Origin: an uncultured bacterium
Lineage (GTDB): Bacteria > Cyanobacteriota > Vampirovibrionia > Gastranaerophilales > Gastranaerophilaceae
Length of the DNA stretch: 63,095 bases
Assembly: GCA_949284715.1 (NCBI GenBank)
Contig: CASDWH010000019.1
Coordinates: forward strand, 1 to 63,095
Reading direction: 5' to 3'
Of the stretch, positions 1 through 63,095 are shown one piece after another. The position numbers were made by a program, and so were the translations under genes. Below the pieces are notes generated by a model. The model had not been told where the DNA came from and ran no database searches. It saw nothing but the letters and a program-made list of their open reading frames with translations. The stretch's first letter is position 1, and each line of letters starts with the position of its first letter.

Positions 1-1
1 A

Positions 2-148
2 TCAACAATAAAAGATGCTGATATAGCAGAGGAGTCAGCGCGTTATATCCAGACCTCAATCTTGCAAAACGCGGCCTCAACCCTTTTTGCGTCATATAAT
101 AATATGAGAAGAGAAAGTGTACTGAGCCTGATAAACGGGATAAGATAG
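2..148 (+). CDS. flagellin, C-terminal end (partial)
   Basis: The first 48 codons of the window form the tail of a gene that begins outside it and stops at TAG 146-148. The peptide has the flagellin D0 signature: IKDADIAEESARY, then a helix with ILQNAASTLFASYN, ending SLINGIR. In flagellins this C-terminal helix packs against the N-terminal helix in the filament core. Only the tail is visible, so length and central domain are unknown. A short hairpin (155-173, TCCCGAA/TTCGGGA) follows the stop but has no T-run. The gene fits with fliD further on; the two are 19 kb apart here. Confidence 0.85.
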   Translation, partial: STIKDADIAEESARYIQTSILQNAASTLFASYNNMRRESVLSLINGIR

Positions 149-235
149 GAGTTATCCCGAATGTATTTCGGGAACTTACCGGTTGGCTTTTGCAGGGTGC
201 AATTTATTGCACCAAACTAAACTTTTTATTAATTA

Positions 236-620
236 CCCCTCCCCAACTAGGGGAGGGGTAAGGGGGAGGGGAGTGGTTTCTTGGAGAGTTAAACTCAAAG
301 ACTGTCCCCCATCCCGGCCTTCCCCAACCTGGGGAAGGAGTGTTATTATTGTATTCCCCTCCCCAACTAGGGGAGGGGTAAGGGGGAGGGGAGTGGTTTC
401 TTGGAGAGTGAAACCCAAGGCCAATCCCCCATCCCCGCCTTCCCCAACCTGGGGAAGGAGTGTTATTATTGTATTTTTCACCCCAACACAAGGCCAATCC
501 CCCATCCCGGCCTTCCCCAACCTGGGGAAGGAGTATATTATTGTATTTTTCACCCCAACCCAAGGCCAATCCCCCATCCCAGCCTTCCCCAAGCTGGGGA
601 AGGAGTGTTATTATTGTATT
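236..620. repeat. GC-rich tandem/inverted repeat array
   Basis: Four imperfect units. The first two start at 236 and 356 (period 120) and contain CCCCTCCCCAACTAGGGG, a G-rich stretch and a TGGTTTCTTGGAGAG segment. The last two are about 67 bases and keep only the second half: CCCCCATCCCGGCCTTCCCC, an AACCTGGGGAAGGAG palindromic part and TATTATTGTA. Each unit can form hairpins. The composition is far more GC-rich than the surroundings. Open frames on both strands here are by-products of the repeat. A related sequence lies at about 49330-49425. This looks like an intergenic palindromic repeat family, not CRISPR. Confidence 0.85.
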
Positions 621-799
621 CCCCGCCCCGGACAATGAAGTGGGCAATTTTATTGCGGTGAAAACAAAATTTAATATAAAATCAGAATATAAAAATAAAT
701 TTTCTTCTAATAGGACTCCAGAGGTATAGTTTTTTTTATATTTCTATTGTATAATTTTTATGCTATTACCAAAATTTAATGTAAAAAGGTGCAATATGT

Positions 800-1135
800 A
801 TGTATAAAAAGACTTTGATGATTGATTTAGACGGGGTTTTGAATACTTATAAAGGTTTATATAAAGAGAACCATATTTCTCCGGTAAGAGAAGGTGCGGC
901 AGAATTTCTTGAAGCACTTTCCGGCAGGTTTCTGCTTGTTTTGTTTACGTCAAGAGATATTAACCTTGCGAAAAAATGGATTGAAGAACATAATATTGCA
1001 AAGTATTTTTCTAAAATAACTAATATTAAAGAACCGTCATATTTAATGATTGATGACAGATGTGTCCGGTTCAACGGGGATTTCGGGGCGGTGCTGGAGG
1101 ATATTAAGAATTTTAAGGTCTGGTACAAAAATTAA
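800..1135 (+). CDS. small HAD-like hydrolase
   Basis: A 111-residue protein with the core motifs of the haloacid dehalogenase superfamily: DLDGV with D9 and D11 (nucleophile and general acid/base), FTS at 49-51 (motif II) and IDDR with acidic D85/D86 (motif IV). It is short, with no visible cap domain, as in the small HAD phosphatases. Substrate cannot be told. A nearby ATG at 796 runs into a stop at once, so 800 is the start; AAAAGG lies about ten bases upstream. It stands alone between the repeat array and the next small gene. Confidence 0.75.
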   Translation: MYKKTLMIDLDGVLNTYKGLYKENHISPVREGAAEFLEALSGRFLLVLFTSRDINLAKKWIEEHNIAKYFSKITNIKEPSYLMIDDRCVRFNGDFGAVLEDIKNFKVWYKN

Positions 1136-1199
1136 CACATTAATTTTTATATTATTTCAAATATTAAGAAATGTAAATATTATTTTGCATATACCTTAA

Positions 1200-1245
1200 A
1201 TCAAGTTATAATCCCCTATATGATATGATATGATATGATGGGATG
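1200..1245. repeat. short ATATG microsatellite
   Basis: About four tandem ATATG units (near 1216-1238) run into GGGATGGGG in the intergenic stretch 1136-1322. I see no other element in that stretch. Confidence 0.6.
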
Positions 1246-1322
1246 GGGTATTCTGTTTTCTATTTACAAGGTGTACATTCTGAATTATAATCTTTTTGTA
1301 GTATAAATAAGGAGATAAAATT

Positions 1323-1565
1323 ATGTCAACTGCAAAAGAAAATATTTCTCAAACATTGCCTGATGGTGCTATAGATTTGGGCAACGGAATGTATGCAATA
1401 GATAACGGTGACGGTACTTTTACTGTTGAGGGAAACGGTCATATTGACGATGGTACTTATGGACAAGTTGATGCTTCTAAGGCAGGGCAAGGTGGTGTTT
1501 TCACCCTTCCTGGCGGGACTGTAGAAGGATTTGATAACGATACTTACTGGCAGTTAAAACCGTAG
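1323..1565 (+). CDS. small acidic glycine/aspartate-rich protein, unknown
   Basis: An 80-residue protein preceded by a strong ribosome site (AAGGAGATAAAATT then ATG) and followed by a clean intrinsic terminator, so it looks like a real monocistronic gene. It is acidic and rich in Gly, Asp and Thr, with short beta-like repeats (NGMYAIDNGDGTFTV, DDGTYGQVD, FTLPGGTVEGF) and a C-terminal YWQLKP. There is no signal peptide, membrane segment or cysteine. I do not recognise the family. The beta-strand/turn rhythm suggests a small folded beta protein, possibly abundant given the signals. Function unknown. Confidence 0.7.
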   Translation: MSTAKENISQTLPDGAIDLGNGMYAIDNGDGTFTVEGNGHIDDGTYGQVDASKAGQGGVFTLPGGTVEGFDNDTYWQLKP

Positions 1566-1586
1566 TCTTATAGATTTATTCTGATA

Positions 1587-1616
1587 AAAGGGCATTAATT
1601 TATATTAATGCCCTTT
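1587..1616 (+). terminator. intrinsic terminator after the 80-residue gene
   Basis: A perfect 13-bp stem (AAAGGGCATTAAT / ATTAATGCCCTTT) with a short loop, just after the stop at 1565. The following sequence is T-rich (AGTTTTAAATT). Confidence 0.85.
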
Positions 1617-1627
1617 AGTTTTAAATT

Positions 1628-2449
1628 ATGAATGAAATAGAGCTTAAGCATAAAGTATTCTGGAAGTATTTTTTTAGAAAAGGGCGGTTTATAAATTTTA
1701 AAACCCCGAAGCTTTTTACTGAAAAAATCCAGTGGTTAAAAGTGTATGATTGCACCCCGATTAAAACGACTCTTTCTGATAAAATACTCGTGCGGGATTG
1801 GATTAAAGAACAGATTGGAGAAGAGTATTTAAAAAAGGTTTACGGAGTGTATGAGAAGTATGAAGATATCAACTTCCGTGAGCTTCCGCGGGAATACGTT
1901 ATAAAAACCAACCACGGAAGCAAAATGCAAAGGCTTGTGATTGAAGGCCGGATTCCTGAAAAAAATTATAATGAATTATTTAATGGTTTTTTGAAAGTAA
2001 ATTATGCTTTTAAAAGCGGATATGAAATGCAGTATGATAAAATAAAACCGCTTATTTTTGTTGAAGAGTATATTAAAAATAAACGTGAACTTTTTGAGTA
2101 TCTTTTCTTCTGTTTTAACGGCGAGCCGGAAGTTATTCTTTTTGCATCAGGTAAAAGAAGTGATAATATTTGCTGCACAATGTTTGATAAAGAGTGGAAT
2201 AATTTGCATTTTAATTACGGTGGAAATTTGCATGCAGAAGAAATTCCGTGTCCTGAAAATTTTGATAAAATGCTCGATATTGCACGGAAGCTGTCAAAAG
2301 ATTTTAGATTTGTAAGGGTTGACCTTCATAATGTTAACGGAAAAATTTATTTTGGAGAAATGACGTTTACTCCGGCCAGCGGATATATGAAGTTCTCCAA
2401 CCCTAAATATGACAGAATACTCGGGAATATGCTGGATTTAAAACAATGA
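1628..2449 (+). CDS. TupA-like ATP-grasp polysaccharide protein
   Basis: A 273-residue protein resembling the TupA-like ATP-grasp family found in capsule, teichuronic-acid and O-antigen clusters. Visible hallmarks are the N-terminal FKTPKLFTEKIQWLK, SDKILVRDWI, YVIKTNHGS (nucleotide-binding part), FVEEYI, and the C-terminal VDLHNVNGKIYFGEMTFTPA that closes the ATP-grasp metal site. Members are thought to join an amino or carboxyl substituent to a glycan, but the reaction is not settled. It overlaps the downstream glycosyltransferase by four bases (ATGA), so the pair is probably translationally coupled and acts on one cell-surface glycan. Confidence 0.75.
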   Translation: MNEIELKHKVFWKYFFRKGRFINFKTPKLFTEKIQWLKVYDCTPIKTTLSDKILVRDWIKEQIGEEYLKKVYGVYEKYEDINFRELPREYVIKTNHGSKMQRLVIEGRIPEKNYNELFNGFLKVNYAFKSGYEMQYDKIKPLIFVEEYIKNKRELFEYLFFCFNGEPEVILFASGKRSDNICCTMFDKEWNNLHFNYGGNLHAEEIPCPENFDKMLDIARKLSKDFRFVRVDLHNVNGKIYFGEMTFTPASGYMKFSNPKYDRILGNMLDLKQ

Positions 2450-3405
2450 CAAAGCTTTCAATAATCATACCTGTTTATAATACAGCACAGTATTTGCCTG
2501 ATTGTCTGAAAAGTATTTTAGAACAGAAATGCGATGATATAGAAATTATTTGTGTAGATGACGGTTCAACGGATAATTCGCCGGATATTTTAAAATGTTA
2601 TAATCAAATAAAAATTATTCATACCTCCAATTATGGTTCAGGAGTGGCAAGAAATACAGCACTTGCCGCGGCAAAAGGCGATTATATACTTTTTGTGGAC
2701 AGTGATGACAGGCTTGCTCCTGATTCGTTGAAAATATTATTAAAAACCGCCGCAGAGTCAGAGCCGGACATTTTAATCTTTGGCGGGCTTACCTGTGTGA
2801 ACGGCAGGCTGCGTAAAGGAAATTATAGTGTGAATAAAATTCCGCTAAAATACCGCTTAACCCCAAGAGAAGATTTTAAAAAGGAGATTTTTAAATTTCC
2901 TTCTACCGTCTGGACTAAGATGTATAAAAGAGCCTTCTTATCGGCAAATAATATACGATTTCAGGAAATACGCGTCGGGCAGGATCAGATATTTTTTGTG
3001 AAAACGATGCTTCTGGCGTCATCTGTTCAGGTGTTAAATAAAAACCTGTATTACTACCGTAAAAAACGCCCCGGCTCGGTTACTTCAATGAAAAAGAAAA
3101 CAGATTTTTCACCGCTGTACGTTTTTAGGGAGGTTGAAAAATTTATAGAAAATCATGAAAACAAATATTATATTTTAAACAGGTATTTTAAAAAAGCTGC
3201 ATTCTGGCTGCCCAAAATGCAGACGGATTTGAAAGATAAATATTTTGAAGAATACCTTAAACTCCTTAATGAGCTAAAGTACAAATATCCTTTGGCATGG
3301 TGGAGTTATTTTTGTCCTCAAAGAAATTCTTCTTATCTCGGATTAAAAATCAAATACTTTCTTGCGTGTCTAAAAAGCGTTTTAAAATTTAATAATCCAT
3401 GTTAA
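2446..3405 (+). CDS. family 2 glycosyltransferase
   Basis: A 319-residue GT-A fold glycosyltransferase. The N-terminus LSIIIPVYNTAQYLPDCL, then VDDGSTDNS and the metal-binding VDSDD near residue 87 are typical of GT2. It transfers a sugar from a nucleotide donor to a cell-surface glycan acceptor; donor and acceptor cannot be read from sequence. No membrane segment is evident. It is coupled to the TupA-like gene by an ATGA overlap. Its last 17 bases overlap the 3' end of the convergent miaA gene. Confidence 0.88.
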   Translation: MTKLSIIIPVYNTAQYLPDCLKSILEQKCDDIEIICVDDGSTDNSPDILKCYNQIKIIHTSNYGSGVARNTALAAAKGDYILFVDSDDRLAPDSLKILLKTAAESEPDILIFGGLTCVNGRLRKGNYSVNKIPLKYRLTPREDFKKEIFKFPSTVWTKMYKRAFLSANNIRFQEIRVGQDQIFFVKTMLLASSVQVLNKNLYYYRKKRPGSVTSMKKKTDFSPLYVFREVEKFIENHENKYYILNRYFKKAAFWLPKMQTDLKDKYFEEYLKLLNELKYKYPLAWWSYFCPQRNSSYLGLKIKYFLACLKSVLKFNNPC

Positions 3406-4240
3406 GTTCCGGATTCCGCCGGAACCACGTTAATTGCCGCTTTGCGTACCTTCTTGTATTCTGTTTGATTTTATCAATTGCTTCATCAAGAGAAATTCTG
3501 CCGTCAAGGTACTGTAAAATTTCACAGTAGCCTATTGTGTTTACAAAGTTTTTTATACGCCCGTGCTTCTTTAGTAAGTTCCGTGTTTCTTCGATAAGGC
3601 CGAGTTCTATCATTTTATCTACACGTCTATTAATCCGGTCATACAACTCTTCACGGGAATTTATCTGCGGTGAAATCCATTCAACATCGTATTCTGAATC
3701 CTTTTTCCCTGCTGCTTGATAAAAAGGTTTGTCCAGTGTGCGTATAATCTCAAGAACTCTTACAATCCGAACTTTATTATTAATATGTACTTTCTCTGCT
3801 GTTATTGGATCTTTTGATTTTAATTCCGCATATAGAATTTCTACCGGTGTATTTTCCAGTTCCAAACGGAGTTCGGGGTTCGGCGGGATTAGCGGAAGGT
3901 CAAAATCTTCCAGTAAAATCCGGAAATATAATCCGGTTCCGCCGCAGACTATCGGGGTTTTACCGCGGTTGATTATATCTTCAATGACAGGCTTTGCATC
4001 ACGGTAAAAGTCGCCGGCCGAGTAATCAACTTCCGGCTCCGCAATATCTATCAAATAGTGCGGTATTCCTTCCATCTCTTCTTTTGTCGGTTTTGCTGCC
4101 GCAATGTTAAATCCCTTATAAACAAGCCGTGAATCTGCTGAAATGATTTCTCCGTTACGTTCGTGTGCAAGCTTTACTGCAAGTGCTGTTTTTCCGCTCG
4201 CCGTAGGGCCTGCCACGGCTATTACATGTGGTTTTGTCAT
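3389..4240 (-). CDS. miaA: tRNA dimethylallyltransferase
   Basis: A 283-residue enzyme that adds an isopentenyl group to A37 of tRNAs reading UNN codons (first step of ms2i6A). The N-terminus has the P-loop [12 protein letters not shown], followed by the family motif ISADSR and later [14 protein letters not shown] and RTIGYCE-like segments ([12 protein letters not shown]). It is slightly shorter than the common 300-310 residues, with the C-terminus ending soon after the [13 protein letters not shown] motif. The start overlaps the uvrB stop (ATGA, 4237-4240), so the two form an operon. Confidence 0.95.
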
Positions 4241-6219
4241 ACCATTTCCCTCAATTTTTTTAGTTGATCACGAATTTCTGCCGCACGTTCAAAGTCCAGA
4301 ATCTTGGCACATTTGTGCATATCTTTTTCAAGTTTTGTAATAAGTTTTGAAAGGTCTTTCTTCTCAATTCCCATTTCAACCATTTCTTCCGCAACAATAT
4401 CTTCAAGATTGCGATAACTTTCAACAAGTGATAAAAGATTGTTTTCAATCGGTTTCTTAATAGTCTGCGGTATAATACCGTGTTCCTGATTGTACTTAAG
4501 CTGTATTTCCCGGCGCCGGTTTGTTTCATCTATTGCAGCCCTCATAGAGTCAGTTATCTTATCTGCATACATTATAACTTCGCCGCAAACATTTCTCGCT
4601 GCACGCCCTATGGTTTGTACAAGACTTGTTTCTGAACGCAAAAATCCCTCTTTATCCGCATCCATAATAGCTACAAGTGATACTTCCGGAATGTCCAGAC
4701 CTTCCCTTAAAAGGTTTACACCGATTAGTACATCAAACTCACCAAGCCTTAAATCACGTAGAATTTCGACACGCTCAATTGACTGAATCCCGCTGTGCAA
4801 ATATCTTACACGGATTCCCGCCTGTATAAAATAGTCGCATAAATCTTCTGCCATGCGCTTGGTTAGTGTGGTGATAAGCACCCGCTCCGATTTCTTTGCA
4901 CGAAGATTGATTTCTTTTATTAAATCATCAATCTGGGTTTCAATCGGGCGTACAGAAATTTTTGGATCTACCAGACCTGTCGGGCGAATAATTTGTTCTA
5001 CAAGCTGCGAAGAAGTTTCTTTTTCAAATTCTGCCGGAGTTGCTGAAATATAGATTTTTTGATGAACTTTTGCAAAAAATTCCTCCTCTTTAAGCGGCCG
5101 GTTGTCTTTAGCGCAGGGAAGCCTGAATCCGTAATTTATAAGAGTTTCTTTCCTTGATTTGTCCCCGAAATACATCCCTTTAAGCTGCGGAAGAGTAACA
5201 TGAGATTCATCAATAACAGTTAGAAAATCCCCTTTAAAATAATCTAATAGTGTAGCCGGTGCGCTTCCCGGCGGACGACGCTCCAATATACGTGAATAGT
5301 TTTCTATCCCTGAACAGTACCCCATTTCTTTAATCATTTCGATATCATATTTAACACGCTGCTCAAGCCGCGCAGCTTCCAGAATCTTGTTCTCGCTGTT
5401 AAGTTCCGCAAGTCTGTTTTTTAACTCCATCCGGATTAATTTTATTGTTTCTTCTTCATTTTCGTCAGATGTTATATAGTGAACAGCCGGATAAATAACA
5501 ATACTTTCCGGTGATTCCAGAATTTCGCCTGTAACATTATCTATTTTTACAATACGTTCAATTTCGTCGCCAAAGAAATAAATCCTTGTAATAATCTTTT
5601 CATACGCCGGCATGATTTCAACAATATCACCGCGCGCGCGGAAAGTTGAACGTTCAAGTTCTAAGTCATTGCGACTGTATTGAATACTTACCAGATATTT
5701 TAAAAGTTCATTACGCTCCATTTCATCGCCGACATTAATGGTTTTTGCACCTCTAAAATAATTTTCCGGCAGACCTAAACCGTAAATACAGCTCACAGAA
5801 GCAACAATAATTACATCATCCCGCTCATATAGACTGCGTGTGGTATTGTGTCTTAGGCGGTCTATTTCATCATTAATGCTGGCAGATTTTTCAATGTAGG
5901 TATCTGTACGCGGAATATAGGCTTCCGGCTGGTAATAATCGTAGTAGCTTATAAAATATTCTACCGCGTTTTCCGGAAAAAGTTCTTTAAACTCGTTATA
6001 TAATTGCGCTGCAAGAGTTTTGTTATGTGCAATTATCAGAGTCGGCTTCTGGATTTGCTCAATAACATTTGCAATGGTGAAAGTTTTGCCGGAACCGGTT
6101 ATACCTAAAAGAGTCTGAGCATCATATCCGGAGTTTAAACCATCAACGAGTTCTCTGATTGCTTTGGGCTGGTCCCCTGAAGGACTGTATTTGGAGTGAA
6201 TTTTAAACAGTTTTCCCAT
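4237..6219 (-). CDS. uvrB: excinuclease ABC subunit B
   Basis: The 660-residue helicase-like subunit of UvrABC nucleotide excision repair, which verifies damage after UvrA loading and recruits UvrC. Seen in order: the [11 protein letters not shown]-motif region, Walker [11 protein letters not shown] near residue 43, the beta-hairpin [20 protein letters not shown] that clamps DNA, DESH (motif II), ISATPAE, the [14 protein letters not shown] and IGRAARN helicase motifs, and a C-terminal UVR domain (about 620-655). Length is normal. The promoter sits so close to the ATG that the message may be leaderless. Confidence 0.97.
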
Positions 6220-6225
6220 ATCAGA

Positions 6226-6253
6226 ATTATACAGCTAATTGAAATATCTTCAA
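6226..6253 (-). promoter_or_regulatory. uvrB promoter, possibly leaderless
   Basis: On the minus strand TTGAAG (6248-6253) and TATAAT (6226-6231) are spaced 16 bases. Only six bases separate the -10 box from the uvrB ATG (6217-6219), and no Shine-Dalgarno is visible, so transcription would start at or next to the initiation codon. Confidence 0.55.
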
Positions 6254-6312
6254 ACCCCTCTTTACAATCAAATAAGTTTCGGCTAAAATACAGATAGTCT
6301 GAGAAACCAATC

Positions 6313-6403
6313 GGAGGAGTGCCAGAGCGGTTTATCGGAGCGGTCTTGAAAACCGTCGTACGTGACGAGCGTACCGTGGGTTCGAATCCCACCTCCTCCT
6401 CCA
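6313..6403 (+). tRNA. tRNA-Ser(UGA)
   Basis: A complete class II tRNA. The acceptor stem GGAGGAG pairs with CTCCTCC (6393-6399). The anticodon loop CTTGAAA (6345-6351) gives UGA. A long variable arm closes with GTACG/CGTAC, and the T arm is GTGGG-TTCGAAT-CCCAC. The 3' CCA is encoded (6401-6403). The discriminator is T6400, whereas bacterial serine tRNAs usually have G73. From 6377 on, the gene's 3' part is repeated at 15449-15472 and serves as attachment site of the island. Confidence 0.95.
6377..6400 (+). other. attL: left attachment repeat in tRNA-Ser
   Basis: A 24-base segment covering the T-loop to discriminator of tRNA-Ser, identical to 15449-15472. Tyrosine integrases often use tRNA 3' ends as attB and restore the gene on integration, which is what is seen: the tRNA upstream is intact. 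Confidence 0.85.
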
Positions 6404-6406
6404 TTT

Positions 6407-6433
6407 AAGCCACCTGTTAAAGGTGGCTTTTTT
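6407..6433 (+). terminator. terminator after tRNA-Ser
   Basis: GCCACC (6409-6414) pairs with GGTGGC (6422-6427), followed by TTTTTT. It lies inside the element's left end, so the island supplies the terminator of the tRNA it occupies. Confidence 0.85.
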
Positions 6434-6487
6434 AGTGCGTTTTGGACATATCAACATTTCCGTAAATATACGTCCCATATCCCTCTT

Positions 6488-6505
6488 GGGGACTACGTGG
6501 GGACT
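6488..6505 (+). repeat. left GGGGACT arm repeats
   Basis: Two GGGGACT heptamers at 6488-6494 and 6499-6505, starts 11 bases apart. The same spacing recurs at the right end (15317, 15328), with a third copy at 15347. Placement inside both ends suggests arm-type integrase or excisionase sites. Confidence 0.6.
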
Positions 6506-6540
6506 GAGAAATTATAGAGCAATCTTTTTAATCAAATTTG

Positions 6541-7485
6541 CTAATATCTCAGAGGTATTTCTGATATTTCTACTTTTGTTTGGTGGTATTCATTTTGATG
6601 TAATAAACTTTCAACTCCAGCCTTATAATAATCTTGTTTAATAGTTGGAGATGTTGTTATTACAGAAACTGCATCTTTATCAAAATCAAGTTCTATATAT
6701 GGAATTATCAAGCTATTTTGAATTCTATTTTTAATCTGAAACGCCCTATTTTGTTTCTGCAAAATATCAGTAAATTCGGTTATAACAAACCGATATTCAT
6801 TTTCATTTTTGAAAGCCTCTTTTTTAAAAAACAAAGAAAAAACATGTATTAAGCCCCACAAAGACTTAAGAACCTTTTCTTTATCCTCCTCTGTCGTCAT
6901 TTTTTGATAAAGTAAGTTATACTCCTCAAGCGCTTCTTTAAGATAACTTTCTTGTTTACATTTTTCACAGATTGTTTTTCCATAAATAAAATGGTGCATA
7001 ACTTTAAGTTGAGATTTAACTTTCTCAACTAATTTATCAACCTTAAAACCAATATTATATCCGGCCATACTACCGGTTTTAGTGTAATAATTCCATAAAG
7101 ATAACTCATCTTGTTCTGTTGAAAAACAAGCGACAAAAATAGAATCCCTATTTACATAGTCAAATAAATTTGAAGGTAGTTGAGTTCTTTTTTGTATTTT
7201 TTCTTCAATAGAATCTTTGAATGCTTGACATATTCTATCATTATTTTGGGTTAATATATCTGTTAATAAATCAAAAGTATAAGTTATTTCTGATTCATCA
7301 TTCATATAAGTTATTTCGGATAGCCATAGTGTATGAGTAGTTAAAATTCCTAATATACCTTCCGGCGATGTATAATGATATATAATTGAAGAATTTATAG
7401 TTGTTTTGTCATTTGCAAATTTACCTTGTAATCTTCTTCTAACCTCGATTATTTCATCAATTGGATCTTTTTTATTTTTTGACAT
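6541..7485 (-). CDS. DUF2971 family protein (island copy)
   Basis: A 314-residue protein of the DUF2971 type. Conserved blocks shared with the copy at 26654-27571 are YHYTSPEGILGIL, YMNDESEITYTF, CFSTEQDELSLWNYY, AGYNIGF, FFKKEAFKNENEYRF, IPYIEL and the C-terminal IPLRY. The HYT...IL start and the late Glu in NEYR recall ADP-ribosyltransferase-fold proteins, but that is an inference from motif shape only. Cys-x2-Cys residues occur mid-protein (KTICEKCKQE). It is the leftmost gene of the element and the XRE gene lies 43 bases upstream on the same strand; the two may be co-expressed. Function unknown; defence or toxin cargo is possible. Confidence 0.7.
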   Translation of the reverse strand: MSKNKKDPIDEIIEVRRRLQGKFANDKTTINSSIIYHYTSPEGILGILTTHTLWLSEITYMNDESEITYTFDLLTDILTQNNDRICQAFKDSIEEKIQKRTQLPSNLFDYVNRDSIFVACFSTEQDELSLWNYYTKTGSMAGYNIGFKVDKLVEKVKSQLKVMHHFIYGKTICEKCKQESYLKEALEEYNLLYQKMTTEEDKEKVLKSLWGLIHVFSLFFKKEAFKNENEYRFVITEFTDILQKQNRAFQIKNRIQNSLIIPYIELDFDKDAVSVITTSPTIKQDYYKAGVESLLHQNEYHQTKVEISEIPLRY

Positions 7486-7528
7486 AAATCACCATTAATT
7501 AGTTTTTAGAACTATTATATTACAAATA

Positions 7529-7846
7529 TCAATGCAACAAGCCTTTCAAAATCTTATGAGCCATTAAAATTTCTTCTTCACTTGCAGATTTAAGCATTGA
7601 GTAAATATCTGATAATAGTTCGTCTGTTGTTTTAATATGCGTTATGTCTAACATCTCCGCGACATCAACACCGAAAACTTTTGCATAATTTTCAACCAGT
7701 TCGGCTGACGGATAGTTCTTGCCAGTTTCAATACAACTCTGGTGCTTTGTTGCAATACCAACTTTTTCAGCTAGTTCTGATTGTTTTAAGCCATTTTTCG
7801 TTCTTAATTCCTGTATTCTCTTTCCAAGTAGTTTCTTTAATTCCAT
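7529..7846 (-). CDS. XRE-family transcriptional regulator
   Basis: A 105-residue Cro/CI-type DNA-binding protein. The helix-turn-helix spans about residues 5-62 (IQELRTKNGLKQSELAEKV, then GIATKHQSCIETGKNYP), followed by a short helical tail suited to dimerisation. It precedes the DUF2971 gene on the same strand and diverges from the 238-residue gene, so it probably controls one or both. An inverted repeat (7867-7890) upstream of its start is a candidate operator for autoregulation. Confidence 0.85.
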   Translation of the reverse strand: MELKKLLGKRIQELRTKNGLKQSELAEKVGIATKHQSCIETGKNYPSAELVENYAKVFGVDVAEMLDITHIKTTDELLSDIYSMLKSASEEEILMAHKILKGLLH

Positions 7847-7866
7847 ATCACAACCCCACTTTCATG

Positions 7867-7890
7867 TTATGAGGTCAATATCTCTCATAA
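7867..7890. promoter_or_regulatory. candidate operator of the XRE gene
   Basis: TTATGAG (7867-7873) and CTCATAA (7884-7890) form a perfect 7-bp dyad with a 10-base spacer, 20 bases upstream of the XRE start in the divergent intergenic region. Size and position suit a dimeric XRE repressor. Confidence 0.4.
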
Positions 7891-7951
7891 ACATTTTTTG
7901 AGGTTATACAGTTTGCAAATAATCGTTGTTTATTATAGATTAATAACAAAT

Positions 7952-7982
7952 AACAAGGATTATTTATGAATAAATCCTTGTT
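7952..7982 (+). other. hairpin in the leader of the 238-residue gene
   Basis: AACAAGGATT (7952-7961) and AATCCTTGTT (7973-7982) form a perfect 10-bp dyad with an 11-base loop, about 24 bases before the start at 8006. It could be a second operator or an RNA hairpin; there is no T-run directly after it. Confidence 0.4.
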
Positions 7983-8005
7983 AAAAATAGATAAAAAGGC
8001 GGGTT

Positions 8006-8722
8006 ATGAAAAATCAATATGCAGGTGATGTTGGTGATTATACAAAATTAGGTATTTTGAGAGGGCTTGAAAATGCAGGTTTCAGCATAGGTTTAAACTG
8101 GTATCTAACACCTGATGAGCCGGAACACTCAAAAACTTTTACAGACGGCAAGCACACAAAGTTTTTAGAATGTGATTGTGATACTCCGGACATTGATTTG
8201 TATTGCGCCCTACAGAAAATCGGATTGAGTAATAACAGAACAGTTGCAAGGCTTGAAAGAGCAAAACTCTTTGAAAATACTTTATTTTGGAACAAAATGC
8301 TTGAGGGCAAGAGCCGCGATAAATGGCATTTAGAAGCCTTAAAGAAATTAGGTAAGCAAGATGTAATATTCTTAGATCCTGACAATGGACTTGAAGTTAA
8401 AAGCACAAATCCTTATTCAAAAAACGGTAACAAATATACAACGTATAAAGAAGCAGCGGATTATTATGTACAAGGGGCAACGGTAATTATTTATAATCAT
8501 AGAGATAGAAAGCCTGAAAATGAATATTTAAAAAGATTTTATCGGTTTATAGATATGGAAGAAACAAAAAATGCTAAAATGTTTTATTTAAGGGCTTCAA
8601 GGTATTCTGTGAGAGATTATTTGTTTTTAGTACAAGAAAGGCATTTTTCTGACTTAGAAACGGCTATTGATAATTTCTTAGCTACTGAATGGTGTCGTTA
8701 CCTCAAAAAGTATCTTCTTTGA
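8006..8722 (+). CDS. conserved protein of unknown function (KNQYxGDxxDYxK family)
   Basis: A 238-residue soluble protein starting after AAAGGCGGG. The N-terminus MKNQYAGDVGDYTKLGILR matches a family I know only as hypothetical proteins, often in accessory regions. Further landmarks are the LDPDNGLEVKS block (DPDNG at 124-128), YKEAADYY, and YNHRDRKPE around 163-170. The acidic DPDNG loop and the following aromatic/His motif could form an active site, perhaps of a Rossmann-like enzyme, but this is speculation. It diverges from the XRE regulator and its 3' end lies three bases from the convergent integrase. Likely island cargo. Confidence 0.7.
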   Translation: MKNQYAGDVGDYTKLGILRGLENAGFSIGLNWYLTPDEPEHSKTFTDGKHTKFLECDCDTPDIDLYCALQKIGLSNNRTVARLERAKLFENTLFWNKMLEGKSRDKWHLEALKKLGKQDVIFLDPDNGLEVKSTNPYSKNGNKYTTYKEAADYYVQGATVIIYNHRDRKPENEYLKRFYRFIDMEETKNAKMFYLRASRYSVRDYLFLVQERHFSDLETAIDNFLATEWCRYLKKYLL

Positions 8723-8724
8723 CT

Positions 8725-10107
8725 TCAAAGACATCTTCTCTTTAACATTGAATACAGGTTGTCCATTGTAGTTGCGGCTTGAGTTTCTTTGCTCTGAATT
8801 GCATGAGAGTAAGTATTTAATGTTACGGTTTTATCCGCATGCCCAAGTCTTTTGCTTAATGTTACCGCGTCTACTCCGTTTGCAATCAGCAAACTTGCGT
8901 TTGTATGCCGGAGTTCATGAAAAGTAATCTTAGGCAGATTATGCCGTTTTAAAAAGTTCATAAACCACTTGTAAGGTCTTGTCGGGTGTAAATCCTGTCC
9001 GTCATCGTGTTTAAATAAGTATTCTCCATTTTTCCAAGCAGAGCCGAGTTTTAATTTATCTTCCGCCTGTTTCTGTTTGTACTGTTTCAGTATTGTAACC
9101 ATTTGAGAGGATAGTGTAACTGTTCGGATTCCGTTTTCTGTTTTAGGTTGTTTTTCCATTACTCCAAATGTGCTTACATATTGCCGCTGTTTGTTGATTG
9201 TCAAAACACCAGTTTCAAAATTCACATCTTCCCATTTTAGTCCGCATAATTCACCGGAACGTAAACCTACATCTATCGCAAGGCAGATTATTGTTTTATA
9301 TGTCATTGGCTCATTTTCAAGTTCTTTAAAGAGGCTTGCTGTTTGTTCGTCATCATAATATTTTACCTGCTTTTTAGAAATCTTCCCTAAATCAACTTTT
9401 TTAGCAGGGTTATAGTTAATTAAATTCCATCTTTCCGCAAGTGTAAATATTGAACTAATGTCTGTATGGTGGTGCTTAATCGTTTTATCAGATAATGGAT
9501 TATCGTTTGTTCTTTTAAACATCTTTTTAAAATTCAAATCAAAAGCCCCGCAAATTTTTTGAGCAGTTTTAAGGTTTGTTTTCTCCCCATTTTTTAGGCG
9601 CAGGCATGTTTTGTTTGTAATTCCGGTTATTTGAACAAGTTCTCCGGTCTTATATTTAGACAAAAACTCCGACATATTTTTTGTCGGAGTATAAAAATCT
9701 TCAAGTCTTGAACCGTTATTTCTTAATTTGTTATAAAATTCTTCTAAGTGATATGTTTGAATTTTACTTAATTTATGATGCCCCAATTCCGGAATAATTC
9801 TATCTTTTAATCTTGCCAGACAGGGTTTCAGTGATGCCGGCGCGTATTTTATTTTTGCGTGTTTTTCAATCCATATTTCTGTGAACTCTGCGAAAGTTAT
9901 TTTTTCACCATCAAGATTATTTTTGTTCAGAACCTCATTTTCAAATAGAATTTTTTGCCGCAGAAGTTCATTTTGTTTTTGCCTTTCGGTTAGATTAGGC
10001 GGAAGTTTGATTGTCTTATATTTTCTAATCTTTTTGCCGCCTACATCATAACCGCAGGAAACGACTATTCTATACGATCCGTCTTTTCGTTTTTCAACAC
10101 TTGCCAT
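8725..10107 (-). CDS. int: tyrosine recombinase (integrase) with embedded HTH
   Basis: A 460-residue phage-type integrase. In order: an N-terminal arm-binding beta domain (about 1-60), a core-binding SAM-like domain (70-240) and the catalytic domain (250-450). The catalytic residues are R283 (GLRSGEL), H397/R400 (HELRH), H423 (LGH) and the Y433 nucleophile (NTYSH). The core-binding domain is interrupted by about 50 residues (144-196: MSEFLSKYKTGELVQITG through FDLNFKKMF) that read as an XRE-type helix-turn-helix. It catalyses insertion into and excision from tRNA-Ser. The start overlaps the end of the upstream repressor gene by 14 bases, so both are co-expressed. Confidence 0.95.
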   Translation of the reverse strand: MASVEKRKDGSYRIVVSCGYDVGGKKIRKYKTIKLPPNLTERQKQNELLRQKILFENEVLNKNNLDGEKITFAEFTEIWIEKHAKIKYAPASLKPCLARLKDRIIPELGHHKLSKIQTYHLEEFYNKLRNNGSRLEDFYTPTKNMSEFLSKYKTGELVQITGITNKTCLRLKNGEKTNLKTAQKICGAFDLNFKKMFKRTNDNPLSDKTIKHHHTDISSIFTLAERWNLINYNPAKKVDLGKISKKQVKYYDDEQTASLFKELENEPMTYKTIICLAIDVGLRSGELCGLKWEDVNFETGVLTINKQRQYVSTFGVMEKQPKTENGIRTVTLSSQMVTILKQYKQKQAEDKLKLGSAWKNGEYLFKHDDGQDLHPTRPYKWFMNFLKRHNLPKITFHELRHTNASLLIANGVDAVTLSKRLGHADKTVTLNTYSHAIQSKETQAATTMDNLYSMLKRRCL

Positions 10108-10717
10108 TATTTTTGTCCTCTAAAGTTTTGTCAATACCTTTTTTAAGATTTGCTAGTTTTTCTATAAGATTTACCAAAAAATATTGTGCCAAAGTTGTGT
10201 TATAAAACATCCCAAGCATATCTTTATTGTCTGGTGCGCATGCATACAATAATACTCTATTATCTTTGTTACCTTCAGTAATTTCCACATCATGAAATAA
10301 GTAATTATATAGATTTTCTAGCAAATCATCTTCAATATTTTCAATAAGATAATTAAGCATTTTTATTTTGTCATTCTTTCTATTTGTTGAATTTTTCTTA
10401 ATATAACTTTTTAGAATTTCGCATGCGTTTTCATCTATACCTAATTCTTTTAGTATCATTTCATTACTTGGTTTTGTTGCTTCTGCATACCCCAGCACAT
10501 AATCTGCTGATAATCCAAATTTTTCTTTTATAGAATAAATAATATTTACATCAGGAATACTTTGTCCACTTGCATATTGACTAATAGTTTGACGAGCGAC
10601 TCCTATAATTTTTCCTAATTCTTCTTGAGTTAGGTTATTTTCTTTCATTATTTTTCTAATTGCTTTTGCAAATGCTTGTTGTTCCGTTTGATATGTCAGC
10701 TCTTTTTTACGTGGCAT
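10094..10717 (-). CDS. CI-like XRE repressor of the element
   Basis: A 207-residue regulator. I take ATG 10717 (MPRKKELTYQ) as start because GGAGATATAAC precedes it; a longer frame begins at 10774 without a ribosome site. The helix-turn-helix covers residues 14-75 (NNLTQEELGKIIGVARQTISQYASG), and the rest is helical and acidic. There is no visible LexA/CI-type Ser-Lys autoprotease motif, so induction is probably by another route, for example binding of an inducer protein as in satellite Stl repressors. It is followed by int and diverges from the excisionase-like gene. Confidence 0.85.
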   Translation of the reverse strand: MPRKKELTYQTEQQAFAKAIRKIMKENNLTQEELGKIIGVARQTISQYASGQSIPDVNIIYSIKEKFGLSADYVLGYAEATKPSNEMILKELGIDENACEILKSYIKKNSTNRKNDKIKMLNYLIENIEDDLLENLYNYLFHDVEITEGNKDNRVLLYACAPDNKDMLGMFYNTTLAQYFLVNLIEKLANLKKGIDKTLEDKNNGKC

Positions 10718-10823
10718 GTTATATCTCCTTAACTTTGTTATTAAATGCAGAATTTTTGATTTGCATATTGACAAAATTTTAATTCATGTCATGCTTATAT
10801 AACATTATTTTATCACATGTTAA

Positions 10824-10847
10824 TATAATCTGTCAAGTATATACTTG
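10824..10847. promoter_or_regulatory. divergent promoter with palindromic operator
   Basis: A perfect 14-base palindrome, CAAGTATATACTTG (10834-10847), lies between the repressor and the excisionase-like gene. On the plus strand a TATAAT box (10824-10829) places the start site inside the palindrome. On the minus strand TTGACA (the end of the palindrome plus flank) forms a good -35 for the repressor-int operon. One bound protein could thus control both directions. Confidence 0.6.
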
Positions 10848-10861
10848 GCAAAGGAGGAAAA

Positions 10862-11119
10862 ATGGCAGATAACAACAATTTACTGGGGATTAAACAAAAA
10901 CAAATGTTTACAATTCAAGAAGCAGTTAAACATTTCGGCATTTCAGAATACTCAATCCGAATGGGGATCAGGCAAGGGATTTATCCGGCTATCAAAATCG
11001 GCGGCAAGCGGGGCAAATACCTTATTGATGCAGAATTGTTTGAATCAACTTTAAGAATTGAAGCAATCAGAAACATGAAAGAATACGGAAAAGGAGAACA
11101 AAATCATGACAAAAATTAG
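10862..11119 (+). CDS. excisionase / MerR-like HTH protein
   Basis: An 85-residue protein after an AAAGGAGG ribosome site. The core MFTIQEAVKHFGISEYSIR, then RQGIYPAIKIGGKRGKYLIDAELFE, is the winged-helix layout of excisionase-family DNA-binding proteins. It probably directs integrase toward excision or activates the replication genes. It overlaps the next gene by 14 bases and heads the xis-helicase-primase-cargo operon. Confidence 0.8.
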   Translation: MADNNNLLGIKQKQMFTIQEAVKHFGISEYSIRMGIRQGIYPAIKIGGKRGKYLIDAELFESTLRIEAIRNMKEYGKGEQNHDKN

Positions 11120-12533
11120 ATTACCCAAAATTATGAATGAAACATTAGATGTATTTTCAAATCGTTATGTGAATACATCAAAAACAGCTATTACATCAAT
11201 ACAGATTCTGAAAGTTGCGCAAATGATAACCTCAAAAGGTGTGCGGTATAAGAATCTTGATACTATAGATATCCCTAATTATTATGCAATCGTATTGCTT
11301 CCGTCAGGCGGCGGTAAAGATAGAATATCCAACGAGTATGACAATTTAATTTTTAAGCCGTTCAGAGATTGGTTCAAAGAAAAGGCAGAAGCGTATTACC
11401 TTGAGAAAAAACAAAAAATTCGAGAAGAATATACAGACAAAAACAATAAACCGATAAAACAACTTATAAAAGAAGCTGAAAAATCTATTCGCTATCCTGT
11501 CTTGGAAGTCGTGGACGGAACACAAGAGGGGCTTTTTGAAGATGCAAAAACTCTAAAAGAAGCAGAATTTGGGGCGATTACTTATAAGATGTCGGAATTT
11601 GGCATGTTTTTAGATTCCGCACAAAACACCGAAAAACAGTTCTTAGGCTGTCTATATGATGGTTATGACGGTAAAATTCCCTCAAAATCAATTAAGCATG
11701 GTAAGCGGGAAGCAAGTATTGAGGACATGCCTGTAAATTGTCTATTTCTTTCAGATCCAACCCTGTTTAGCAGCGGGAATCTCAAAAATATGTTCAACCT
11801 GCTTATGCAAACCGGCTTAGGTAGAAGGTGCGTTATATCTTTCCAGAAACAACAGGATAAAATTATTGAATATGACAAAGAAGTCGCTTTTCGAAAAGAA
11901 CAACAATTTTATAAAGATTGCAAAAACCTTTCTGAACGGTTTATTGAAATCTTCAACAAAATACCAATAAATGCGGTTTATAAAATAACCGAAGAAGCCC
12001 TAAAAGATGTTCATTATCTTTATAAAGTAAGAATGGAAGAACTTGAAAATGCAACAGAAGATGTCTTGCGTAAAAAAGAAATTCAAAGCCGGCAACACAA
12101 AGCCCTAAAAATTGCATGCCTGTATGCTTGCTTAAATCACCCGACAGAGTTGGTTGTTAATGCGGAAGATATGCAGCAGGCTATTGATACCGTTGAATTT
12201 ATATCACAAGACTTTGAAACATTCCTTAGATACAAACCTAAATCTGATGATGCTTATGATAGATTATGGGATTTTTTCTTAAACAATTTAGGTAAAGGGT
12301 TTAAAAGAACTGATCTCATATACAAGCACTTTAATAATTTTGGAGTATCACGTGATAAATTCAAAGACCGCTTTGATGATTATATTGACTCTATACGGGA
12401 AATGGCACTTGAAAAAGGTTACTTTTTGGAAGTTACGTCAATTAATCGCAATTCCGGCACAAAATACAGGCTTATTAAGCTTGAAGAACAGGAATTAGGC
12501 GAAGATACCCGAAGACTTGAAGATTTAATTTAA
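11106..12533 (+). CDS. P-loop replication protein (DUF3987-like)
   Basis: A 475-residue protein resembling DUF3987-type helicase-like ATPases of phages and mobile elements. A modified P-loop, LLPSGGGKDR (K71), lies near the N-terminus where family members carry SGxGK. There is a Walker-B-like hydrophobic stretch (VNCLFLSDP), and the C-terminal part (from about 390) looks like a winged-helix DNA-binding region (WDFFLNNLGKGFKRTDL...). It probably unwinds or melts the element's origin together with the primase downstream. The family call is from motif pattern; a defence ATPase is less likely given the neighbours. Confidence 0.65.
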   Translation: MTKIRLPKIMNETLDVFSNRYVNTSKTAITSIQILKVAQMITSKGVRYKNLDTIDIPNYYAIVLLPSGGGKDRISNEYDNLIFKPFRDWFKEKAEAYYLEKKQKIREEYTDKNNKPIKQLIKEAEKSIRYPVLEVVDGTQEGLFEDAKTLKEAEFGAITYKMSEFGMFLDSAQNTEKQFLGCLYDGYDGKIPSKSIKHGKREASIEDMPVNCLFLSDPTLFSSGNLKNMFNLLMQTGLGRRCVISFQKQQDKIIEYDKEVAFRKEQQFYKDCKNLSERFIEIFNKIPINAVYKITEEALKDVHYLYKVRMEELENATEDVLRKKEIQSRQHKALKIACLYACLNHPTELVVNAEDMQQAIDTVEFISQDFETFLRYKPKSDDAYDRLWDFFLNNLGKGFKRTDLIYKHFNNFGVSRDKFKDRFDDYIDSIREMALEKGYFLEVTSINRNSGTKYRLIKLEEQELGEDTRRLEDLI

Positions 12534-12540
12534 TAATCGT

Positions 12541-12655
12541 TATTGTCGTTACTATTGTCAATGTTTTTCTTGACAATAGTTTCGGCGATTACGGGCGGCA
12601 GTCATTGTCGAACCCTTTTTACAACCGTACAATTACAACTTTATCGACACTAACG
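12541..12655. other. candidate replication origin of the element
   Basis: The 135-base gap between the P-loop gene and the primase holds a perfect inverted repeat, CTATTGTCAA / TTGACAATAG (12552-12579, 8-base T-rich loop). ATTGTC recurs at 12542, 12554 and 12604, inverted at 12572-12577, with a related inverted ATCGACA at about 12644. Iteron-like repeats plus a dyad next to replication genes are typical of element origins. An operator function is the alternative. Confidence 0.45.
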
Positions 12656-12668
12656 GAGGATTTTACAA

Positions 12669-13553
12669 ATGAGATTAAATATAGGACAAGTTTTGTATTA
12701 TTTGACGCCATATTTCAATAAAAAGCAAGGTGATGAATTTATATTTCAATGTCCCTATTGTATGGACACCGGCAGAGATAATTTAAAATTTAATGAGCGC
12801 AAAGGGATACTGCACTGCTTTGCAAATCCGGAACATTCAAAGATGATTTACAAGAAAATTATGAGCAACCCTAAGCTAAGAAGATTAAGCCAACCAACGC
12901 AATATGAATATCAAGATGATAGAAACTCTCTATCCTATGAAGAACAAATCGGGTATATGCTTGGTTTTGATACCTGTAATGACTATTTATTGGAAAATGA
13001 TGAGTTGTTAAATTTGCTCTATCAAAAGCGCGGAATTAATAAAGAAACTGTTTACAATATGAATATAGGATTTGAACCTCATCTTAACAAGTGGGTTTTT
13101 CCGAATTACGGTTATAGAACTGCTGAAGGCATGGAGATATTGGGTTATGAACTCCGTCCGAAAGATTTTTCAAAGAAAGGTTTGTGTCGTTCCAAAGGCA
13201 CACCCAATAATTTTTCTGCAGTAAATCGTTATACTAAAGACACAGAGATTTTGTGTATAGTAGAGGGCTTTTTAGATGCTTACGCTCTATGGCAACACCT
13301 GAATGAACATGGACAGTCAAGTAAATATCATATTGTAACTCCAACAAACGGAATAAATTCTCTGCCAAAATATATTGATCGTATAGAGTTTGACAAATAC
13401 AAAAAGCACTATCTTTTTGTAGATAATGATGAAGTTTCAAGACCAATAGCAGACAAAATCTGCGCCCAATATCCGTTTGAAAACATCCGCCTTACCTGCG
13501 GCTGCAAAGATTTTAACGAGCATTATTTGAGATGTATACGCATTGATAAATAA
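12669..13553 (+). CDS. phage-type DNA primase (Zn finger + TOPRIM)
   Basis: A 294-residue DnaG-like primase. An N-terminal zinc finger uses C28, C31, C50 and H56 (CPYCMDTG ... LHCFANPEH). A linker domain is followed by a TOPRIM core: IVEGFLDAY with E199, VDNDE with D252 and D254, and a final CGCKDFNEHY. It synthesises RNA primers on the element's DNA. There is no helicase domain; the neighbouring P-loop protein may supply it. A clear GGAGG site precedes the ATG. The gene ends 38 bases before the GHKL gene's start. Confidence 0.88.
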   Translation: MRLNIGQVLYYLTPYFNKKQGDEFIFQCPYCMDTGRDNLKFNERKGILHCFANPEHSKMIYKKIMSNPKLRRLSQPTQYEYQDDRNSLSYEEQIGYMLGFDTCNDYLLENDELLNLLYQKRGINKETVYNMNIGFEPHLNKWVFPNYGYRTAEGMEILGYELRPKDFSKKGLCRSKGTPNNFSAVNRYTKDTEILCIVEGFLDAYALWQHLNEHGQSSKYHIVTPTNGINSLPKYIDRIEFDKYKKHYLFVDNDEVSRPIADKICAQYPFENIRLTCGCKDFNEHYLRCIRIDK

Positions 13554-13591
13554 ATTTGTTTGATATAAATTTTATTAAAAAGGAGTTTTAC

Positions 13592-15313
13592 ATGATTGCA
13601 CAAAATCAAATATCAACAAATCAATTTGTCATTACACCCAAAGTAGTTGAGTCACAAGAATTTATTGAAATAGCAACGGATTTTTCTAATCGTTTAGATA
13701 TTGTGAGAGAAGCAATAAGTAATGCTTATGATGCAAAAGCTACTAATATAAAAATTCTTTTTGATGTTATTGATGACTATGGAACACCTGTTTTAAAAAT
13801 TACATTAAAAGATAATGGTACTGGCATGGATAAAGAAGGGTTACAATCTTTTTTTGATTTAGGGAATTCTTTACGAAGGAATTCTCCTGAATATATTGGT
13901 GAAAAGGGACATGGTACAAAGATATATTTAAATAGTAAAAAAATTATTGTAACCACAAGTAAAAATGGAGTTACCTATAAAGCTATCCTTGATGAACCTT
14001 TTAAAAATTTATATAATCATCAAATTCCTCAAGTGCAAGTAACGGAGTTTCACAATGATGAACTTAAACAAGGCACAATAATTGAAATATTTGGCTATAA
14101 TAATAATCAAAGGCAGCAGTTTACACATGATAGATTGAAAGATTACATTATGTGGTTTACAAAGCACGGTGCTGTTGATAATATTTTTTATCCTGACAAA
14201 TATAAAAATGTAAAAGTTTACCTAAAAGGGCTTGAAGCTGATAAAGAAGAATTGTTGCAATGGGGGCATGTATTTCCAAACGAATCAAAGAACACAACGG
14301 AATTATTTGATGAATACTTAGCAGAAGCACCTAATTACTATTCCAAAATAATCAAAAAACAAGGACACCTAAAAAATTCCCCCGAAGTAAAATATGAAGC
14401 TGTTTTTTCAATAGAAGGAACGAAAGTTAAGTATGATTATAATAAAATGATTCGAAGAAAGGGATATATAGCACCAGAAGGAGCATATACAATTCAAGAA
14501 AGATATGGCTTATGGTTATGTAAAGATTTTATTCCAATCCAAAGAAAAAATGAATGGATAACTTCTAAAGGCTCAGAATATACAAAATTTCACGCATTTT
14601 TTAATTGCCAAGCTTTGAAATTAACAGCCAATCGAGGCTCTGTTGAAAATACAAGAAATGAAATAATGAAAGATATTGAAAATGAAGTGAAAAATATATA
14701 TGAACAAATTTTATCGAGTGAAGATTGGGCGAATTTGGCATATCTTGAAGATGAAGCAGTAGGTTACAATACTGTAGCAAGAGAACAGCAGAACTATGCA
14801 ACACGAATAAGGAATTTAAATAAAGCTAATATCGCAGAATATAAAAATTTACATCTTGTTGAACCACAAAAAGAAGCAGGCGTTTATGCCTTATGTTTAC
14901 AATTACTTGCAATTCAACCTGATTTATTTCCGTTTCAAATACTTGATTATGATACTCATGAAGGTATTGATGTAATAGCCAAAGCAGAAAAAACAATACC
15001 TATACAGAATAGCAAATTATATTATGTAGAATTTAAAAATCATCTAATAAATAACTTTAATCATTCATTTGAAAATTTATTTAGTATAGTATGTTGGGAT
15101 ACAAAAATCAAACATGATGAAATTGTTTCTGATATAGCAGGTATAGAAAGAAAATTAGAAATTATACCGCCCAAAAATGATAACGATTATACAAGATACT
15201 TTTTAAATGACCCAAGAAAAGCACATAAAATTGAGATTTTTGTCCTAAAACAATATCTTAAGCAAAAATTAGGTATTGAATTCAAGCCTAGAACCTCAGA
15301 AGACATTTACTAA
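13592..15313 (+). CDS. GHKL ATPase fused to PD-(D/E)xK-like nuclease
   Basis: A 573-residue protein; ATG 13592 is chosen over an upstream frame start (13556) because AAAAAGGAG precedes it. The N-terminal domain is a GHKL (Hsp90/MutL/MORC-like) ATPase: N-box REAISNAYDA with E40 and N44, DNGTGM (74-79), and the lid GEKGHGTK (103-110). A middle S5-like and helical region follows. The C-terminal domain has GIDV (D460) and, after a beta hairpin, YVEFK (E480, K482), the spacing of a PD-(D/E)xK nuclease. This recalls prokaryotic MORC-like ATPases associated with restriction. It is the last gene of the element's plus-strand operon, the usual place for cargo. Defence against phages or plasmids is an inference. 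Confidence 0.75.
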   Translation: MIAQNQISTNQFVITPKVVESQEFIEIATDFSNRLDIVREAISNAYDAKATNIKILFDVIDDYGTPVLKITLKDNGTGMDKEGLQSFFDLGNSLRRNSPEYIGEKGHGTKIYLNSKKIIVTTSKNGVTYKAILDEPFKNLYNHQIPQVQVTEFHNDELKQGTIIEIFGYNNNQRQQFTHDRLKDYIMWFTKHGAVDNIFYPDKYKNVKVYLKGLEADKEELLQWGHVFPNESKNTTELFDEYLAEAPNYYSKIIKKQGHLKNSPEVKYEAVFSIEGTKVKYDYNKMIRRKGYIAPEGAYTIQERYGLWLCKDFIPIQRKNEWITSKGSEYTKFHAFFNCQALKLTANRGSVENTRNEIMKDIENEVKNIYEQILSSEDWANLAYLEDEAVGYNTVAREQQNYATRIRNLNKANIAEYKNLHLVEPQKEAGVYALCLQLLAIQPDLFPFQILDYDTHEGIDVIAKAEKTIPIQNSKLYYVEFKNHLINNFNHSFENLFSIVCWDTKIKHDEIVSDIAGIERKLEIIPPKNDNDYTRYFLNDPRKAHKIEIFVLKQYLKQKLGIEFKPRTSEDIY

Positions 15314-15316
15314 TTG

Positions 15317-15353
15317 GGGGACTGTTTGGGGACTAATTTTACGCAAGGGGACT
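15317..15353 (+). repeat. right GGGGACT arm repeats
   Basis: Three GGGGACT copies (15317, 15328, 15347) directly after the last element gene. The first two have the same 11-base pitch as the left pair at 6488/6499. They are candidate arm-type binding sites. Confidence 0.6.
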
Positions 15354-15448
15354 ATAGTTTTTGGCAAGTTACAGTATTAAATTGTATCTAAATATTAACA
15401 AGAACAAGACTTTTGACAATTTACAGCAGGTTATGAAAATTATAGAAA

Positions 15449-15472
15449 TGGGTTCGAATCCCACCTCCTCCT
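15449..15472 (+). other. attR: right attachment repeat
   Basis: A 24-base copy of the tRNA-Ser 3' end (identical to 6377-6400), not preceded by any other tRNA sequence. It marks the right edge of the element. Confidence 0.85.
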
Positions 15473-15475
15473 AAT

Positions 15476-15509
15476 AAAAACGGGCTGAGTTTTTCTCAGA
15501 CCCGTTTTT
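15476..15509 (+). terminator. terminator, probably the original tRNA-Ser one
   Basis: AAAAACGGGCTGAG pairs with CTCAGACCCGTTTTT around a T-rich loop. It sits directly after attR, where the terminator of the uninterrupted tRNA gene would have been. Confidence 0.75.
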
Positions 15510-15559
15510 ATTTTGTGTGGTGAGGGTGAGAAGCTAGTCTTTTAGTGGGTTGCGCGAAC

Positions 15560-15640
15560 GAGCTGAGACTGGAGCGTTTTTTGTTTGAGTGCGATGAAAT
15601 CGCAGAAAACAAAACGCGGAATTGCCGTTAAATGCGAGTG
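15560..15640. other. structured intergenic segment
   Basis: Between attR and the second scar, GCGTTTTTTGTTT (from about 15572) can pair with AAAACAAAACGC (to about 15618), enclosing a GCGAT/ATCGC hairpin. No gene is visible; an RNA or repeat remnant is possible. Confidence 0.35.
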
Positions 15641-15650
15641 AGCAAGATAT

Positions 15651-15707
15651 GAATCCCTCCTCCTCCATTTTAAAAGAGCCTGAAAAGGCTCTTTTTTAGT
15701 GCGTTTT
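15651..15707 (+). mobile_element. second tRNA-Ser 3'-end scar: left end of a lost element
   Basis: GAATCCCTCCTCCTCCATTT, then a hairpin terminator (AAAAGAGCC/GGCTCTTTT, 15672-15695) and TTTTTTAGTGCGTTTT reproduce, with changes, the tRNA end, terminator and TTTTTTAGTGCGTTTT found at 6384-6443. It therefore looks like the left end of a second, related element, now decayed to about 16565. Confidence 0.65.
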
Positions 15708-15803
15708 CACCCTGTACCCAAACTGCAAAAATGAGGGAAAATAGATCCAAAAGGGACTGCTAAAAATATTGATTTTAAAGGGGGGGGTAAAATCAAGCAA
15801 CTT

Positions 15804-15884
15804 TTAATCTCCAATAGGTAAGCCCAAACTTTCAAATACTAAACCTGTTGCAGTATTTCCACCGCCAATACCGTCTTTAATCAT
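15804..15884 (-). pseudogene. fragment after dam, possible restriction endonuclease start
   Basis: A 26-codon reading frame whose ATG overlaps the Dam stop (TAATG). The peptide MIKDGIGGGNTATGLVFES reads like the beginning of a longer enzyme and then stops. Coupling to a DNA methylase suggests the partner endonuclease of a restriction-modification pair, truncated here. Family unknown. Confidence 0.4.
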
Positions 15885-16360
15885 TAATAATTCCTCACTA
15901 AAACTTCAGTTATTTTCCCTCTGCCGTTACCGTTAGCATTTATTGCACGGGAGGCAAAAACTTTTTTAATTTCATAATTTGAGTACAATTCATTTACAAG
16001 TTTTGTATCTGAGTTAGAAAGCATAAACATTACACCTTTATTGTTCAGTTCATCACAAACATCTCTTAACTTAAACTGCATATCAAGGCCAAAACCGTCT
16101 TTGGTGTACGAAGTAAAACTTGAAGTTTCATTCAGCGGAACATAAGGCGGATCAAAGTAAACAAAGTCGCCTTTTTGAACTTTGTTTAAAATTTCTGAGA
16201 AATCTGTACAACAAATTTCAGTATTTTTCAATAATTTAGAACAATTAATTAAGTTTTCAGCATCGACTATTCTTGGATTTTTGTAATTCCCGAACGGTAC
16301 ATTAAACTGCCCTTGTGAATTTACCCGATATATTCCGTTGAAACAGGTTCTGTTTAAACA
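15884..16360 (-). pseudogene. dam: DNA adenine methylase remnant (5' truncated)
   Basis: The C-terminal part of a D12-class N6-adenine methyltransferase. LNRTCFNGIYRVNSQGQFN, NVPFGNYKNP, the catalytic motif IV DPPY (YFDPPYVPL) and MLSNSD are all readable in one frame to the TAA at 15884. The frame stays open to a TGA at 16442-16444, but upstream of about 16360 no Dam-like sequence or ATG is seen, so the S-adenosylmethionine-binding N-terminus is lost. It lies within the second element's scar and probably protected DNA in an R-M system. Confidence 0.75.
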
Positions 16361-16479
16361 CCCTTCGCATGCTATTATTATATTACAAATAAGCTTAATT
16401 AAAAATGATGGGGTTAAAAGTGGATTATTTTCGATAAAAATTCAGGAGTTAATAATTAATACACCTTTCGCTGATGTAT

Positions 16480-16565
16480 AAAATTTATCTTGTAATATTC
16501 TTCTAATTTCTATTATTTCATCAATTGGCTCTTTTTATATTGTGGCATAAATCCCAGTTAGTATA
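16480..16565 (-). pseudogene. 5' remnant of a DUF2971 gene
   Basis: On the minus strand the sequence encodes EPIDEIIEIRRILQDKF, nearly identical to DPIDEIIEVRRRLQGKF at the start of the island DUF2971 gene (6541-7485). The ATG is now in another frame, and the similarity stops after about 18 codons. Similarity also continues upstream of the start codon (ATAAATC... leader). It is a decayed relic of a second copy at the same hotspot. Confidence 0.7.
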
Positions 16566-16605
16566 TATCTTGACATGTATAATTTAAAAATATAACATTT
16601 ATGAT

Positions 16606-17499
16606 ATGGAAGTAAGAGTTTTAAAATATTTTTTAGCTGTTGCAAGGGAGGGCAGTATAACCGGAGCGGCGGCAGCTTTACATCTTACCCAGCCGACTTT
16701 GACACGCCAGCTTCAAGCTCTTGAAAAGGAATTGCGCCAGAAGCTGTTTGTAAGAGGCAAATACCGTGTAACCCTTACGCCGGAAGGAATGATACTCAGG
16801 AAGCGTGCGGAGGAAATTGTTGAACTCGTTGAGAAAACAGAAGCTGAATTTAATTCAATAACAGATATAATCAGCGGCGATATTCATATCGGCTGCGGCG
16901 AAACAGAGTCAATGAAAGGGGTTGCGCAGGTTATGAAAGAATTACAGGAAGAATATCCTGATTTAAAATTTCATATTCATAGCGGGAACGCTGAGGACGT
17001 TACTGAAAAACTTGATAAAGGTTTACTGGATTTCGGGGTTTTAATACAGCCGATAGACCTGTCAAAATATGATTATATAACTCTTCCCGATAAAGATGTA
17101 TGGGGCGTTGTATTACCTAAAACATGTCCCCTTGCTCAAAAAGAATTTATAACGCTAAATGATTTAACCGGTGTTCCGCTTATTGCATCGCGGCAAATGT
17201 CAAAAAAATACTCGGCAGACAGCGGCTTCCTCGATTGGTTTGGAGATAGTTTTGACGGTTTAAATATTACCGCAACTTATAATCTTATTTATAACGCAGT
17301 TATTATGGTTGAAGCCGGCATGGGATACGCGGTTACGCTTGATAAGCTTGCAAATACATCAGAATCAAGCGATATTACTTTCAGGCCGTTATATCCGCGT
17401 CTTGAATCAGGACTCGATATTGTCTGGAAAAAATATCAGGTATTTTCTCCTGCCGCAAAACTTTTTCTAAACAGGCTGCAAGATACATTTTGTATTTGA
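16606..17499 (+). CDS. LysR-family transcriptional regulator
   Basis: A 297-residue LysR-type regulator with an N-terminal winged helix (residues 1-60: VLKYFLAVAREGSITGAAA, LTQPTLTRQLQALEKEL) and a periplasmic-binding-like effector domain (90-295). The effector is unknown. No divergent partner is present; its upstream neighbour is the element scar, so any original target gene may have been separated by the insertions. It is convergent with pgeF, with two bases between. Confidence 0.92.
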   Translation: MEVRVLKYFLAVAREGSITGAAAALHLTQPTLTRQLQALEKELRQKLFVRGKYRVTLTPEGMILRKRAEEIVELVEKTEAEFNSITDIISGDIHIGCGETESMKGVAQVMKELQEEYPDLKFHIHSGNAEDVTEKLDKGLLDFGVLIQPIDLSKYDYITLPDKDVWGVVLPKTCPLAQKEFITLNDLTGVPLIASRQMSKKYSADSGFLDWFGDSFDGLNITATYNLIYNAVIMVEAGMGYAVTLDKLANTSESSDITFRPLYPRLESGLDIVWKKYQVFSPAAKLFLNRLQDTFCI

Positions 17500-17501
17500 T
17501 A

Positions 17502-18206
17502 TCAACTTTTGTCCGTTTTTCTGTCTGACAGTATTACAAGCGCGTTATGTCTTAGTGTTGTACCGTTTTCTTTACGGTATGAAAAGAAAATATCGTTATT
17601 ACATGCGGTGCAGTACGGGCAAATATCAATTTTTTTTGCCCCTGCCTCTTCAAATTGGCGTGCATTAATCTTTTTTAAATCAACACGTCTGCCTTCTGCC
17701 AGCCCCTGTTTATCATTAACAGTATTCATTAGTGATTTATATACATCTTCTCCCACTTCATAGCAGCAGACTGATATGGCGGGGCCTATAAGAACAACTG
17801 TATTTTCAGGCTGGGTACCAAACTCTTTTTGCATCTTTTCTAATGTTATAATACCGATTTTAGCCGCTGTACCTTTCCAGCCGGCATGCGATATTGCAGC
17901 AATATTATTTTTATTATCGTAAATAATAAGCGGTACACAGTCTGCAAAGCTTAAATATATTGCAATCCCGGGTTCTGTAAGTATAAGTCCGTCAGTTTCC
18001 GGATAGTTATCTCTGTTATTAACTATTTCAACATTTGCGCTGTGGGTTTGGCCTGGAGAAATAATACGCTCTGCATTAAGTACTTGTTTAAAAAACGCCT
18101 CATTTCCTCTTACCGGACATTCCCGGGTTGTGAAAAAGTGTTGCAGGTGCGGCAATATATCACTTTTTAAGATTTTCTTTCCGCACAAAGTATCAAAATA
18201 AAACAT
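17502..18206 (-). CDS. pgeF: laccase-domain protein PgeF/YfiH
   Basis: A member of the YfiH/LACC1 family (purine nucleoside phosphorylase/adenosine deaminase activity, or peptidoglycan editing, in studied homologues). Key motifs are QTHSANV (metal His), FADCVPL (Cys), SHAGWKGTA (His) and IGPAISVCCYEVG, the set that binds one zinc. I start at ATG 18206 (MFYFDTLCG), preceded by AAGGGG; an upstream in-frame ATG (18245) adds 13 residues without support. About 234 residues, normal for the family. Confidence 0.9.
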   Translation of the reverse strand: MFYFDTLCGKKILKSDILPHLQHFFTTRECPVRGNEAFFKQVLNAERIISPGQTHSANVEIVNNRDNYPETDGLILTEPGIAIYLSFADCVPLIIYDNKNNIAAISHAGWKGTAAKIGIITLEKMQKEFGTQPENTVVLIGPAISVCCYEVGEDVYKSLMNTVNDKQGLAEGRRVDLKKINARQFEEAGAKKIDICPYCTACNNDIFFSYRKENGTTLRHNALVILSDRKTDKS

Positions 18207-18350
18207 TACGCCCCTTCTTAATCTATGACAGTTATATTTTAACATAATGTGAGGACTTTTTCTGCAATCTCCATTTGTAACGAAATTTTGTCAACATGTT
18301 TACAAAAAAAAATAATTGGTTGTAAAATACTATTAGGAGATTATCACAAA

Positions 18351-18998
18351 TTGCCTGCTAACAATTACGAAAACTTTGATAATATGGAAACTTCGTTTCG
18401 CAAATCTTCTGTAATTCAGGAGCGCTTAGGACTGGTTTCATCTCATATGTACAAACAGTTTTTGGACTACCAGCATGCAACTATTAATACGGCAGATCTT
18501 TTTAAAGAAATGATAGATAATTTCAAAGTTATGGCCGATACGTTTAAACAATCTTTTGCGGCACGCGGAATTGCTACTCAGAATATTTATGTTGATTATG
18601 ATAAGGACAAAACGGTTGTTGTAATTAATATTTTATGGCATACGATAAGTCTTACTACCCGCTGCAATTTTGAGCCGCAGGCATTATTTCGGGAGAATAA
18701 ACCTCCGTTTTTTTGCGGCAGGGTAATGGCTCTCAACGGAAATTACAATGATATAGTAGAGGGGGCTAAGACGGCTTCTGAGATAATGGAAAAACTTTTA
18801 GAAAAAGAAGTGGCATCTCTATATGTTCCGGCAGATAAGTCGCAGGCCTGTATATTTAAAATCAAACATCTATCAAACAGGGAGTTTTTCTTAAATAACA
18901 CAGATGCCTCGAGGGAGTTTGTGTTAAAGGTAGTTGAAACGATATGCGGCGGCGGGGTTTATCACGAAGAGGGACAGAGAAAGAGTTTTAATATCTAA
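18351..18998 (+). CDS. conserved hypothetical protein
   Basis: A roughly 215-residue protein I do not recognise. The start is probably TTG 18351, because AGGAGA lies 11-12 bases upstream; ATG 18384 (METSFRKSS) is an alternative and the frame extends to 18249. The first half is helical (VIQERLGLVSSHMYKQFLDY ...), the middle has beta segments (VVVINILWHTISL), and several Cys are present. There is no signal peptide or membrane segment. It diverges from pgeF. Confidence 0.6.
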   Translation: MPANNYENFDNMETSFRKSSVIQERLGLVSSHMYKQFLDYQHATINTADLFKEMIDNFKVMADTFKQSFAARGIATQNIYVDYDKDKTVVVINILWHTISLTTRCNFEPQALFRENKPPFFCGRVMALNGNYNDIVEGAKTASEIMEKLLEKEVASLYVPADKSQACIFKIKHLSNREFFLNNTDASREFVLKVVETICGGGVYHEEGQRKSFNI

Positions 18999-19027
18999 TC
19001 GAGTTTGCGGAAAAATATACATTTTTT

Positions 19028-19115
19028 TCGCAAGCTCTGGAGAACAGTTTCACATCAGCAAGCAAGACTTCTTCAAAAATTGTCATTTTTCGACTTTTTC
19101 CGCATCCTCAATCTG
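19028..19115 (+). repeat. dispersed repeat, copy 1 (short form)
   Basis: TTCGCAAGCTCTGGAGAACAG, TTTCACATCAG, then GCAAGCAAGACTTCTTCAAAA, TTGTCATTTTTCGACTTTTT. It matches copy 3 (51284-51490) at both ends but lacks its middle. The rest of 18999-19381 is AT-rich with no gene seen. Confidence 0.7.
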
Positions 19116-19319
19116 CTATTGCCAAAACTTAAAAAATTTAGTAATATATATACATCCACTATACAAATTATATCCAAATCAACAGAGAGAATAATCTGAC
19201 AGCCTGTTTTTATCAGGGGTTGATGATTGTTATAAAATTTTGTTAAAAATTTACAAAAAAGTGTTATGTATTTGTACACATGTGGAATAAAAACAATAGG
19301 CAGTATTAATAAAAAAAGT

Positions 19320-19355
19320 AGGCACTTGAAAGTTCAAGGACGCTTGGGCGTGCCT
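19320..19355 (+). promoter_or_regulatory. structured fliD leader
   Basis: AGGCAC...GTGCCT (19320-19325/19350-19355) encloses a perfect CTTGAA-AG-TTCAAG hairpin. It lies 27 bases before the fliD start and about 12 before the GGAG ribosome site. An RNA-level control element is possible. Confidence 0.35.
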
Positions 19356-19381
19356 GTATATAATCTTGGAGATACACTAAA

Positions 19382-22300
19382 TTGAGCGTAATTGAGTTTA
19401 GCGGTTTAGTAACTGGTTTAGACACAAATTCGTGGGTGAGCGCACTCACGGCGCTTAAGAATGCCAAAGTTCAGGAGCTGGAAGCGGAAAAAGCTGCCGT
19501 TGTGGAGTTAAAAGATGTAGTATCAGGGATTAAAACATTCTTTTCATCATTCAGGAGTTCGATAGAAAAGCTTACGGATGCCAGATTAGGTGTTGATGCA
19601 ATGGATATTTTTGTCCAAAACCTTGCTAATTCTTCTGACCCATCCAAGGTTACTGCAACAGCGACGCACAGTGCTTCAAGAGATACGTATGAAGTTGGTG
19701 TAACCCAGCTTGCAAGTGCAACCAAGGTTAATACTGCTATTAGAAAAACATTTACAATGACGTATACTGCCGACATGGATACAAAGCTTTCTGTATTAGG
19801 GGTAAAAGAGGGGTATGTATCGGTTAACGAGAAGGAAATCAAAATTGAGAACAGCGATACTATTGAGTCTTTAATCACAAAACTCGCTGATATAGGAGTT
19901 ACTGCCACGTATGATGAAGGGATAGGGCGGTTTACAATAGAAACCGACGTATTTGAGGTTGATGAAGGGACAACTAATGTATTTGGCGCACTCGGACTGG
20001 AGTTTAAAGATATTACCGGCGTTTCAACCGGAGAGCTGCGTGTTGAAGGATATGTTACTATTAAACCTACAACTTTACTATCAGATATTAATGCTGTAGG
20101 CGGTAATATCCGGATTAATAATGTTGTTGAAAATCTTACTTTTAATGCGGGAGATACAATACAGGATTTCCTTGATTATATGAACAATAAGTATGGTGCA
20201 GGTACTGCAATAATGGATTCTGATGGATTTATAACCATACAGGGGCTTGATATTGAAGAAATCAGGGGCGGTTCTAATATTATAACGGCTCTCGGGTTAA
20301 CGGAAACGGTTGATACAGTAACGTCGTCAACTGACAGGCTTTATTATGATAATACAGAGTTTGCTGATGCAAACACTGCACTTGGAAATTTAAATACAAC
20401 CTTCTCAAATTACAGACTTGTTTTGGGAAGCGGTTCTGCTGCACAAACTATTAACCTGTCATCTGCATCAACTCTTGGTGATGTTATTGCACAGATAGAG
20501 GCTTATGCTGCTAATAACGGAATGAATGCTGATGTAGAGTTAACAGATCAAGGGGCAATCATAATTACAGGAGATATTGATAAACTCTATATAAGCGGAG
20601 GTATAGCAGACGGACTCGGATTAGAAACCGAAACAGTAAACGGAACAACGCTAACCGGCGCTCATATGGAATACACTATAACTTATACTGCCAAAACCAG
20701 TACGACATTCGGTGATTTAGGAATATCAGGTTCTAATTTAACCTATGATGTACTTAATGAAAGAGGAGAAGCTTTAGCATCAAATTTAAATGTCGCTTCA
20801 ACAACAACTATTGAAGCGTGGTTTGATTCAATGAAGCAATATGGTATTACTGCTTCAATATCAGAAGAGGGTGTTATATCAGCGGAAGGCGGTATAATTT
20901 CCGGTGCGTTAGCAGCAGCTCTGGGCTTGTCATCTGTTGTATCAGGCGAAGTCATTTCAGGAACTTCTGCCGAGTCAAACGCTCTGGCCGGAACAACTAC
21001 GGTGCAGGCTACATTAACTTCTTCACTCGCATCACTCGGAATTAACTCCAGCCAAACCCTTACAATAAATGTTAACGGTGCTAATACAACAAGAAACTTT
21101 ACAGGCTCTTCCACACTGCAAGATGTTGTAAATGCAATTACATCTGCCGGCGGAACCGTAACACTTCAAGACGGAAAATTGGACATATCAGGTGTGGATA
21201 AACTTTCCGGTTCATTAGTATCTTCACTAAAACTTGATGAACATACAATTGAAGGTACTTCTATGTATAATACAAACCTTTCATATACTATGGCATCAAT
21301 AGCAACGGAAGCTACACAATTTTCAGCGCTGGGCATTACAAATCTTAGTTTTGCAGTATATGATGAAGAAGGAAACCTGCAAGGTAATGTCAATCTTGGT
21401 TCGTCAGCTACTATAGGTGACTTTATTACCAGACTGGAAAATTACGGAATGACTGCAAGCATAGATGAAAACGGGGTTGTATCATTAGATGGCGGATATA
21501 TTACAGGAAATCTTGCTAATAGTATGGGAATCAGCCACAGTGTTGATCATACGTATGTATCAAAAACCACAATAGAGTCAAATCCGCTGCACGGTACTAT
21601 AACTACAACAGCATCAATGACCTCGTCGCTGGCCGACTTTGGTATTACTTCTACCCAGTACTTAACAATCCGCGATATGGGAACAACAACCGTTCGTTCT
21701 TTTACATCAGCATCAACGCTTCAGGATATATCAGATGCTATTACTTCAATGGGCGGTGTGTTTACATTTGAGGATAACCGGATTTATATCACCGGGGTTG
21801 ATAATATTTCCGGCTCATTGCTTACAGCATTAGGTTTAACTGCATCACAGACAGGTAATGCTACATCTATATATTCATCAGGAGTAAAATATACACTTGG
21901 CGAAATAGCAACCGAGGATTCCAGATTTGCTGATTTTGGAATTTCTCCGAGCGGTAAAACATATAATGTTTATGCTCAGGATGGTACATTGCTCGGTTCA
22001 AACCTTTCATTAGGCGCTGATGCAAAAGTCGGTGACTTATTAACATCATTAACTTCCAGAGGTTTAGATGCCTATGTTGATTCAACAGGCCGTATAAGTA
22101 TAACAAACGGTTATATTACAGGCTCTATGGCGACAGCCTTAGGATTTTCATCGAGCAATTACCAGACAAATGTTGTAAGTGTAACACAGGTTTCCGGACA
22201 AATTGAAGCTCAATTGCCGGTAACAGCAACATTAGATACAACTTTTGCTCAATTAGGCTACAATGGTACATATTACCTGACAATTAATAATGACGGTACA

Positions 22301-25300
22301 ACAAGTGTACATACATTCAATTCATCTTCAACTATTGCCTCAATTTCGTATGCAGTAGCGTCGTCTGGCGGTAAATTTGAATTACTTGACGGTGCTATAT
22401 CTATTTCCGGAGTACAAATATCGGGTTCGCTTGCAAGCAGCCTCGGCATAGATCACAAAGCCGGCTCAGTACAACAATATACAACAACAAGTACCAGTAT
22501 AACTTCTCGTACCATAATTGTTGGGGCGGCGGTATCTATTGAACAGGTTATAACAACGATAACAACGACATTAACATCAACCGATACATTTGTTTATCGT
22601 TCAGATATAAAATCATATGAAATTACAACCTCTAATTTTGACCCGTCTGCAACAAAATTATCGCAAATGGGGGTTACAAACGGGACAGTAAGCTTATATA
22701 ACGGCAGTACGAATACGACGACTGCGATATATACGGTGACGGCAGATTCGACGCTCGGAGCCTTTATGACGGCTCTGGAAATTAACGGTGTAACTGCAAA
22801 ATTCGTTGACGGTAAACTAATATTGACTGCGGATGAAGATTTACAGGTTCAAGGCGGAAGTTCTAATTTGTTTAGTCATTTTGGATTCACCAATACTATT
22901 GTTTACGAAACATTAACCCAAAACTCAACATCTAATATATTAAATAACCTTACAACACACAATTTAACTTCTACAACCGCACTCAGCCTTGTAACCGGCG
23001 GAACTGCTGATAGAGAACTTGTATTAAACATTAATGGTGAAACAGTTACAAGAGTTTTTGGCGCTTCTGATACTATTCAAGATGTAATAGATTTTATTGA
23101 GTCAAAAGGTATTACGGCATCGCTGAATAACGGAACTTTTAGTGCCTCATCAGCGTATCAGGAATTTTCTATTTCTGGAAGTCTGGCAGCAGTAATACTC
23201 GGAGAAAATCCTTCGTTTACAACCTCTTCGCGCCCTACAGCGTGGAGCGGAACAGTTTCTGATAAAGAAGAAACTACTGCAATTAACGGGAATACAAAGC
23301 TTGTCCACCTCGGTGTTACAACCGGTGAATTAAAAATATATGATAACGGTACCTGGACATCTACAGCTATAAGTATAAATGAAAATACAACTATTAATGA
23401 TTTTATAGCTTCATTATCAACTTATGGATTTACAGCTTCTTTAACAGGAGGAAAACTCCATATTACAGCAGACTCAAATATGTATCTTGTGGATGAAACA
23501 TCAAATCTTGCAAGTAAATTAGGGCTTACACATTCTTATGAATATCAAACAGTTTATCAATCTTCAACTTCCTCAGCTCTTGCCTATACAACAGTAAGAA
23601 CTATCGGAACATCTACAACACTTGCTGATATGGGATTTGAAAGCGGTTCTGATTTAAGGCTTGTTATTGACGGAACTGTACATTCAATCGGGTTTACCGG
23701 CAGCGAAACGGTACAGGATGTACTTGATGCACTCGGTGTATATGGAATTGACGCTGAAATTACAAATGGTACATTTAAAGCTTCCTCAACAGAGCATATC
23801 TTTAGTATTACAGGGGAACTAGGCACAAAAATTGCAAGCTCTTCTCCTGTAACGTCTACAATTACTACAGTTACAGGCTATTCAACTACTCTGCCGCAAT
23901 CGGTAAATCCTGTAACAATAAATGAGGATGCCAAACTTGTTGATTTAGGTGTTACAGAGGGCGGTATTAAAATTTATGATAACGGTACCTGGATTAATAC
24001 AGTTATCAATATTAATCAGAATACAACAATCGGCGACTTCCTTGCGGCACTCCAAGGATATGGATTCACTGCAAGTCTTGATGGTAACAAAATTAAAATA
24101 AGCAGCGATTCTGATAAATATATTGCTGATGAATCATCAAACCTTGTATCAAAACTCGGGTTAACTAACAGGACACAAACAAAAGTTAATATCTACGACC
24201 AAACCAATTCTAATACTTTAACAATGGTTAGAACTTATGAACTTTCTGATACAACTACATTAAAGGATTTAGGATTTGATTCGGGTACTTCGCTGCGGCT
24301 TGAAATAGACGGTGTATTCTATAATGTCGGTTTCACATCAGATGATACAATAGGTGAAGTAGTTGATTCTTTAAATACATTCGGTATTAATGCTCAGTTG
24401 CAGAACGGAGTTCTGACGGCGAACACAGAGGACAAAACTTTCTATCTTATCGGCTCTCTTGCTGATATTCTTACCGGCGGCGCTCCAACTTACATAACTA
24501 CAGAAAAAGTTACATATCATGAAACAGAAGCTCAAAGTACAGGTATTACATACGTTGCAGATGCGTCTTCCAAGCTGTCTGATTTAGGCGTAGATACTGG
24601 ATATATCAATGTGCTTGAGGCCGGAGAGATTGTTTCTACTATCGCAATACGTGAAGATACCAAGGTTTCACAGCTTTTCAGCGCGCTGGCTGCCCATGGT
24701 ATCGCAGGCAGCATTTCTACTGACGGCAGAATTACAATTCAAAGTGTCGGGGATGTTACACTGCTTGACGGTACTTCTAATCTTGTAAGCCATCTCGGTC
24801 TTAATGATAATATCTATTCAAATACTTATTATGGTACAACTCTGGTGCTGGAAGAAGATGTTAATGTTGCAACAGAAGACACTCTGGTTTCATACTATGA
24901 TAATGCAGGGAAGAAAGCTGAAGGGTCTGTATATTTTGCAATTTCAGATCAGGATGGGAATGTGACTAATACAGTTGTTAATATTGATGCTGATGACACT
25001 ATTGGTGACTTGATTGAAAAATTGGAAGCCGTAGGCCTTTCTGCCTCATTTGAAAACGGGGTTATTTCTTATCATAACGGTATGGGAAGTGCTGAAATTA
25101 CTGGCGGTACATCTTCATTTGCAGACACTCTCGGGTTTAGTGATACTGTACTTGAACAGTGGATGCAAAATGATGTGGAAATCCAATACGAACAGGATGA
25201 AATAAGGTATTTATCTGTTGTGAACTATGCAAGCAATTCTACCACCCTTGAAACACTCGGTGTAACAGACGGTGAGTTTTCAATCGGTATTAATGGCTCT

Positions 25301-26590
25301 ATCATTAATGTTAATGTTTCGACAACAGATACCATTGCAAATCTTATGTCAAGGATTTCAAGCGCTTCTAATGGTTCGGTAACGGCCTCTTTAACATCTG
25401 ACGGCAAATTCATGCTTGAAGCGGCAGAGGGTGTAGAATTAATTATTGGAACCTCTACTGATACAACTAACCTTGTTACTATCTTTAACCTTTCCCAAAA
25501 CGGCTCAAACGTAATTACCGGTAATACTTCTCTATACAAAGCCTCTTCTACATCGAAACTCATAGACAGCGGACTTTTCCGTGAAGGTGATGTAACAGAA
25601 GGAACATTTACTATAGGTAATGCAGAGTTTACTATTACAAGCGAAACTACTATTGCGTCGCTTATTAACGATATTAACCATTCAGAAGCAGCAAATGCGA
25701 ACGCCTACTGGGATAATATTAACGGTAAAATGATTCTTACATCGACAACTTTAGGTTCATCGTACGTTAATATTCAGGGCGGAACAAGCAACTTTACAGA
25801 AATCTTCGGATTAACCGTAAATGACAGAGGTGAAGAAAGACTTACAACATATAATCAGGATTTAGGCGATAATGCAATATTAACAATTAACGGTACAAGA
25901 ATTGTTTCTACTTCCAATACAATCACGAGTGATATTTCAAGAATAGAAGGTCTTACTGTTAACCTCAAAGGTGTTACTGCCGGGGATTACGTTACCATAA
26001 CGGTCGAGCGGGATACACAGTCAATTATAGATGCCGTTCAGGAAACTCTTGACGGATACAATACTCTTATTGCAGAACTTAATACAGTGCTTGCAATCGG
26101 CGGAGATTTACATAATGATACAGCATTGAAAAGTATTAAAAATCAAATTACCAATATGTTCACTTCCCGCGGTACAAACGGTGTTAAGTTATTCAGAAAC
26201 CTTTCTGCAATCGGTATTTCTACTGAGGATGCAAGTTCCGCAATGCCCGGCGATATCTATTCTCTTCATCTTGATGTTGAAAAGTTTGAAAACGCTCTTA
26301 ATACCTCTGAAGATGAAGTTAAGCTTTTGCTGGTCGGTACGGATGATAATCCCGGTATCTTAACAAAAGTGGAAAATATCATAGAACAAATGCTTACTAC
26401 AACAGGTTATTTCCAATCTAAAAATAAAGCCTTAGATCGTGAAATTGACAGGTTTGATGTAAAAATAGAACGCGCCCAAAGAAGAGCCGATGCGTATCGG
26501 GTTACACTGGAAAACAAATTCCAAAGTATGGAAATGCTCTATTCTAACATGCAAAGTTCTTATCAAAACGTATTTGCCGGAGGTCTTTAA
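19382..26590 (+). CDS. fliD: giant flagellar hook-associated protein 2 (filament cap)
   Basis: A 2402-residue FliD; common FliD proteins are about 450-700. The N-terminus (IEFSGLVTGLDTNSWV, residues 1-110) is the coiled D0/D1 start, and the last 240 residues (from about DNAILTINGTRI, with SIIDAVQETLDGYNTLIAEL and the final coiled coil) are the C-terminal D0/D1. Between them are about 19 degenerate repeats of roughly 105 residues. Each has a TxxDFIxxLxxYGITA motif, a DGxIxI strand and a xxLGL end, like flagellin hook IN motifs. The cap promotes flagellin polymerisation at the filament tip; the insert would form large outward domains, perhaps adhesive. The start is TTG after TTGGAG. Confidence 0.9.
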   Translation: MSVIEFSGLVTGLDTNSWVSALTALKNAKVQELEAEKAAVVELKDVVSGIKTFFSSFRSSIEKLTDARLGVDAMDIFVQNLANSSDPSKVTATATHSASRDTYEVGVTQLASATKVNTAIRKTFTMTYTADMDTKLSVLGVKEGYVSVNEKEIKIENSDTIESLITKLADIGVTATYDEGIGRFTIETDVFEVDEGTTNVFGALGLEFKDITGVSTGELRVEGYVTIKPTTLLSDINAVGGNIRINNVVENLTFNAGDTIQDFLDYMNNKYGAGTAIMDSDGFITIQGLDIEEIRGGSNIITALGLTETVDTVTSSTDRLYYDNTEFADANTALGNLNTTFSNYRLVLGSGSAAQTINLSSASTLGDVIAQIEAYAANNGMNADVELTDQGAIIITGDIDKLYISGGIADGLGLETETVNGTTLTGAHMEYTITYTAKTSTTFGDLGISGSNLTYDVLNERGEALASNLNVASTTTIEAWFDSMKQYGITASISEEGVISAEGGIISGALAAALGLSSVVSGEVISGTSAESNALAGTTTVQATLTSSLASLGINSSQTLTINVNGANTTRNFTGSSTLQDVVNAITSAGGTVTLQDGKLDISGVDKLSGSLVSSLKLDEHTIEGTSMYNTNLSYTMASIATEATQFSALGITNLSFAVYDEEGNLQGNVNLGSSATIGDFITRLENYGMTASIDENGVVSLDGGYITGNLANSMGISHSVDHTYVSKTTIESNPLHGTITTTASMTSSLADFGITSTQYLTIRDMGTTTVRSFTSASTLQDISDAITSMGGVFTFEDNRIYITGVDNISGSLLTALGLTASQTGNATSIYSSGVKYTLGEIATEDSRFADFGISPSGKTYNVYAQDGTLLGSNLSLGADAKVGDLLTSLTSRGLDAYVDSTGRISITNGYITGSMATALGFSSSNYQTNVVSVTQVSGQIEAQLPVTATLDTTFAQLGYNGTYYLTINNDGTTSVHTFNSSSTIASISYAVASSGGKFELLDGAISISGVQISGSLASSLGIDHKAGSVQQYTTTSTSITSRTIIVGAAVSIEQVITTITTTLTSTDTFVYRSDIKSYEITTSNFDPSATKLSQMGVTNGTVSLYNGSTNTTTAIYTVTADSTLGAFMTALEINGVTAKFVDGKLILTADEDLQVQGGSSNLFSHFGFTNTIVYETLTQNSTSNILNNLTTHNLTSTTALSLVTGGTADRELVLNINGETVTRVFGASDTIQDVIDFIESKGITASLNNGTFSASSAYQEFSISGSLAAVILGENPSFTTSSRPTAWSGTVSDKEETTAINGNTKLVHLGVTTGELKIYDNGTWTSTAISINENTTINDFIASLSTYGFTASLTGGKLHITADSNMYLVDETSNLASKLGLTHSYEYQTVYQSSTSSALAYTTVRTIGTSTTLADMGFESGSDLRLVIDGTVHSIGFTGSETVQDVLDALGVYGIDAEITNGTFKASSTEHIFSITGELGTKIASSSPVTSTITTVTGYSTTLPQSVNPVTINEDAKLVDLGVTEGGIKIYDNGTWINTVININQNTTIGDFLAALQGYGFTASLDGNKIKISSDSDKYIADESSNLVSKLGLTNRTQTKVNIYDQTNSNTLTMVRTYELSDTTTLKDLGFDSGTSLRLEIDGVFYNVGFTSDDTIGEVVDSLNTFGINAQLQNGVLTANTEDKTFYLIGSLADILTGGAPTYITTEKVTYHETEAQSTGITYVADASSKLSDLGVDTGYINVLEAGEIVSTIAIREDTKVSQLFSALAAHGIAGSISTDGRITIQSVGDVTLLDGTSNLVSHLGLNDNIYSNTYYGTTLVLEEDVNVATEDTLVSYYDNAGKKAEGSVYFAISDQDGNVTNTVVNIDADDTIGDLIEKLEAVGLSASFENGVISYHNGMGSAEITGGTSSFADTLGFSDTVLEQWMQNDVEIQYEQDEIRYLSVVNYASNSTTLETLGVTDGEFSIGINGSIINVNVSTTDTIANLMSRISSASNGSVTASLTSDGKFMLEAAEGVELIIGTSTDTTNLVTIFNLSQNGSNVITGNTSLYKASSTSKLIDSGLFREGDVTEGTFTIGNAEFTITSETTIASLINDINHSEAANANAYWDNINGKMILTSTTLGSSYVNIQGGTSNFTEIFGLTVNDRGEERLTTYNQDLGDNAILTINGTRIVSTSNTITSDISRIEGLTVNLKGVTAGDYVTITVERDTQSIIDAVQETLDGYNTLIAELNTVLAIGGDLHNDTALKSIKNQITNMFTSRGTNGVKLFRNLSAIGISTEDASSAMPGDIYSLHLDVEKFENALNTSEDEVKLLLVGTDDNPGILTKVENIIEQMLTTTGYFQSKNKALDREIDRFDVKIERAQRRADAYRVTLENKFQSMEMLYSNMQSSYQNVFAGGL

Positions 26591-26653
26591 TCCATAATAC
26601 TGGCAGGGAATTAGAAAAAATGGTATAATAAAAATATAAATCCGGGCTGCAAT

Positions 26654-27571
26654 ATGATTAACTATGATGATTTGTTAAAAAAAATTCCGAAAGTCAGAAA
26701 AATTCTTGATGATGGAACTAATACCAATCTATATCACTATACAAAGCCCGAAAAATTGCTGAGTATTCTGGAGTCCGGAACCATAAGGTTTTCTAATGCT
26801 CTGTATCTCAATGACAAAGAGGAAGTTACATATTCCTACAAATTGATTGTTAATCTGATAAATGAAACAAACGGATTAAATCAGGAATTGTTTTTAAAAA
26901 TCAAAGAATATTTTTATAAAAAATATAAAAATATAATTGACGGTGACGATACTTTTTTAAATAAATATGAATATTATACAATTTCGTTTTCGACAGACAA
27001 TGACAACTTAACATTGTGGAATAACTACTCCAAAGGACAAACTTACACCGGTTATAACATAGGTTTTTGCAAAAAAGAACTTCTGTATGATATGGAAAGA
27101 CAGGGGTTTAAATCGGTTTACGGTAATATAATATACAATCAGGAAACCCAGATTACAATTTTAAGATTAATATTTGATAAATGGAACAAACAATACGAAA
27201 AACTACTCGCAGGTAAAAAAACAGCAAAAAATAATGAAAAACAACAGGATACATTTTTTGAACTTATTGATATTCTAAGTATTATAAGCCTGTTTTTTAA
27301 GAATCCGTATTTCAGGGATGAAAAAGAGTATAGAATAATATTTATAAGTCATTTTGATACAAATACGTACAAACAGACAAAAATCTTTGAAAAAAACGGT
27401 TTATTTATTCCCTATATTGAATATCATTTTTTAAAACGCACGGTAAGTTCTATTAATATCGGACCGACACTTGATGAAAACATTTTTTACACAAGCACCT
27501 GCCGTATGCTGGCAAATTTTGGATATGAGAAGAAAACAATTAACCGTTCAAAAATTCCGCTCAGATATTAA
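26654..27571 (+). CDS. DUF2971 family protein (chromosomal copy)
   Basis: A 305-residue paralogue of the island protein at 6541-7485. It has LYHYTKPEKLLSIL, YLNDKEEVTYSY, SFSTDNDNLTLWNNYSKG, TGYNIGF, FFKNPYFRDEKEYRI, IPYIEYHF and a final IPLRY. The shared residues (HYT, ND..E, FST..D.L.LW..Y, E-Y-R) are the likely functional core. A TATAAT at 26624-26629 could be its -10 box. It stands alone between fliD and the convergent anmK. Role unknown. Confidence 0.7.
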   Translation: MINYDDLLKKIPKVRKILDDGTNTNLYHYTKPEKLLSILESGTIRFSNALYLNDKEEVTYSYKLIVNLINETNGLNQELFLKIKEYFYKKYKNIIDGDDTFLNKYEYYTISFSTDNDNLTLWNNYSKGQTYTGYNIGFCKKELLYDMERQGFKSVYGNIIYNQETQITILRLIFDKWNKQYEKLLAGKKTAKNNEKQQDTFFELIDILSIISLFFKNPYFRDEKEYRIIFISHFDTNTYKQTKIFEKNGLFIPYIEYHFLKRTVSSINIGPTLDENIFYTSTCRMLANFGYEKKTINRSKIPLRY

Positions 27572-27581
27572 TCGGTTGTTT

Positions 27582-28697
27582 CTAATAATTAAATTTACCC
27601 ATTACGACGCGTTTGCCTGCGCCTGTGCATTCCGGCAGGTTATTCGGGATACCGTAAAATGCACAATAACCTAAAAGTGCGAAAGCCATTGCTTCTTTAA
27701 AATTATTTGAGAGGCCAAAATCTTCGTGAGTTTTTAATTCTATATTCTCCGGCAGGTATCTTTTAAGAAATTTCATTATCGCCTTGTTGTAAGCCCCTCC
27801 GCCGCCGACAATTACGCTTTGCGGAGCCGTTAGAGGAAATACAAAGCGTTCATATGCTTGAACAATACTTTTAGCGGTAAGAGCAGTTAATGTCGCAATT
27901 ATGTCGGCATCCTCTTTGGGGGCGATTTTTAAAATATTTTCGATATAATTCTCGTTAAAATACTCTCTTCCGGTTGTTTTAGGCGGCGGTGCAAAATAAT
28001 ATTCATCCTGAAGCAGACAATCAAGCCAGCTTTCCGACACCTGTCCGGATAAAGCAATTTCACCGTCTTTGTCGTATGGCTGTCCGAATAATTTTTTCAT
28101 ACAATAATCTATCATTAAGTTTCCGCATCCCGTATCAAACCCGAAGGTTGGAAGGTTGTCGGAAACAACGGTTACATTAGATATGCCGCCTATGTTTTGA
28201 ACGAGTGCATTCTTAAACCATTTTTCATCCGCAAAACAAACAAGAGGGGCGCCCTGCCCGCCTGCTGCGATATCACGGGTTCTGAAATCAGAAATTGTTA
28301 AAACACCTGTACGTTCTGCAATAACAGCACCTTCACCGATTTGTAATGTGCTTTTTTCAGAAAAACCGTCTGTTTTTCTATCATACGGATAATGATAAAT
28401 AGTTTGACCGTGGCTGGATATTAAATCAGGCTTTCCGAATTCTTCAATTAAAATATTAGCGGCCTCTGCAAAGCATTCTCCAACAAGAAAATTAAGTCTG
28501 CATAAATCTTTTATATCAGAATTTCCTCTAAACGATTGAAACAGCATGGATGAAATATGCGGGGGATAAACGTAATTAATACCTTTAATAAATGTACAGG
28601 ACAAATCAGGATTCACCTCGCACAGACACGCATCTATACTGTCACACGAAGTTCCGGACATAAGTCCTATTACTTTTAGCGTTTGCTTATCTCCCAT
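27582..28697 (-). CDS. anmK: anhydro-N-acetylmuramic acid kinase
   Basis: A 371-residue sugar kinase that opens and phosphorylates 1,6-anhydro-MurNAc to MurNAc-6-phosphate during cell-wall recycling. Family motifs include GLMSGTSCDSIDA, SSHGQTIYH, TISDFRTRDIAAGGQGAPLV, QNIGGISNV, GFDTGCGNLMIDY and a C-terminal VGGGGAYN. ATG 28697 (MGDKQTLK) has GGAG upstream; a further ATG at 28712 lacks one. It ends 10 bases from the convergent DUF2971 gene. The 340 bases upstream (28713-29051) are AT-rich and I see nothing in them. Confidence 0.95.
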   Translation of the reverse strand: MGDKQTLKVIGLMSGTSCDSIDACLCEVNPDLSCTFIKGINYVYPPHISSMLFQSFRGNSDIKDLCRLNFLVGECFAEAANILIEEFGKPDLISSHGQTIYHYPYDRKTDGFSEKSTLQIGEGAVIAERTGVLTISDFRTRDIAAGGQGAPLVCFADEKWFKNALVQNIGGISNVTVVSDNLPTFGFDTGCGNLMIDYCMKKLFGQPYDKDGEIALSGQVSESWLDCLLQDEYYFAPPPKTTGREYFNENYIENILKIAPKEDADIIATLTALTAKSIVQAYERFVFPLTAPQSVIVGGGGAYNKAIMKFLKRYLPENIELKTHEDFGLSNNFKEAMAFALLGYCAFYGIPNNLPECTGAGKRVVMGKFNY

Positions 28698-29052
28698 CCG
28701 CTTATACTCCATATATTAAATTGATTTGTGATTGTAATTGTTAAATTATTGTTGACAGGATTTTCATCCCCAAAATCTCTCTTTTATTCCTCTTCTTTCT
28801 CCAAAATTATGACTTCGCCATCACTCCTTCCTTTGAATAATCACATGTTACTTCCCAATTTAAAAAAATACAAGTAACAAAATTTTGTGAAAATTTTTAC
28901 AATTGACCATGCTCCCTATCCCTTCTGTAATCTAAACTTATTAAAAAAATTTTTAATCAAACTTTTAGATAATTTTGGGATTAATAAACAAAAAAACACT
29001 TGATTTTTTCAAATCACAGTGAAATACGGGAATAATACAGCTCATGTAGAAA

Positions 29053-29080
29053 CCGGCAGGTTTTATTCAAAACCTGCCGG
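29053..29080 (-). terminator. terminator after the exported coiled-coil gene
   Basis: A perfect 12-bp stem, CCGGCAGGTTTT/AAAACCTGCCGG, with a 4-base loop, seven bases past the stop at 29088. Confidence 0.8.
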
Positions 29081-29087
29081 AATATTT

Positions 29088-29477
29088 TTACATTTCTTTT
29101 CTGATTTTTTCTTTTGTTTTGTCGATATTTTTGATTCTCTTTTCAATTTTTTTAACTTGTTTTTTAAGTTGTTTTCTTTCTTCTTTAATAACTTTGTACT
29201 GAGAATCTACTTCTGTGTAACGGGTTTTAGCGTTCATCAATTCTGTTCTTATATCAACCTGAGCATTATCTAACTGCAAAATTGCATTTTGCATATTAGG
29301 ATTACCGGTATTAGTTGTTTCAACAGAGCCGCTTTGTGTGGAAGTTGAAGCAGCCGGAGTTGATGAAGCATTATATCCGGTATCATTAAAATCAAGCGGT
29401 GTAAATGCGTTGCCGTCAGCAAGTACTGCACCAGCGCAAATGAATACAGATGCTATAGCTACAATTGTCTTTTTCAT
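29088..29477 (-). CDS. small exported coiled-coil protein
   Basis: A 129-residue protein starting MKKTIVAIASVFICAGAVLA, a clear Sec signal peptide (cleavage near VLA-DG). CAGGAGAG precedes the ATG. A Ser/Thr-rich linker (about 25-60) leads into a charged coiled coil (70-129, IRTELMNAKTRYTEVDSQYK and many Lys/Glu heptads). It is probably periplasmic or outer-membrane associated; function unknown. Single gene with its own terminator. Confidence 0.75.
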   Translation of the reverse strand: MKKTIVAIASVFICAGAVLADGNAFTPLDFNDTGYNASSTPAASTSTQSGSVETTNTGNPNMQNAILQLDNAQVDIRTELMNAKTRYTEVDSQYKVIKEERKQLKKQVKKIEKRIKNIDKTKEKIRKEM

Positions 29478-29538
29478 AATATCTCTCCTGTTCTTTTGTA
29501 GCAATATAATAACGCAAATTTAAAATCCTGACACCATA

Positions 29539-30195
29539 TTAATGAAGGATTTTAAGAAGCTTTTCAGCAAGATTTAAATCTTCTATGCTGTCGATTTCCA
29601 TAAGTTGTATTTTATCCATTTCCCAGAAACCGACGGGCGGAGTTATGCGGCATTTGCTTTTAAGAATATTTTCCCTGCTTGAAATATAAAAGGCGCCGTT
29701 TTCGATATAATATCCTTCCCAATCCTGCCGCCGCGGGCGCTCATTCGGGTTATAGTTTAGCGGATGACCGTTCGGAGTCCAAATAAACTGATGGTTTTTA
29801 ATAACTGAGATTACGGAATTATAATTTTCATTAATAAATTTGTCTAATCCGCCGTTTATATCATTAGCTGTAAGGAGCGGGGAAGTTGCCTGAATAAATA
29901 CTGCATTATCAAATTTAAAGTCAGCGGCAAATTCAATTAAAGCGCTTTCAGATGTTGCAGTATCACCGGCTGTTTGAGAAGAGCGTTTTACCGGTTCTAC
30001 TTTACTGAATCCTAAGTTTGTTACAGTATTCCAAATTTCAGCAGAATCTGTGGATACAAAAATTTTATCAAGCTTAGAATCCTGTGCGGCTTTAAGAGTC
30101 CAGTAAATAAGCGGTTTGCCTGCGCAGTTTGCAATATTTTTGTTTTTAATGCCCCTGCTGCCGCCCCTTGCCGGGATAAATCCAACATTAAACAT
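29539..30195 (-). CDS. neuA: CMP-nonulosonate (acylneuraminate) cytidylyltransferase
   Basis: A 218-residue NeuA/PseF/LegF-type enzyme that activates a nine-carbon acidic sugar with CTP. FIPARGGSRGIKNKNI is the nucleotide-binding start; VSTDS, QATSPLL and the RPRRQDWEGYYIENGAFYI block are family signatures. Which sugar (sialic, legionaminic, pseudaminic) cannot be told; in flagellated bacteria such sugars often decorate flagellin. ATG 30195 overlaps the end of hpt by eight bases. The symbol is provisional. Confidence 0.8.
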   Translation of the reverse strand: MFNVGFIPARGGSRGIKNKNIANCAGKPLIYWTLKAAQDSKLDKIFVSTDSAEIWNTVTNLGFSKVEPVKRSSQTAGDTATSESALIEFAADFKFDNAVFIQATSPLLTANDINGGLDKFINENYNSVISVIKNHQFIWTPNGHPLNYNPNERPRRQDWEGYYIENGAFYISSRENILKSKCRITPPVGFWEMDKIQLMEIDSIEDLNLAEKLLKILH

Positions 30196-30721
30196 CAATA
30201 TAACCTATATACGTAAGATTTCTGTAATATCCTTTATAATCAAGCCCGTATCCTACAAGGAATTTGTCATCTATTTCAAAACCATAAATATCAGGCTGAA
30301 TATCAACTTCCCGTTTGCATTTTTTATCCATCAGCGAACAAAAAACAAGGTTTTTTACTTTGAAATTCATGTGGATAAAGTCGACAAGAAATTTTGCTGT
30401 GCGGCCGGTATCTATAATATCTTCGACAATTACTGCATTTTTCCCGTTTAAATCCGGAAGCGATATATCAACGGCCTTAACTTTGCCCGAACTTGTAAAA
30501 TCATGCCCGTAGCTTGCAAGCCTGATGAACTCTGTTCTTAACGGCATTTTAAGATTTTTAATTAAATCAACAGTGAACATAATTGAGCCTTTCAGAACAC
30601 AGATTATGTAAATTTCTTCCTCTTTAAAACGTTCATTCAGACTGTCTGCAATTTCGCGGACTCTTTTTTGAATTTCTGCTTCATCTCTGAGTACTTTAAG
30701 TTCTTTACCTTCTATTAACAT
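30188..30721 (-). CDS. hpt: hypoxanthine phosphoribosyltransferase
   Basis: A 177-residue purine salvage enzyme converting hypoxanthine or guanine plus PRPP to IMP or GMP. It has VLKGSIMFTVDL, EFIRLASYG, the PRPP-binding VIVEDIIDTGRT near residue 97-108 and the C-terminal FLVGYGLDYKGYYRNL. Length is typical. It is the first gene of a two-gene unit with the neuA-like gene. A terminator hairpin stands 78 bases upstream on the same strand. Confidence 0.95.
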   Translation of the reverse strand: MLIEGKELKVLRDEAEIQKRVREIADSLNERFKEEEIYIICVLKGSIMFTVDLIKNLKMPLRTEFIRLASYGHDFTSSGKVKAVDISLPDLNGKNAVIVEDIIDTGRTAKFLVDFIHMNFKVKNLVFCSLMDKKCKREVDIQPDIYGFEIDDKFLVGYGLDYKGYYRNLTYIGYIDV

Positions 30722-30798
30722 TTTTATCGACCTGTAGAGTATTACACTTAATTATATCATATTCTCTATATTTTATACCGGCGAATTTTTCCATCTCT

Positions 30799-30823
30799 AA
30801 AAAAAGCCCCGTAAGATACGGGG
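30799..30823 (-). terminator. terminator upstream of hpt
   Basis: On the minus strand CCCCGTA-TCT-TACGGGG is followed by CTTTTTTT. It points toward hpt and ends a transcript that has no visible gene, so it may be an attenuator or the end of a small RNA. Confidence 0.65.
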
Positions 30824-30961
30824 TAAGTAACTTTTTATAGGAAAGGGAATTAGGGAATAAATATGTCTTAATATCGTTGTGTTTATTTTGTACATATATA
30901 TAAAGTATATAAAAACAGCGCAATTTCATTAAGCTGTTTAATTGTTACAAAACTTAATATA

Positions 30962-31072
30962 TGAGGATGTAGAAAAAGTCAAAAAATGACAATTTTGAAG
31001 AAATCCTGCTTGCCGGCATAAAACGGCATTTGGGCATTTGCCGGCAATACGCTTTTTCAACTCCTGCAAACA
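30962..31072 (-). repeat. dispersed repeat, copy 2
   Basis: Read on the minus strand, GGCAAATGCCCAAATGCCG, TTTTATGCCGGCAAGCAGGA, TTTCTTCAAAATTGTCATTT, TTTGACTTTTTC match the right half of copy 3 (51410-51480) almost base for base. It lies in the intergenic region before the hybrid kinase gene. Confidence 0.75.
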
Positions 31073-31130
31073 GTTAATTATACCCGACAAGGTAATACAA
31101 AATGCGCATGATTATTAGTAAACTCATGCT

Positions 31131-32549
31131 ATGCAGGATATACAAAAGTATCAGATTATCGACAAAATTTTTGACGGATGTAAGATTGAGAGCCAGTTGT
31201 GTATTCTTACTACAGAGTTAAAAACGAATATAAATTCTGTGAAAAAACTAATACAAATGAACCCTCAAACCAGATTTTGGCTTTCTGCAAAGAAGTTAGA
31301 GCGTGAGGAGATACTGCTTGCTAACAGTATAGGGATAAAAAATGTTATACCATATCCGATTGATGAAGCTGTTGTTAATACGTATTTAAAAGCGCTTAAG
31401 CCTGATAAGGCAAAAAGCCCGGGTGTTAACATTCCATTGCAGCCGTTTAGTGAAGCGCGTGTAATGGTTGTAGATGATAATATAATGAATATACAATTAA
31501 TAGAAGAGGTTGTCCGCGGGCTTGGAATAACGCTTGAAGTTTATACACAGCCTGTGAATGCTGTTGAGAAAATTAAAAACGGAAAATTTGATTTATTTTT
31601 GCTGGATATATTAATGCCGGAAATATCCGGTTTTGACTTAGCGGATACTATAAAGAACTCTGAACTTAATAAGAATACTCCCGTAGTATTTATCAGTGCG
31701 CTTTCGGACTATGAATATAAAATAGCCGGTTATAATGCGGGTGCTTGCTGTTATGTCGAAAAACCTTATGATGTGGAGATTTTAAAACACCAGATTTATA
31801 ATATTTTGAAACAGGAGGAGATAAAAAATAAGATAAATAAAGCCCGTGACGCTTTTTATGCAATGGTTACACACGATTTAAAAACACCAATCAGCGCGGA
31901 AATTACAGCTTTGCAGATGCTGTTAAAGAATAATTTTGGGGAATTAACAGAGGAGCAGAAAGAAATTATAAATGATATTTTATCTTCGGTTAAATTTATG
32001 AAAACGATGACTGATAATATTTTATGTTCATACAGCCATACTAATACAGAGCCAAAGTTTAAAATGCTTCCGGAGGATTTAAAAACAGTTATAGAGAGTT
32101 CTATTCAGGAAACGAAATACTTACCGGAGGAGAAGGAAATAAGTCTGGAGTTTTTGTCAGATATTCCAAAGGCAGTGGTAATGATAGATATAATAGAGAT
32201 AAAGCGTGTTATCAATAATCTTATAAGTAATGCTTCAGAATACGCGCCTTTTGGAAGTACTATAATACTGCGGTTAACGAAATCCGGAGGAGAGTATACT
32301 TTTTCTGTTACAGACAGCGGCTCCGGCATAAAGCTTGATAACCCGAATGATATTTTTAATGCAAATGTAACACTGGCAAAAGAGCGTAAAAAAATAGGGT
32401 TTGGATTAGGATTGTTTATTAGTAAAAACATAATTACGGCACACGGAGGCAGGATTTTTGCGGAAAGCAAGGAAAATCATGGGACTACAATTACTTTTAC
32501 GCTTCCTGCTGCTGAGGGTAAACATATTACAGTGAATCAACACCTGTAG
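31131..32549 (+). CDS. hybrid response regulator / histidine kinase
   Basis: A 472-residue cytoplasmic signalling protein. Residues 1-100 look like a degenerate receiver without the phospho-Asp. Residues 110-230 are an intact receiver (DD115-116, D159 in LLDILMPE, K211). Then come HisKA (H248 in MVTHDLKTPI) and the HATPase domain (NLISNASEYAP, DSGSGI, GFGLGLF). There is no membrane segment, so it senses through partners or its own receiver. It ends overlapping the 3' end of the convergent gene by 23 bases. Confidence 0.9.
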   Translation: MQDIQKYQIIDKIFDGCKIESQLCILTTELKTNINSVKKLIQMNPQTRFWLSAKKLEREEILLANSIGIKNVIPYPIDEAVVNTYLKALKPDKAKSPGVNIPLQPFSEARVMVVDDNIMNIQLIEEVVRGLGITLEVYTQPVNAVEKIKNGKFDLFLLDILMPEISGFDLADTIKNSELNKNTPVVFISALSDYEYKIAGYNAGACCYVEKPYDVEILKHQIYNILKQEEIKNKINKARDAFYAMVTHDLKTPISAEITALQMLLKNNFGELTEEQKEIINDILSSVKFMKTMTDNILCSYSHTNTEPKFKMLPEDLKTVIESSIQETKYLPEEKEISLEFLSDIPKAVVMIDIIEIKRVINNLISNASEYAPFGSTIILRLTKSGGEYTFSVTDSGSGIKLDNPNDIFNANVTLAKERKKIGFGLGLFISKNIITAHGGRIFAESKENHGTTITFTLPAAEGKHITVNQHL

Positions 32550-33759
32550 TCCCGTTATAACTATTACCGCTGCCGTTATAATTCTCTATGGACTGTTGTT
32601 TTTTATACTTGTATTCTTCTTCTAATTGATTGAGTTTGAGTTTATATTGCTGCTTAAGTTTTTTTTCTTTTGCTTTTTGCAAGCGTTTTTTTTCTTTTTT
32701 ATGTTCTTTTTCTTCTTTATTAAGCCGTTTTTCTTCGGCTTCTGTGTATTCTCTTGACTCGTTTCCGTTATACTCGAGCCTGTAGCCTACAATGCTTATC
32801 GGGAGTGATGAACCGCTCAGGGCTTGTAATTTACTAATATCACCGCCTGTATCAATGCTCCAGGTTCCTAAAAATACGGGTACTTTCCCTGTATAACCGT
32901 AAGCGCATACAATAATTCTATCCTGATTATTTTCATCAAATCCCATCGGATAAATATCCCATCGGCTTTCGTCAAGGTTTGCGCCTTTGGTTTGCGCCCA
33001 GTAATTTGCAATTGCTTCTCGAATTTCGGGAAGTGCGGTTGCTTTTTTTGTTTCAAAATCATATATCCACAAATCTGTTTTCCAGATACCGTCGAATCTG
33101 TAACCGGTTTTTTCTTTGATTAGCAATTTTTTGTTATCGGGAGTAAAATCGACCGGAGTTAGTGTTCTGAAAATATAAGGTGTATCAATATCTTTAGAGG
33201 TTGAGAGTATTGGCTTGGTTTCGCGTTTTATGATATTTGCCTGCTTAACTCTTTCAAGTTTAGAGAGTGAGGTATCAAGCGGGATTACGTACAAATCAGT
33301 TGATGTGCAGTCCGCAGAAGCGTAATAGTGAATGGAGGGATAAACCATAAAAGTAAAATCTGAAGAAACAATTCCCTGTCCGTTAACTTCTCTGTCAAAG
33401 TTGAGTCTGCGCGGAATCTGGAGTTCAACAAATCCGGGTGTACTGTTATATTTAACCAGTTTATATTTTGGGACAGGAACATATTTCATACCGTATTCTT
33501 CCGGAACTTTAGCCGGTTCGACTTTTATTGTATTTTTGTCTTTGCTTAACGATTTTTCTTCATATTCAGAACGCAGCATGAATCCTGATTCCGGCATTTT
33601 TGATTTCTCATATTCTTCTTTTAATTCCTTTTTATCTGCCCTCTCCTGCTGTTCATATTCTCTGGTAATAGGCGGTTTGCTGCGCAGCGCAAGCGTGTCT
33701 GCATTTTGAAATTGCATTTTCATCATCATATAAAGACCTGCTGCAGTGTCAAAGAACAT
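32527..33759 (-). CDS. conserved hypothetical protein with C-terminal coiled coil
   Basis: A 410-residue protein I do not recognise. ATG 33759 overlaps the stop of the response regulator upstream (TAATG), which indicates translational coupling; AAGG lies ten bases before it. Residues 50-340 carry repeated beta-strand patterns (VELQIPRRLNF, FMVYPSIHYY, TPDNKKLLIKEKTGYRF, KTDLWIYDFETKKATALPEI) like a beta-propeller. The last 80 residues are a highly charged Lys/Glu coiled coil ending in a Gly/Asn/Ser tail. No signal peptide is obvious. Possibly an output or accessory of the two-component pair. Confidence 0.65.
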   Translation of the reverse strand: MFFDTAAGLYMMMKMQFQNADTLALRSKPPITREYEQQERADKKELKEEYEKSKMPESGFMLRSEYEEKSLSKDKNTIKVEPAKVPEEYGMKYVPVPKYKLVKYNSTPGFVELQIPRRLNFDREVNGQGIVSSDFTFMVYPSIHYYASADCTSTDLYVIPLDTSLSKLERVKQANIIKRETKPILSTSKDIDTPYIFRTLTPVDFTPDNKKLLIKEKTGYRFDGIWKTDLWIYDFETKKATALPEIREAIANYWAQTKGANLDESRWDIYPMGFDENNQDRIIVCAYGYTGKVPVFLGTWSIDTGGDISKLQALSGSSLPISIVGYRLEYNGNESREYTEAEEKRLNKEEKEHKKEKKRLQKAKEKKLKQQYKLKLNQLEEEYKYKKQQSIENYNGSGNSYNGTTGVDSL

Positions 33760-34430
33760 TAAACAAGACCTTCTTTCATGGCAGTAATAGTGGCCTGCGT
33801 GCGGGAGCCGACGCACAGTTTCTGGAGAATGCTATGTACATGTGCCTTGGCGGTTGCTTTTGTAATTACAAGGCTTTCAGCAATCTGATTGTTGGACTGT
33901 CCGGCAACCATAAGGGCTAAAACATCCATTTCTCGATCTGTCAGCCCGTATTGAATTTTTCCGGCGTTAGGATTCACTTCACTCATTCCGTTGTTTGCGG
34001 TTTGGTTTCTGGGAGAATTAATATTATTCAAAACAAGTTTGGCAATAGCACTGTCAAGCCATGCGGCTCCGGAGTTTACTGTTTCTATTGCAGAAATTGT
34101 CTGTTCGGGTGAGGCTCCTTTCATGATATAACCGTCGGCTCCTGCGCCAAAAGCTTCAAATACATCTTTTTCGCTATCTCTTGATGTGAAAATCAGAACT
34201 TTTATATTAGGATTTATTTCTTTAATTTTTCTTGTAGCACGTATTCCGTCAATCCCGGGGAGTCCGATATCCATTAATATAACATCGGGGTCAAGCTCTT
34301 TAGCCATAGAAACCCCCTGAATACCGTCTTCAGCTTCTCCGATAAGTGAAATATTATTACTTTTTTCCAGCAGCAGTGAAAGTCCCATTCTGACAAGTAC
34401 ATGATCTTCAACCAGTAAAACTCTTATCAT
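33759..34430 (-). CDS. NarL/FixJ-type response regulator
   Basis: A 223-residue DNA-binding response regulator: receiver domain (1-125; phospho-acceptor D54 in ILMDIGLPG) and a LuxR-type helix-turn-helix (about 155-215: YGLTDREMDVLALMVAGQSN, NQIAESL). It overlaps the upstream kinase by four bases (ATGA) and the downstream gene by one (TAATG), so the three form an operon. The kinase next door is the likely phospho-donor. Targets are unknown. Confidence 0.92.
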   Translation of the reverse strand: MIRVLLVEDHVLVRMGLSLLLEKSNNISLIGEAEDGIQGVSMAKELDPDVILMDIGLPGIDGIRATRKIKEINPNIKVLIFTSRDSEKDVFEAFGAGADGYIMKGASPEQTISAIETVNSGAAWLDSAIAKLVLNNINSPRNQTANNGMSEVNPNAGKIQYGLTDREMDVLALMVAGQSNNQIAESLVITKATAKAHVHSILQKLCVGSRTQATITAMKEGLV

Positions 34431-35977
34431 ACAGCAGCTCCCGCCTTTCGTTTAACACGTTTTGTAATAACATCGGTGAGCAGGAAGGAAAATTCACTTC
34501 CTTTGTTTAGCATAGTATCAAGCCAGATTTTCCCGTTATGCGCCTCAATAATCTGTCTTGACAGATAAAGCCCCAGTCCCGTTCCTGTAGAACGCTTGGT
34601 GCTTGTACCCTGAGAGAACCGCTGAAACAGATTTGGAATATCCTCCTGCGGGATTCCGCTTCCGTTATCACTTACAGAAAAGATTAAATCATTTCCTTCT
34701 GCTTTGATTATAAGAGATACTTTACCGCTCTGCTGTGTATAATTAATAGCATTGCCGCACAGATTGCAGATTACACGCCTGAGTTCTGTTTTATCAGCGT
34801 TTATTATCAAGTCTTCGTTTGTATTTTCAAACATGAATTCCAATTCTTTTTTATCAGCAAGCGGTTTAAGCTCATTGTAAATCCGGGTAACAAGTTCGTT
34901 AAATATAAATTCTGATTTTTGTAAAACAAGTTTTTCGGCGTCGTACTTAAACACTTCTAATAGAGCATTAACCAGTCCTAATAAATCTTCGTTGCTTTTG
35001 AGCATAGTTGAAAGCAGGAGTTTCTGCCTGTCTGTAACAGCTCCCAAACTTCCGTCAAGGAAGAATTTAAGTGTCTGGATTGCTGCAAGGAGCGGGGTGC
35101 GCAAATCGTGCGTGAGCGTTGCCATAAAATCATCCCGTAATTTGTCTGCTTTCTTTTGTTCGCTTACATCTCTCAGTACACAAACGTAGCTTTCCTGATT
35201 AAACTTTGCAAAGCTTATTTCCACGGGGGTGTGGAAACTGCTCAGAGGATTTGTTGTGAAACAGTTTCTTACAAATATTTCGTTTTTTTCTGTATCAAGG
35301 AAAGATTTTACAGAGGCTTTTTCGTTATAAACGAACTCTGTAATATCGTGTCCGCACAGCCTTTCAGAACTAAGACCGGTGAGGTTTTCGACGGCTGGAT
35401 TAACCTGTTCTATTATACCGTTTTTGTCGATTGTAATAATTCCGTCAGCGCAATGGGTAATTATTCCGGAAAGTTTTGCATTGGTTGATATGATATCGGC
35501 TGTTTTTTCTTCCACAAGCTGCTCCAGTGAATGTGAGTATTTTTCAAGCTCTTTTTTAGCGGCATTGAGTTCCGTTATTTTTTTTCTCAATTCGGAAACC
35601 AGATAACTGCGTTCAATACCGTTTCTGATATTTATCAGTAAATCATCATTATTCCAGGGCTTTTCCAGATACTTGTAAATTCCGGCATCATTTATGGCGT
35701 TTATAGCATTTTCTTTATCGGCGTAACCTGTAAGAATGATTTTGCTAACCTCCGGATATAATTCTTTAACCTTGACGAGAAATTCCAGCCCGTTCATTTC
35801 GGGCATAAGGAAATCAGATATTACTAAATCCGGCTGGTTTGTTTCAAGAAATTTGAGTGCGTCAAGCGGGTTGTTAAAAAAATGTGCGTTTGTATATCCT
35901 TCTACCATTAAAAGAGTTTTAAAGGCAGAAGTTACTATTTTTTCATCATCGACTACTACAATCATCCCGTCTTTCAT
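34427..35977 (-). CDS. hybrid histidine kinase (REC-PAS-HisKA-HATPase)
   Basis: A 516-residue cytoplasmic kinase from ATG 35977; a TTG 18 bases further upstream is possible. Order: receiver (phospho-Asp about 55, LVISDFLMPEMNG), short coiled coil, PAS (about 170-280), HisKA (TLTHDLRTPLL near 295) and HATPase (NLCGNAINYT, DNGSGIP, GTGLGLYLS). The N-terminal receiver suggests it is itself a relay target, perhaps of the other hybrid kinase at 31131. First gene of the kinase-regulator-unknown operon. Confidence 0.9.
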   Translation of the reverse strand: MKDGMIVVVDDEKIVTSAFKTLLMVEGYTNAHFFNNPLDALKFLETNQPDLVISDFLMPEMNGLEFLVKVKELYPEVSKIILTGYADKENAINAINDAGIYKYLEKPWNNDDLLINIRNGIERSYLVSELRKKITELNAAKKELEKYSHSLEQLVEEKTADIISTNAKLSGIITHCADGIITIDKNGIIEQVNPAVENLTGLSSERLCGHDITEFVYNEKASVKSFLDTEKNEIFVRNCFTTNPLSSFHTPVEISFAKFNQESYVCVLRDVSEQKKADKLRDDFMATLTHDLRTPLLAAIQTLKFFLDGSLGAVTDRQKLLLSTMLKSNEDLLGLVNALLEVFKYDAEKLVLQKSEFIFNELVTRIYNELKPLADKKELEFMFENTNEDLIINADKTELRRVICNLCGNAINYTQQSGKVSLIIKAEGNDLIFSVSDNGSGIPQEDIPNLFQRFSQGTSTKRSTGTGLGLYLSRQIIEAHNGKIWLDTMLNKGSEFSFLLTDVITKRVKRKAGAAV

Positions 35978-36247
35978 ATTTTTATCATAGCCCAAACCTT
36001 TGCTATAGACAAATTGTTTAATTTTGTTAAGGCTGCGGTGTATGTTTAATGCAAAAGACTATTATGTTACAAATTCTTCTCTGGCTCTTTTCGTAGTTTA
36101 AAATTGTGTCAAATGGGGTATTAATTGGTATGTGATGTAGTTTTTTAGGATACGTGTATGAAAAAGAATATTCAAAATATAATATCTTTTAATGGATTAA
36201 ATGCAGATTTTCAAGATTTTCAAAACAGCGTAAACTCAACAATATTC

Positions 36248-36273
36248 AAAAAAATAAGCTCCTTAACGGAGCC
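36248..36273 (-). terminator. terminator after tRNA-Glu
   Basis: On the minus strand GCTCC-GTTAA-GGAGC is followed by TTATTTTTTT, 12 bases past the tRNA CCA end. Confidence 0.8.
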
Positions 36274-36284
36274 GTATATTGAAA

Positions 36285-36360
36285 TGGTACCCCCAAGCGA
36301 ATTCGAATCGCTGTCTACACCGTGAAAGGGTGTTGTCCTAGGCCTCTAGACGATGGGGGC
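36285..36360 (-). tRNA. tRNA-Glu(UUC), cyanobacterial type
   Basis: A complete 76-base tRNA with encoded CCA. The loop CTTTCAC gives anticodon UUC. The 5' end GCCCCCATCGTCTAGAGG and 3' end TGGGGGTA-CCA (a G1-U72 pair and A73) match the cyanobacterial/chloroplast tRNA-Glu pattern, which is useful evidence for the host group. Confidence 0.95.
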
Positions 36361-36458
36361 TTATCGACATTAATTATCGTACCAGAACAATATTTTTTGT
36401 CAATGGTTTAGTTTTATTAAGCTCTGTCTGCGGGTAAATATTTCAGATTTAGTAAATA

Positions 36459-36492
36459 AAAAGAACCTCTTTTATAAAAGAGGTTCTTTTTT
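36459..36492. terminator. bidirectional terminator
   Basis: A perfect AAAAGAACCTCTTTTA / TAAAAGAGGTTCTTTT stem with A- and T-runs on the two sides, just past the 3' end of the DUF378 gene. Confidence 0.85.
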
Positions 36493-36511
36493 AAAGAAGT
36501 ATTTAATTGTT

Positions 36512-36745
36512 TTAATTACAATTTCCATACTCGCAGCTTTGGGTTTCGCGGACTGTGTCGCAGTGATGTACAGAGAATGCAGTAATGACAGCACTTGCAC
36601 CGACTAATGAGTATATAATCCTTGATAATACGGTCATATCTCCAAATATTGCAGCAACAAGGTCAAACCCGAATAAACCTATTAAACCCCAGTTCAGCGC
36701 ACCTATAAGTACGAGCGAGTAGGCAATATTTCTTACATATTTCAC
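36512..36745 (-). CDS. DUF378 family membrane protein
   Basis: A 77-residue protein with two membrane helices (about 6-28 and 38-60) and the family pattern ALNWGLIGLFGFDLVAAIFG. It resembles YuzA/DUF378 proteins of unknown function. The C-terminal tail has three Cys (HHCDTVRETQSCEYGNCN), which is unusual and might bind metal. AGGAGG lies just upstream of the ATG. Confidence 0.85.
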   Translation of the reverse strand: MKYVRNIAYSLVLIGALNWGLIGLFGFDLVAAIFGDMTVLSRIIYSLVGASAVITAFSVHHCDTVRETQSCEYGNCN

Positions 36746-36815
36746 AAGATGCCTCCTTTCTGTTCAACTTTATTATGACCTGTTTTTCGTTTAATAAATT
36801 GTACAGTCGGGCTAG

Positions 36816-38063
36816 TTATTTATGAGGAAATTTTTGTGATTGCTGCTGCGGTTGGCTGAAATCTTCTCCGGCTTTAAAGTTGTAGACGGGTTTTATTATT
36901 TTGTTGATATCAACAGTGGGCGAAATGTTATTTACAATATCATCTTTTGATTTGTAGGCCATAGGGCATTCATCCAGAGTTTCGTTATTAACGGAGGTTG
37001 TAAAGATTCCTGACATTGATTTTTGGAATTCTTCAACCGTGAACTTTTGTTTTGCCTGTGTTCTGCTGAATAATCTGCCGGCGCCGTGCGGGGCTGAATA
37101 ATTCCAGTCTTCGTTGCCTTTGCCGGTGCAGATTAAGCTGCCGTCACGCATGTTTATCGGGATTAAAAGCTTTTCGCCCATTTGGGCAGAAACAGCTCCT
37201 TTTCTAAGTATCATACATCCGGTATCTATATAATTGTGAATTGTGGTTAATTCAGTTTCTATTGTTAAATTTAATCCTTTTATAAGTTCATCGGCTATGG
37301 CTTTTCTGTTTAGCATTGCATACTGCTGGACAATTTGCATATCGTGAATATATTCATCAAACAGATACCCGCTGGTATAGGCAAGATGTTTGGGAATACG
37401 GGTTATCTTTTGTTCTTTCATTTGCTTTATGGTTGTCTGAATTTCCGATTGCCTGCCATGAGCTTTTAAGTATTCGATTTTATCATCAATAATTTTTTTT
37501 GAACAATTATTGAGCTGCTTATACCCTTCTTCCTGATAATATTCAGCGACTTCTTTCCCGAGGTGCCGGCTGCCCGAGTGAATTACGAGATAGAGGCAGC
37601 CGTCAATATCTTTGTCGACTTCTATAAAGTGATTTCCGCCGCCAAGCGTGCCGATGCTTCTTTGGGTGCGGAACTGATTTATGTAGTAAAGGCTTTTAAG
37701 CTCTTCTATGTTAATATCGTTTGTATATTTGTGCGGCGTTTCCCGAATATTTGTACCGGAGGGGATTTTTTCGTAGATTAATCTGTCAAGTTCGTTCAAA
37801 TCAATAGATTTTTCTTTGAGCTGAATGGTTTCCATCCCGCAGCCTATATCAACCCCGACAAGATTAGGAACAATTTTATCAGATATAGTCATTGTTGTGC
37901 CGACAGTACAGCCGGCACCGGCATGGACATCAGGCATAATACGAATCTTAGAGCCGGTTATAAATTCCTGGCTGCATAATTCTTCTATCTGTTTTACTGA
38001 TATTTCATCTATGACATCGGTAAAAACTTTTGCACTGTTGTATTTGCCTGTGATTTCTTTCAT
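36816..38063 (-). CDS. rtcB: RtcB-type RNA ligase
   Basis: A 415-residue RtcB-family enzyme that joins RNA 3'-phosphate or 2',3'-cyclic phosphate to 5'-OH ends using GTP and Mn2+. Metal and guanylation motifs are visible: MPDVHAGAGCTVG, GVDIGCGM, LGGGNHFIE, HSGSRHLG, and PHGAGR with the guanylated His. The Cys in DIGCG is the metal ligand. Roles in bacteria include tRNA or rRNA repair. Single gene; no RtcA or RtcR neighbour. The 100-base gap to the next gene holds nothing obvious. Confidence 0.92.
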   Translation of the reverse strand: MKEITGKYNSAKVFTDVIDEISVKQIEELCSQEFITGSKIRIMPDVHAGAGCTVGTTMTISDKIVPNLVGVDIGCGMETIQLKEKSIDLNELDRLIYEKIPSGTNIRETPHKYTNDINIEELKSLYYINQFRTQRSIGTLGGGNHFIEVDKDIDGCLYLVIHSGSRHLGKEVAEYYQEEGYKQLNNCSKKIIDDKIEYLKAHGRQSEIQTTIKQMKEQKITRIPKHLAYTSGYLFDEYIHDMQIVQQYAMLNRKAIADELIKGLNLTIETELTTIHNYIDTGCMILRKGAVSAQMGEKLLIPINMRDGSLICTGKGNEDWNYSAPHGAGRLFSRTQAKQKFTVEEFQKSMSGIFTTSVNNETLDECPMAYKSKDDIVNNISPTVDINKIIKPVYNFKAGEDFSQPQQQSQKFPHK

Positions 38064-38210
38064 AAATATTCCTTATAAAATAATGATACTTTAAGTATAT
38101 CATAAAAAATATTAAAAAACAACCATTATATATGAAGAAATGATAAACTTCTAACTATTGCTGCAATTTGTCTGTGGCGATAGCGGCTGTATCCGGTAAA
38201 ATAAATTTTA

Positions 38211-39095
38211 TTATCGCATTAATGATTCTTTAGGCAGCATTTTGCTTCTGTCTTTCTGGCGGGATTTTTTCCTTGCTTCTTCCTCGGCTTTTTTAGCTTC
38301 CTCTTCTGCGGCTTTTAATTCTTTTTCAAGCTCTTTTTTACACTCTTCTCGCGCCTGTTTAAATTCTTCTTTATCCGGATTCTTTGCAATGGCCTTATCA
38401 TATTCTCTTATAGCTTCTCGCCACAGTTTGGCAGATTTAAAATTGTCTGCTGTATACGCGTATAACTCTGCTGCCGCTGCATAATCTCTTTTAGCGTAAT
38501 CTTCTTTTCTCCGGCTTTTATAAAAATCTCCTCTATCTGTGTAAAAATCAGGTTTTAAAGGATTTAATTCAATGGCTTTATCAAAATCACGGATTGATAA
38601 TTCATCTTCATTTATTTTTGCATAAAGCTTTCCGCGTGAAGCGTATATTTCTGCTCTATAAGGGCGCATTCCCAGAGTTTCTGTTAAATCTCTTATGGCA
38701 AGATTATATTGTTTTAACTCTTCATAGCATGATGCCCGTCTTATAAGAAGTTCTGAACGCCCGGGGGTTAGTTCAAGCGCTTTTGTGTAATCTTCTATTG
38801 CAGATTGATAATCTTTATGTTCTTCATAGTACATTCCGCGTCTTGTATATTCAAGACCGCTGTTTGAAGAATACTGGATAATTTTTTGTATATCAATACT
38901 ATCTGGGCTGCTTTCATCCGGTTTGACAGTAAGCGGTTGCGATTTATAGATTTTATCTGACTCTGTATTTTCTTCTAATTCTTCATTAGTAAATACCGGC
39001 GGCTGTAGTGTTTGTGCCGTATCTGCGGCAAATGCCGGAGAAAACACTAAAAAAGTGCCGATAATTGCTATATAAATACCGCATTTCTTATACAA
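38211..39095 (-). CDS. exported TPR-repeat protein
   Basis: A 294-residue protein with a Sec signal peptide (MYKKCGIYIAIIGTFLVFSP, cleavage after AFA). About four to five tetratricopeptide repeats cover residues 75-245 (RRGMYYEEHKDYQSAIEDY, RRASCYEELKQYNLAIRDL, and so on), ending in a Lys/Glu/Ala-rich coiled coil. It is likely a periplasmic scaffold. The start overlaps the carB stop by eight bases, so it rides at the end of the pyr operon, though a link to pyrimidine synthesis is not evident. Confidence 0.85.
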   Translation of the reverse strand: MYKKCGIYIAIIGTFLVFSPAFAADTAQTLQPPVFTNEELEENTESDKIYKSQPLTVKPDESSPDSIDIQKIIQYSSNSGLEYTRRGMYYEEHKDYQSAIEDYTKALELTPGRSELLIRRASCYEELKQYNLAIRDLTETLGMRPYRAEIYASRGKLYAKINEDELSIRDFDKAIELNPLKPDFYTDRGDFYKSRRKEDYAKRDYAAAAELYAYTADNFKSAKLWREAIREYDKAIAKNPDKEEFKQAREECKKELEKELKAAEEEAKKAEEEARKKSRQKDRSKMLPKESLMR

Positions 39096-42000
39096 GAGTA
39101 CAAACCTTTCTGTATTCAGTTATACCATCATATTTTAAATTTGGGTAGGAGTTATAAAACTTTAAAGCTTTAAGGTATGCACCTGCCGTATCAAGCGAGG
39201 TGAAACACGGCGTTGAATACATTTCTGCGATTGTTCTTATCATAAAACCTCTGTTTTCCGAGCCGATTCTTGCGGCATTTGCGTTTGTTGACGGTGTATT
39301 TATGACAAAACATAATTGTTTTTTCTTCATGTGAGCCTGTATTTTAGGTATGTCAAAATTTTCTATCTCTTTAGACGGAATCCCCCTCTCTTCAAGATAT
39401 TTGTGGGTGCCGGTTGTTGCAACTATTCTGAACCCTAATTCAACAAGAGTTTTTGCGATTTCATCACACTGGGGTTTTGTATGGTCGTTTAATGAGAGCA
39501 TTACATCACCATTCAATCTGTCAAACTTGTACCCTGCTGCGAGAAACCCTTTCACAAGCGCCCTGTCAAATGAGGTGTCTATTCCTAAAACTTCGCCCGT
39601 TGATTTCATTTCCGGAGCAAGCGCCGGATCTATCCTGTTTAGTTTCTGGAATGAAAATACCGGAACTTTTACGCAAACAAGGTCTGTTTTGTCATACAAT
39701 CCTGATTTATATCCCAATTCCGGCAGCGTTTGCCCCAGAGCTGTGCTGATTCCGAGTTCTACCATAGGAATTCCGGTTACTTTACTCATAATTGGTACGG
39801 TTCTTGATGCACGCGGATTAACTTCTATAATATATGCAATATCATCTTTTAATACAAATTGAATGTTCATTAATCCCTTTATTTTAAGTGCCTTGGCAAG
39901 TTTTTCGGTGTAATTAACGAGGGTATTAATTACAGAGGCTTTAACTTTTTGTGTAGGATAGATTGCAATGCTGTCGCCGGAGTGAACCCCTGCACGCTCT
40001 ATGTGTTCGGTAATACCGGGAATTAGAACATTTTCACCGTCAGATACAGCATCAAGTTCCACTTCTTTGCCTTCTATATACTGGTCAATAAGTACAGGAT
40101 GTTCATCAGAAAATTTAAGCGCCGAATTAAAATACGTAACTAATTCCTCCTGATTATAGACAACCTGCATTCCTCGCCCGCCTATGACGTATGACGGACG
40201 GACAAGCAGAGGAAAACCAAGTGTCTTTGCGGCCTCTACAGCTTCTTCCACTTTCCTTACTGCTCTTCCTTTAGGCTGAGGTATGTTAAGTGTTTGCAGC
40301 AGATTTTCAAACTGTTTTCTATCCTCTGCAAGGTTTATTGATTCAAGTGATGTCCCGATGAGGTTAACACCTTTTTTGTCAAGTTTTTCTGCAAGGTTAA
40401 TAGCGGTTTGCCCCCCAAACTGAACCATAACACCGTACGGTTTTTCACTTTCAATAATATTCATAATATTTTCGATATTCATCGGTTCAAAGTATAATTT
40501 GTCCGCGATATCAAAATCTGTAGAAAGTGTTTCAGGATTAGAATTTACAATTATAGCTTCATATCCTTTTTCTTTTACTCCCCACGCGGCATGTACCGAA
40601 CAGTAATCAAATTCAATGCCCTGGCCTATTCTAATCGGACCGGAACCCAGAATAATAATACTTTTTTTATCAGAAATAATATTTTCATCGTACTCGTTGT
40701 AGGTTGAGTAATAGTACGGTGTGTACGCTTTAAACTCTGCTGCACATGTATCTACAATCTTAAAGGCGGCTTTAATATTATGTTCTTTTCTGAATTTTTC
40801 AATATCTTCAAGTTTTTTTCTTGTAATAACAGCAATTTCGCTGTCTAAGAACCCTTTTTCTTTTGCAGCAAGGTACAATTCTTTTGTAAGCGCTTCTGTT
40901 TTTAGTTTTTGTTCAAACTCAACGAGGTTCTTGATTTTATAAATAAACCACTTATCAATTTTAGTTATATAGTTAATTTCTTCGACCGAGATTTTTCTTG
41001 AAAGAGCTTCTGCAACTCTGAAAATCCGCCTGTCGTCTTGAATCGTCAGCAGGGCTTTGAGTTCTTCATCTGAGAATGAAGTATATTTTTTTCTGACAAG
41101 TCCTGTGTTTTTATCTTCTATAGAGGTTATGGCTTTTTTAAAGGAACTTTCAAAAGTTCTTCCGACAGCCATAACTTCGCCTGTTGCTTTCATTTTTGTC
41201 CCGAGGATTCTGTCACCTTGGTCAAATTTGTCAAACGGCCATTTGGGGATTTTTGTTACAACATAGTCTAAAGCCGGTTCAAAAGCTGCGGCTGTTTTTT
41301 GTGTTATTGCATTTTTAATTTCATCCAGCCTATAGCCTATGGCAATTTTGGTTGTAACTTTAGCGATAGGAAACCCTGTAGCTTTCGATGCAAGTGCTGA
41401 CGAGCGGCTGACTCTGGGGTTAACTTCTATTACGTAGTACCTGCTGCTTGTGGGGTCAAGTGCGTATTGAACATTACAGCCGCCCTCGATTTTTAATGCT
41501 CGGATAATTTTTAGTGCAGAACTTCTTAACATCTGATATTCTTTGTTTGTAAGTGTTTGCGACGGAGCTGTTACGAAACTGTCGCCTGTATGTATTCCAA
41601 TCGGGTCAATGTTTTCCATATTGCAAATTGTAATTGCAGTATCGTTTGAATCGCGGATTACTTCGTACTCAATTTCTTTATATCCTGCTATACTTTTTTC
41701 TATTAATACTTGTGAAATCGGGCTTCTGAGTAATCCGCTGTAGACTATTTCTTCAAATTCTTTTTGATTAGCGGCAATACCGCCTCCTGAACCGCCAAGA
41801 GTGTACGCCGGACGGATTATCAGCGGAAAACCGGTTCTTGATGCAAACTCCTGCGCCTCTTCCATATTTGATGCGGTGATACTGTCCGGTACAGGTTCTC
41901 CGATTTCAAGCATCAGTTCTTTAAAGAGTTCCCTGTCCTCTGCTTTTTTGATTGAATCAATTCTTGTTCCGAGAAGTTTAACATTGTATTTGTCTAAAAT

Positions 42001-42318
42001 TCCGTTTTCATAGAGCTTAAGAGCCATATTAAGCCCTGTCTGACCGCCTAATCCTGCAAGAAGTCCGTCAGGGCGTTCTTTATTAATTACATACTCAAAG
42101 GTTTCTGCTGTAAGCGGTTCAATATAAACCCTGTCTGCAATTGTTTCATCAGTCATAATAGTTGCAGGATTAGAGTTGATAAGTATAACTTTTATACCTT
42201 CTTCTCTAAGCGCACGGCACGCCTGCACTCCAGCGTAATCAAATTCTGCGGCCTGACCGATTACTATCGGCCCCGAACCTATTACAAGAACTTTTTTTAT
42301 ATCATTGTTTTTTGGCAT
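39088..42318 (-). CDS. carB: carbamoyl-phosphate synthase large subunit
   Basis: A 1076-residue enzyme making carbamoyl phosphate from bicarbonate, ammonia (from CarA) and two ATP. Two homologous ATP-grasp halves are visible (KKVLVIGSGPIVIGQAAEFD and IIILGSGPIRIGQGIEFDY as their starts; GGSGGGIA and GGRGMQVV as glycine loops; EVNPRVSRSSALASKATG and EVNPRASRTVPIMSKVTG). The C-terminal MGS-like regulatory domain occupies about 935-1076, where UMP or IMP binds in homologues. Three bases separate it from carA. Confidence 0.98.
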   Translation of the reverse strand: MPKNNDIKKVLVIGSGPIVIGQAAEFDYAGVQACRALREEGIKVILINSNPATIMTDETIADRVYIEPLTAETFEYVINKERPDGLLAGLGGQTGLNMALKLYENGILDKYNVKLLGTRIDSIKKAEDRELFKELMLEIGEPVPDSITASNMEEAQEFASRTGFPLIIRPAYTLGGSGGGIAANQKEFEEIVYSGLLRSPISQVLIEKSIAGYKEIEYEVIRDSNDTAITICNMENIDPIGIHTGDSFVTAPSQTLTNKEYQMLRSSALKIIRALKIEGGCNVQYALDPTSSRYYVIEVNPRVSRSSALASKATGFPIAKVTTKIAIGYRLDEIKNAITQKTAAAFEPALDYVVTKIPKWPFDKFDQGDRILGTKMKATGEVMAVGRTFESSFKKAITSIEDKNTGLVRKKYTSFSDEELKALLTIQDDRRIFRVAEALSRKISVEEINYITKIDKWFIYKIKNLVEFEQKLKTEALTKELYLAAKEKGFLDSEIAVITRKKLEDIEKFRKEHNIKAAFKIVDTCAAEFKAYTPYYYSTYNEYDENIISDKKSIIILGSGPIRIGQGIEFDYCSVHAAWGVKEKGYEAIIVNSNPETLSTDFDIADKLYFEPMNIENIMNIIESEKPYGVMVQFGGQTAINLAEKLDKKGVNLIGTSLESINLAEDRKQFENLLQTLNIPQPKGRAVRKVEEAVEAAKTLGFPLLVRPSYVIGGRGMQVVYNQEELVTYFNSALKFSDEHPVLIDQYIEGKEVELDAVSDGENVLIPGITEHIERAGVHSGDSIAIYPTQKVKASVINTLVNYTEKLAKALKIKGLMNIQFVLKDDIAYIIEVNPRASRTVPIMSKVTGIPMVELGISTALGQTLPELGYKSGLYDKTDLVCVKVPVFSFQKLNRIDPALAPEMKSTGEVLGIDTSFDRALVKGFLAAGYKFDRLNGDVMLSLNDHTKPQCDEIAKTLVELGFRIVATTGTHKYLEERGIPSKEIENFDIPKIQAHMKKKQLCFVINTPSTNANAARIGSENRGFMIRTIAEMYSTPCFTSLDTAGAYLKALKFYNSYPNLKYDGITEYRKVCTLV

Positions 42319-42320
42319 TT

Positions 42321-43442
42321 CTAACCTCTTTTAAATAATTTTGTAAATCTGTTTAGTATATTGCATTTGCGTTCAAGCATTTCGTCAATCCAGCCGTAAA
42401 ATATAATTTGAGCATCATTCGGGCCGGGGGCGGCTTCCGGATGAAACTGGACTGCATCTATTTTTAGCGGTTTACATGAAAATCCTTCCAGAGTCCCGTC
42501 ATTGAGGTTTGTATAGGTTATGATTGCATTATCGGGCAGGGTGCTTGCGTCTGCGGCATACCCGTGATTCTGGGAGGTCATAAATACTTTTCCTGTTTGT
42601 TTATTTATTACAGGGTGGTTTCCGCCTCTGTGTCCGTATTTGAGTTTATAAGTTTTTCCGCCGAGAGCAATACACAGAATCTGATATCCAAGACAGATTC
42701 CGTAAATGGGAATTTTCCCGATAAGTTCTTTTGTTGTTTTAATTGCGGCCATGGCATCCTGCGGGTCGCCGGGGCCGTTAGAAATAAGCAGAGCATCAAA
42801 TTTGGTGTTTAGTATTTCGCCTGAATCAATATTTGCGGGGAAAATGGTTAATTCGCATCCGCGGTTTTTAAAGCAGTCTATAATACTCTTTTTTATTCCG
42901 CAGTCAATTACTGCAATATGCAGTCCGTTTGCTTTGTCAGGTGCGGGAGAAATTGTTTCTTTTGCAGCCCGTGAAACCTGAATTGTAATGTTTTTATCAA
43001 TTGAGAAGTTTTTCAGTTTTGTTTTTAATTCTTCTGTTATTTCCTCTGTTGTAACAGCGCAGTTCATAGCGCCTGCTTCTCTTATTATTGTTGTAAGATA
43101 ACGGGTATCAATATTGGAAATCCCTATTACATTCTGTTGTTTAAGGTAATCTTTAAGTTTGATATATGATTTATAATGGCTTTCGTTTTCTGAATAATTT
43201 TTTACAATAAATCCCGTTGCAGAAATTTTTGAACTTTCAAAGTCATCTTTGTTAATACCGTAATTACCTATCTCAGGATAAGTCATTACAACTACCTGTT
43301 TTGCATAGGAAGGGTCTGTAAGGATTTCCTGATAACCGGCCATTGATGTATTAAAACATATTTCACCAAGCGCAGTACCTTCTGCTCCAAAGTTTTCGCC
43401 CTCAAAAATCATTCCGTTATCTAGCAGTAATCTGGCTTTCAT
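42321..43442 (-). CDS. carA: carbamoyl-phosphate synthase small subunit
   Basis: A 373-residue glutaminase subunit. The N-terminal CPSase domain (LLDNGMIFEGENFGAEG, GEICFNTSMAGYQEILTDPS) is followed by a class I glutamine amidotransferase domain with the nucleophile Cys in YGICLGYQIL and the His/Glu pair in QFHPEAAPGP. It channels ammonia to CarB. The ATG overlaps the pyrF stop by one base (TAATG). Confidence 0.98.
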   Translation of the reverse strand: MKARLLLDNGMIFEGENFGAEGTALGEICFNTSMAGYQEILTDPSYAKQVVVMTYPEIGNYGINKDDFESSKISATGFIVKNYSENESHYKSYIKLKDYLKQQNVIGISNIDTRYLTTIIREAGAMNCAVTTEEITEELKTKLKNFSIDKNITIQVSRAAKETISPAPDKANGLHIAVIDCGIKKSIIDCFKNRGCELTIFPANIDSGEILNTKFDALLISNGPGDPQDAMAAIKTTKELIGKIPIYGICLGYQILCIALGGKTYKLKYGHRGGNHPVINKQTGKVFMTSQNHGYAADASTLPDNAIITYTNLNDGTLEGFSCKPLKIDAVQFHPEAAPGPNDAQIIFYGWIDEMLERKCNILNRFTKLFKRG

Positions 43443-44176
43443 TATAAAACACCTTCTATTTCTTCATAAATTTTTTGCATTGCTCCGATTTTATCCTTGC
43501 AGCCTGTAACGGCTCTGCCTATTACAAGATAATCGGCTCCCTGAGATATAGCAAAAGCCGGTGCGGCTATACGTTTCTGGTCACCGGTAACAGACCATGC
43601 AGGGCGTATTCCGGGGCATAGAACTTTAAAATCCTTCCCGCAGGCTGATTTAATACCCGCGCATTCGTGCGCGGAGGCTACAACACCGCTCATTCCGCTT
43701 GCCTTGGCAAGTTTTGCAAGCGTGAGGGTGTAGTCTTTTGTGTTAGAGGGAATTTGAAGTTCGTTATTCAAAACATCCTCCGAAATACTTGTTAAAAGAG
43801 TTACGGCGAGTATAACCGGCGGGTCAAGCCCGAGAGCTTTTGCTGCATTATTTGCGCCTTCTGCGGCCTGTTTCATCATTTCCGCACCGCCTGCTGCGTG
43901 CAGATTAAAAAAAGAAGCACCCTGTTTTATTATATTTTCTGATGCTTTTTTTACGGTGTTGGGAATATCGTGGAGTTTTATATCAAAAAAGAATTTTCCG
44001 CCCTCATCTCTTATAAACTTGAAAACCTCGCTGCCGTTTGCAAGAATAAATTGAAGCCCGACTTTAAAAACTCCTGTGTAATCTTTTAGTTCGGTTACAA
44101 GCTGCTTTGCTTCATCTATTGTGTTTACATCAAGAGCGAGAACTATTTTTTCTTTGATTTCAGGATTTATATTCAT
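43442..44176 (-). CDS. pyrF: orotidine-5'-phosphate decarboxylase
   Basis: A 244-residue TIM-barrel enzyme, last step to UMP. The active-site motif FDIKLHDIPNTV holds the catalytic Asp-Lys-Asp set; ALDVN at the start and PGIRPAW, VIGRAVTG near the end bind phosphate. It sits between pyrC and carA in the operon. Confidence 0.97.
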   Translation of the reverse strand: MNINPEIKEKIVLALDVNTIDEAKQLVTELKDYTGVFKVGLQFILANGSEVFKFIRDEGGKFFFDIKLHDIPNTVKKASENIIKQGASFFNLHAAGGAEMMKQAAEGANNAAKALGLDPPVILAVTLLTSISEDVLNNELQIPSNTKDYTLTLAKLAKASGMSGVVASAHECAGIKSACGKDFKVLCPGIRPAWSVTGDQKRIAAPAFAISQGADYLVIGRAVTGCKDKIGAMQKIYEEIEGVL

Positions 44177-44194
44177 TTAGTTAATCTCCGTTTT

Positions 44195-45352
44195 TTATAA
44201 GTTATAAATTCTTTCTCCTATTATGGTTTGAACGACTTTGCCTGTTAATTCCAATCCTTCATAGGGAGTTATTTTACATTTTGATTTAAAATTTTCTCCT
44301 TTGACTACGCATTTTTTATCAAGGTCGATAATGTTAAACTCGGCTTTTTGTCCGGCTTTTATCTGCGGCGGTTTAATGCCGGCGATTTTAGCGGGTATAC
44401 TGGTGAATTTACTTATCAATTCTTCAACTGTTAAAATTCCTGCAAGAACAAGGTTGGTATAAGCAAGAGAGAAAGCTGTTTCAAACCCTGTTATCCCATA
44501 GGGTGAATTTGCGTACGGCCGTGATTTTTCTTCTGCCGTATGCGGTGCGTGGTCTGTTGCAATAATATCTATTGTGCCGTCTTTTAGACCGGTTTTAACG
44601 GCTGTAACATCTTCAGGATTTCTTAGCGGCGGATTCATTTTAAATCTTCCGTCGGTTGTTGTGATATCGTTTTTTGAAAAAGTAAAATAATGCGGGGCTG
44701 TTTCTGCGGTGATATTTAGGCCATCTTTCTTTGCCTGCCGGATTAATTCTATTGATTCTTTAGTAGAAATATGTGCAAAATGCAGCCTGCCGTTAGTCTG
44801 ACGTACCGCTTCAATTTCGCGTTCAACGGCAGTCCACTCAGAACGCGGGTCTTGCGGCGGGTAGTCTGTATTTTCTGAGTGTGAAATTATAAGAACATTA
44901 GTCTGCGCTGCTTTTTTTAGTACATTTTTGAATAATTCCATATTTTCAACAGGTTTGCCGTCATTAGAAAAAACACCTGCTCCGTGTTGTTTTAATGCCT
45001 GAAAATCAGTAGTTTCTTCGCCTGTAAGCCCTGTTGTAATTGCGCATACAGGTTTTACACAAATATCATAAGGGTTTGCTGAATGTGAAATTATGTAATT
45101 CAGCACCTGAGGATTATCACAGACAGGGCTTGTGTTTGGCATAGCAAAAATAGTTCCGTATCCGCCGCTGAAGGCTGAATTTATTCCGGTTGTTATGGTT
45201 TCCTTTTCTTCTCCGCCGGGTTCTCTAAGGTGGCAGTGAAGGTCAATAAACCTCGGTGCAATATACAAACTACTTTCAACACAGCCCTGCTTGACCTCTG
45301 TGATGATTCCATTTTCTACATTGAGTTTTAAATTTTTTGCAGTTATTTCCAT
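44195..45352 (-). CDS. pyrC: dihydroorotase
   Basis: A 385-residue amidohydrolase (class I form) that cyclises carbamoyl aspartate to dihydroorotate. Metal ligands are in DLHCHLREPG (HxH), SHSEN, FAHIST and the ATDHAPHT segment. FDNG-type substrate loops are replaced by MPNTSP and MNPPLR. Length is in the normal range. It lies six bases after pyrB. Confidence 0.96.
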   Translation of the reverse strand: MEITAKNLKLNVENGIITEVKQGCVESSLYIAPRFIDLHCHLREPGGEEKETITTGINSAFSGGYGTIFAMPNTSPVCDNPQVLNYIISHSANPYDICVKPVCAITTGLTGEETTDFQALKQHGAGVFSNDGKPVENMELFKNVLKKAAQTNVLIISHSENTDYPPQDPRSEWTAVEREIEAVRQTNGRLHFAHISTKESIELIRQAKKDGLNITAETAPHYFTFSKNDITTTDGRFKMNPPLRNPEDVTAVKTGLKDGTIDIIATDHAPHTAEEKSRPYANSPYGITGFETAFSLAYTNLVLAGILTVEELISKFTSIPAKIAGIKPPQIKAGQKAEFNIIDLDKKCVVKGENFKSKCKITPYEGLELTGKVVQTIIGERIYNL

Positions 45353-45358
45353 CCTGTT

Positions 45359-46330
45359 TTATCCTGCGGCGTTCTCAAGCACGGCCATTCTTGTATAAAC
45401 CCCGTTTTGTGCCTGCTCCAGTATTGTTTTGCCTCTGGGCGAGTCAAGAAGTTCTGATGAAATTTCAATGTCGCGGTTAACAGGCCCCGGATGCATTAGA
45501 ATTGCATTTGGCGCATATTTTTCAAGCCGTTCGGGGGTAAGGCAGTATTTTGCACTGTAATTCTTTGCCATCTCTGTTTCTTCGCCGTTTAAACGTTCAG
45601 TTTGGATTCTTAGCAGCATGACAACATCTGCACCGGTGATTGCAGTATTATAATCATCCTCCCATATTACGTTAAATTCTTCTTTATTTTTCGGTGTAAA
45701 ATATTCCGGTGCGAAGAAATGAACATTTGCACCCATTTTATTAAGCAGCGCCAGATTTGATTTTGCGACACGTGAATGGCTTACATCACCTGCTATAACA
45801 ATCTTTTTTCCTTCAACCGTGCCGAGTTTTTCAAGCATTGTCATATAATCTAAAAGAGCTTGTGTGGGGTGGGCGCTTTTACCGTCACCGGCGTTTATAA
45901 ATGACATGGGAAGTTTTACTTCTTTTGATATCCTATCTGTCATATCGTCTTCTTTGTGGCGTAAAATGACGGTATTAACACCCATATAGTACAGATTATC
46001 GAGAGTATCTTTGAGAGTTTCTCCTTTTGATAAGGAGGAGGTTTGTACATTAAAATCTATCAAGTTCATACCTAATTTTTGTGCAGCTATTGCAAAAGAG
46101 CATTTTGTTCTTGTTGAGTTTTCAAAGAACATTAAACAGGCGGTCTTGTTAGAACAGGAGCTTGCACGGTAAAGCCGTTCACCAAGCCGCGCGAAGTCGC
46201 TTATTCCGCTTGTATAATTAATTTCTCCGCGCGCAGGATCCTGAGATGCGGACTTGAACTCTGCTGCGCGGTTTATTATTGCTGTAATTTCTTCTTTTGT
46301 AAGTCTTTTAATATCAATTAAATTTTTCAT
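45359..46330 (-). CDS. pyrB: aspartate carbamoyltransferase catalytic subunit
   Basis: A 323-residue transcarbamylase joining carbamoyl phosphate and aspartate. FFENSTRTKCSF (carbamoyl-phosphate loop), SLSKGET, HPTQALLDY and MHPGPVNRD are the family motifs. No pyrI regulatory gene is adjacent, so allosteric control by CTP through PyrI is unlikely; control is probably at transcription (see attenuator). Confidence 0.97.
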   Translation of the reverse strand: MKNLIDIKRLTKEEITAIINRAAEFKSASQDPARGEINYTSGISDFARLGERLYRASSCSNKTACLMFFENSTRTKCSFAIAAQKLGMNLIDFNVQTSSLSKGETLKDTLDNLYYMGVNTVILRHKEDDMTDRISKEVKLPMSFINAGDGKSAHPTQALLDYMTMLEKLGTVEGKKIVIAGDVSHSRVAKSNLALLNKMGANVHFFAPEYFTPKNKEEFNVIWEDDYNTAITGADVVMLLRIQTERLNGEETEMAKNYSAKYCLTPERLEKYAPNAILMHPGPVNRDIEISSELLDSPRGKTILEQAQNGVYTRMAVLENAAG

Positions 46331-46348
46331 ATTTTATTTCCTTATAAA

Positions 46349-46915
46349 TCATTTACCTTCTCTGCTTCCGGGTTTTACAACCGGAATACCGGCCTTGCAG
46401 AGCGGACAATCTTCCGGTTTGTAAGTGACGGGGTCTATTTGAAGTACAGACTTGATATTAAGCCCTGTTTTGCCGCAGGTTCTGTCTACAATGCAGCCTA
46501 CCGCCGCAATTTCCGGTTCAAAATCTTTTATTGCTTCAATTGTTTCTTTGATTGTTCTTGTCGTTGTTATAACGTCTTCTATTATAACAACTTTTTCACC
46601 TTTTTTAAGCGAATAACCGCGCCTTAATTGCATTATACCGTCTTTTCTCTCAACAAACAGATTTCGTTTGCCGGCCTGCTTTGCCGTTTCATATCCGATA
46701 ATAACAGCCCCGATTGCGGGTGATATTACTGTATCAAATTCAATACCATCAAGACTTTTAACAATAAGTTTTGCGATTTTTTCCGTGTATTCCGGATACT
46801 GGTAAAGTTTTGCACACTGAAAATATATATCTGAGTGAAGTCCTGATGTAAGACAAAAATGTCCTTTTAAGACTCCTTCTGTTTTTTCTAATAATTCTAA
46901 TGCTTCATTATTCAT
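46349..46915 (-). CDS. pyrE: orotate phosphoribosyltransferase
   Basis: A 188-residue type I phosphoribosyltransferase converting orotate and PRPP to OMP. The PRPP loop is VVIIEDVITTTRTIKE. Unlike compact PyrE proteins, the C-terminus carries an extra CPLCKAG motif; such a Cys pair is seen in some homologues and its role is unclear. The start overlaps the pyrD stop by eight bases. Confidence 0.95.
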   Translation of the reverse strand: MNNEALELLEKTEGVLKGHFCLTSGLHSDIYFQCAKLYQYPEYTEKIAKLIVKSLDGIEFDTVISPAIGAVIIGYETAKQAGKRNLFVERKDGIMQLRRGYSLKKGEKVVIIEDVITTTRTIKETIEAIKDFEPEIAAVGCIVDRTCGKTGLNIKSVLQIDPVTYKPEDCPLCKAGIPVVKPGSREGK

Positions 46916-47825
46916 TTCTTAATGCTCCTTTCAAATCATTAAGCGTGTTAAATCCGTTTTTATCCATAAAATTATATAATTCTGAAACCAGTTTCCCTGC
47001 AATATCCGGATGTGTAAAGTTAGCGGTGCCGATTTGTACGGCATCAGCGCCGGCGGCAAAGAATTCAAAAACATCGTTTAGTGAATAAATACCGCCCATG
47101 CCTATTATAGGGATATCCAGCACTTTGCTAAGCCGTAAAACTGCACTGAGAGCGGCGGGCTTGATGCCGAGTCCTGAGTAGCCGCCTGTTACCTGTTCTT
47201 TTCTAAACTTGCCGTTCTCAAAATAGAGCTTTATGCCGCACCCTTTGAGTGTATTTATTGCAGAAACAGCATCTGCACCTGCATTCTGGCAGGCGATTCC
47301 TAATTGTTCAATGCTTGTAACATTCGGGGTAAGTTTGACTATTAAACACCCGCTGTATATTTCTCTTACAGATTTTACAAGTTTTTCTAAACCTTTTTCA
47401 TCTACTCCGAATTCAAGACAGCCGTGTTTGACATTAGGACATGAAACGTTAAGTTCAATCATTTTTATGCCTGAACTTTCACACAGCCCTGCAAGCTCAA
47501 TGTATTCTTCAATAGTTGAGCCGGCAATATTAACAACAAAATTTATTTTTTTATTTAAAAGCATCGGCAGTTTTTCTTTTAAAAATCGTTCTATACCAAT
47601 ATTTTCCAATCCTATAGAATTTACCAAGCCGCATTCTGTTTCAATAATTCTCTGTCCGGCATTACCGGCACGGGGCTTCAGGGTAATAGCTTTAGTAACA
47701 ATTGCACCTAATGATGCGAGGTTTGTAAAATCTTCGTATTCTATGTTGTAGCCGTATGTTCCTGAGGCGGTCATTATCGGATTTTGTAATTGCAGCAGTC
47801 CATGGCTTACGCACGTATTAATCAT
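46908..47825 (-). CDS. pyrD: dihydroorotate dehydrogenase, class 1B catalytic subunit
   Basis: About 305 residues from ATG 47825, chosen because GGAGGCGGG precedes it; a longer frame to 47912 lies inside pyrK. A TIM-barrel FMN enzyme with PIMTASGTYGY, NSIGLENIG, ELNVSCPNVKHG (Cys base), GLGIKPAAL, GMGGIYS and the phosphate-binding IGTANF. Class 1B works with PyrK and NAD, fitting an anaerobe. It overlaps the pyrK stop by eight bases. Confidence 0.95.
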   Translation of the reverse strand: MINTCVSHGLLQLQNPIMTASGTYGYNIEYEDFTNLASLGAIVTKAITLKPRAGNAGQRIIETECGLVNSIGLENIGIERFLKEKLPMLLNKKINFVVNIAGSTIEEYIELAGLCESSGIKMIELNVSCPNVKHGCLEFGVDEKGLEKLVKSVREIYSGCLIVKLTPNVTSIEQLGIACQNAGADAVSAINTLKGCGIKLYFENGKFRKEQVTGGYSGLGIKPAALSAVLRLSKVLDIPIIGMGGIYSLNDVFEFFAAGADAVQIGTANFTHPDIAGKLVSELYNFMDKNGFNTLNDLKGALRNE

Positions 47826-48579
47826 ATTTCCCGCCTCCGTAGAATACTTCTTTTGCATCAAAAATCGTTCCTTCTTTGCATACAGCAGCGTTTCTGATAG
47901 TTCCGTTCTCATTAATTTTTATCACACACCCGCGGCATGCTCCGACAGAGCAGCCCATCATACTTTCCATCGAAACTTGACAGTTTATGCTTTTTTCTGA
48001 GGCAATTTGTGAAATAAGCTTCATCACAATAATTGGGCCGCAAACGCATATATTATCCGGTGAATGTTCTTCTATAATTTGTTTTGTGTATTCAACAATA
48101 CTGCCTTTGAAGCCTGAACTGCCGTCATCTGTAGATATGTAATCAATAGATGTAAATAATTCTTCCGGAATTTCTGCTTTTGTCTTAAATCCGGCAGCAA
48201 ATTTCACATTGATATTATTTTTTTCAAGTTCTTTTTTAAAGTAGTAAACCGGCGCAATTCCGACACCCGCCCCGATTAAAAGGTTTTTGTTTCCGCCGGT
48301 AAAAGAATTGCCGAAAACTCCTGTAAAATTAACCCTTTCTCCTTCTTTTAATCCGGCAAGGTATTTTGTTCCTTCGCCGCGGATTTTATATAAGATTTTT
48401 ATTGAATTACCTGTGTTATCCAGAATACTAATCGGGCGGCGGAGAGTTTTATTTGGAATAAGTATTGATATAAATTGCCCCGGTTTGGAAACAATTCCGC
48501 CCGGGGTTTCTAAATCCATTATATACAGGCTGCTGCTTGCCTGTCTGTTATATTTTATTTTTCCTTCAAGCTGTTCCAT
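47818..48579 (-). CDS. pyrK: dihydroorotate dehydrogenase electron-transfer subunit
   Basis: A protein of about 253 residues linking PyrD to NAD through FAD and a [2Fe-2S] cluster. The FAD-binding RRPISIL and NAD-binding GAGVGIAP...CGP segments are followed by the cluster ligands in MMGCSVGACRGC and a later AVC. ATG 48579 (MEQLEG) follows GGATAGGTGG; the frame begins two codons earlier. It is the first gene of the pyr operon, directly after the attenuator. Confidence 0.93.
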   Translation of the reverse strand: MEQLEGKIKYNRQASSSLYIMDLETPGGIVSKPGQFISILIPNKTLRRPISILDNTGNSIKILYKIRGEGTKYLAGLKEGERVNFTGVFGNSFTGGNKNLLIGAGVGIAPVYYFKKELEKNNINVKFAAGFKTKAEIPEELFTSIDYISTDDGSSGFKGSIVEYTKQIIEEHSPDNICVCGPIIVMKLISQIASEKSINCQVSMESMMGCSVGACRGCVIKINENGTIRNAAVCKEGTIFDAKEVFYGGGKYD

Positions 48580-48595
48580 TACCACCTATCCTTGT

Positions 48596-48627
48596 AAAAA
48601 AAAGAGAAAAGCAAATACTTTTCTCTT
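48596..48627 (-). terminator. pyr operon attenuator (intrinsic terminator)
   Basis: On the minus strand AAGAGAAAAG pairs with CTTTTCTCTT around a six-base loop and runs into eight Ts. It lies between the leader ORF stop and the pyrK ribosome site, so it must be read through for the operon to be expressed. Confidence 0.85.
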
Positions 48628-48633
48628 TTTCTT

Positions 48634-48678
48634 TTAGAAGTAAACAAATTTAGTATGAAAAACATCTGTAAATTTCAT
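48634..48678 (-). CDS. pyr leader peptide
   Basis: A 14-codon ORF, MKFTDVFHTKFVYF, with AGGATGG upstream of its ATG. It ends six bases before the terminator stem and is rich in U-containing codons (TTT, GTT, TAC, TTC). The layout (short promoter leader, U-rich leader ORF, terminator) matches the logic of enterobacterial pyrBI attenuation. There RNA polymerase pausing at U tracts under low UTP lets the ribosome close up and block the terminator. Too small to have another obvious function. Confidence 0.65.
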   Translation of the reverse strand: MKFTDVFHTKFVYF

Positions 48679-48696
48679 AATTTCACCATCCTGCTT

Positions 48697-48725
48697 ATTA
48701 TCTCAAATGATTTATTTATCGTCAA
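48697..48725 (-). promoter_or_regulatory. pyr operon sigma70-type promoter
   Basis: Minus strand TTGACG (48720-48725), 17-base spacer, GATAAT (48697-48702). The predicted start near 48690 leaves about a dozen bases before the leader ATG, enough for AGGATGG. Confidence 0.75.
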
Positions 48726-48755
48726 TAAAAGGTAAAGTTTTATTAAGCTGAAAAC

Positions 48756-49199
48756 TTAATTTTCAAGCTCCCGTTTAATATCTTCCGAGTAAACATGGAT
48801 GATTGGTGAATTTTCATCTTTTCTCAGATATACGTCTTTAATACCAGCCTGTATGATAAATCGTTTGCATAGAATGCAGATAATATCGTGGCCCCAGATA
48901 TACATAGTTGAATCTTTACACCGGTCTTGCCCTGCCTGAATAATAGCATTTTGTTCGGCATGTATTGAGCGGCAGGTTTCGTATTTTGTGCCGGAAGGAA
49001 TATTATTTTTAATTCGGTAACACTCCCCGCGTTCGTAGCAGGATTCTACACCGCTCGGGGTTCCGTTGTAACCTGTTGCTTTGATTTTTTTGTCCTCACC
49101 AACAATAACGGCGCCGACATTTGCTCTTAAACAGTTTGAGCGGGAGGCGCATGTTTTTGCAAGATCTAAAAAATAATCAATCCAGGGTTTGATTCCCAT
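48756..49199 (-). CDS. dCMP deaminase
   Basis: A 147-residue zinc deaminase converting dCMP to dUMP for thymidylate synthesis. HAEQNAI (His and catalytic Glu) and the ICILC Cys pair form the metal site; ATGYNGTPSG and the extra Cys in the CYERGECYR loop are typical of the family (ComEB-like). ATG 49199 (MGIKPW) has GAGGATTT upstream; the longer frame to 49250 is unsupported. It is the neighbour upstream of the pyr promoter, on the same strand, in a pyrimidine gene block. Confidence 0.93.
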   Translation of the reverse strand: MGIKPWIDYFLDLAKTCASRSNCLRANVGAVIVGEDKKIKATGYNGTPSGVESCYERGECYRIKNNIPSGTKYETCRSIHAEQNAIIQAGQDRCKDSTMYIWGHDIICILCKRFIIQAGIKDVYLRKDENSPIIHVYSEDIKRELEN

Positions 49200-49324
49200 T
49201 GTTAAATCCTCTTTTTCTCTATTCTGGCATGCCAGCGGGGGGGGAATCAATAGAAACTGGGAATATTTTTACAGTTTGTTATAAATATTTTGCATATATA
49301 GAGGGAAACCCGGTAATAAAGCTC

Positions 49325-49430
49325 CTTTCCCCAGTTTAGAGTAGGCCGGGATGGGGGCGGTTTTTATGTGTTTCCCCTCCCTACCCCTCCCTACCTCTAA
49401 CCCCGCCCCAAGTTGGGGCGGAAAACCAAT
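49325..49430. repeat. GC-rich repeat related to the 236-620 array
   Basis: AGGCCGGGATGGGGGCGG matches the reverse complement of the CCCCCATCCCGGCCT core of the first array. CCCCTCCCTACCCCTCCC and CCCCGCCCCAAGTTGGGGCGG recall its other half. A single unit in the opposite orientation, upstream of the permease gene. Confidence 0.65.
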
Positions 49431-49452
49431 AAATTTATGATAAAATCAAATT

Positions 49453-50315
49453 ATGACAAACCCGTGCAGATATTCTAAATTGGATGTTTTTATTCTGCTT
49501 GCACCGGCATGTGCCGGTATGCTGATATTTGTTATCATTCCGATAATAATGTCTTTTGCTATAAGTTTTTTGCGATGGGATTTTTTGACATCCCCGGAGT
49601 TTGCGGGAGTGGGAATTATGTAGAAATATTTACAAATCCTGAATATATTAAGATTTTTTACAATACATTAATTTATTCATTTTGTGTAACGTTTTTTGGC
49701 GTGAGCCTTCCTCTGCTGGCGGCATATCAGGTTTATTTGCGGTTTCCGTTCTCAGAAGGCTTTAAACTGATTACTTTTTTGCCGTATATTACGCCTATGG
49801 TTGTTCTGGGGAGTGTATGGTGCTGGATTTTTGACCCCGGGGCAGGGCTTATTAACACGGTTTTTAATACTGAATGTAAATGGCTGTATGATAAGGGTTT
49901 AGCTATGCCGATTTTGATATTTGTATCTGTATGGAAACTCTTCGGGTATAATATAATGCTGTATCTGACGGGATTTGCCGGTGTTAACCGTTCTTATTTA
50001 GAGGCTGCAAAAGTTGACGGAGCAGGAGATTGGAAGATATTTGCAAAAATTCTTCTGCCTAATATAATGCCTGCTGTGCTGTTTGTGGCTGTTACGACGC
50101 TAATAGCGTCTTTTCAAGTGTTTGATTTAGTGTATATAATGACGCGGGGCGGGCCTGAGGGGGCTACAGATGTGCTGGTTTATAGTGTTTATAGGGAAGG
50201 GTTTGAATATTTTGAGGCCGGTAAATCATGCGCGCTCGGATATATTTTATTTTTCATGCTTATGGTTGTAAATTTTGGATGGAAAGGCTTTTGGGGCTTT
50301 TTTAAAAATAGATGA
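49453..50315 (+). pseudogene. sugar ABC transporter permease, frameshifted
   Basis: A MalF/UgpA-type permease split by a one-base deletion. The frame from ATG 49453 encodes KLDVFILLAPACAGMLIF, FVIIPIIMSFAISFLRWDF and stops at TAG 49621. From about 49614 the next frame continues NYVEIFTNPEYIK to the normal C-terminus at 50315. The junction is GTGGGAAT (49609-49616), where one G seems lost. The EAA loop (EAAKVDGAGDWKIFAKILLP) and several membrane helices are intact. No binding protein, second permease or ATPase is nearby. Either a real pseudogene or a homopolymer sequence error. Confidence 0.7.
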
Positions 50316-50475
50316 TATAAAAAATTATAAATGTGGTATTAAACATGTAGTGTTTTGGAACATTAATATGTTGACTAAATTAATAAAATTTAATATAATC
50401 TGGATATAGTAAGGAAAAAAATAAGAAAAAGAAGCTTTATAACCGAGTAATCGAGAAGAGAAAGGAACATAACAG

Positions 50476-51192
50476 ATGAGAAAACTAGGATTCACATTGG
50501 CGGAAGTACTTATAACCTTGGGTATTATAGGTGTAATCGCGACATTAACATTACCGACCTTGATGTCAAACACAGCGGAGCGAGAGTATTCGACCGCGTT
50601 AAAGAAAGCAATAAGTGCATTAACAGAGAGTGTACAAATGCAGGTAGCACTGGAGAATATCAGCTTTGATGAGATGGTTGACGCCAGTGACGATACAGAT
50701 ACAGAGATGAATTCTTTATACGCTTTTTTATGTAACAGAATGCAGACTGAAAAATATGCAGCTAGTAAAGCTGAAGCTTGTGATGATAATCTTGGTGCTG
50801 ATGCATCAGGAGATGAGCCGGCTTGTTTAGGATATGGTTCTATGATGGGACAAGGTAATGTTGCAATGTTCTTCCGCGATGGTTCTGCTATAATATACAA
50901 AGCGGCGGATGTTATTTCTACAAATAAATGTACAGATGCAATGGGAGAAGAAGTTAATTGTTTCAAAGTTGTATACGATGTAAACGGATTTAAAAAACCA
51001 AATATGTTAGCTAACTGTGCTGGTCAAAATGGTCGTGCAAAAGATCCATCCGGGTATGTTACGGCTCAAGGGGATGCAACCGAATGCGATTCTAAAAACT
51101 TTGTTGCCCGTGACCAGTATCCGGTTGTATTACGTGGTGTAGGTGCATATCCTAATTCACCGGCGGCAAGATATATGTTCAACAGAAAGTAA
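50476..51192 (+). CDS. type IV pilin-like protein
   Basis: A 238-residue prepilin. A class III signal MRKLG|FTLAEVLITLGIIG (cleavage after G5, Glu at +5) leads the hydrophobic assembly helix. The globular part is large and rich in Asp, Ala and Cys (seven Cys, probably disulfides), with YDVNGFKKPN near the end. It is probably a pseudopilin or minor/major pilin exported by the type IV pilus machinery. GAAAGGAAC precedes the ATG. pilT follows 450 bases on, on the other strand. Confidence 0.9.
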   Translation: MRKLGFTLAEVLITLGIIGVIATLTLPTLMSNTAEREYSTALKKAISALTESVQMQVALENISFDEMVDASDDTDTEMNSLYAFLCNRMQTEKYAASKAEACDDNLGADASGDEPACLGYGSMMGQGNVAMFFRDGSAIIYKAADVISTNKCTDAMGEEVNCFKVVYDVNGFKKPNMLANCAGQNGRAKDPSGYVTAQGDATECDSKNFVARDQYPVVLRGVGAYPNSPAARYMFNRK

Positions 51193-51219
51193 TTTGTTGA
51201 CTGTATAGATAATTTACAA

Positions 51220-51250
51220 GAAGGGGGCTGTAAAAATTACAGCCCCCTTC
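51220..51250 (+). terminator. hairpin after the pilin gene
   Basis: GAAGGGGGCTGTAA / TTACAGCCCCCTTC, a strong stem 27 bases past the stop. The T-rich run is delayed, so termination strength is uncertain. Confidence 0.6.
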
Positions 51251-51283
51251 CCATTATAGTTATATAGCTTCTTTTTCTTATTT

Positions 51284-51490
51284 TTCCGCAAACTCAGTGG
51301 AGAGGTTTCACATCAGATTGTGTGCAGAATAGCACACAACCTGATGTTGACACACCAAAGGTCGGATTTGAAAAGCGCATTGTCGGCGAGGCTGAAGGCG
51401 TTTGCGAAGGCAAATGCCGAAATGCCGTTTTATGCAGGCAAGCAAGATTTCTTCAAAATTGTCATGTTTTGACTTTTTTGAGTCCTCTTA
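51284..51490 (+). repeat. dispersed repeat, copy 3 (full form)
   Basis: The longest of three copies: CCGCAAACTCAGTGGAGAGG, TTTCACATCAG at the left, an internal TTGTGTGC-AGAATA-GCACACAA hairpin, GGCAAATGCCGAAATGCCG, and the right end GCAAGCAAGATTTCTTCAAA, ATTGTCATGTTTTGACTTTTT. Copies 1 (19028) and 2 (30962) are shorter versions. No transposase is present. Confidence 0.75.
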
Positions 51491-51525
51491 TATTAAATTT
51501 TATTAATTTAGTTGGTGCTAAAAAA

Positions 51526-51563
51526 CAGGCGGCATGCTTACCCAACGGTAAGCATGCCGCCTG
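51526..51563. other. long perfect hairpin between pilin and pilT
   Basis: CAGGCGGCATGCTTACC pairs perfectly with its downstream complement around a four-base CAAC loop. The outer flanks GGTGC/GCACC can extend the stem. It may act as an additional terminator or RNA end. Confidence 0.6.
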
Positions 51564-51590
51564 AATGTCCGGCACCTTTAAACTAAAAAA

Positions 51591-51621
51591 CCTCCGTCTG
51601 ATAAAATTCTACAGACGGAGG
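51591..51621 (-). terminator. pilT terminator
   Basis: Minus strand CCTCCGTCTG / CAGACGGAGG followed by TTTTTTAG, just past the pilT stop. Confidence 0.85.
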
Positions 51622-51641
51622 CTTTTAAAATATAAACTATA

Positions 51642-52709
51642 TTACGCTTGCAGGCTTCTTTTAAACTCTTCCGGCCGTGAAGAACGCGAAAGAGCATCTT
51701 CAAGAGTAATTTTTTTCTTTAAATACAAATCTTTAAGCGACATTTCAAGAGTCTGCATACCAAATCCTGCGTTTGTTTGCATTGTTGAGTAGATTTGAGC
51801 CGCTTTAGATTCTCTGATAAGGTTTGCAATCGCCGGAATAACAAGCATTGCCTCCTGAGCCATAACACGGCCTTTTTTAGAACCGTCAGCTTGCAAGAGC
51901 GGCAGCAGAGTTTGCGCAAATACAGCAATCAACGAGCTTGAAAGCTGAACACGGATTTGCTGCTGCTGGCCTTCCGGAAAAACGTCTATGATACGGTCAA
52001 TCGTTTGTGAGGCTGATGAAGTGTGCAGGGTTCCAAATACAAGGTGGCCTGTTTCAGCAGCGGTCAATGCTAAACGAATTGTATCAAGGTCACGCATCTC
52101 ACCAACCAGAATAACGTCAGGGTCTTCACGTAATGCGGATTTAAGAGCGTTTGCAAACGAACGTGTATCCTGTCCGAGTTCTCTCTGGTGGATGATAGAA
52201 CGTTTTGATGTATGAATAAATTCTATAGGGTCTTCAATAGTAAGAATATGTTCTGCTCTTGTTTCATTAATATAGTCAATCATTGCGGCAAGAGTTGTTG
52301 ATTTACCTGAACCCGTAGGCCCTGTAACAAGTACCAGCCCGCGCGGTTTTTCGGCAATCTTTCTTACTGTTTCAGACAGGCCTAAATCTTTAAAAGACGG
52401 AACCTTTGATGAAATAACCCGGAAACACGCTGCATAATTCCCTTTATCACGGTAAAGGTTACAACGAAAACGGCTCAAGCCGGGAATTCCATATGAAAAG
52501 TCAAGTTCCCAATCTTGTTCCAATCTCCTGCGCTGTTCCTTGCTTAACATAGGAAACAGTAATAATTCTACATCTTCCGGTTTTAGAGGCGGTACATCCA
52601 TACGCTGCAATATACCATCGACACGGACAGCCGGAGGTAAACCGGCAGAGATATGTAAATCGCTCCCTTTCGCTTTTACAACGAACTCTAAATATTTTTC
52701 AATTAGCAT
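51642..52709 (-). CDS. pilT: type IV pilus retraction ATPase
   Basis: A 355-residue hexameric secretion-type ATPase that disassembles the pilus at the inner membrane. N-terminal PAS-like domain (KGSDLHISAGLPPAVRVDG), Walker A GPTGSGKSTT near residue 130, Asp box EDPIEF, Walker B DPDVILVGEMRD, His box TGHLVFGTLHTSSA, and the PilT-specific AIRNLIRE-like segment (AIANLIRESK). It implies twitching or pilus-based uptake, partnering pilins such as 50476-51192. The 327 bases upstream (52710-53036) contain a TATAAT near 52994 but no gene I can see. Confidence 0.97.
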   Translation of the reverse strand: MLIEKYLEFVVKAKGSDLHISAGLPPAVRVDGILQRMDVPPLKPEDVELLLFPMLSKEQRRRLEQDWELDFSYGIPGLSRFRCNLYRDKGNYAACFRVISSKVPSFKDLGLSETVRKIAEKPRGLVLVTGPTGSGKSTTLAAMIDYINETRAEHILTIEDPIEFIHTSKRSIIHQRELGQDTRSFANALKSALREDPDVILVGEMRDLDTIRLALTAAETGHLVFGTLHTSSASQTIDRIIDVFPEGQQQQIRVQLSSSLIAVFAQTLLPLLQADGSKKGRVMAQEAMLVIPAIANLIRESKAAQIYSTMQTNAGFGMQTLEMSLKDLYLKKKITLEDALSRSSRPEEFKRSLQA

Positions 52710-53036
52710 TTTTACCTCTAATTATATAAATAAAACTCAATTCTCAATTTGATTATACCATTTAACCGCAAAATTGCAAAGAAAATTTATATTATTTAGT
52801 TCAGTTAAATTATATAAAGGGCGTAAAACCTTATAACAGCTTTTTAAAAGTTTGAGAGAAAAATGTATATTTTCCCGCGGCTTCTTAGATATACAAATTG
52901 AATTTTTTAAGTTAAAATATTGACTATATGGAAAAGAAAAATTCTTAGGCTGAAACCGGAACTGTAGGAGCCTTTTTACATCAGCAGCTGCGGTATAATA
53001 TCAGGTTTATGCCTTGCTCGTTTGGAAGGGAGAATT

Positions 53037-54863
53037 ATGAAATTAAGCGATACGACAGCAGAAAATTCTTATAAGTATTTATGGCTATTATCAAAAATAT
53101 TCCCGTATATAAAACCGTATATGGCGCGTGTAATTGCCGGTTTTCTGGTCGCTGTCCCGCTTGGACTCCTTGACGGTGTTGTTGCATTCTCGCTAAAACC
53201 TTACATGGACTATGTAGTAGGGCAGAAGAATCTGGTTTTTTCTCTGCTAGGACATACGTATAGTATTCCGTATCTCTTGCTGGGTACGATTATCCCGTTT
53301 GGTGTTATCGGTTTTGCTCTCTTTCAGGGCGTATTAAGGTATCTTAATGACTATATTTCCGAATGGACAAGCCAGAAAATTACTAATGCAGTAAAAATTT
53401 CGTTGTTTAAAACCCTTCTAAAAATGGATACGAAATTTTATGATGAAAATAGTTCCGGAATAGTACTTTCCAGGTTCTTAACAGACCCCGATACCGCCTC
53501 CAGAGGGATTGTTCAAAATATCAAAACAATTATAACAAGTACCTGTGGTGCTTTAGGTTTAATCTGTGTTATGCTCTACAGTTCTTGGAAACTTGCTCTC
53601 ATCGGGGTTGTTGTTCTGTGTGCCGCCTTTATTCCTGTAGCGCTTATAAGAAAAAGGGTTAAGCAAGCCTCCAACCAGAGCATGGTAATCGGCGGTAATA
53701 TTACTACTAATATAAACGAAACTTATTCCGGTAATAAGGTTATGACTGCATATTGTCTGCAAGAACGTCAGGAAAAAGCTTTTATTGAACAAATCCACGA
53801 GTCTTTTGATGTAGCAATGACCCTTATCAAACGCGCCGGCTGGATGTCGCCGTTAATGTACTTAATCGCCTCCTGCGGTATTGCTATCGTTCTCTGGTAC
53901 GGTACAGGGCTTATTCTGAAAGGTGAAATGACTGCAGGATGTTTTGCATCGTTTGTAACCTCGCTTTTATTATTATATAAACCGGTTAAAACCCTCGGAA
54001 ATACACTTACAGGACTTCAAACAATATTTGTAGCTATGGGGCGGATATTTGAACTCTTTGACATGGAGCCGGAACTGAAAGAAACGAAAAACCCTAAAAT
54101 ATTAGAAGAAATTAAATCTTCTATAGTATTTAATAATGTTTCCTTCGGCTATATTCCGGAACATCCGGTTTTAAAAAATATTAATCTTGAAGTGAAAAAA
54201 GGTGAAACTCTTGCAATTGTCGGAAACTCCGGCGGCGGAAAATCTACGCTTGTGAACCTTCTTCCGCGGTTTTATGACGTTAATTCCGGTGCAATAACTA
54301 TTGATGGGATTGATATAAAAGAATATTCTCTTACCAGTCTTAGAAAACATATTGCAATGGTGTTCCAGGATAATTTTCTTTTCTCCGGTACAATCAGAGA
54401 AAATATTCTAATGGGTAATTATGAAGCCTCTTCAAAAGATTTGGAACAGGCAATTGAATCAGCTCACCTTTCCGAGGTGCTGGAAACCCTCCCCGACGGA
54501 ATTGATACATTACTGGGCGAACGCGGAACAACACTCTCTGGAGGACAAAGACAGCGGGTGGCAATTGCAAGAGCTATGGTACGTAACGCTCCTGTTGTTA
54601 TTCTTGATGAAGCAACATCAGCTCTTGATAACAAATCCGAGGCTATTGTACAAAAAGCGCTTGACAACCTTATGAAAAACAAAACAGTATTTGTAATTGC
54701 ACACAGGCTTTCAACTATAAAAAATGCTGACCGCATAGCCGTAATTAATGAGGGTGAACTGGTTGAACTGGGGACACACGATGAACTAATTGCTAATGAA
54801 AACGGGCAGTATAGGGCGTTGTATGAAATGCAGTTTAGAAAACAGGAGGCTGTTGAGGTTTAA
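53037..54863 (+). CDS. MsbA-type ABC exporter
   Basis: A 608-residue half-transporter, probably a homodimeric lipid or drug flippase. ATG 53037 is preceded by GAAGGGAGA; five upstream codons are unsupported. Residues 1-330 hold six membrane helices. The nucleotide-binding domain has Walker A GNSGGGKST, Q-loop VFQDN, signature LSGGQRQRV, Walker B VVILDEATSALD and the H-loop IAHRLSTI. Sequence style is that of MsbA/LmrA proteins, which suits a cell with lipid A, but the substrate cannot be shown. Confidence 0.9.
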   Translation: MKLSDTTAENSYKYLWLLSKIFPYIKPYMARVIAGFLVAVPLGLLDGVVAFSLKPYMDYVVGQKNLVFSLLGHTYSIPYLLLGTIIPFGVIGFALFQGVLRYLNDYISEWTSQKITNAVKISLFKTLLKMDTKFYDENSSGIVLSRFLTDPDTASRGIVQNIKTIITSTCGALGLICVMLYSSWKLALIGVVVLCAAFIPVALIRKRVKQASNQSMVIGGNITTNINETYSGNKVMTAYCLQERQEKAFIEQIHESFDVAMTLIKRAGWMSPLMYLIASCGIAIVLWYGTGLILKGEMTAGCFASFVTSLLLLYKPVKTLGNTLTGLQTIFVAMGRIFELFDMEPELKETKNPKILEEIKSSIVFNNVSFGYIPEHPVLKNINLEVKKGETLAIVGNSGGGKSTLVNLLPRFYDVNSGAITIDGIDIKEYSLTSLRKHIAMVFQDNFLFSGTIRENILMGNYEASSKDLEQAIESAHLSEVLETLPDGIDTLLGERGTTLSGGQRQRVAIARAMVRNAPVVILDEATSALDNKSEAIVQKALDNLMKNKTVFVIAHRLSTIKNADRIAVINEGELVELGTHDELIANENGQYRALYEMQFRKQEAVEV

Positions 54864-54908
54864 AATACGCTCAGAGCCGCGTTCTACCCAGCAGCTTTTA
54901 GCGTTGAG

Positions 54909-56039
54909 TTATATATTGTCTGTAATCGGAATTTCGTCAAACTGTAATTTCGTAAGTGCTTCATCTTCTATTTGTATTGCAATATCCTTGTATTTCTTAA
55001 TATTTGTTAAATACTCGTCGCGTACAGCTTTTGCATAATCAAGAAGTTTTTGTGACTGTTTTGCTCCTCCGTGGTTTTTTATAAAAACTGCTCTATCAAC
55101 AATAATTTGAATATGTGTCCTTAAATTATCAAGCATATTGGGGTTCTCGTTAATCTGTCTTATAACAGGTGCATTAGAACGGGTGTTGTTGCATCTCTGG
55201 CATTCCCAGATTGTAACTTCACCGTTTTCACTGTCCGGCGTGATGTGTTCAAGGGTTGCAGCCGAATACATTAACAGCCTTTCACCTATTTCCTCCGGTG
55301 AGCGGTCTTTGTACTTCATTATAAACGCTGAAACTGAATCCTCCGATGTAGGCATCTTTTCTGCAAACGAGATTAGTTTGTCACGGGTTTGTTTATCCTC
55401 AATCTTTGCAGCAAACTCATTTACATCATTAAGAAATATTTTCCGTTTGAATTTCACAGAACGTTTTTTTAGTATAAATTCCTTTGCGGTTTTGGTTATT
55501 GCAAGCAGCTCTTGTTTGTCTTTATTATTCTCTAAATCTGCGGTAAAAGTTTTCATTTGATTAAGAATGGTAAGCTGTGCGCCAACCAGACTGCTTTCGT
55601 ATTCAAAAGAAAGAAGAATAATAAGTTCTTGAAGATCAATACCCGGATATTTTTGTGCAAGCGGTTTAATTATTTGCATAATATTGTATTCTACGGGTTT
55701 CATATAATCTTCAAACTGTTCTAATGCATTTATGGCAGTAATACAGGAAACACTGAATACACCTGCCGCCGGAAGTGCTTTAACTTTATCAAGCGGAATC
55801 ATCTGTTTGCCGCAGCACGGGCATGGAAGGTTAAGTTTTAGCAGGTTCTTAAGCCAGTATTTAGGATATGTTTCGGAAAATTTGCCCGTAAATTGAACAC
55901 TATCCATGCTGTACGGGTAGTAATTTATCTCTCCGTATTTTGCAGAATCATCAGCCATTGTCATGCAGCATCTTCCTTTTGAATTCTTAGTATAATTTGT
56001 TTTGCCCGAATAGAAATTATTGACCGCTAATATTTTCAT
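54909..56039 (-). CDS. HNH-like protein with N-terminal Cys cluster
   Basis: A 376-residue protein of unknown role. Near residue 73 CPCCGKQM looks like a zinc-binding knuckle. Near 265-290 TLEHITPDSENGE, then WECQRCNNTRSNAP, has the His-Asn/Cys-x2-Cys arrangement of an HNH nuclease. The intervening 170 residues are helical. It could be a DNA-cleaving enzyme or a structural HNH relative. No partner gene is adjacent, and it converges on the ABC exporter. Confidence 0.6.
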   Translation of the reverse strand: MKILAVNNFYSGKTNYTKNSKGRCCMTMADDSAKYGEINYYPYSMDSVQFTGKFSETYPKYWLKNLLKLNLPCPCCGKQMIPLDKVKALPAAGVFSVSCITAINALEQFEDYMKPVEYNIMQIIKPLAQKYPGIDLQELIILLSFEYESSLVGAQLTILNQMKTFTADLENNKDKQELLAITKTAKEFILKKRSVKFKRKIFLNDVNEFAAKIEDKQTRDKLISFAEKMPTSEDSVSAFIMKYKDRSPEEIGERLLMYSAATLEHITPDSENGEVTIWECQRCNNTRSNAPVIRQINENPNMLDNLRTHIQIIVDRAVFIKNHGGAKQSQKLLDYAKAVRDEYLTNIKKYKDIAIQIEDEALTKLQFDEIPITDNI

Positions 56040-56182
56040 ACCACAATTCTACCATCTTTTAACATTCGAAGTAAAGCAGGTTTTAAATAATTGACATTAT
56101 CTACAAACCTATTACTATTAGCAGACTAGTGAAACTCAAAACAAAATTAATGAAAATAAAAAACTTCCTTATCCGTAGAGGC

Positions 56183-56211
56183 TTGACAAAGACCTGAACA
56201 TGGTAAATAAT
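56183..56211 (+). promoter_or_regulatory. promoter of the candidate small RNA
   Basis: TTGACA (56183-56188), 17-base spacer, AATAAT (56206-56211), one of the best sigma70-type promoters in the window, with no ORF downstream. Confidence 0.6.
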
Positions 56212-56217
56212 AAACAT

Positions 56218-56329
56218 GTATGAGGAAGCCCTAAGAAAATGATGCTTCCTTAGAGCTTCACTTCGTACCCTGTAAGAAAAGATAAATTAAATTCAAAAGT
56301 GCTATCAGTACCTTGATGGCACTTTTTAT
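56218..56329 (+). ncRNA. candidate small RNA, about 110 bases
   Basis: It starts from the TTGACA/AATAAT promoter and ends at an intrinsic terminator (AAAAGTGCTATCA / TGATGGCACTTTT plus Ts, 56295-56327). The 5' part can fold as AGGAAGC/GCTTCCT, or alternatively GTATGAGGAAGC with GCTTCACTTCGTAC. It does not match SRP RNA, tmRNA or RNase P features I can recall. Family unknown. The rest of 56040-56571 shows nothing else. Confidence 0.5.
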
Positions 56330-56538
56330 TATTTGTCTTTTTATATTATCACCTTCTTTCAGACCGCTTTCTCCGTAATTTGCGTGTGTCTGCGGAAGTG
56401 ATAGGCACTGACCCTAAGTATATATTACAATATTCAATGTACTTTGTCTAACCCCTTGGCAAAGGCACTTCGCCCCCTGCTCACTGCTCTTTCGCTCAAC
56501 TCGCAAAAGCTTTTTCTCACGGCTATCACACCGCTAAT

Positions 56539-56568
56539 AAAAAAGAGTCCTTTCAGGGACTCTTTTTT
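56539..56568 (-). terminator. terminator after tRNA-Gly
   Basis: AAAAAAGAGTCC / GGACTCTTTTTT with a six-base loop, directly past the tRNA 3' end on the minus strand. Confidence 0.85.
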
Positions 56569-56571
56569 ATT

Positions 56572-56643
56572 AGCGGGAGACGAGGCTCGAACTCGCGACA
56601 TCCTCCTTGGCAAGGAGGCATTCTACCACTGAATTACCCCCGC
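56572..56643 (-). tRNA. tRNA-Gly(GCC)
   Basis: Acceptor GCGGGGG pairs with CTCCCGC (one G-U). The loop TTGCCAA gives anticodon GCC, the T arm is intact, and the discriminator is U as usual for glycine. CCA is not encoded, unlike the serine and glutamate tRNAs here. Confidence 0.93.
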
Positions 56644-56729
56644 TCGGATACTATTATCATACATGGCAAAAAAAAAATTGCAAGTTTTTTATTTTATAAC
56701 TATAATATTTTTATAAGAAGGAGATTATA

Positions 56730-57335
56730 ATGGATAATTACAGTAAAGTACTTAGTTATATGCCGACTGTTATTGAAGCCTCTTCACGCGGCGAGCGTTC
56801 GTTTGATATTTTTTCAAGGCTCCTTAGAGAACGAATTATATTCCTCGGTGAAGAAATTGATGACGAGATGGCAAACTCAATTATTGCGCAGCTCCTTCTT
56901 CTTGACAGCGAAAACCCTGAAAAGGACATTATGCTGTATATTAACAGTCCTGGCGGCGTTATTACTGCCGGCATGGCCATTTACGATACTATGAACCTTA
57001 TTAAAGCTGATGTTTCAACTATATGCCTCGGGGAAGCTGCAAGCATGGGCGCTTTTCTTCTCTCTGCCGGTGCAAAAGGGAAAAGAATGGCTCTTCCAAG
57101 CGCCAGGATTATGATTCACCAACCACTCGGCGGGGCTAAAGGTCAAGCTACCGATATTGAAATCGAAGCAAAAGAAATCCTAAGAATGAAAGAAATGCTT
57201 ACCGGTATACTTGCTGAAAATTCCGGACAGCCGCTTGAAAAAGTTAAAGAAGATTGTGAGAGAGATTACTATATGTCCGCGGCTCAGGCTGTTGAGTACG
57301 GTTTAATTGATAAAGTTATTTCTTCGCAAGAATAA
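56730..57335 (+). CDS. clpP: ATP-dependent Clp protease proteolytic subunit
   Basis: A 201-residue serine protease forming the tetradecameric Clp chamber. The catalytic triad is visible: S105 in [10 protein letters not shown]130 in MIHQPLGG and D178 in [22 protein letters not shown] and YINSPGG are standard. The ribosome site GAAGGAG precedes the ATG. No clpX or tig is adjacent; the next gene is a receiver protein. Confidence 0.97.
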
Positions 57336-57440
57336 TTCCTTCTATAATCGCATATATATAATATTGCCGGCACTAGTCAAATTGTATCAAGTATGGTATA
57401 TTGTTACTTGAGAATATACCTGTATATATAGAGTTAGAAT

Positions 57441-58031
57441 ATGAATATTGATTTAGATTCGGAATTTTTAAACATTTTTTATGGTATTACAGATGCCGAT
57501 GTACCCAAAAATTTAACCCTTGATGCCCTCAAAGAACAGCTTGGAGCGGTTGTTGACCTTGTCAACCAATTGGATAAAAACTCGCGGAAATCTGTTAAAT
57601 CAATTCTTAATCCTGAACTTGATAAAGAAGTTTCCACAGCTCCCGCTATGCTTATTATTGATGATTTGGGCGTTATTACTTATCAATTAAAAGTTTTGCT
57701 TGAAAAATTCAAGTATGAAATAGATGTTTCACACGAGATTTATGATGCTGTTAATAAATACCGCAAACGTAACTATGAATTTGTAATAATGGACTTGTTT
57801 ATACCAACGGACAGAGAAGGGTTTATGCTGCTTTCAGAACTTCGCAAAATCGCCGATAATACAGGGCGCAGGCCGACAATCGGAGTTATGACCGCATCTA
57901 ACAAAAAAGAGCTTGAGCATATTTGTAAAAACCGCGGCGCAGACTTTTTCCTCGAAAAAAGTGCTGATTGGCAGCAAAAGTTATATTCAATAATAAATGA
58001 ATTTGTAAACGGTGCTACGGAGGTTAAATAA
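57441..58031 (+). CDS. receiver-domain protein with N-terminal extension
   Basis: A 196-residue protein. Residues 1-65 are a helical extension without known motif. Residues 68-190 form a response-regulator receiver with acidic D74/D75 (IIDDLG), phospho-acceptor D118 (IMDLF), the T/S of MTAS and the Lys in LEKSAD. There is no DNA-binding output, so it probably works through protein contacts in a relay. It precedes sdaAB by three bases and may be co-transcribed. Confidence 0.85.
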   Translation: MNIDLDSEFLNIFYGITDADVPKNLTLDALKEQLGAVVDLVNQLDKNSRKSVKSILNPELDKEVSTAPAMLIIDDLGVITYQLKVLLEKFKYEIDVSHEIYDAVNKYRKRNYEFVIMDLFIPTDREGFMLLSELRKIADNTGRRPTIGVMTASNKKELEHICKNRGADFFLEKSADWQQKLYSIINEFVNGATEVK

Positions 58032-58034
58032 TAA

Positions 58035-58694
58035 ATGACGGGTAGAAAAACACTGCTTGATGTAATTTCTCCCATAATGATAGGACCTTCCAGTTCTCAT
58101 ACAGCAGGCGCCGTAAGAATAGGGCTTATGGCGCGGGAAATATTTAATTCTGAAATTACTAAGGTTCATTTCAGGTTGTATAACTCTTTTGCTACAACAG
58201 GCAAGGGGCATGGCACAGACAAAGCGTTGCTCGCAGGAATCCTTGGCTGGGGGGTTGATGATACACGGATAAAGAATATATTTGACAAAGATTATGGTAT
58301 TAAGTATGAATTTGAGTTTATTGAAGATACCAATAAACCGCCAAATGCTGTTAAAATTACTCTTAATGACAAAATGATTATTCGCGCGGAGTCTGTCGGT
58401 TCAGGAGAAATCGCGGTTACTAATATAAACGGTTTCAATGTACATATTACCGGACATTATAATTCGCTTCTGCTAATATATAAGGATTTGCCAGGGGTTA
58501 TTTCTAAAGTTACTGATTTAATCCAAAGAAGAGGGGTAAATATTGCTTCTCTGCTCTGTGATAGAGATATAAAAGGCGGAAACGCTTCAATGTATATTGC
58601 TCTTGATTCTGAAATTGACCCAGAACTGGTCAGTAATATAAAAAATATCGAGTGTATTTATTTTACAGCCGGAATAAGGAAATTAAAATCATGA
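58035..58694 (+). CDS. sdaAB: L-serine dehydratase beta subunit
   Basis: A 219-residue subunit of the oxygen-labile [4Fe-4S] L-serine deaminase (serine to pyruvate and ammonia). SPIMIGPSSSHTAGAVRIG is the hallmark. An ACT-like domain covers about 145-219 (LLIYKDLPGVISKVTDLI). It overlaps sdaAA by four bases (ATGA). The two-subunit form is typical of Gram-positives and anaerobes. Confidence 0.95.
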   Translation: MTGRKTLLDVISPIMIGPSSSHTAGAVRIGLMAREIFNSEITKVHFRLYNSFATTGKGHGTDKALLAGILGWGVDDTRIKNIFDKDYGIKYEFEFIEDTNKPPNAVKITLNDKMIIRAESVGSGEIAVTNINGFNVHITGHYNSLLLIYKDLPGVISKVTDLIQRRGVNIASLLCDRDIKGGNASMYIALDSEIDPELVSNIKNIECIYFTAGIRKLKS

Positions 58695-59572
58695 TTATCA
58701 CGGAAACATTTGAAGAATTACTATCCGAGTGCAAAAAAACTAAAACCTGTATATATGAGCAGGCACAGGCAGAAGAGGCCTTTGTACAGGATTTATCTGT
58801 AGGATATTTACGTGATATTGTTTACCGTAATATTAAGGCAATGGCTGAATGCATACAAAACGGTATAAACAGTAAAGAGTTGTCAAAAAGCGGGTTATCC
58901 GGCGGTGACTGTAAGAAGTTAAAAAATTATTACAAAAATACTCCTGCGTTATTCGGGAACTTATTTGAAAAGATAACAATTTATGCGCTTGCCTCTGCTG
59001 AAGAAAATGCGCGAATGGGGAAAATTGTTGCCTGCCCTACAGCCGGCTCTTGCGGGATTGTTCCTGCGGTACTGATTACAATGACTGAAGCGGAAAATCT
59101 TACTAAAGAAGTTCAGATTAACGCGCTTATTACGGCCGGTAAAATAGGTCAGGTAATATCAAATAAAGTCCGGCTTGCAGGCGCAGCGGCAGGGTGTCAG
59201 GCAGAATGCGGGGTCGCATCAGGCATGGCGGCGGGACTTTTAACGTATATTCGCGGCGGCAGTAATGAAAAAGTTATAAATGCGGCAATTCTTGCGATAA
59301 AGAATATTTTAGGATTAACCTGTGATCCTGTGTGCGGGCTTGTAGAAGTTCCGTGTGTAAAAAGAAATCCCTTTTTGGCAATACACGCTGTAACTGCTTC
59401 TGAAATGGCTCTTGCAGGTATTGAAAGTAAAATTCCGCAGGACGAAGTTGTAGATGTCCTTGCAAGGACAGGAAATTTAATGTCGCCGGTGTTAAAAGAA
59501 ACATCACAGGGCGGGCTTGCTAAAACTAAAACAGGCATAGAACTCGAGAAACAATTGGCGGATAAGTTATGA
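58691..59572 (+). CDS. sdaAA: L-serine dehydratase alpha subunit
   Basis: A 293-residue catalytic subunit from ATG 58691. Cluster-binding Cys are in CPTAGSCGI, GCQAECG and TCDPVCGLVEVPC; ENARMGKIV and SQGGLAKTKTG are family segments. With SdaAB it feeds serine carbon to pyruvate. It overlaps the next gene by four bases. Confidence 0.95.
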   Translation: MIITETFEELLSECKKTKTCIYEQAQAEEAFVQDLSVGYLRDIVYRNIKAMAECIQNGINSKELSKSGLSGGDCKKLKNYYKNTPALFGNLFEKITIYALASAEENARMGKIVACPTAGSCGIVPAVLITMTEAENLTKEVQINALITAGKIGQVISNKVRLAGAAAGCQAECGVASGMAAGLLTYIRGGSNEKVINAAILAIKNILGLTCDPVCGLVEVPCVKRNPFLAIHAVTASEMALAGIESKIPQDEVVDVLARTGNLMSPVLKETSQGGLAKTKTGIELEKQLADKL

Positions 59573-60534
59573 ATTCATTAAAAATATTTGTAATTCAGCC
59601 TGTATCTATTGCAGGAAGGCTCATTGTTTCAAGTATAACTGACGGTATAAAACAAAATTTTAATAATGCACAGATAACAATATTTGATGAATTATTTGAC
59701 GGCAGTATCCGGCCTTTTTTAGAACAAAAATATGACGTTATTACCGGTTATGATTTTTCGCCGTTGAAAATTAAAATTGATAATAAATTAAGCGCAAAAT
59801 GTATTTGTTATTTCTCTGATAATATTGAATCAAAAACATCAGGGCCTGAGTGGGAAAAATATTTTAAATATTTATATGACAATGATGTATATACATTTTT
59901 CTGGGATAGAGAAATGATTAAGGAGTACCATTTTAAGAACCTTTATTATCTGCCGCATTTTGTTAATTTTGATGTTTATAAAGATTTAAAAACAAATCCG
60001 GAATTTGATGTAATGTTTGCTGGGCGGCTTGATACTGATTTACGTTTACGTTTTTTTGAAGGACTTAGCAAACGGCTGCCGGATTTAAGATTTGCGTGGT
60101 ATGCGATAGAAAGACATTATAAAGACGCACTTGAAAGAACATTGGACAGGGAATTTATAAAGACAGCTTATCAAGGGTTTATTGATAATGAGCCTCAGAT
60201 GGCAAAAGCAATAAATAATGCCAAAATTCTTTTTAATATCAATGCACAGGGAATTTCATCGCTTAACTATAGAACTATTCAAACGGTCGCCTGTAAGCGT
60301 CTTATGATAAGCGATAAGCGGGGAGAGCTTTCTTTATTTGAGGGAAATATGCCGTATTATAATGATATTGATGATTTAGTAAAAAAGATACGGTTCTATA
60401 TAGATAATAACCAGGAATATAATAAAGTTACAGAGGCTTGCTGGAAAATCGGGTATGCCAATTATAATTCGGGAGAGAATGTTAAATTTATGTTTGATAA
60501 GGTATTAACAGCCGACGCTCAGTCCTGCACATAA
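59569..60534 (+). CDS. CgeB-like glycosyltransferase
   Basis: A 321-residue protein resembling the CgeB / GT4-like family: a Rossmann-like N-terminal half, then FDVMFAGRLD, a region with FINNEPQM-like contact (GFIDNEPQMAKAINNAKILFNI), and the nucleotide-sugar-binding NYRTIQTVACKRLMISDKRG. Acceptor unknown. The ATGA overlap with sdaAA suggests one transcript without an obvious shared function. The 3' end overlaps the convergent SDR gene by 30 bases. Confidence 0.7.
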   Translation: MNSLKIFVIQPVSIAGRLIVSSITDGIKQNFNNAQITIFDELFDGSIRPFLEQKYDVITGYDFSPLKIKIDNKLSAKCICYFSDNIESKTSGPEWEKYFKYLYDNDVYTFFWDREMIKEYHFKNLYYLPHFVNFDVYKDLKTNPEFDVMFAGRLDTDLRLRFFEGLSKRLPDLRFAWYAIERHYKDALERTLDREFIKTAYQGFIDNEPQMAKAINNAKILFNINAQGISSLNYRTIQTVACKRLMISDKRGELSLFEGNMPYYNDIDDLVKKIRFYIDNNQEYNKVTEACWKIGYANYNSGENVKFMFDKVLTADAQSCT

Positions 60535-61200
60535 GTTGATTGACTGCCCTGTTATTCCTTTGGCTTTGTCAGAAATTAAATACTGCACAAGATTAGCTAT
60601 TTCAACGGGTTCTACAAACCGTTTTTGCGGAATTGTATCAATGATTTCATCACGCGAAAATCCGCTGTCCTCTATTGAATTACTTCCAAGTTCTGTTTCT
60701 ACCCAGCCGGGGTTAATTGTGTTAACCGTTATATTGAATTCGGCAAACTCCAGCGCAAGTGCCTTAGTCATGCCGATAAGCCCGGATTTCGCCGCAGAAT
60801 ATGCGCTTGCGCCGGCTTCTCCCATGACTCCGCTTATTGAGCCAATATTTACTATACGGCCGAATTTTCGCTTCTTCATTCCATTTGCTGCACGCGATAT
60901 AAGATATAAAGGTGCGGTTAAATCGGTGTTTATTATAGATTGAATATCTTTGAGGCTTAATTTTTCAGTTTCAGCCCAGATATAAGCACCTGCATTGTTT
61001 ACAAGGACATCTATTTCATTTGTTTCAATATAATCTCCGAGTTTTATAAGCTCTTCCGGTTTTGTTAAATCTGCCGCAAGATAATTTTTGTATTTTTTAA
61101 GCAAGTCTAAATTTCTTCCTGTAGTGAAGATTTCTCCGTCAAGGGTTTCTGCAATAACTTTTCCTATTCCTTTGGTTGCACCGGTAACAAGTATTTTCAT
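60505..61200 (-). CDS. short-chain dehydrogenase/reductase (FabG-like)
   Basis: A 231-residue SDR. The NAD(P)-binding TGATKGIGK at the N-terminus, NNAGA near 85, the catalytic Ser of IGSISG, YSAAKSG (Tyr and Lys) and NPGWVETE are all present. The substrate is unknown; 3-oxoacyl-ACP reductases look alike, but the pairing with a radical SAM gene (ATGA overlap, 61197-61200) suggests a specialised pathway. Confidence 0.92.
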   Translation of the reverse strand: MKILVTGATKGIGKVIAETLDGEIFTTGRNLDLLKKYKNYLAADLTKPEELIKLGDYIETNEIDVLVNNAGAYIWAETEKLSLKDIQSIINTDLTAPLYLISRAANGMKKRKFGRIVNIGSISGVMGEAGASAYSAAKSGLIGMTKALALEFAEFNITVNTINPGWVETELGSNSIEDSGFSRDEIIDTIPQKRFVEPVEIANLVQYLISDKAKGITGQSINLCAGLSVGC

Positions 61201-62285
61201 TTTTTAACCCTTTCTTTCAGTTCAAGCTCACAGCACATCTGGCAGGCGCCAAATACCCCGCCTGATGCTTTTAAATTCTTTCTGAAACAGCAATAATGAG
61301 GTTTGTTAAAAAGCTCTTTTATACTATTTTCTTTTACGCTGCCTATTTTCATTGACAGGCACGGATATATATCACCTTCCGGATTTATCATCATATTGGT
61401 GTAGGGATATTTACAAGGTTTATATATTTCTGTAACCGGTGTATCTGCCGGAGTTTTAAAAAACTCTTCAATTGAGTCAAAAGGTGATTTTGTATACTCA
61501 AATTTTGGAGCAAATCTGATTTTTACTTTTGATTTTCTGCTCATTGATTCAAGCTCTTTATAGACTTCTCTAAAATGTTTCATATCGAAATAAGGTTCTA
61601 TAGGATAGTTTGCCGTAAATTCCGGAATAAACGAGTCTGCAAGTATTGAATTCTGTTTAAGGTTGTTATTCCTTAAAAAGGATATTGAAAAGAATTCAAA
61701 TCCCATTTTATCACATAGTTTATAAAGTTTGGGTAAAGAATCGAGATTATCTTTAAGCACGATTGTTTTAATATCTATCATAGGCGGTTTTTTGAGTTTT
61801 TGAACATTTTCCAGATTTGTAATAATTTTGTTAAAAATTCCATTTTGTCCGCGGTTTTGGTCGTGAACTTCACCATATCCGTCAAGCGATACCGATAAAA
61901 GCATAAGTTTTGAGCGTTCAAACTCTTTTATAATTTCAGGTGTAATTAATATTCCGTTAGATACAAGGTGGGTTTTATTAAGTATTTTTTTTGAAAGATA
62001 GTTAAGAATATCCGGAAAATCTTTTCTTATAAGCGGTTCACCGCCAACCAGAGTAACAATTGCATAAAACGGAAGCTGGTCAATTACTTTGAACCACTCT
62101 TCTTTTTTTAATTCATTTTTCTTGCGTTCATCACCAATATAGCAGTACGGGCAGTTGAGGTTACAGCGGTATGTCAGTTCAAAAAAATACCTTAAAGGTA
62201 TAACAGCCCTGCCATACCGGTTGTTGTATGAGAGTGAGGTATAGAGATTTCTTACATTATCAAAAATATTTGAAAAATTAACCAT
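61197..62285 (-). CDS. radical SAM/SPASM protein
   Basis: A 362-residue radical SAM enzyme. The cluster motif is CNLNCPYC in the first 50 residues, followed by VGGEPLIRKDF and SVSLDGYGEVHDQNRG. A C-terminal SPASM-like region has CKYPYTNMMINPEGDIYPC, then CCFRK and CQMCC, which bind extra Fe-S clusters. Such proteins modify peptides or sugars or act in cofactor synthesis. No precursor peptide gene is evident. It forms an operon with the downstream SDR. Confidence 0.92.
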   Translation of the reverse strand: MVNFSNIFDNVRNLYTSLSYNNRYGRAVIPLRYFFELTYRCNLNCPYCYIGDERKKNELKKEEWFKVIDQLPFYAIVTLVGGEPLIRKDFPDILNYLSKKILNKTHLVSNGILITPEIIKEFERSKLMLLSVSLDGYGEVHDQNRGQNGIFNKIITNLENVQKLKKPPMIDIKTIVLKDNLDSLPKLYKLCDKMGFEFFSISFLRNNNLKQNSILADSFIPEFTANYPIEPYFDMKHFREVYKELESMSRKSKVKIRFAPKFEYTKSPFDSIEEFFKTPADTPVTEIYKPCKYPYTNMMINPEGDIYPCLSMKIGSVKENSIKELFNKPHYCCFRKNLKASGGVFGACQMCCELELKERVKK

Positions 62286-62361
62286 TTGTATTTATTATAA
62301 TTCTCTAAATTAACAATGTATAGTAGAGGTAATTATTTAAAATATTTTAATAGAAATTATA

Positions 62362-62388
62362 AATAAAAAGCCCGGCTTTTAGCCGGGC
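62362..62388 (-). terminator. terminator of the glycine-rich gene
   Basis: GCCCGGC-TAAAA-GCCGGGC followed by TTTTTATTT on the minus strand, 23 bases past the stop at 62411. Confidence 0.85.
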
Positions 62389-62410
62389 GTGTATTGTTAT
62401 GAAACAATAT

Positions 62411-63095
62411 TTAATATTTCGGAGATTTAGGATTAGTTTCTTTATCAGATAAGACTTGATTACCGTCTAATCCGCTGCCGTTATTATCCCGAAAATATTC
62501 TGTACCTTGTCCGCCTTTGTCCAGGATTGGATTGGATTCAGCGTCATGGTCTTGTTCTCTCAAGTCATCTCTGCCATCATGACCAAAAATGCCATGGTTA
62601 CCATCACTACTGCCACCGCCGCTGTTACCTACCGCCCGGGAGTACACATCTGCCATTTACCATAATATACCCGTCACTACATTTCCCTAATGGTCTATCA
62701 GGCCGTTCTATCGGAATCGGATCCGAAATTTCATTGTCATTGTCACCGTTGTCGTTGCCGCCACCGGTGTTATCGTCGCCATTATCACCGCCGCTGTTGC
62801 CGCCTCCGGTATTGTCGTCACCGGTATTGTCACCGCCGGCATTACCGCCTCCGGTGTTATCGTTGTTGTTATTACCGCCGCCAGTGTTGCCCTCATTGCC
62901 GCCGTTACCTCCGCCGGCATTACCGCCTCCGGCATTACCGCCGCTGCCGCCTCAGGCGCCTTCACCGTCTTCATCCATTGTTAAATCAAATCGGTCTTCC
63001 ATGTATTTAGTACATACATCATCCGCGCATTCTACTGAACCGCCGTTACGGACTCTTATTTTACCGATTTCGACTTCTTTCTCTTCCCCGCGCGA
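62411..63095 (-). pseudogene. broken Gly/Asn/Asp-rich surface protein gene (5' end outside window)
   Basis: Minus-strand reading from the right edge gives EVEIGKIRVRNGGSVECADD through DEDGEGA, then an in-frame TGA (62952-62954). The same frame continues as a long Gly/Asn/Asp repeat (GGGNAGG, DNTGGGN, and so on) to CSDGYIMVNGRCVLPGG and a stop. A one-base shift near 62630 restores a third block (NSGGGSSDGNHGIFGHDG ... PKSPKY) ending at 62411 before a good terminator. The parts fit one gene with a nonsense and a frameshift. Cys-rich and Gly-rich blocks suggest a pilin-like or other surface protein. Plus-strand frames here are shadows. Confidence 0.65.

Follow-up and report, generated by a model that had tools for sequence, protein, structure and literature searches.

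The window analysed here, a stretch of 63,095 nucleotides, carries on its forward strand an open reading frame running from an ATG at position 13592 to a stop codon at 15313, which encodes a protein of 573 amino acids (P0001). An AAGGAG Shine-Dalgarno sequence is located at 13580-13585, 6 nt before the ATG, and the frame is confirmed as a genuine gene, present in a single copy in its own genome. The residue positions given in a previous sequence-only reading of this DNA agree with the translation: intact GHKL motifs (E40/N44, DNGTGM at residues 74-79 and GEKGHGTK at 103-110) are found in the same protein as a C-terminal GIDV (458-461) and YVEFK (478-482). The parts of the gene and the features surrounding it are listed in Table 1.

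Table 1. Features of the P0001 gene and of the integrative element that carries it, in window coordinates.
Feature	Position	Strand	Evidence
tRNA-Ser(TGA), integration target	6313..6403	+	ARAGORN
attL, 24-bp direct repeat inside the tRNA-Ser 3' end	6377..6400	+	
DUF2971 gene, second cargo at the opposite end of the element	6541..7485	-	Pfam 9.2e-8; PADLOC PDC-S31 8.8e-6
Tyrosine integrase of the element	8725..10107	-	Pfam Phage_integrase 6.8e-29
Phage-type HTH repressor	10094..10774	-	
Small HTH, excisionase-like	10862..11119	+	Weak HTH_17 and xis-type PHROG matches
DUF3987 primase/replication protein	11106..12533	+	Pfam DUF3987 7e-10; phrog_2135 5e-32
DnaG-like Toprim primase	12669..13553	+	phrog_239 3.6e-22
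GHKL ATPase-nuclease fusion gene (P0001, 573 aa)	13592..15313	+	Open frame, translation, Shine-Dalgarno
GHKL ATPase module, residues ~20-225	13649..14266	+	Pfam HATPase_c_3 1e-14; fold matches
GHKL motif codons: E40/N44; DNGTGM; GEKGHGTK	13709-13723; 13811-13828; 13898-13921	+	
Middle/transducer region, residues 226-401	14267..14794	+	Conservation
C-terminal PD-(D/E)xK-like nuclease domain, residues 402-573	14795..15310	+	AlphaFold2, VIA-align, invariant residues
Core codons: E428; D460; E480-x-K482; N490-H491	14873-14875; 14969-14971; 15029-15037; 15059-15064	+	
attR, exact 24-bp copy	15449..15472	+	

The P0001 gene occupies the end of an element of 9.1 kb lying between the two 24-bp repeats, which also contains an HTH gene and one unnamed gene in addition to those of Table 1. 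No virion or packaging genes were found within these 9.1 kb, and the G+C content falls from 37-38% in the flanks to 31.9% over the element, with 29.0% for the P0001 gene alone. Phage satellites are delimited by a size of 7-20 kb, att repeats, an integrase, a regulator, replication genes and the absence of virion genes (PMC13376191), and in size and gene content the element corresponds to this description. The exact repeats, the integrase, the repressor, the xis-like HTH and the two primase-type genes thus bear out the earlier view of P0001 as cargo of a satellite-like element. At the left end, a forward-strand frame (8006-8722) encodes a protein of 238 aa (MKNQYAGD...FLDPDNG), possibly a second cargo, that matches nothing in Pfam, PADLOC, PHROGs or NCBIfam. 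A 56-bp piece of the DUF2971 gene reappears, 89% identical, past attR at 16481-16536 and is likely the remnant of an older integration. Just beyond attR, the reverse strand carries what is left of a Dam-type adenine methyltransferase (15884-16231), probably decayed cargo; a tie between P0001 and this truncated enzyme was rejected, as it lies outside attR and only its C-terminal fragment is left.

The tRNA-Ser site was compared across three genomes (G001, G002 and G003; loci L053-L056 and L067-L069). In G003, from the same genus, the tRNA-Ser runs straight into sequence 81% identical to the right flank of the window, and this genome therefore displays the site without the window's element. In G002, the same tRNA harbors another element, whose integrase is 52.6% identical and whose cargo is a type IIG restriction enzyme of 982 aa (PADLOC, 473 bits), while in G001 the same HTH (94%) adjoins a different left-end gene. 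Considering this type IIG cargo, together with a Mokosh-like helicase located ~6 kb further along from the tRNA-Ser site in G003, the tRNA-Ser(TGA) site appears to be an integration hotspot gathering defence genes in this genus.

The N-terminal part of P0001 is matched by the Pfam HATPase_c_3 profile over residues 38-150 (1e-14, 55.2 bits; cut-off, 25 bits), and its GHKL motifs are invariant across every family member having an N-terminus. Combining the E/N of the N-box, DxGxG and GxKGxG/T with a significant HMM match, P0001 can be placed on sequence grounds in the GHKL ATPase superfamily. The fold matches of the N-terminal model are Hsp90/TRAP1, MORC2/3/4, GyrB and MutL, whereas by sequence MutL and MORC2 are the nearest to the module. 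The middle region (226-401) has conserved residues, basic ones among them, with K311, D312 and L-TANR (R348) invariant. In a full-length AlphaFold model built from seven sequences, the N- and C-terminal parts are good and the middle is poor, and its low pLDDT means that the fold of the middle region is only inferred.

In the C-terminal domain, E428, D460, E480, K482, N490, H491 and F493 are identical in the 12 members compared, whose sources are an archaeon, bacteria of several phyla and two viral contigs. The E-D-ExK core is conserved beyond chance, and it presents in all 12 the residue pattern of the PD-(D/E)xK superfamily, E-D-(D/E)xK, to which the domain would putatively belong. Between P0001 and its homologue L007, differing sites of the C-domain are distributed as 50/46/87 over codon positions 1/2/3, indicating that the domain is under protein-level selection. 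Modelled alone with AlphaFold2 (residues 402-573), the domain reaches a pLDDT of 88.4 and a pTM of 0.84 and shows a helix, a strand bearing the aspartate and a strand bearing the ExK, that is, the restriction-endonuclease-like layout whose absence would have counted against the earlier reading. EndoMS, AspBHI, Bax1, MspJI, SPARDA and McrC have the PD-(D/E)xK fold. The best eight rows of a VIA-align 2 comparison with the C-domain are all PD-(D/E)xK nucleases, each match being weak (Z of 6.2 for EndoMS, 3.7 for AspBHI, 3.6 for Bax1 and 3.5 for MspJI, with SPARDA and McrC also present); the EndoMS match covers 90 residues at 3.1 A, and unrelated folds also reach such Z values. A Foldseek search against the PDB gave no significant match for the domain, with nothing below E 0.18, and none of the libraries searched names the C-terminal third of P0001. 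A marginal PDB match to Lmo0135 (0.0037) covers the last third only and was taken as chance. Taken together, the individually weak VIA matches and the motif make a PD-(D/E)xK fold likely for the modelled domain. The fusion proposed earlier, of a GHKL ATPase to a PD-(D/E)xK-like domain, is thus upheld by the HATPase_c_3 match and the invariant core. The C-domain was found in no other architecture among 398 Pseudomonadota genomes, in a search run without a positive control.

Homologues of P0001 are infrequent. None was found in 58 relatives of the host, the seed is the only copy in two other phyla searched, and a homologue is carried by 4 of 398 genomes of one Bacillota phylum. Full-length relatives with 50-59% identity are present on a Caballeronia plasmid, on two viral contigs and in metagenome-assembled genomes of Methanofastidiosia, Acidobacteria, Zixibacteria and Lachnospiraceae, while more distant ones (35-37%) are found in Bacillota; no close relatives were found in the phage collection. 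As such identities link bacteria, an archaeon and viral contigs yet the 58 host relatives do not have the gene, the family is rare, patchy and widely spread by horizontal transfer among bacteria, archaea and phages. Two homologues are broken: in Sporolactobacillus, a transposase-like insert splits the gene, and in genome G369 its N- and C-terminal halves (L064 and L065) are 1.8 Mb apart. In the latter genome, the C-half has a transposase-like gene beside it, and the N-half an Mrr-like one.

The genomic context of the homologues is diverse. Neighbours include SIR2 with HerA, an OLD/GajA-like ATPase, PDDEXK_4 defence candidates of PADLOC and a dCTP-deaminase-like gene; one homologue is on a mobilizable plasmid, and another, 57% identical (L026:9962-11695), sits in the tail module of a phage contig with a tail gene on either side, a moron-like placement, while three (L008, L009 and L063) stand alone amid ordinary chromosomal genes. 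These settings are not confined to the housekeeping contexts that would have spoken against a defence role, and, as counts taken without a background control, they are no more than suggestive of defence. No conserved partner gene was found in the neighbourhoods, which makes a single-gene system plausible, as the sequence-only reading had supposed.

Two haloarchaeal homologues with 26-29% identity (L005:8976-11578 and L006:8947-11563) differ from the other members. In both, substitutions have removed all seven conserved residues of the nuclease domain and left the GHKL motifs complete, and this joint loss fits a single active site that can be dispensed with. Both genes are located directly downstream of a TGT/DpdA-like gene, which recalls the Dpd clusters of 7-deazaguanine DNA modification, and the L006 cluster also contains upstream DpdJ-like (6e-50), DpdK-like and DpdC-like genes. 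In contrast to Dpd clusters, the element of the window has no Dpd-like genes, and it is the haloarchaeal proteins that are without the nuclease residues.

The fusion of a GHKL ATPase with a PD-(D/E)xK domain is a known architecture, that of paraMORC3, BbrUII/HgiDII and VcSduA (Shedu I-D). VcSduA, from VSP-II of V. cholerae, is a single-gene anti-phage system composed of GHKL and DUF4263, whose activity is abolished by E27A in the ATPase and by K557A in the nuclease and which was assigned by its authors to Shedu type I-D (PMC12137116). The paraMORC3 proteins present GHKL, an S5-type domain and a C-terminal RE-fold nuclease with E-D-ExK (PMC2292703); they are often laterally transferred and a subset is standalone (Iyer, Abhiman & Aravind 2008, PMC2292703). 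The previous remark that P0001 could not be matched to a named defence system must consequently be revised for the architecture, already described as paraMORC3 (PMC2292703) and proven anti-phage in VcSduA (PMC12137116), although by sequence P0001 fails the family tests of VcSduA and BbrUII/HgiDII. P0001 is, like VcSduA, one gene on a mobile island with an N-terminal GHKL and a C-terminal PD-(D/E)xK-like domain; it shares with BbrUII/HgiDII (NF050001; PADLOC REase_II PDLC03419) a GHKL N-terminus (similarity 2.9e-8) joined to a nuclease; and, compared by published description, its family and paraMORC3 are alike in domain order, E-D-ExK, lateral transfer and standalone occurrence.

P0001 could then be a divergent member of the VcSduA/BbrUII-HgiDII (Shedu I-D, paraMORC3) family, with a common ancestor and the same nuclease, as the shared domain order and ATP-gating logic, the match of the GHKL profiles at 98% probability and the D...ExK core of both would allow. 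We consider this unlikely, because P0001 reaches only 32.7 bits with NF050001, over residues 31-172, against a curated cut-off of 550 bits and the 797 and 830 bits of two BbrUII/HgiDII proteins (L043 and L045), and membership in that family was rejected by this score. Similarly, the Pfam SduA_C profile has no match in seven members (P0001 and six relatives), and the C-domain profile does not align with those of BbrUII and Shedu (probability 0.1-0.2%), although the method does align BbrUII with Shedu, the positive control, at 66% (E 5e-5); on these two sequence-profile results we reject Shedu/VcSduA membership. The D-to-E spacing is ~20 residues, compared with 14 in the VcSduA/BbrUII-HgiDII group, and in the tree of the GHKL module the P0001 family and the BbrUII-type proteins form separate clades (100/100). 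The solved Shedu chains 8ps4 and 8ti9 are absent from the VIA matches of the C-domain, which excludes nothing. A cytosine methyltransferase adjoins six of the seven plasmid members of BbrUII/HgiDII inspected, in contrast to the P0001 family: no C5-cytosine methyltransferase was found among the element genes or annotated beside the plasmid homologues, and the frames surrounding the remaining homologues, several of them on short contigs, showed none either. MutL and the eukaryotic and prokaryotic MORC ATPases share the fold of the GHKL module and the logic of an ATP-gated dimer, and differ from P0001 in their C-terminus; the MORC-specific GhXhhpXXRhl motif of the S5 domain has no match in 14 sequences, and the MORC family proper was rejected on its absence. 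P0001 would work like VcSduA, but the scores, the C-domain profiles, the spacing and the tree suggest that it belongs to a separate, rare and apparently unnamed family, sister to the VcSduA/BbrUII-HgiDII group. A function for the element itself, with P0001 as a nuclease or topoisomerase-like factor acting with the Toprim/primase in replication, excision or transfer, is quite unlikely: 38 bp separate the gene from the primase gene, with which it is probably co-transcribed, and a Toprim gene next to one for a GHKL protein is reminiscent of type II topoisomerases, but the Toprim protein is DnaG-like, homologues recur without a Toprim gene (plasmids, the phage tail module, the solitary chromosomal copies), and the sister element at the same tRNA has none. 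A Toprim and GHKL topoisomerase pair was rejected, since the protein encoded upstream resembles a primase and homologues do not keep the pairing. Finally, the sequence proximity of the GHKL module to MutL and MORC2, and EndoMS as the best fold match of the C-domain, could evoke a MutL/EndoMS-type ATPase-nuclease of DNA repair or mismatch processing acquired by mobile elements; this seems highly improbable given a rare and patchy distribution unlike that of repair genes (0 of 58 host relatives, 4 of 398 in the Bacillota phylum) and copies broken in two of the few hosts.

Our preferred interpretation, which we regard as fairly probable, is that P0001 is a nuclease gated by ATP and acting as a single-gene system against phages or plasmids, the defence cargo of a satellite-like element, and that what it destroys is most likely invading phage or plasmid DNA; we infer for it the anti-phage role for which it had been put forward as a candidate. 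The response would start when an infecting phage or an entering plasmid presents a feature of foreign DNA; the GHKL domains would bind ATP and dimerise into a DNA clamp, as in MutL, MORC and Hsp90, and closure of the clamp would pair two PD-(D/E)xK domains, licensing cleavage of the invading DNA. As there is no methyltransferase partner, discrimination between self and foreign cannot depend on a neighbouring modification gene and probably rests on DNA structure, modification or a phage product. If P0001 is active, it would be a defence gene that the PADLOC and NCBIfam libraries searched do not contain, and the combination of a GHKL clamp with a restriction-type nuclease, as a minimal immune system of one gene, would have arisen in several nuclease lineages rather than one.

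More tentatively, and with doubts slightly outweighing our confidence, P0001 may represent a second family, distinct from Shedu, of immune nucleases gated by a GHKL module, with its own GHKL lineage and a non-Shedu PD-(D/E)xK domain, whose clamp would later have been reused, free of its nuclease, with a DpdA-like transglycosylase in the DNA-modification clusters of haloarchaea. In the nuclease-dead haloarchaeal relatives beside Dpd-like genes, the ATPase is naturally uncoupled from the nuclease, so that the DNA feature sensed by the GHKL clamp becomes directly testable.

Further along the window, the forward strand encodes a repetitive protein of 2402 aa (19382-26590) whose ends resemble the flagellar cap protein FliD and which is far longer than usual.
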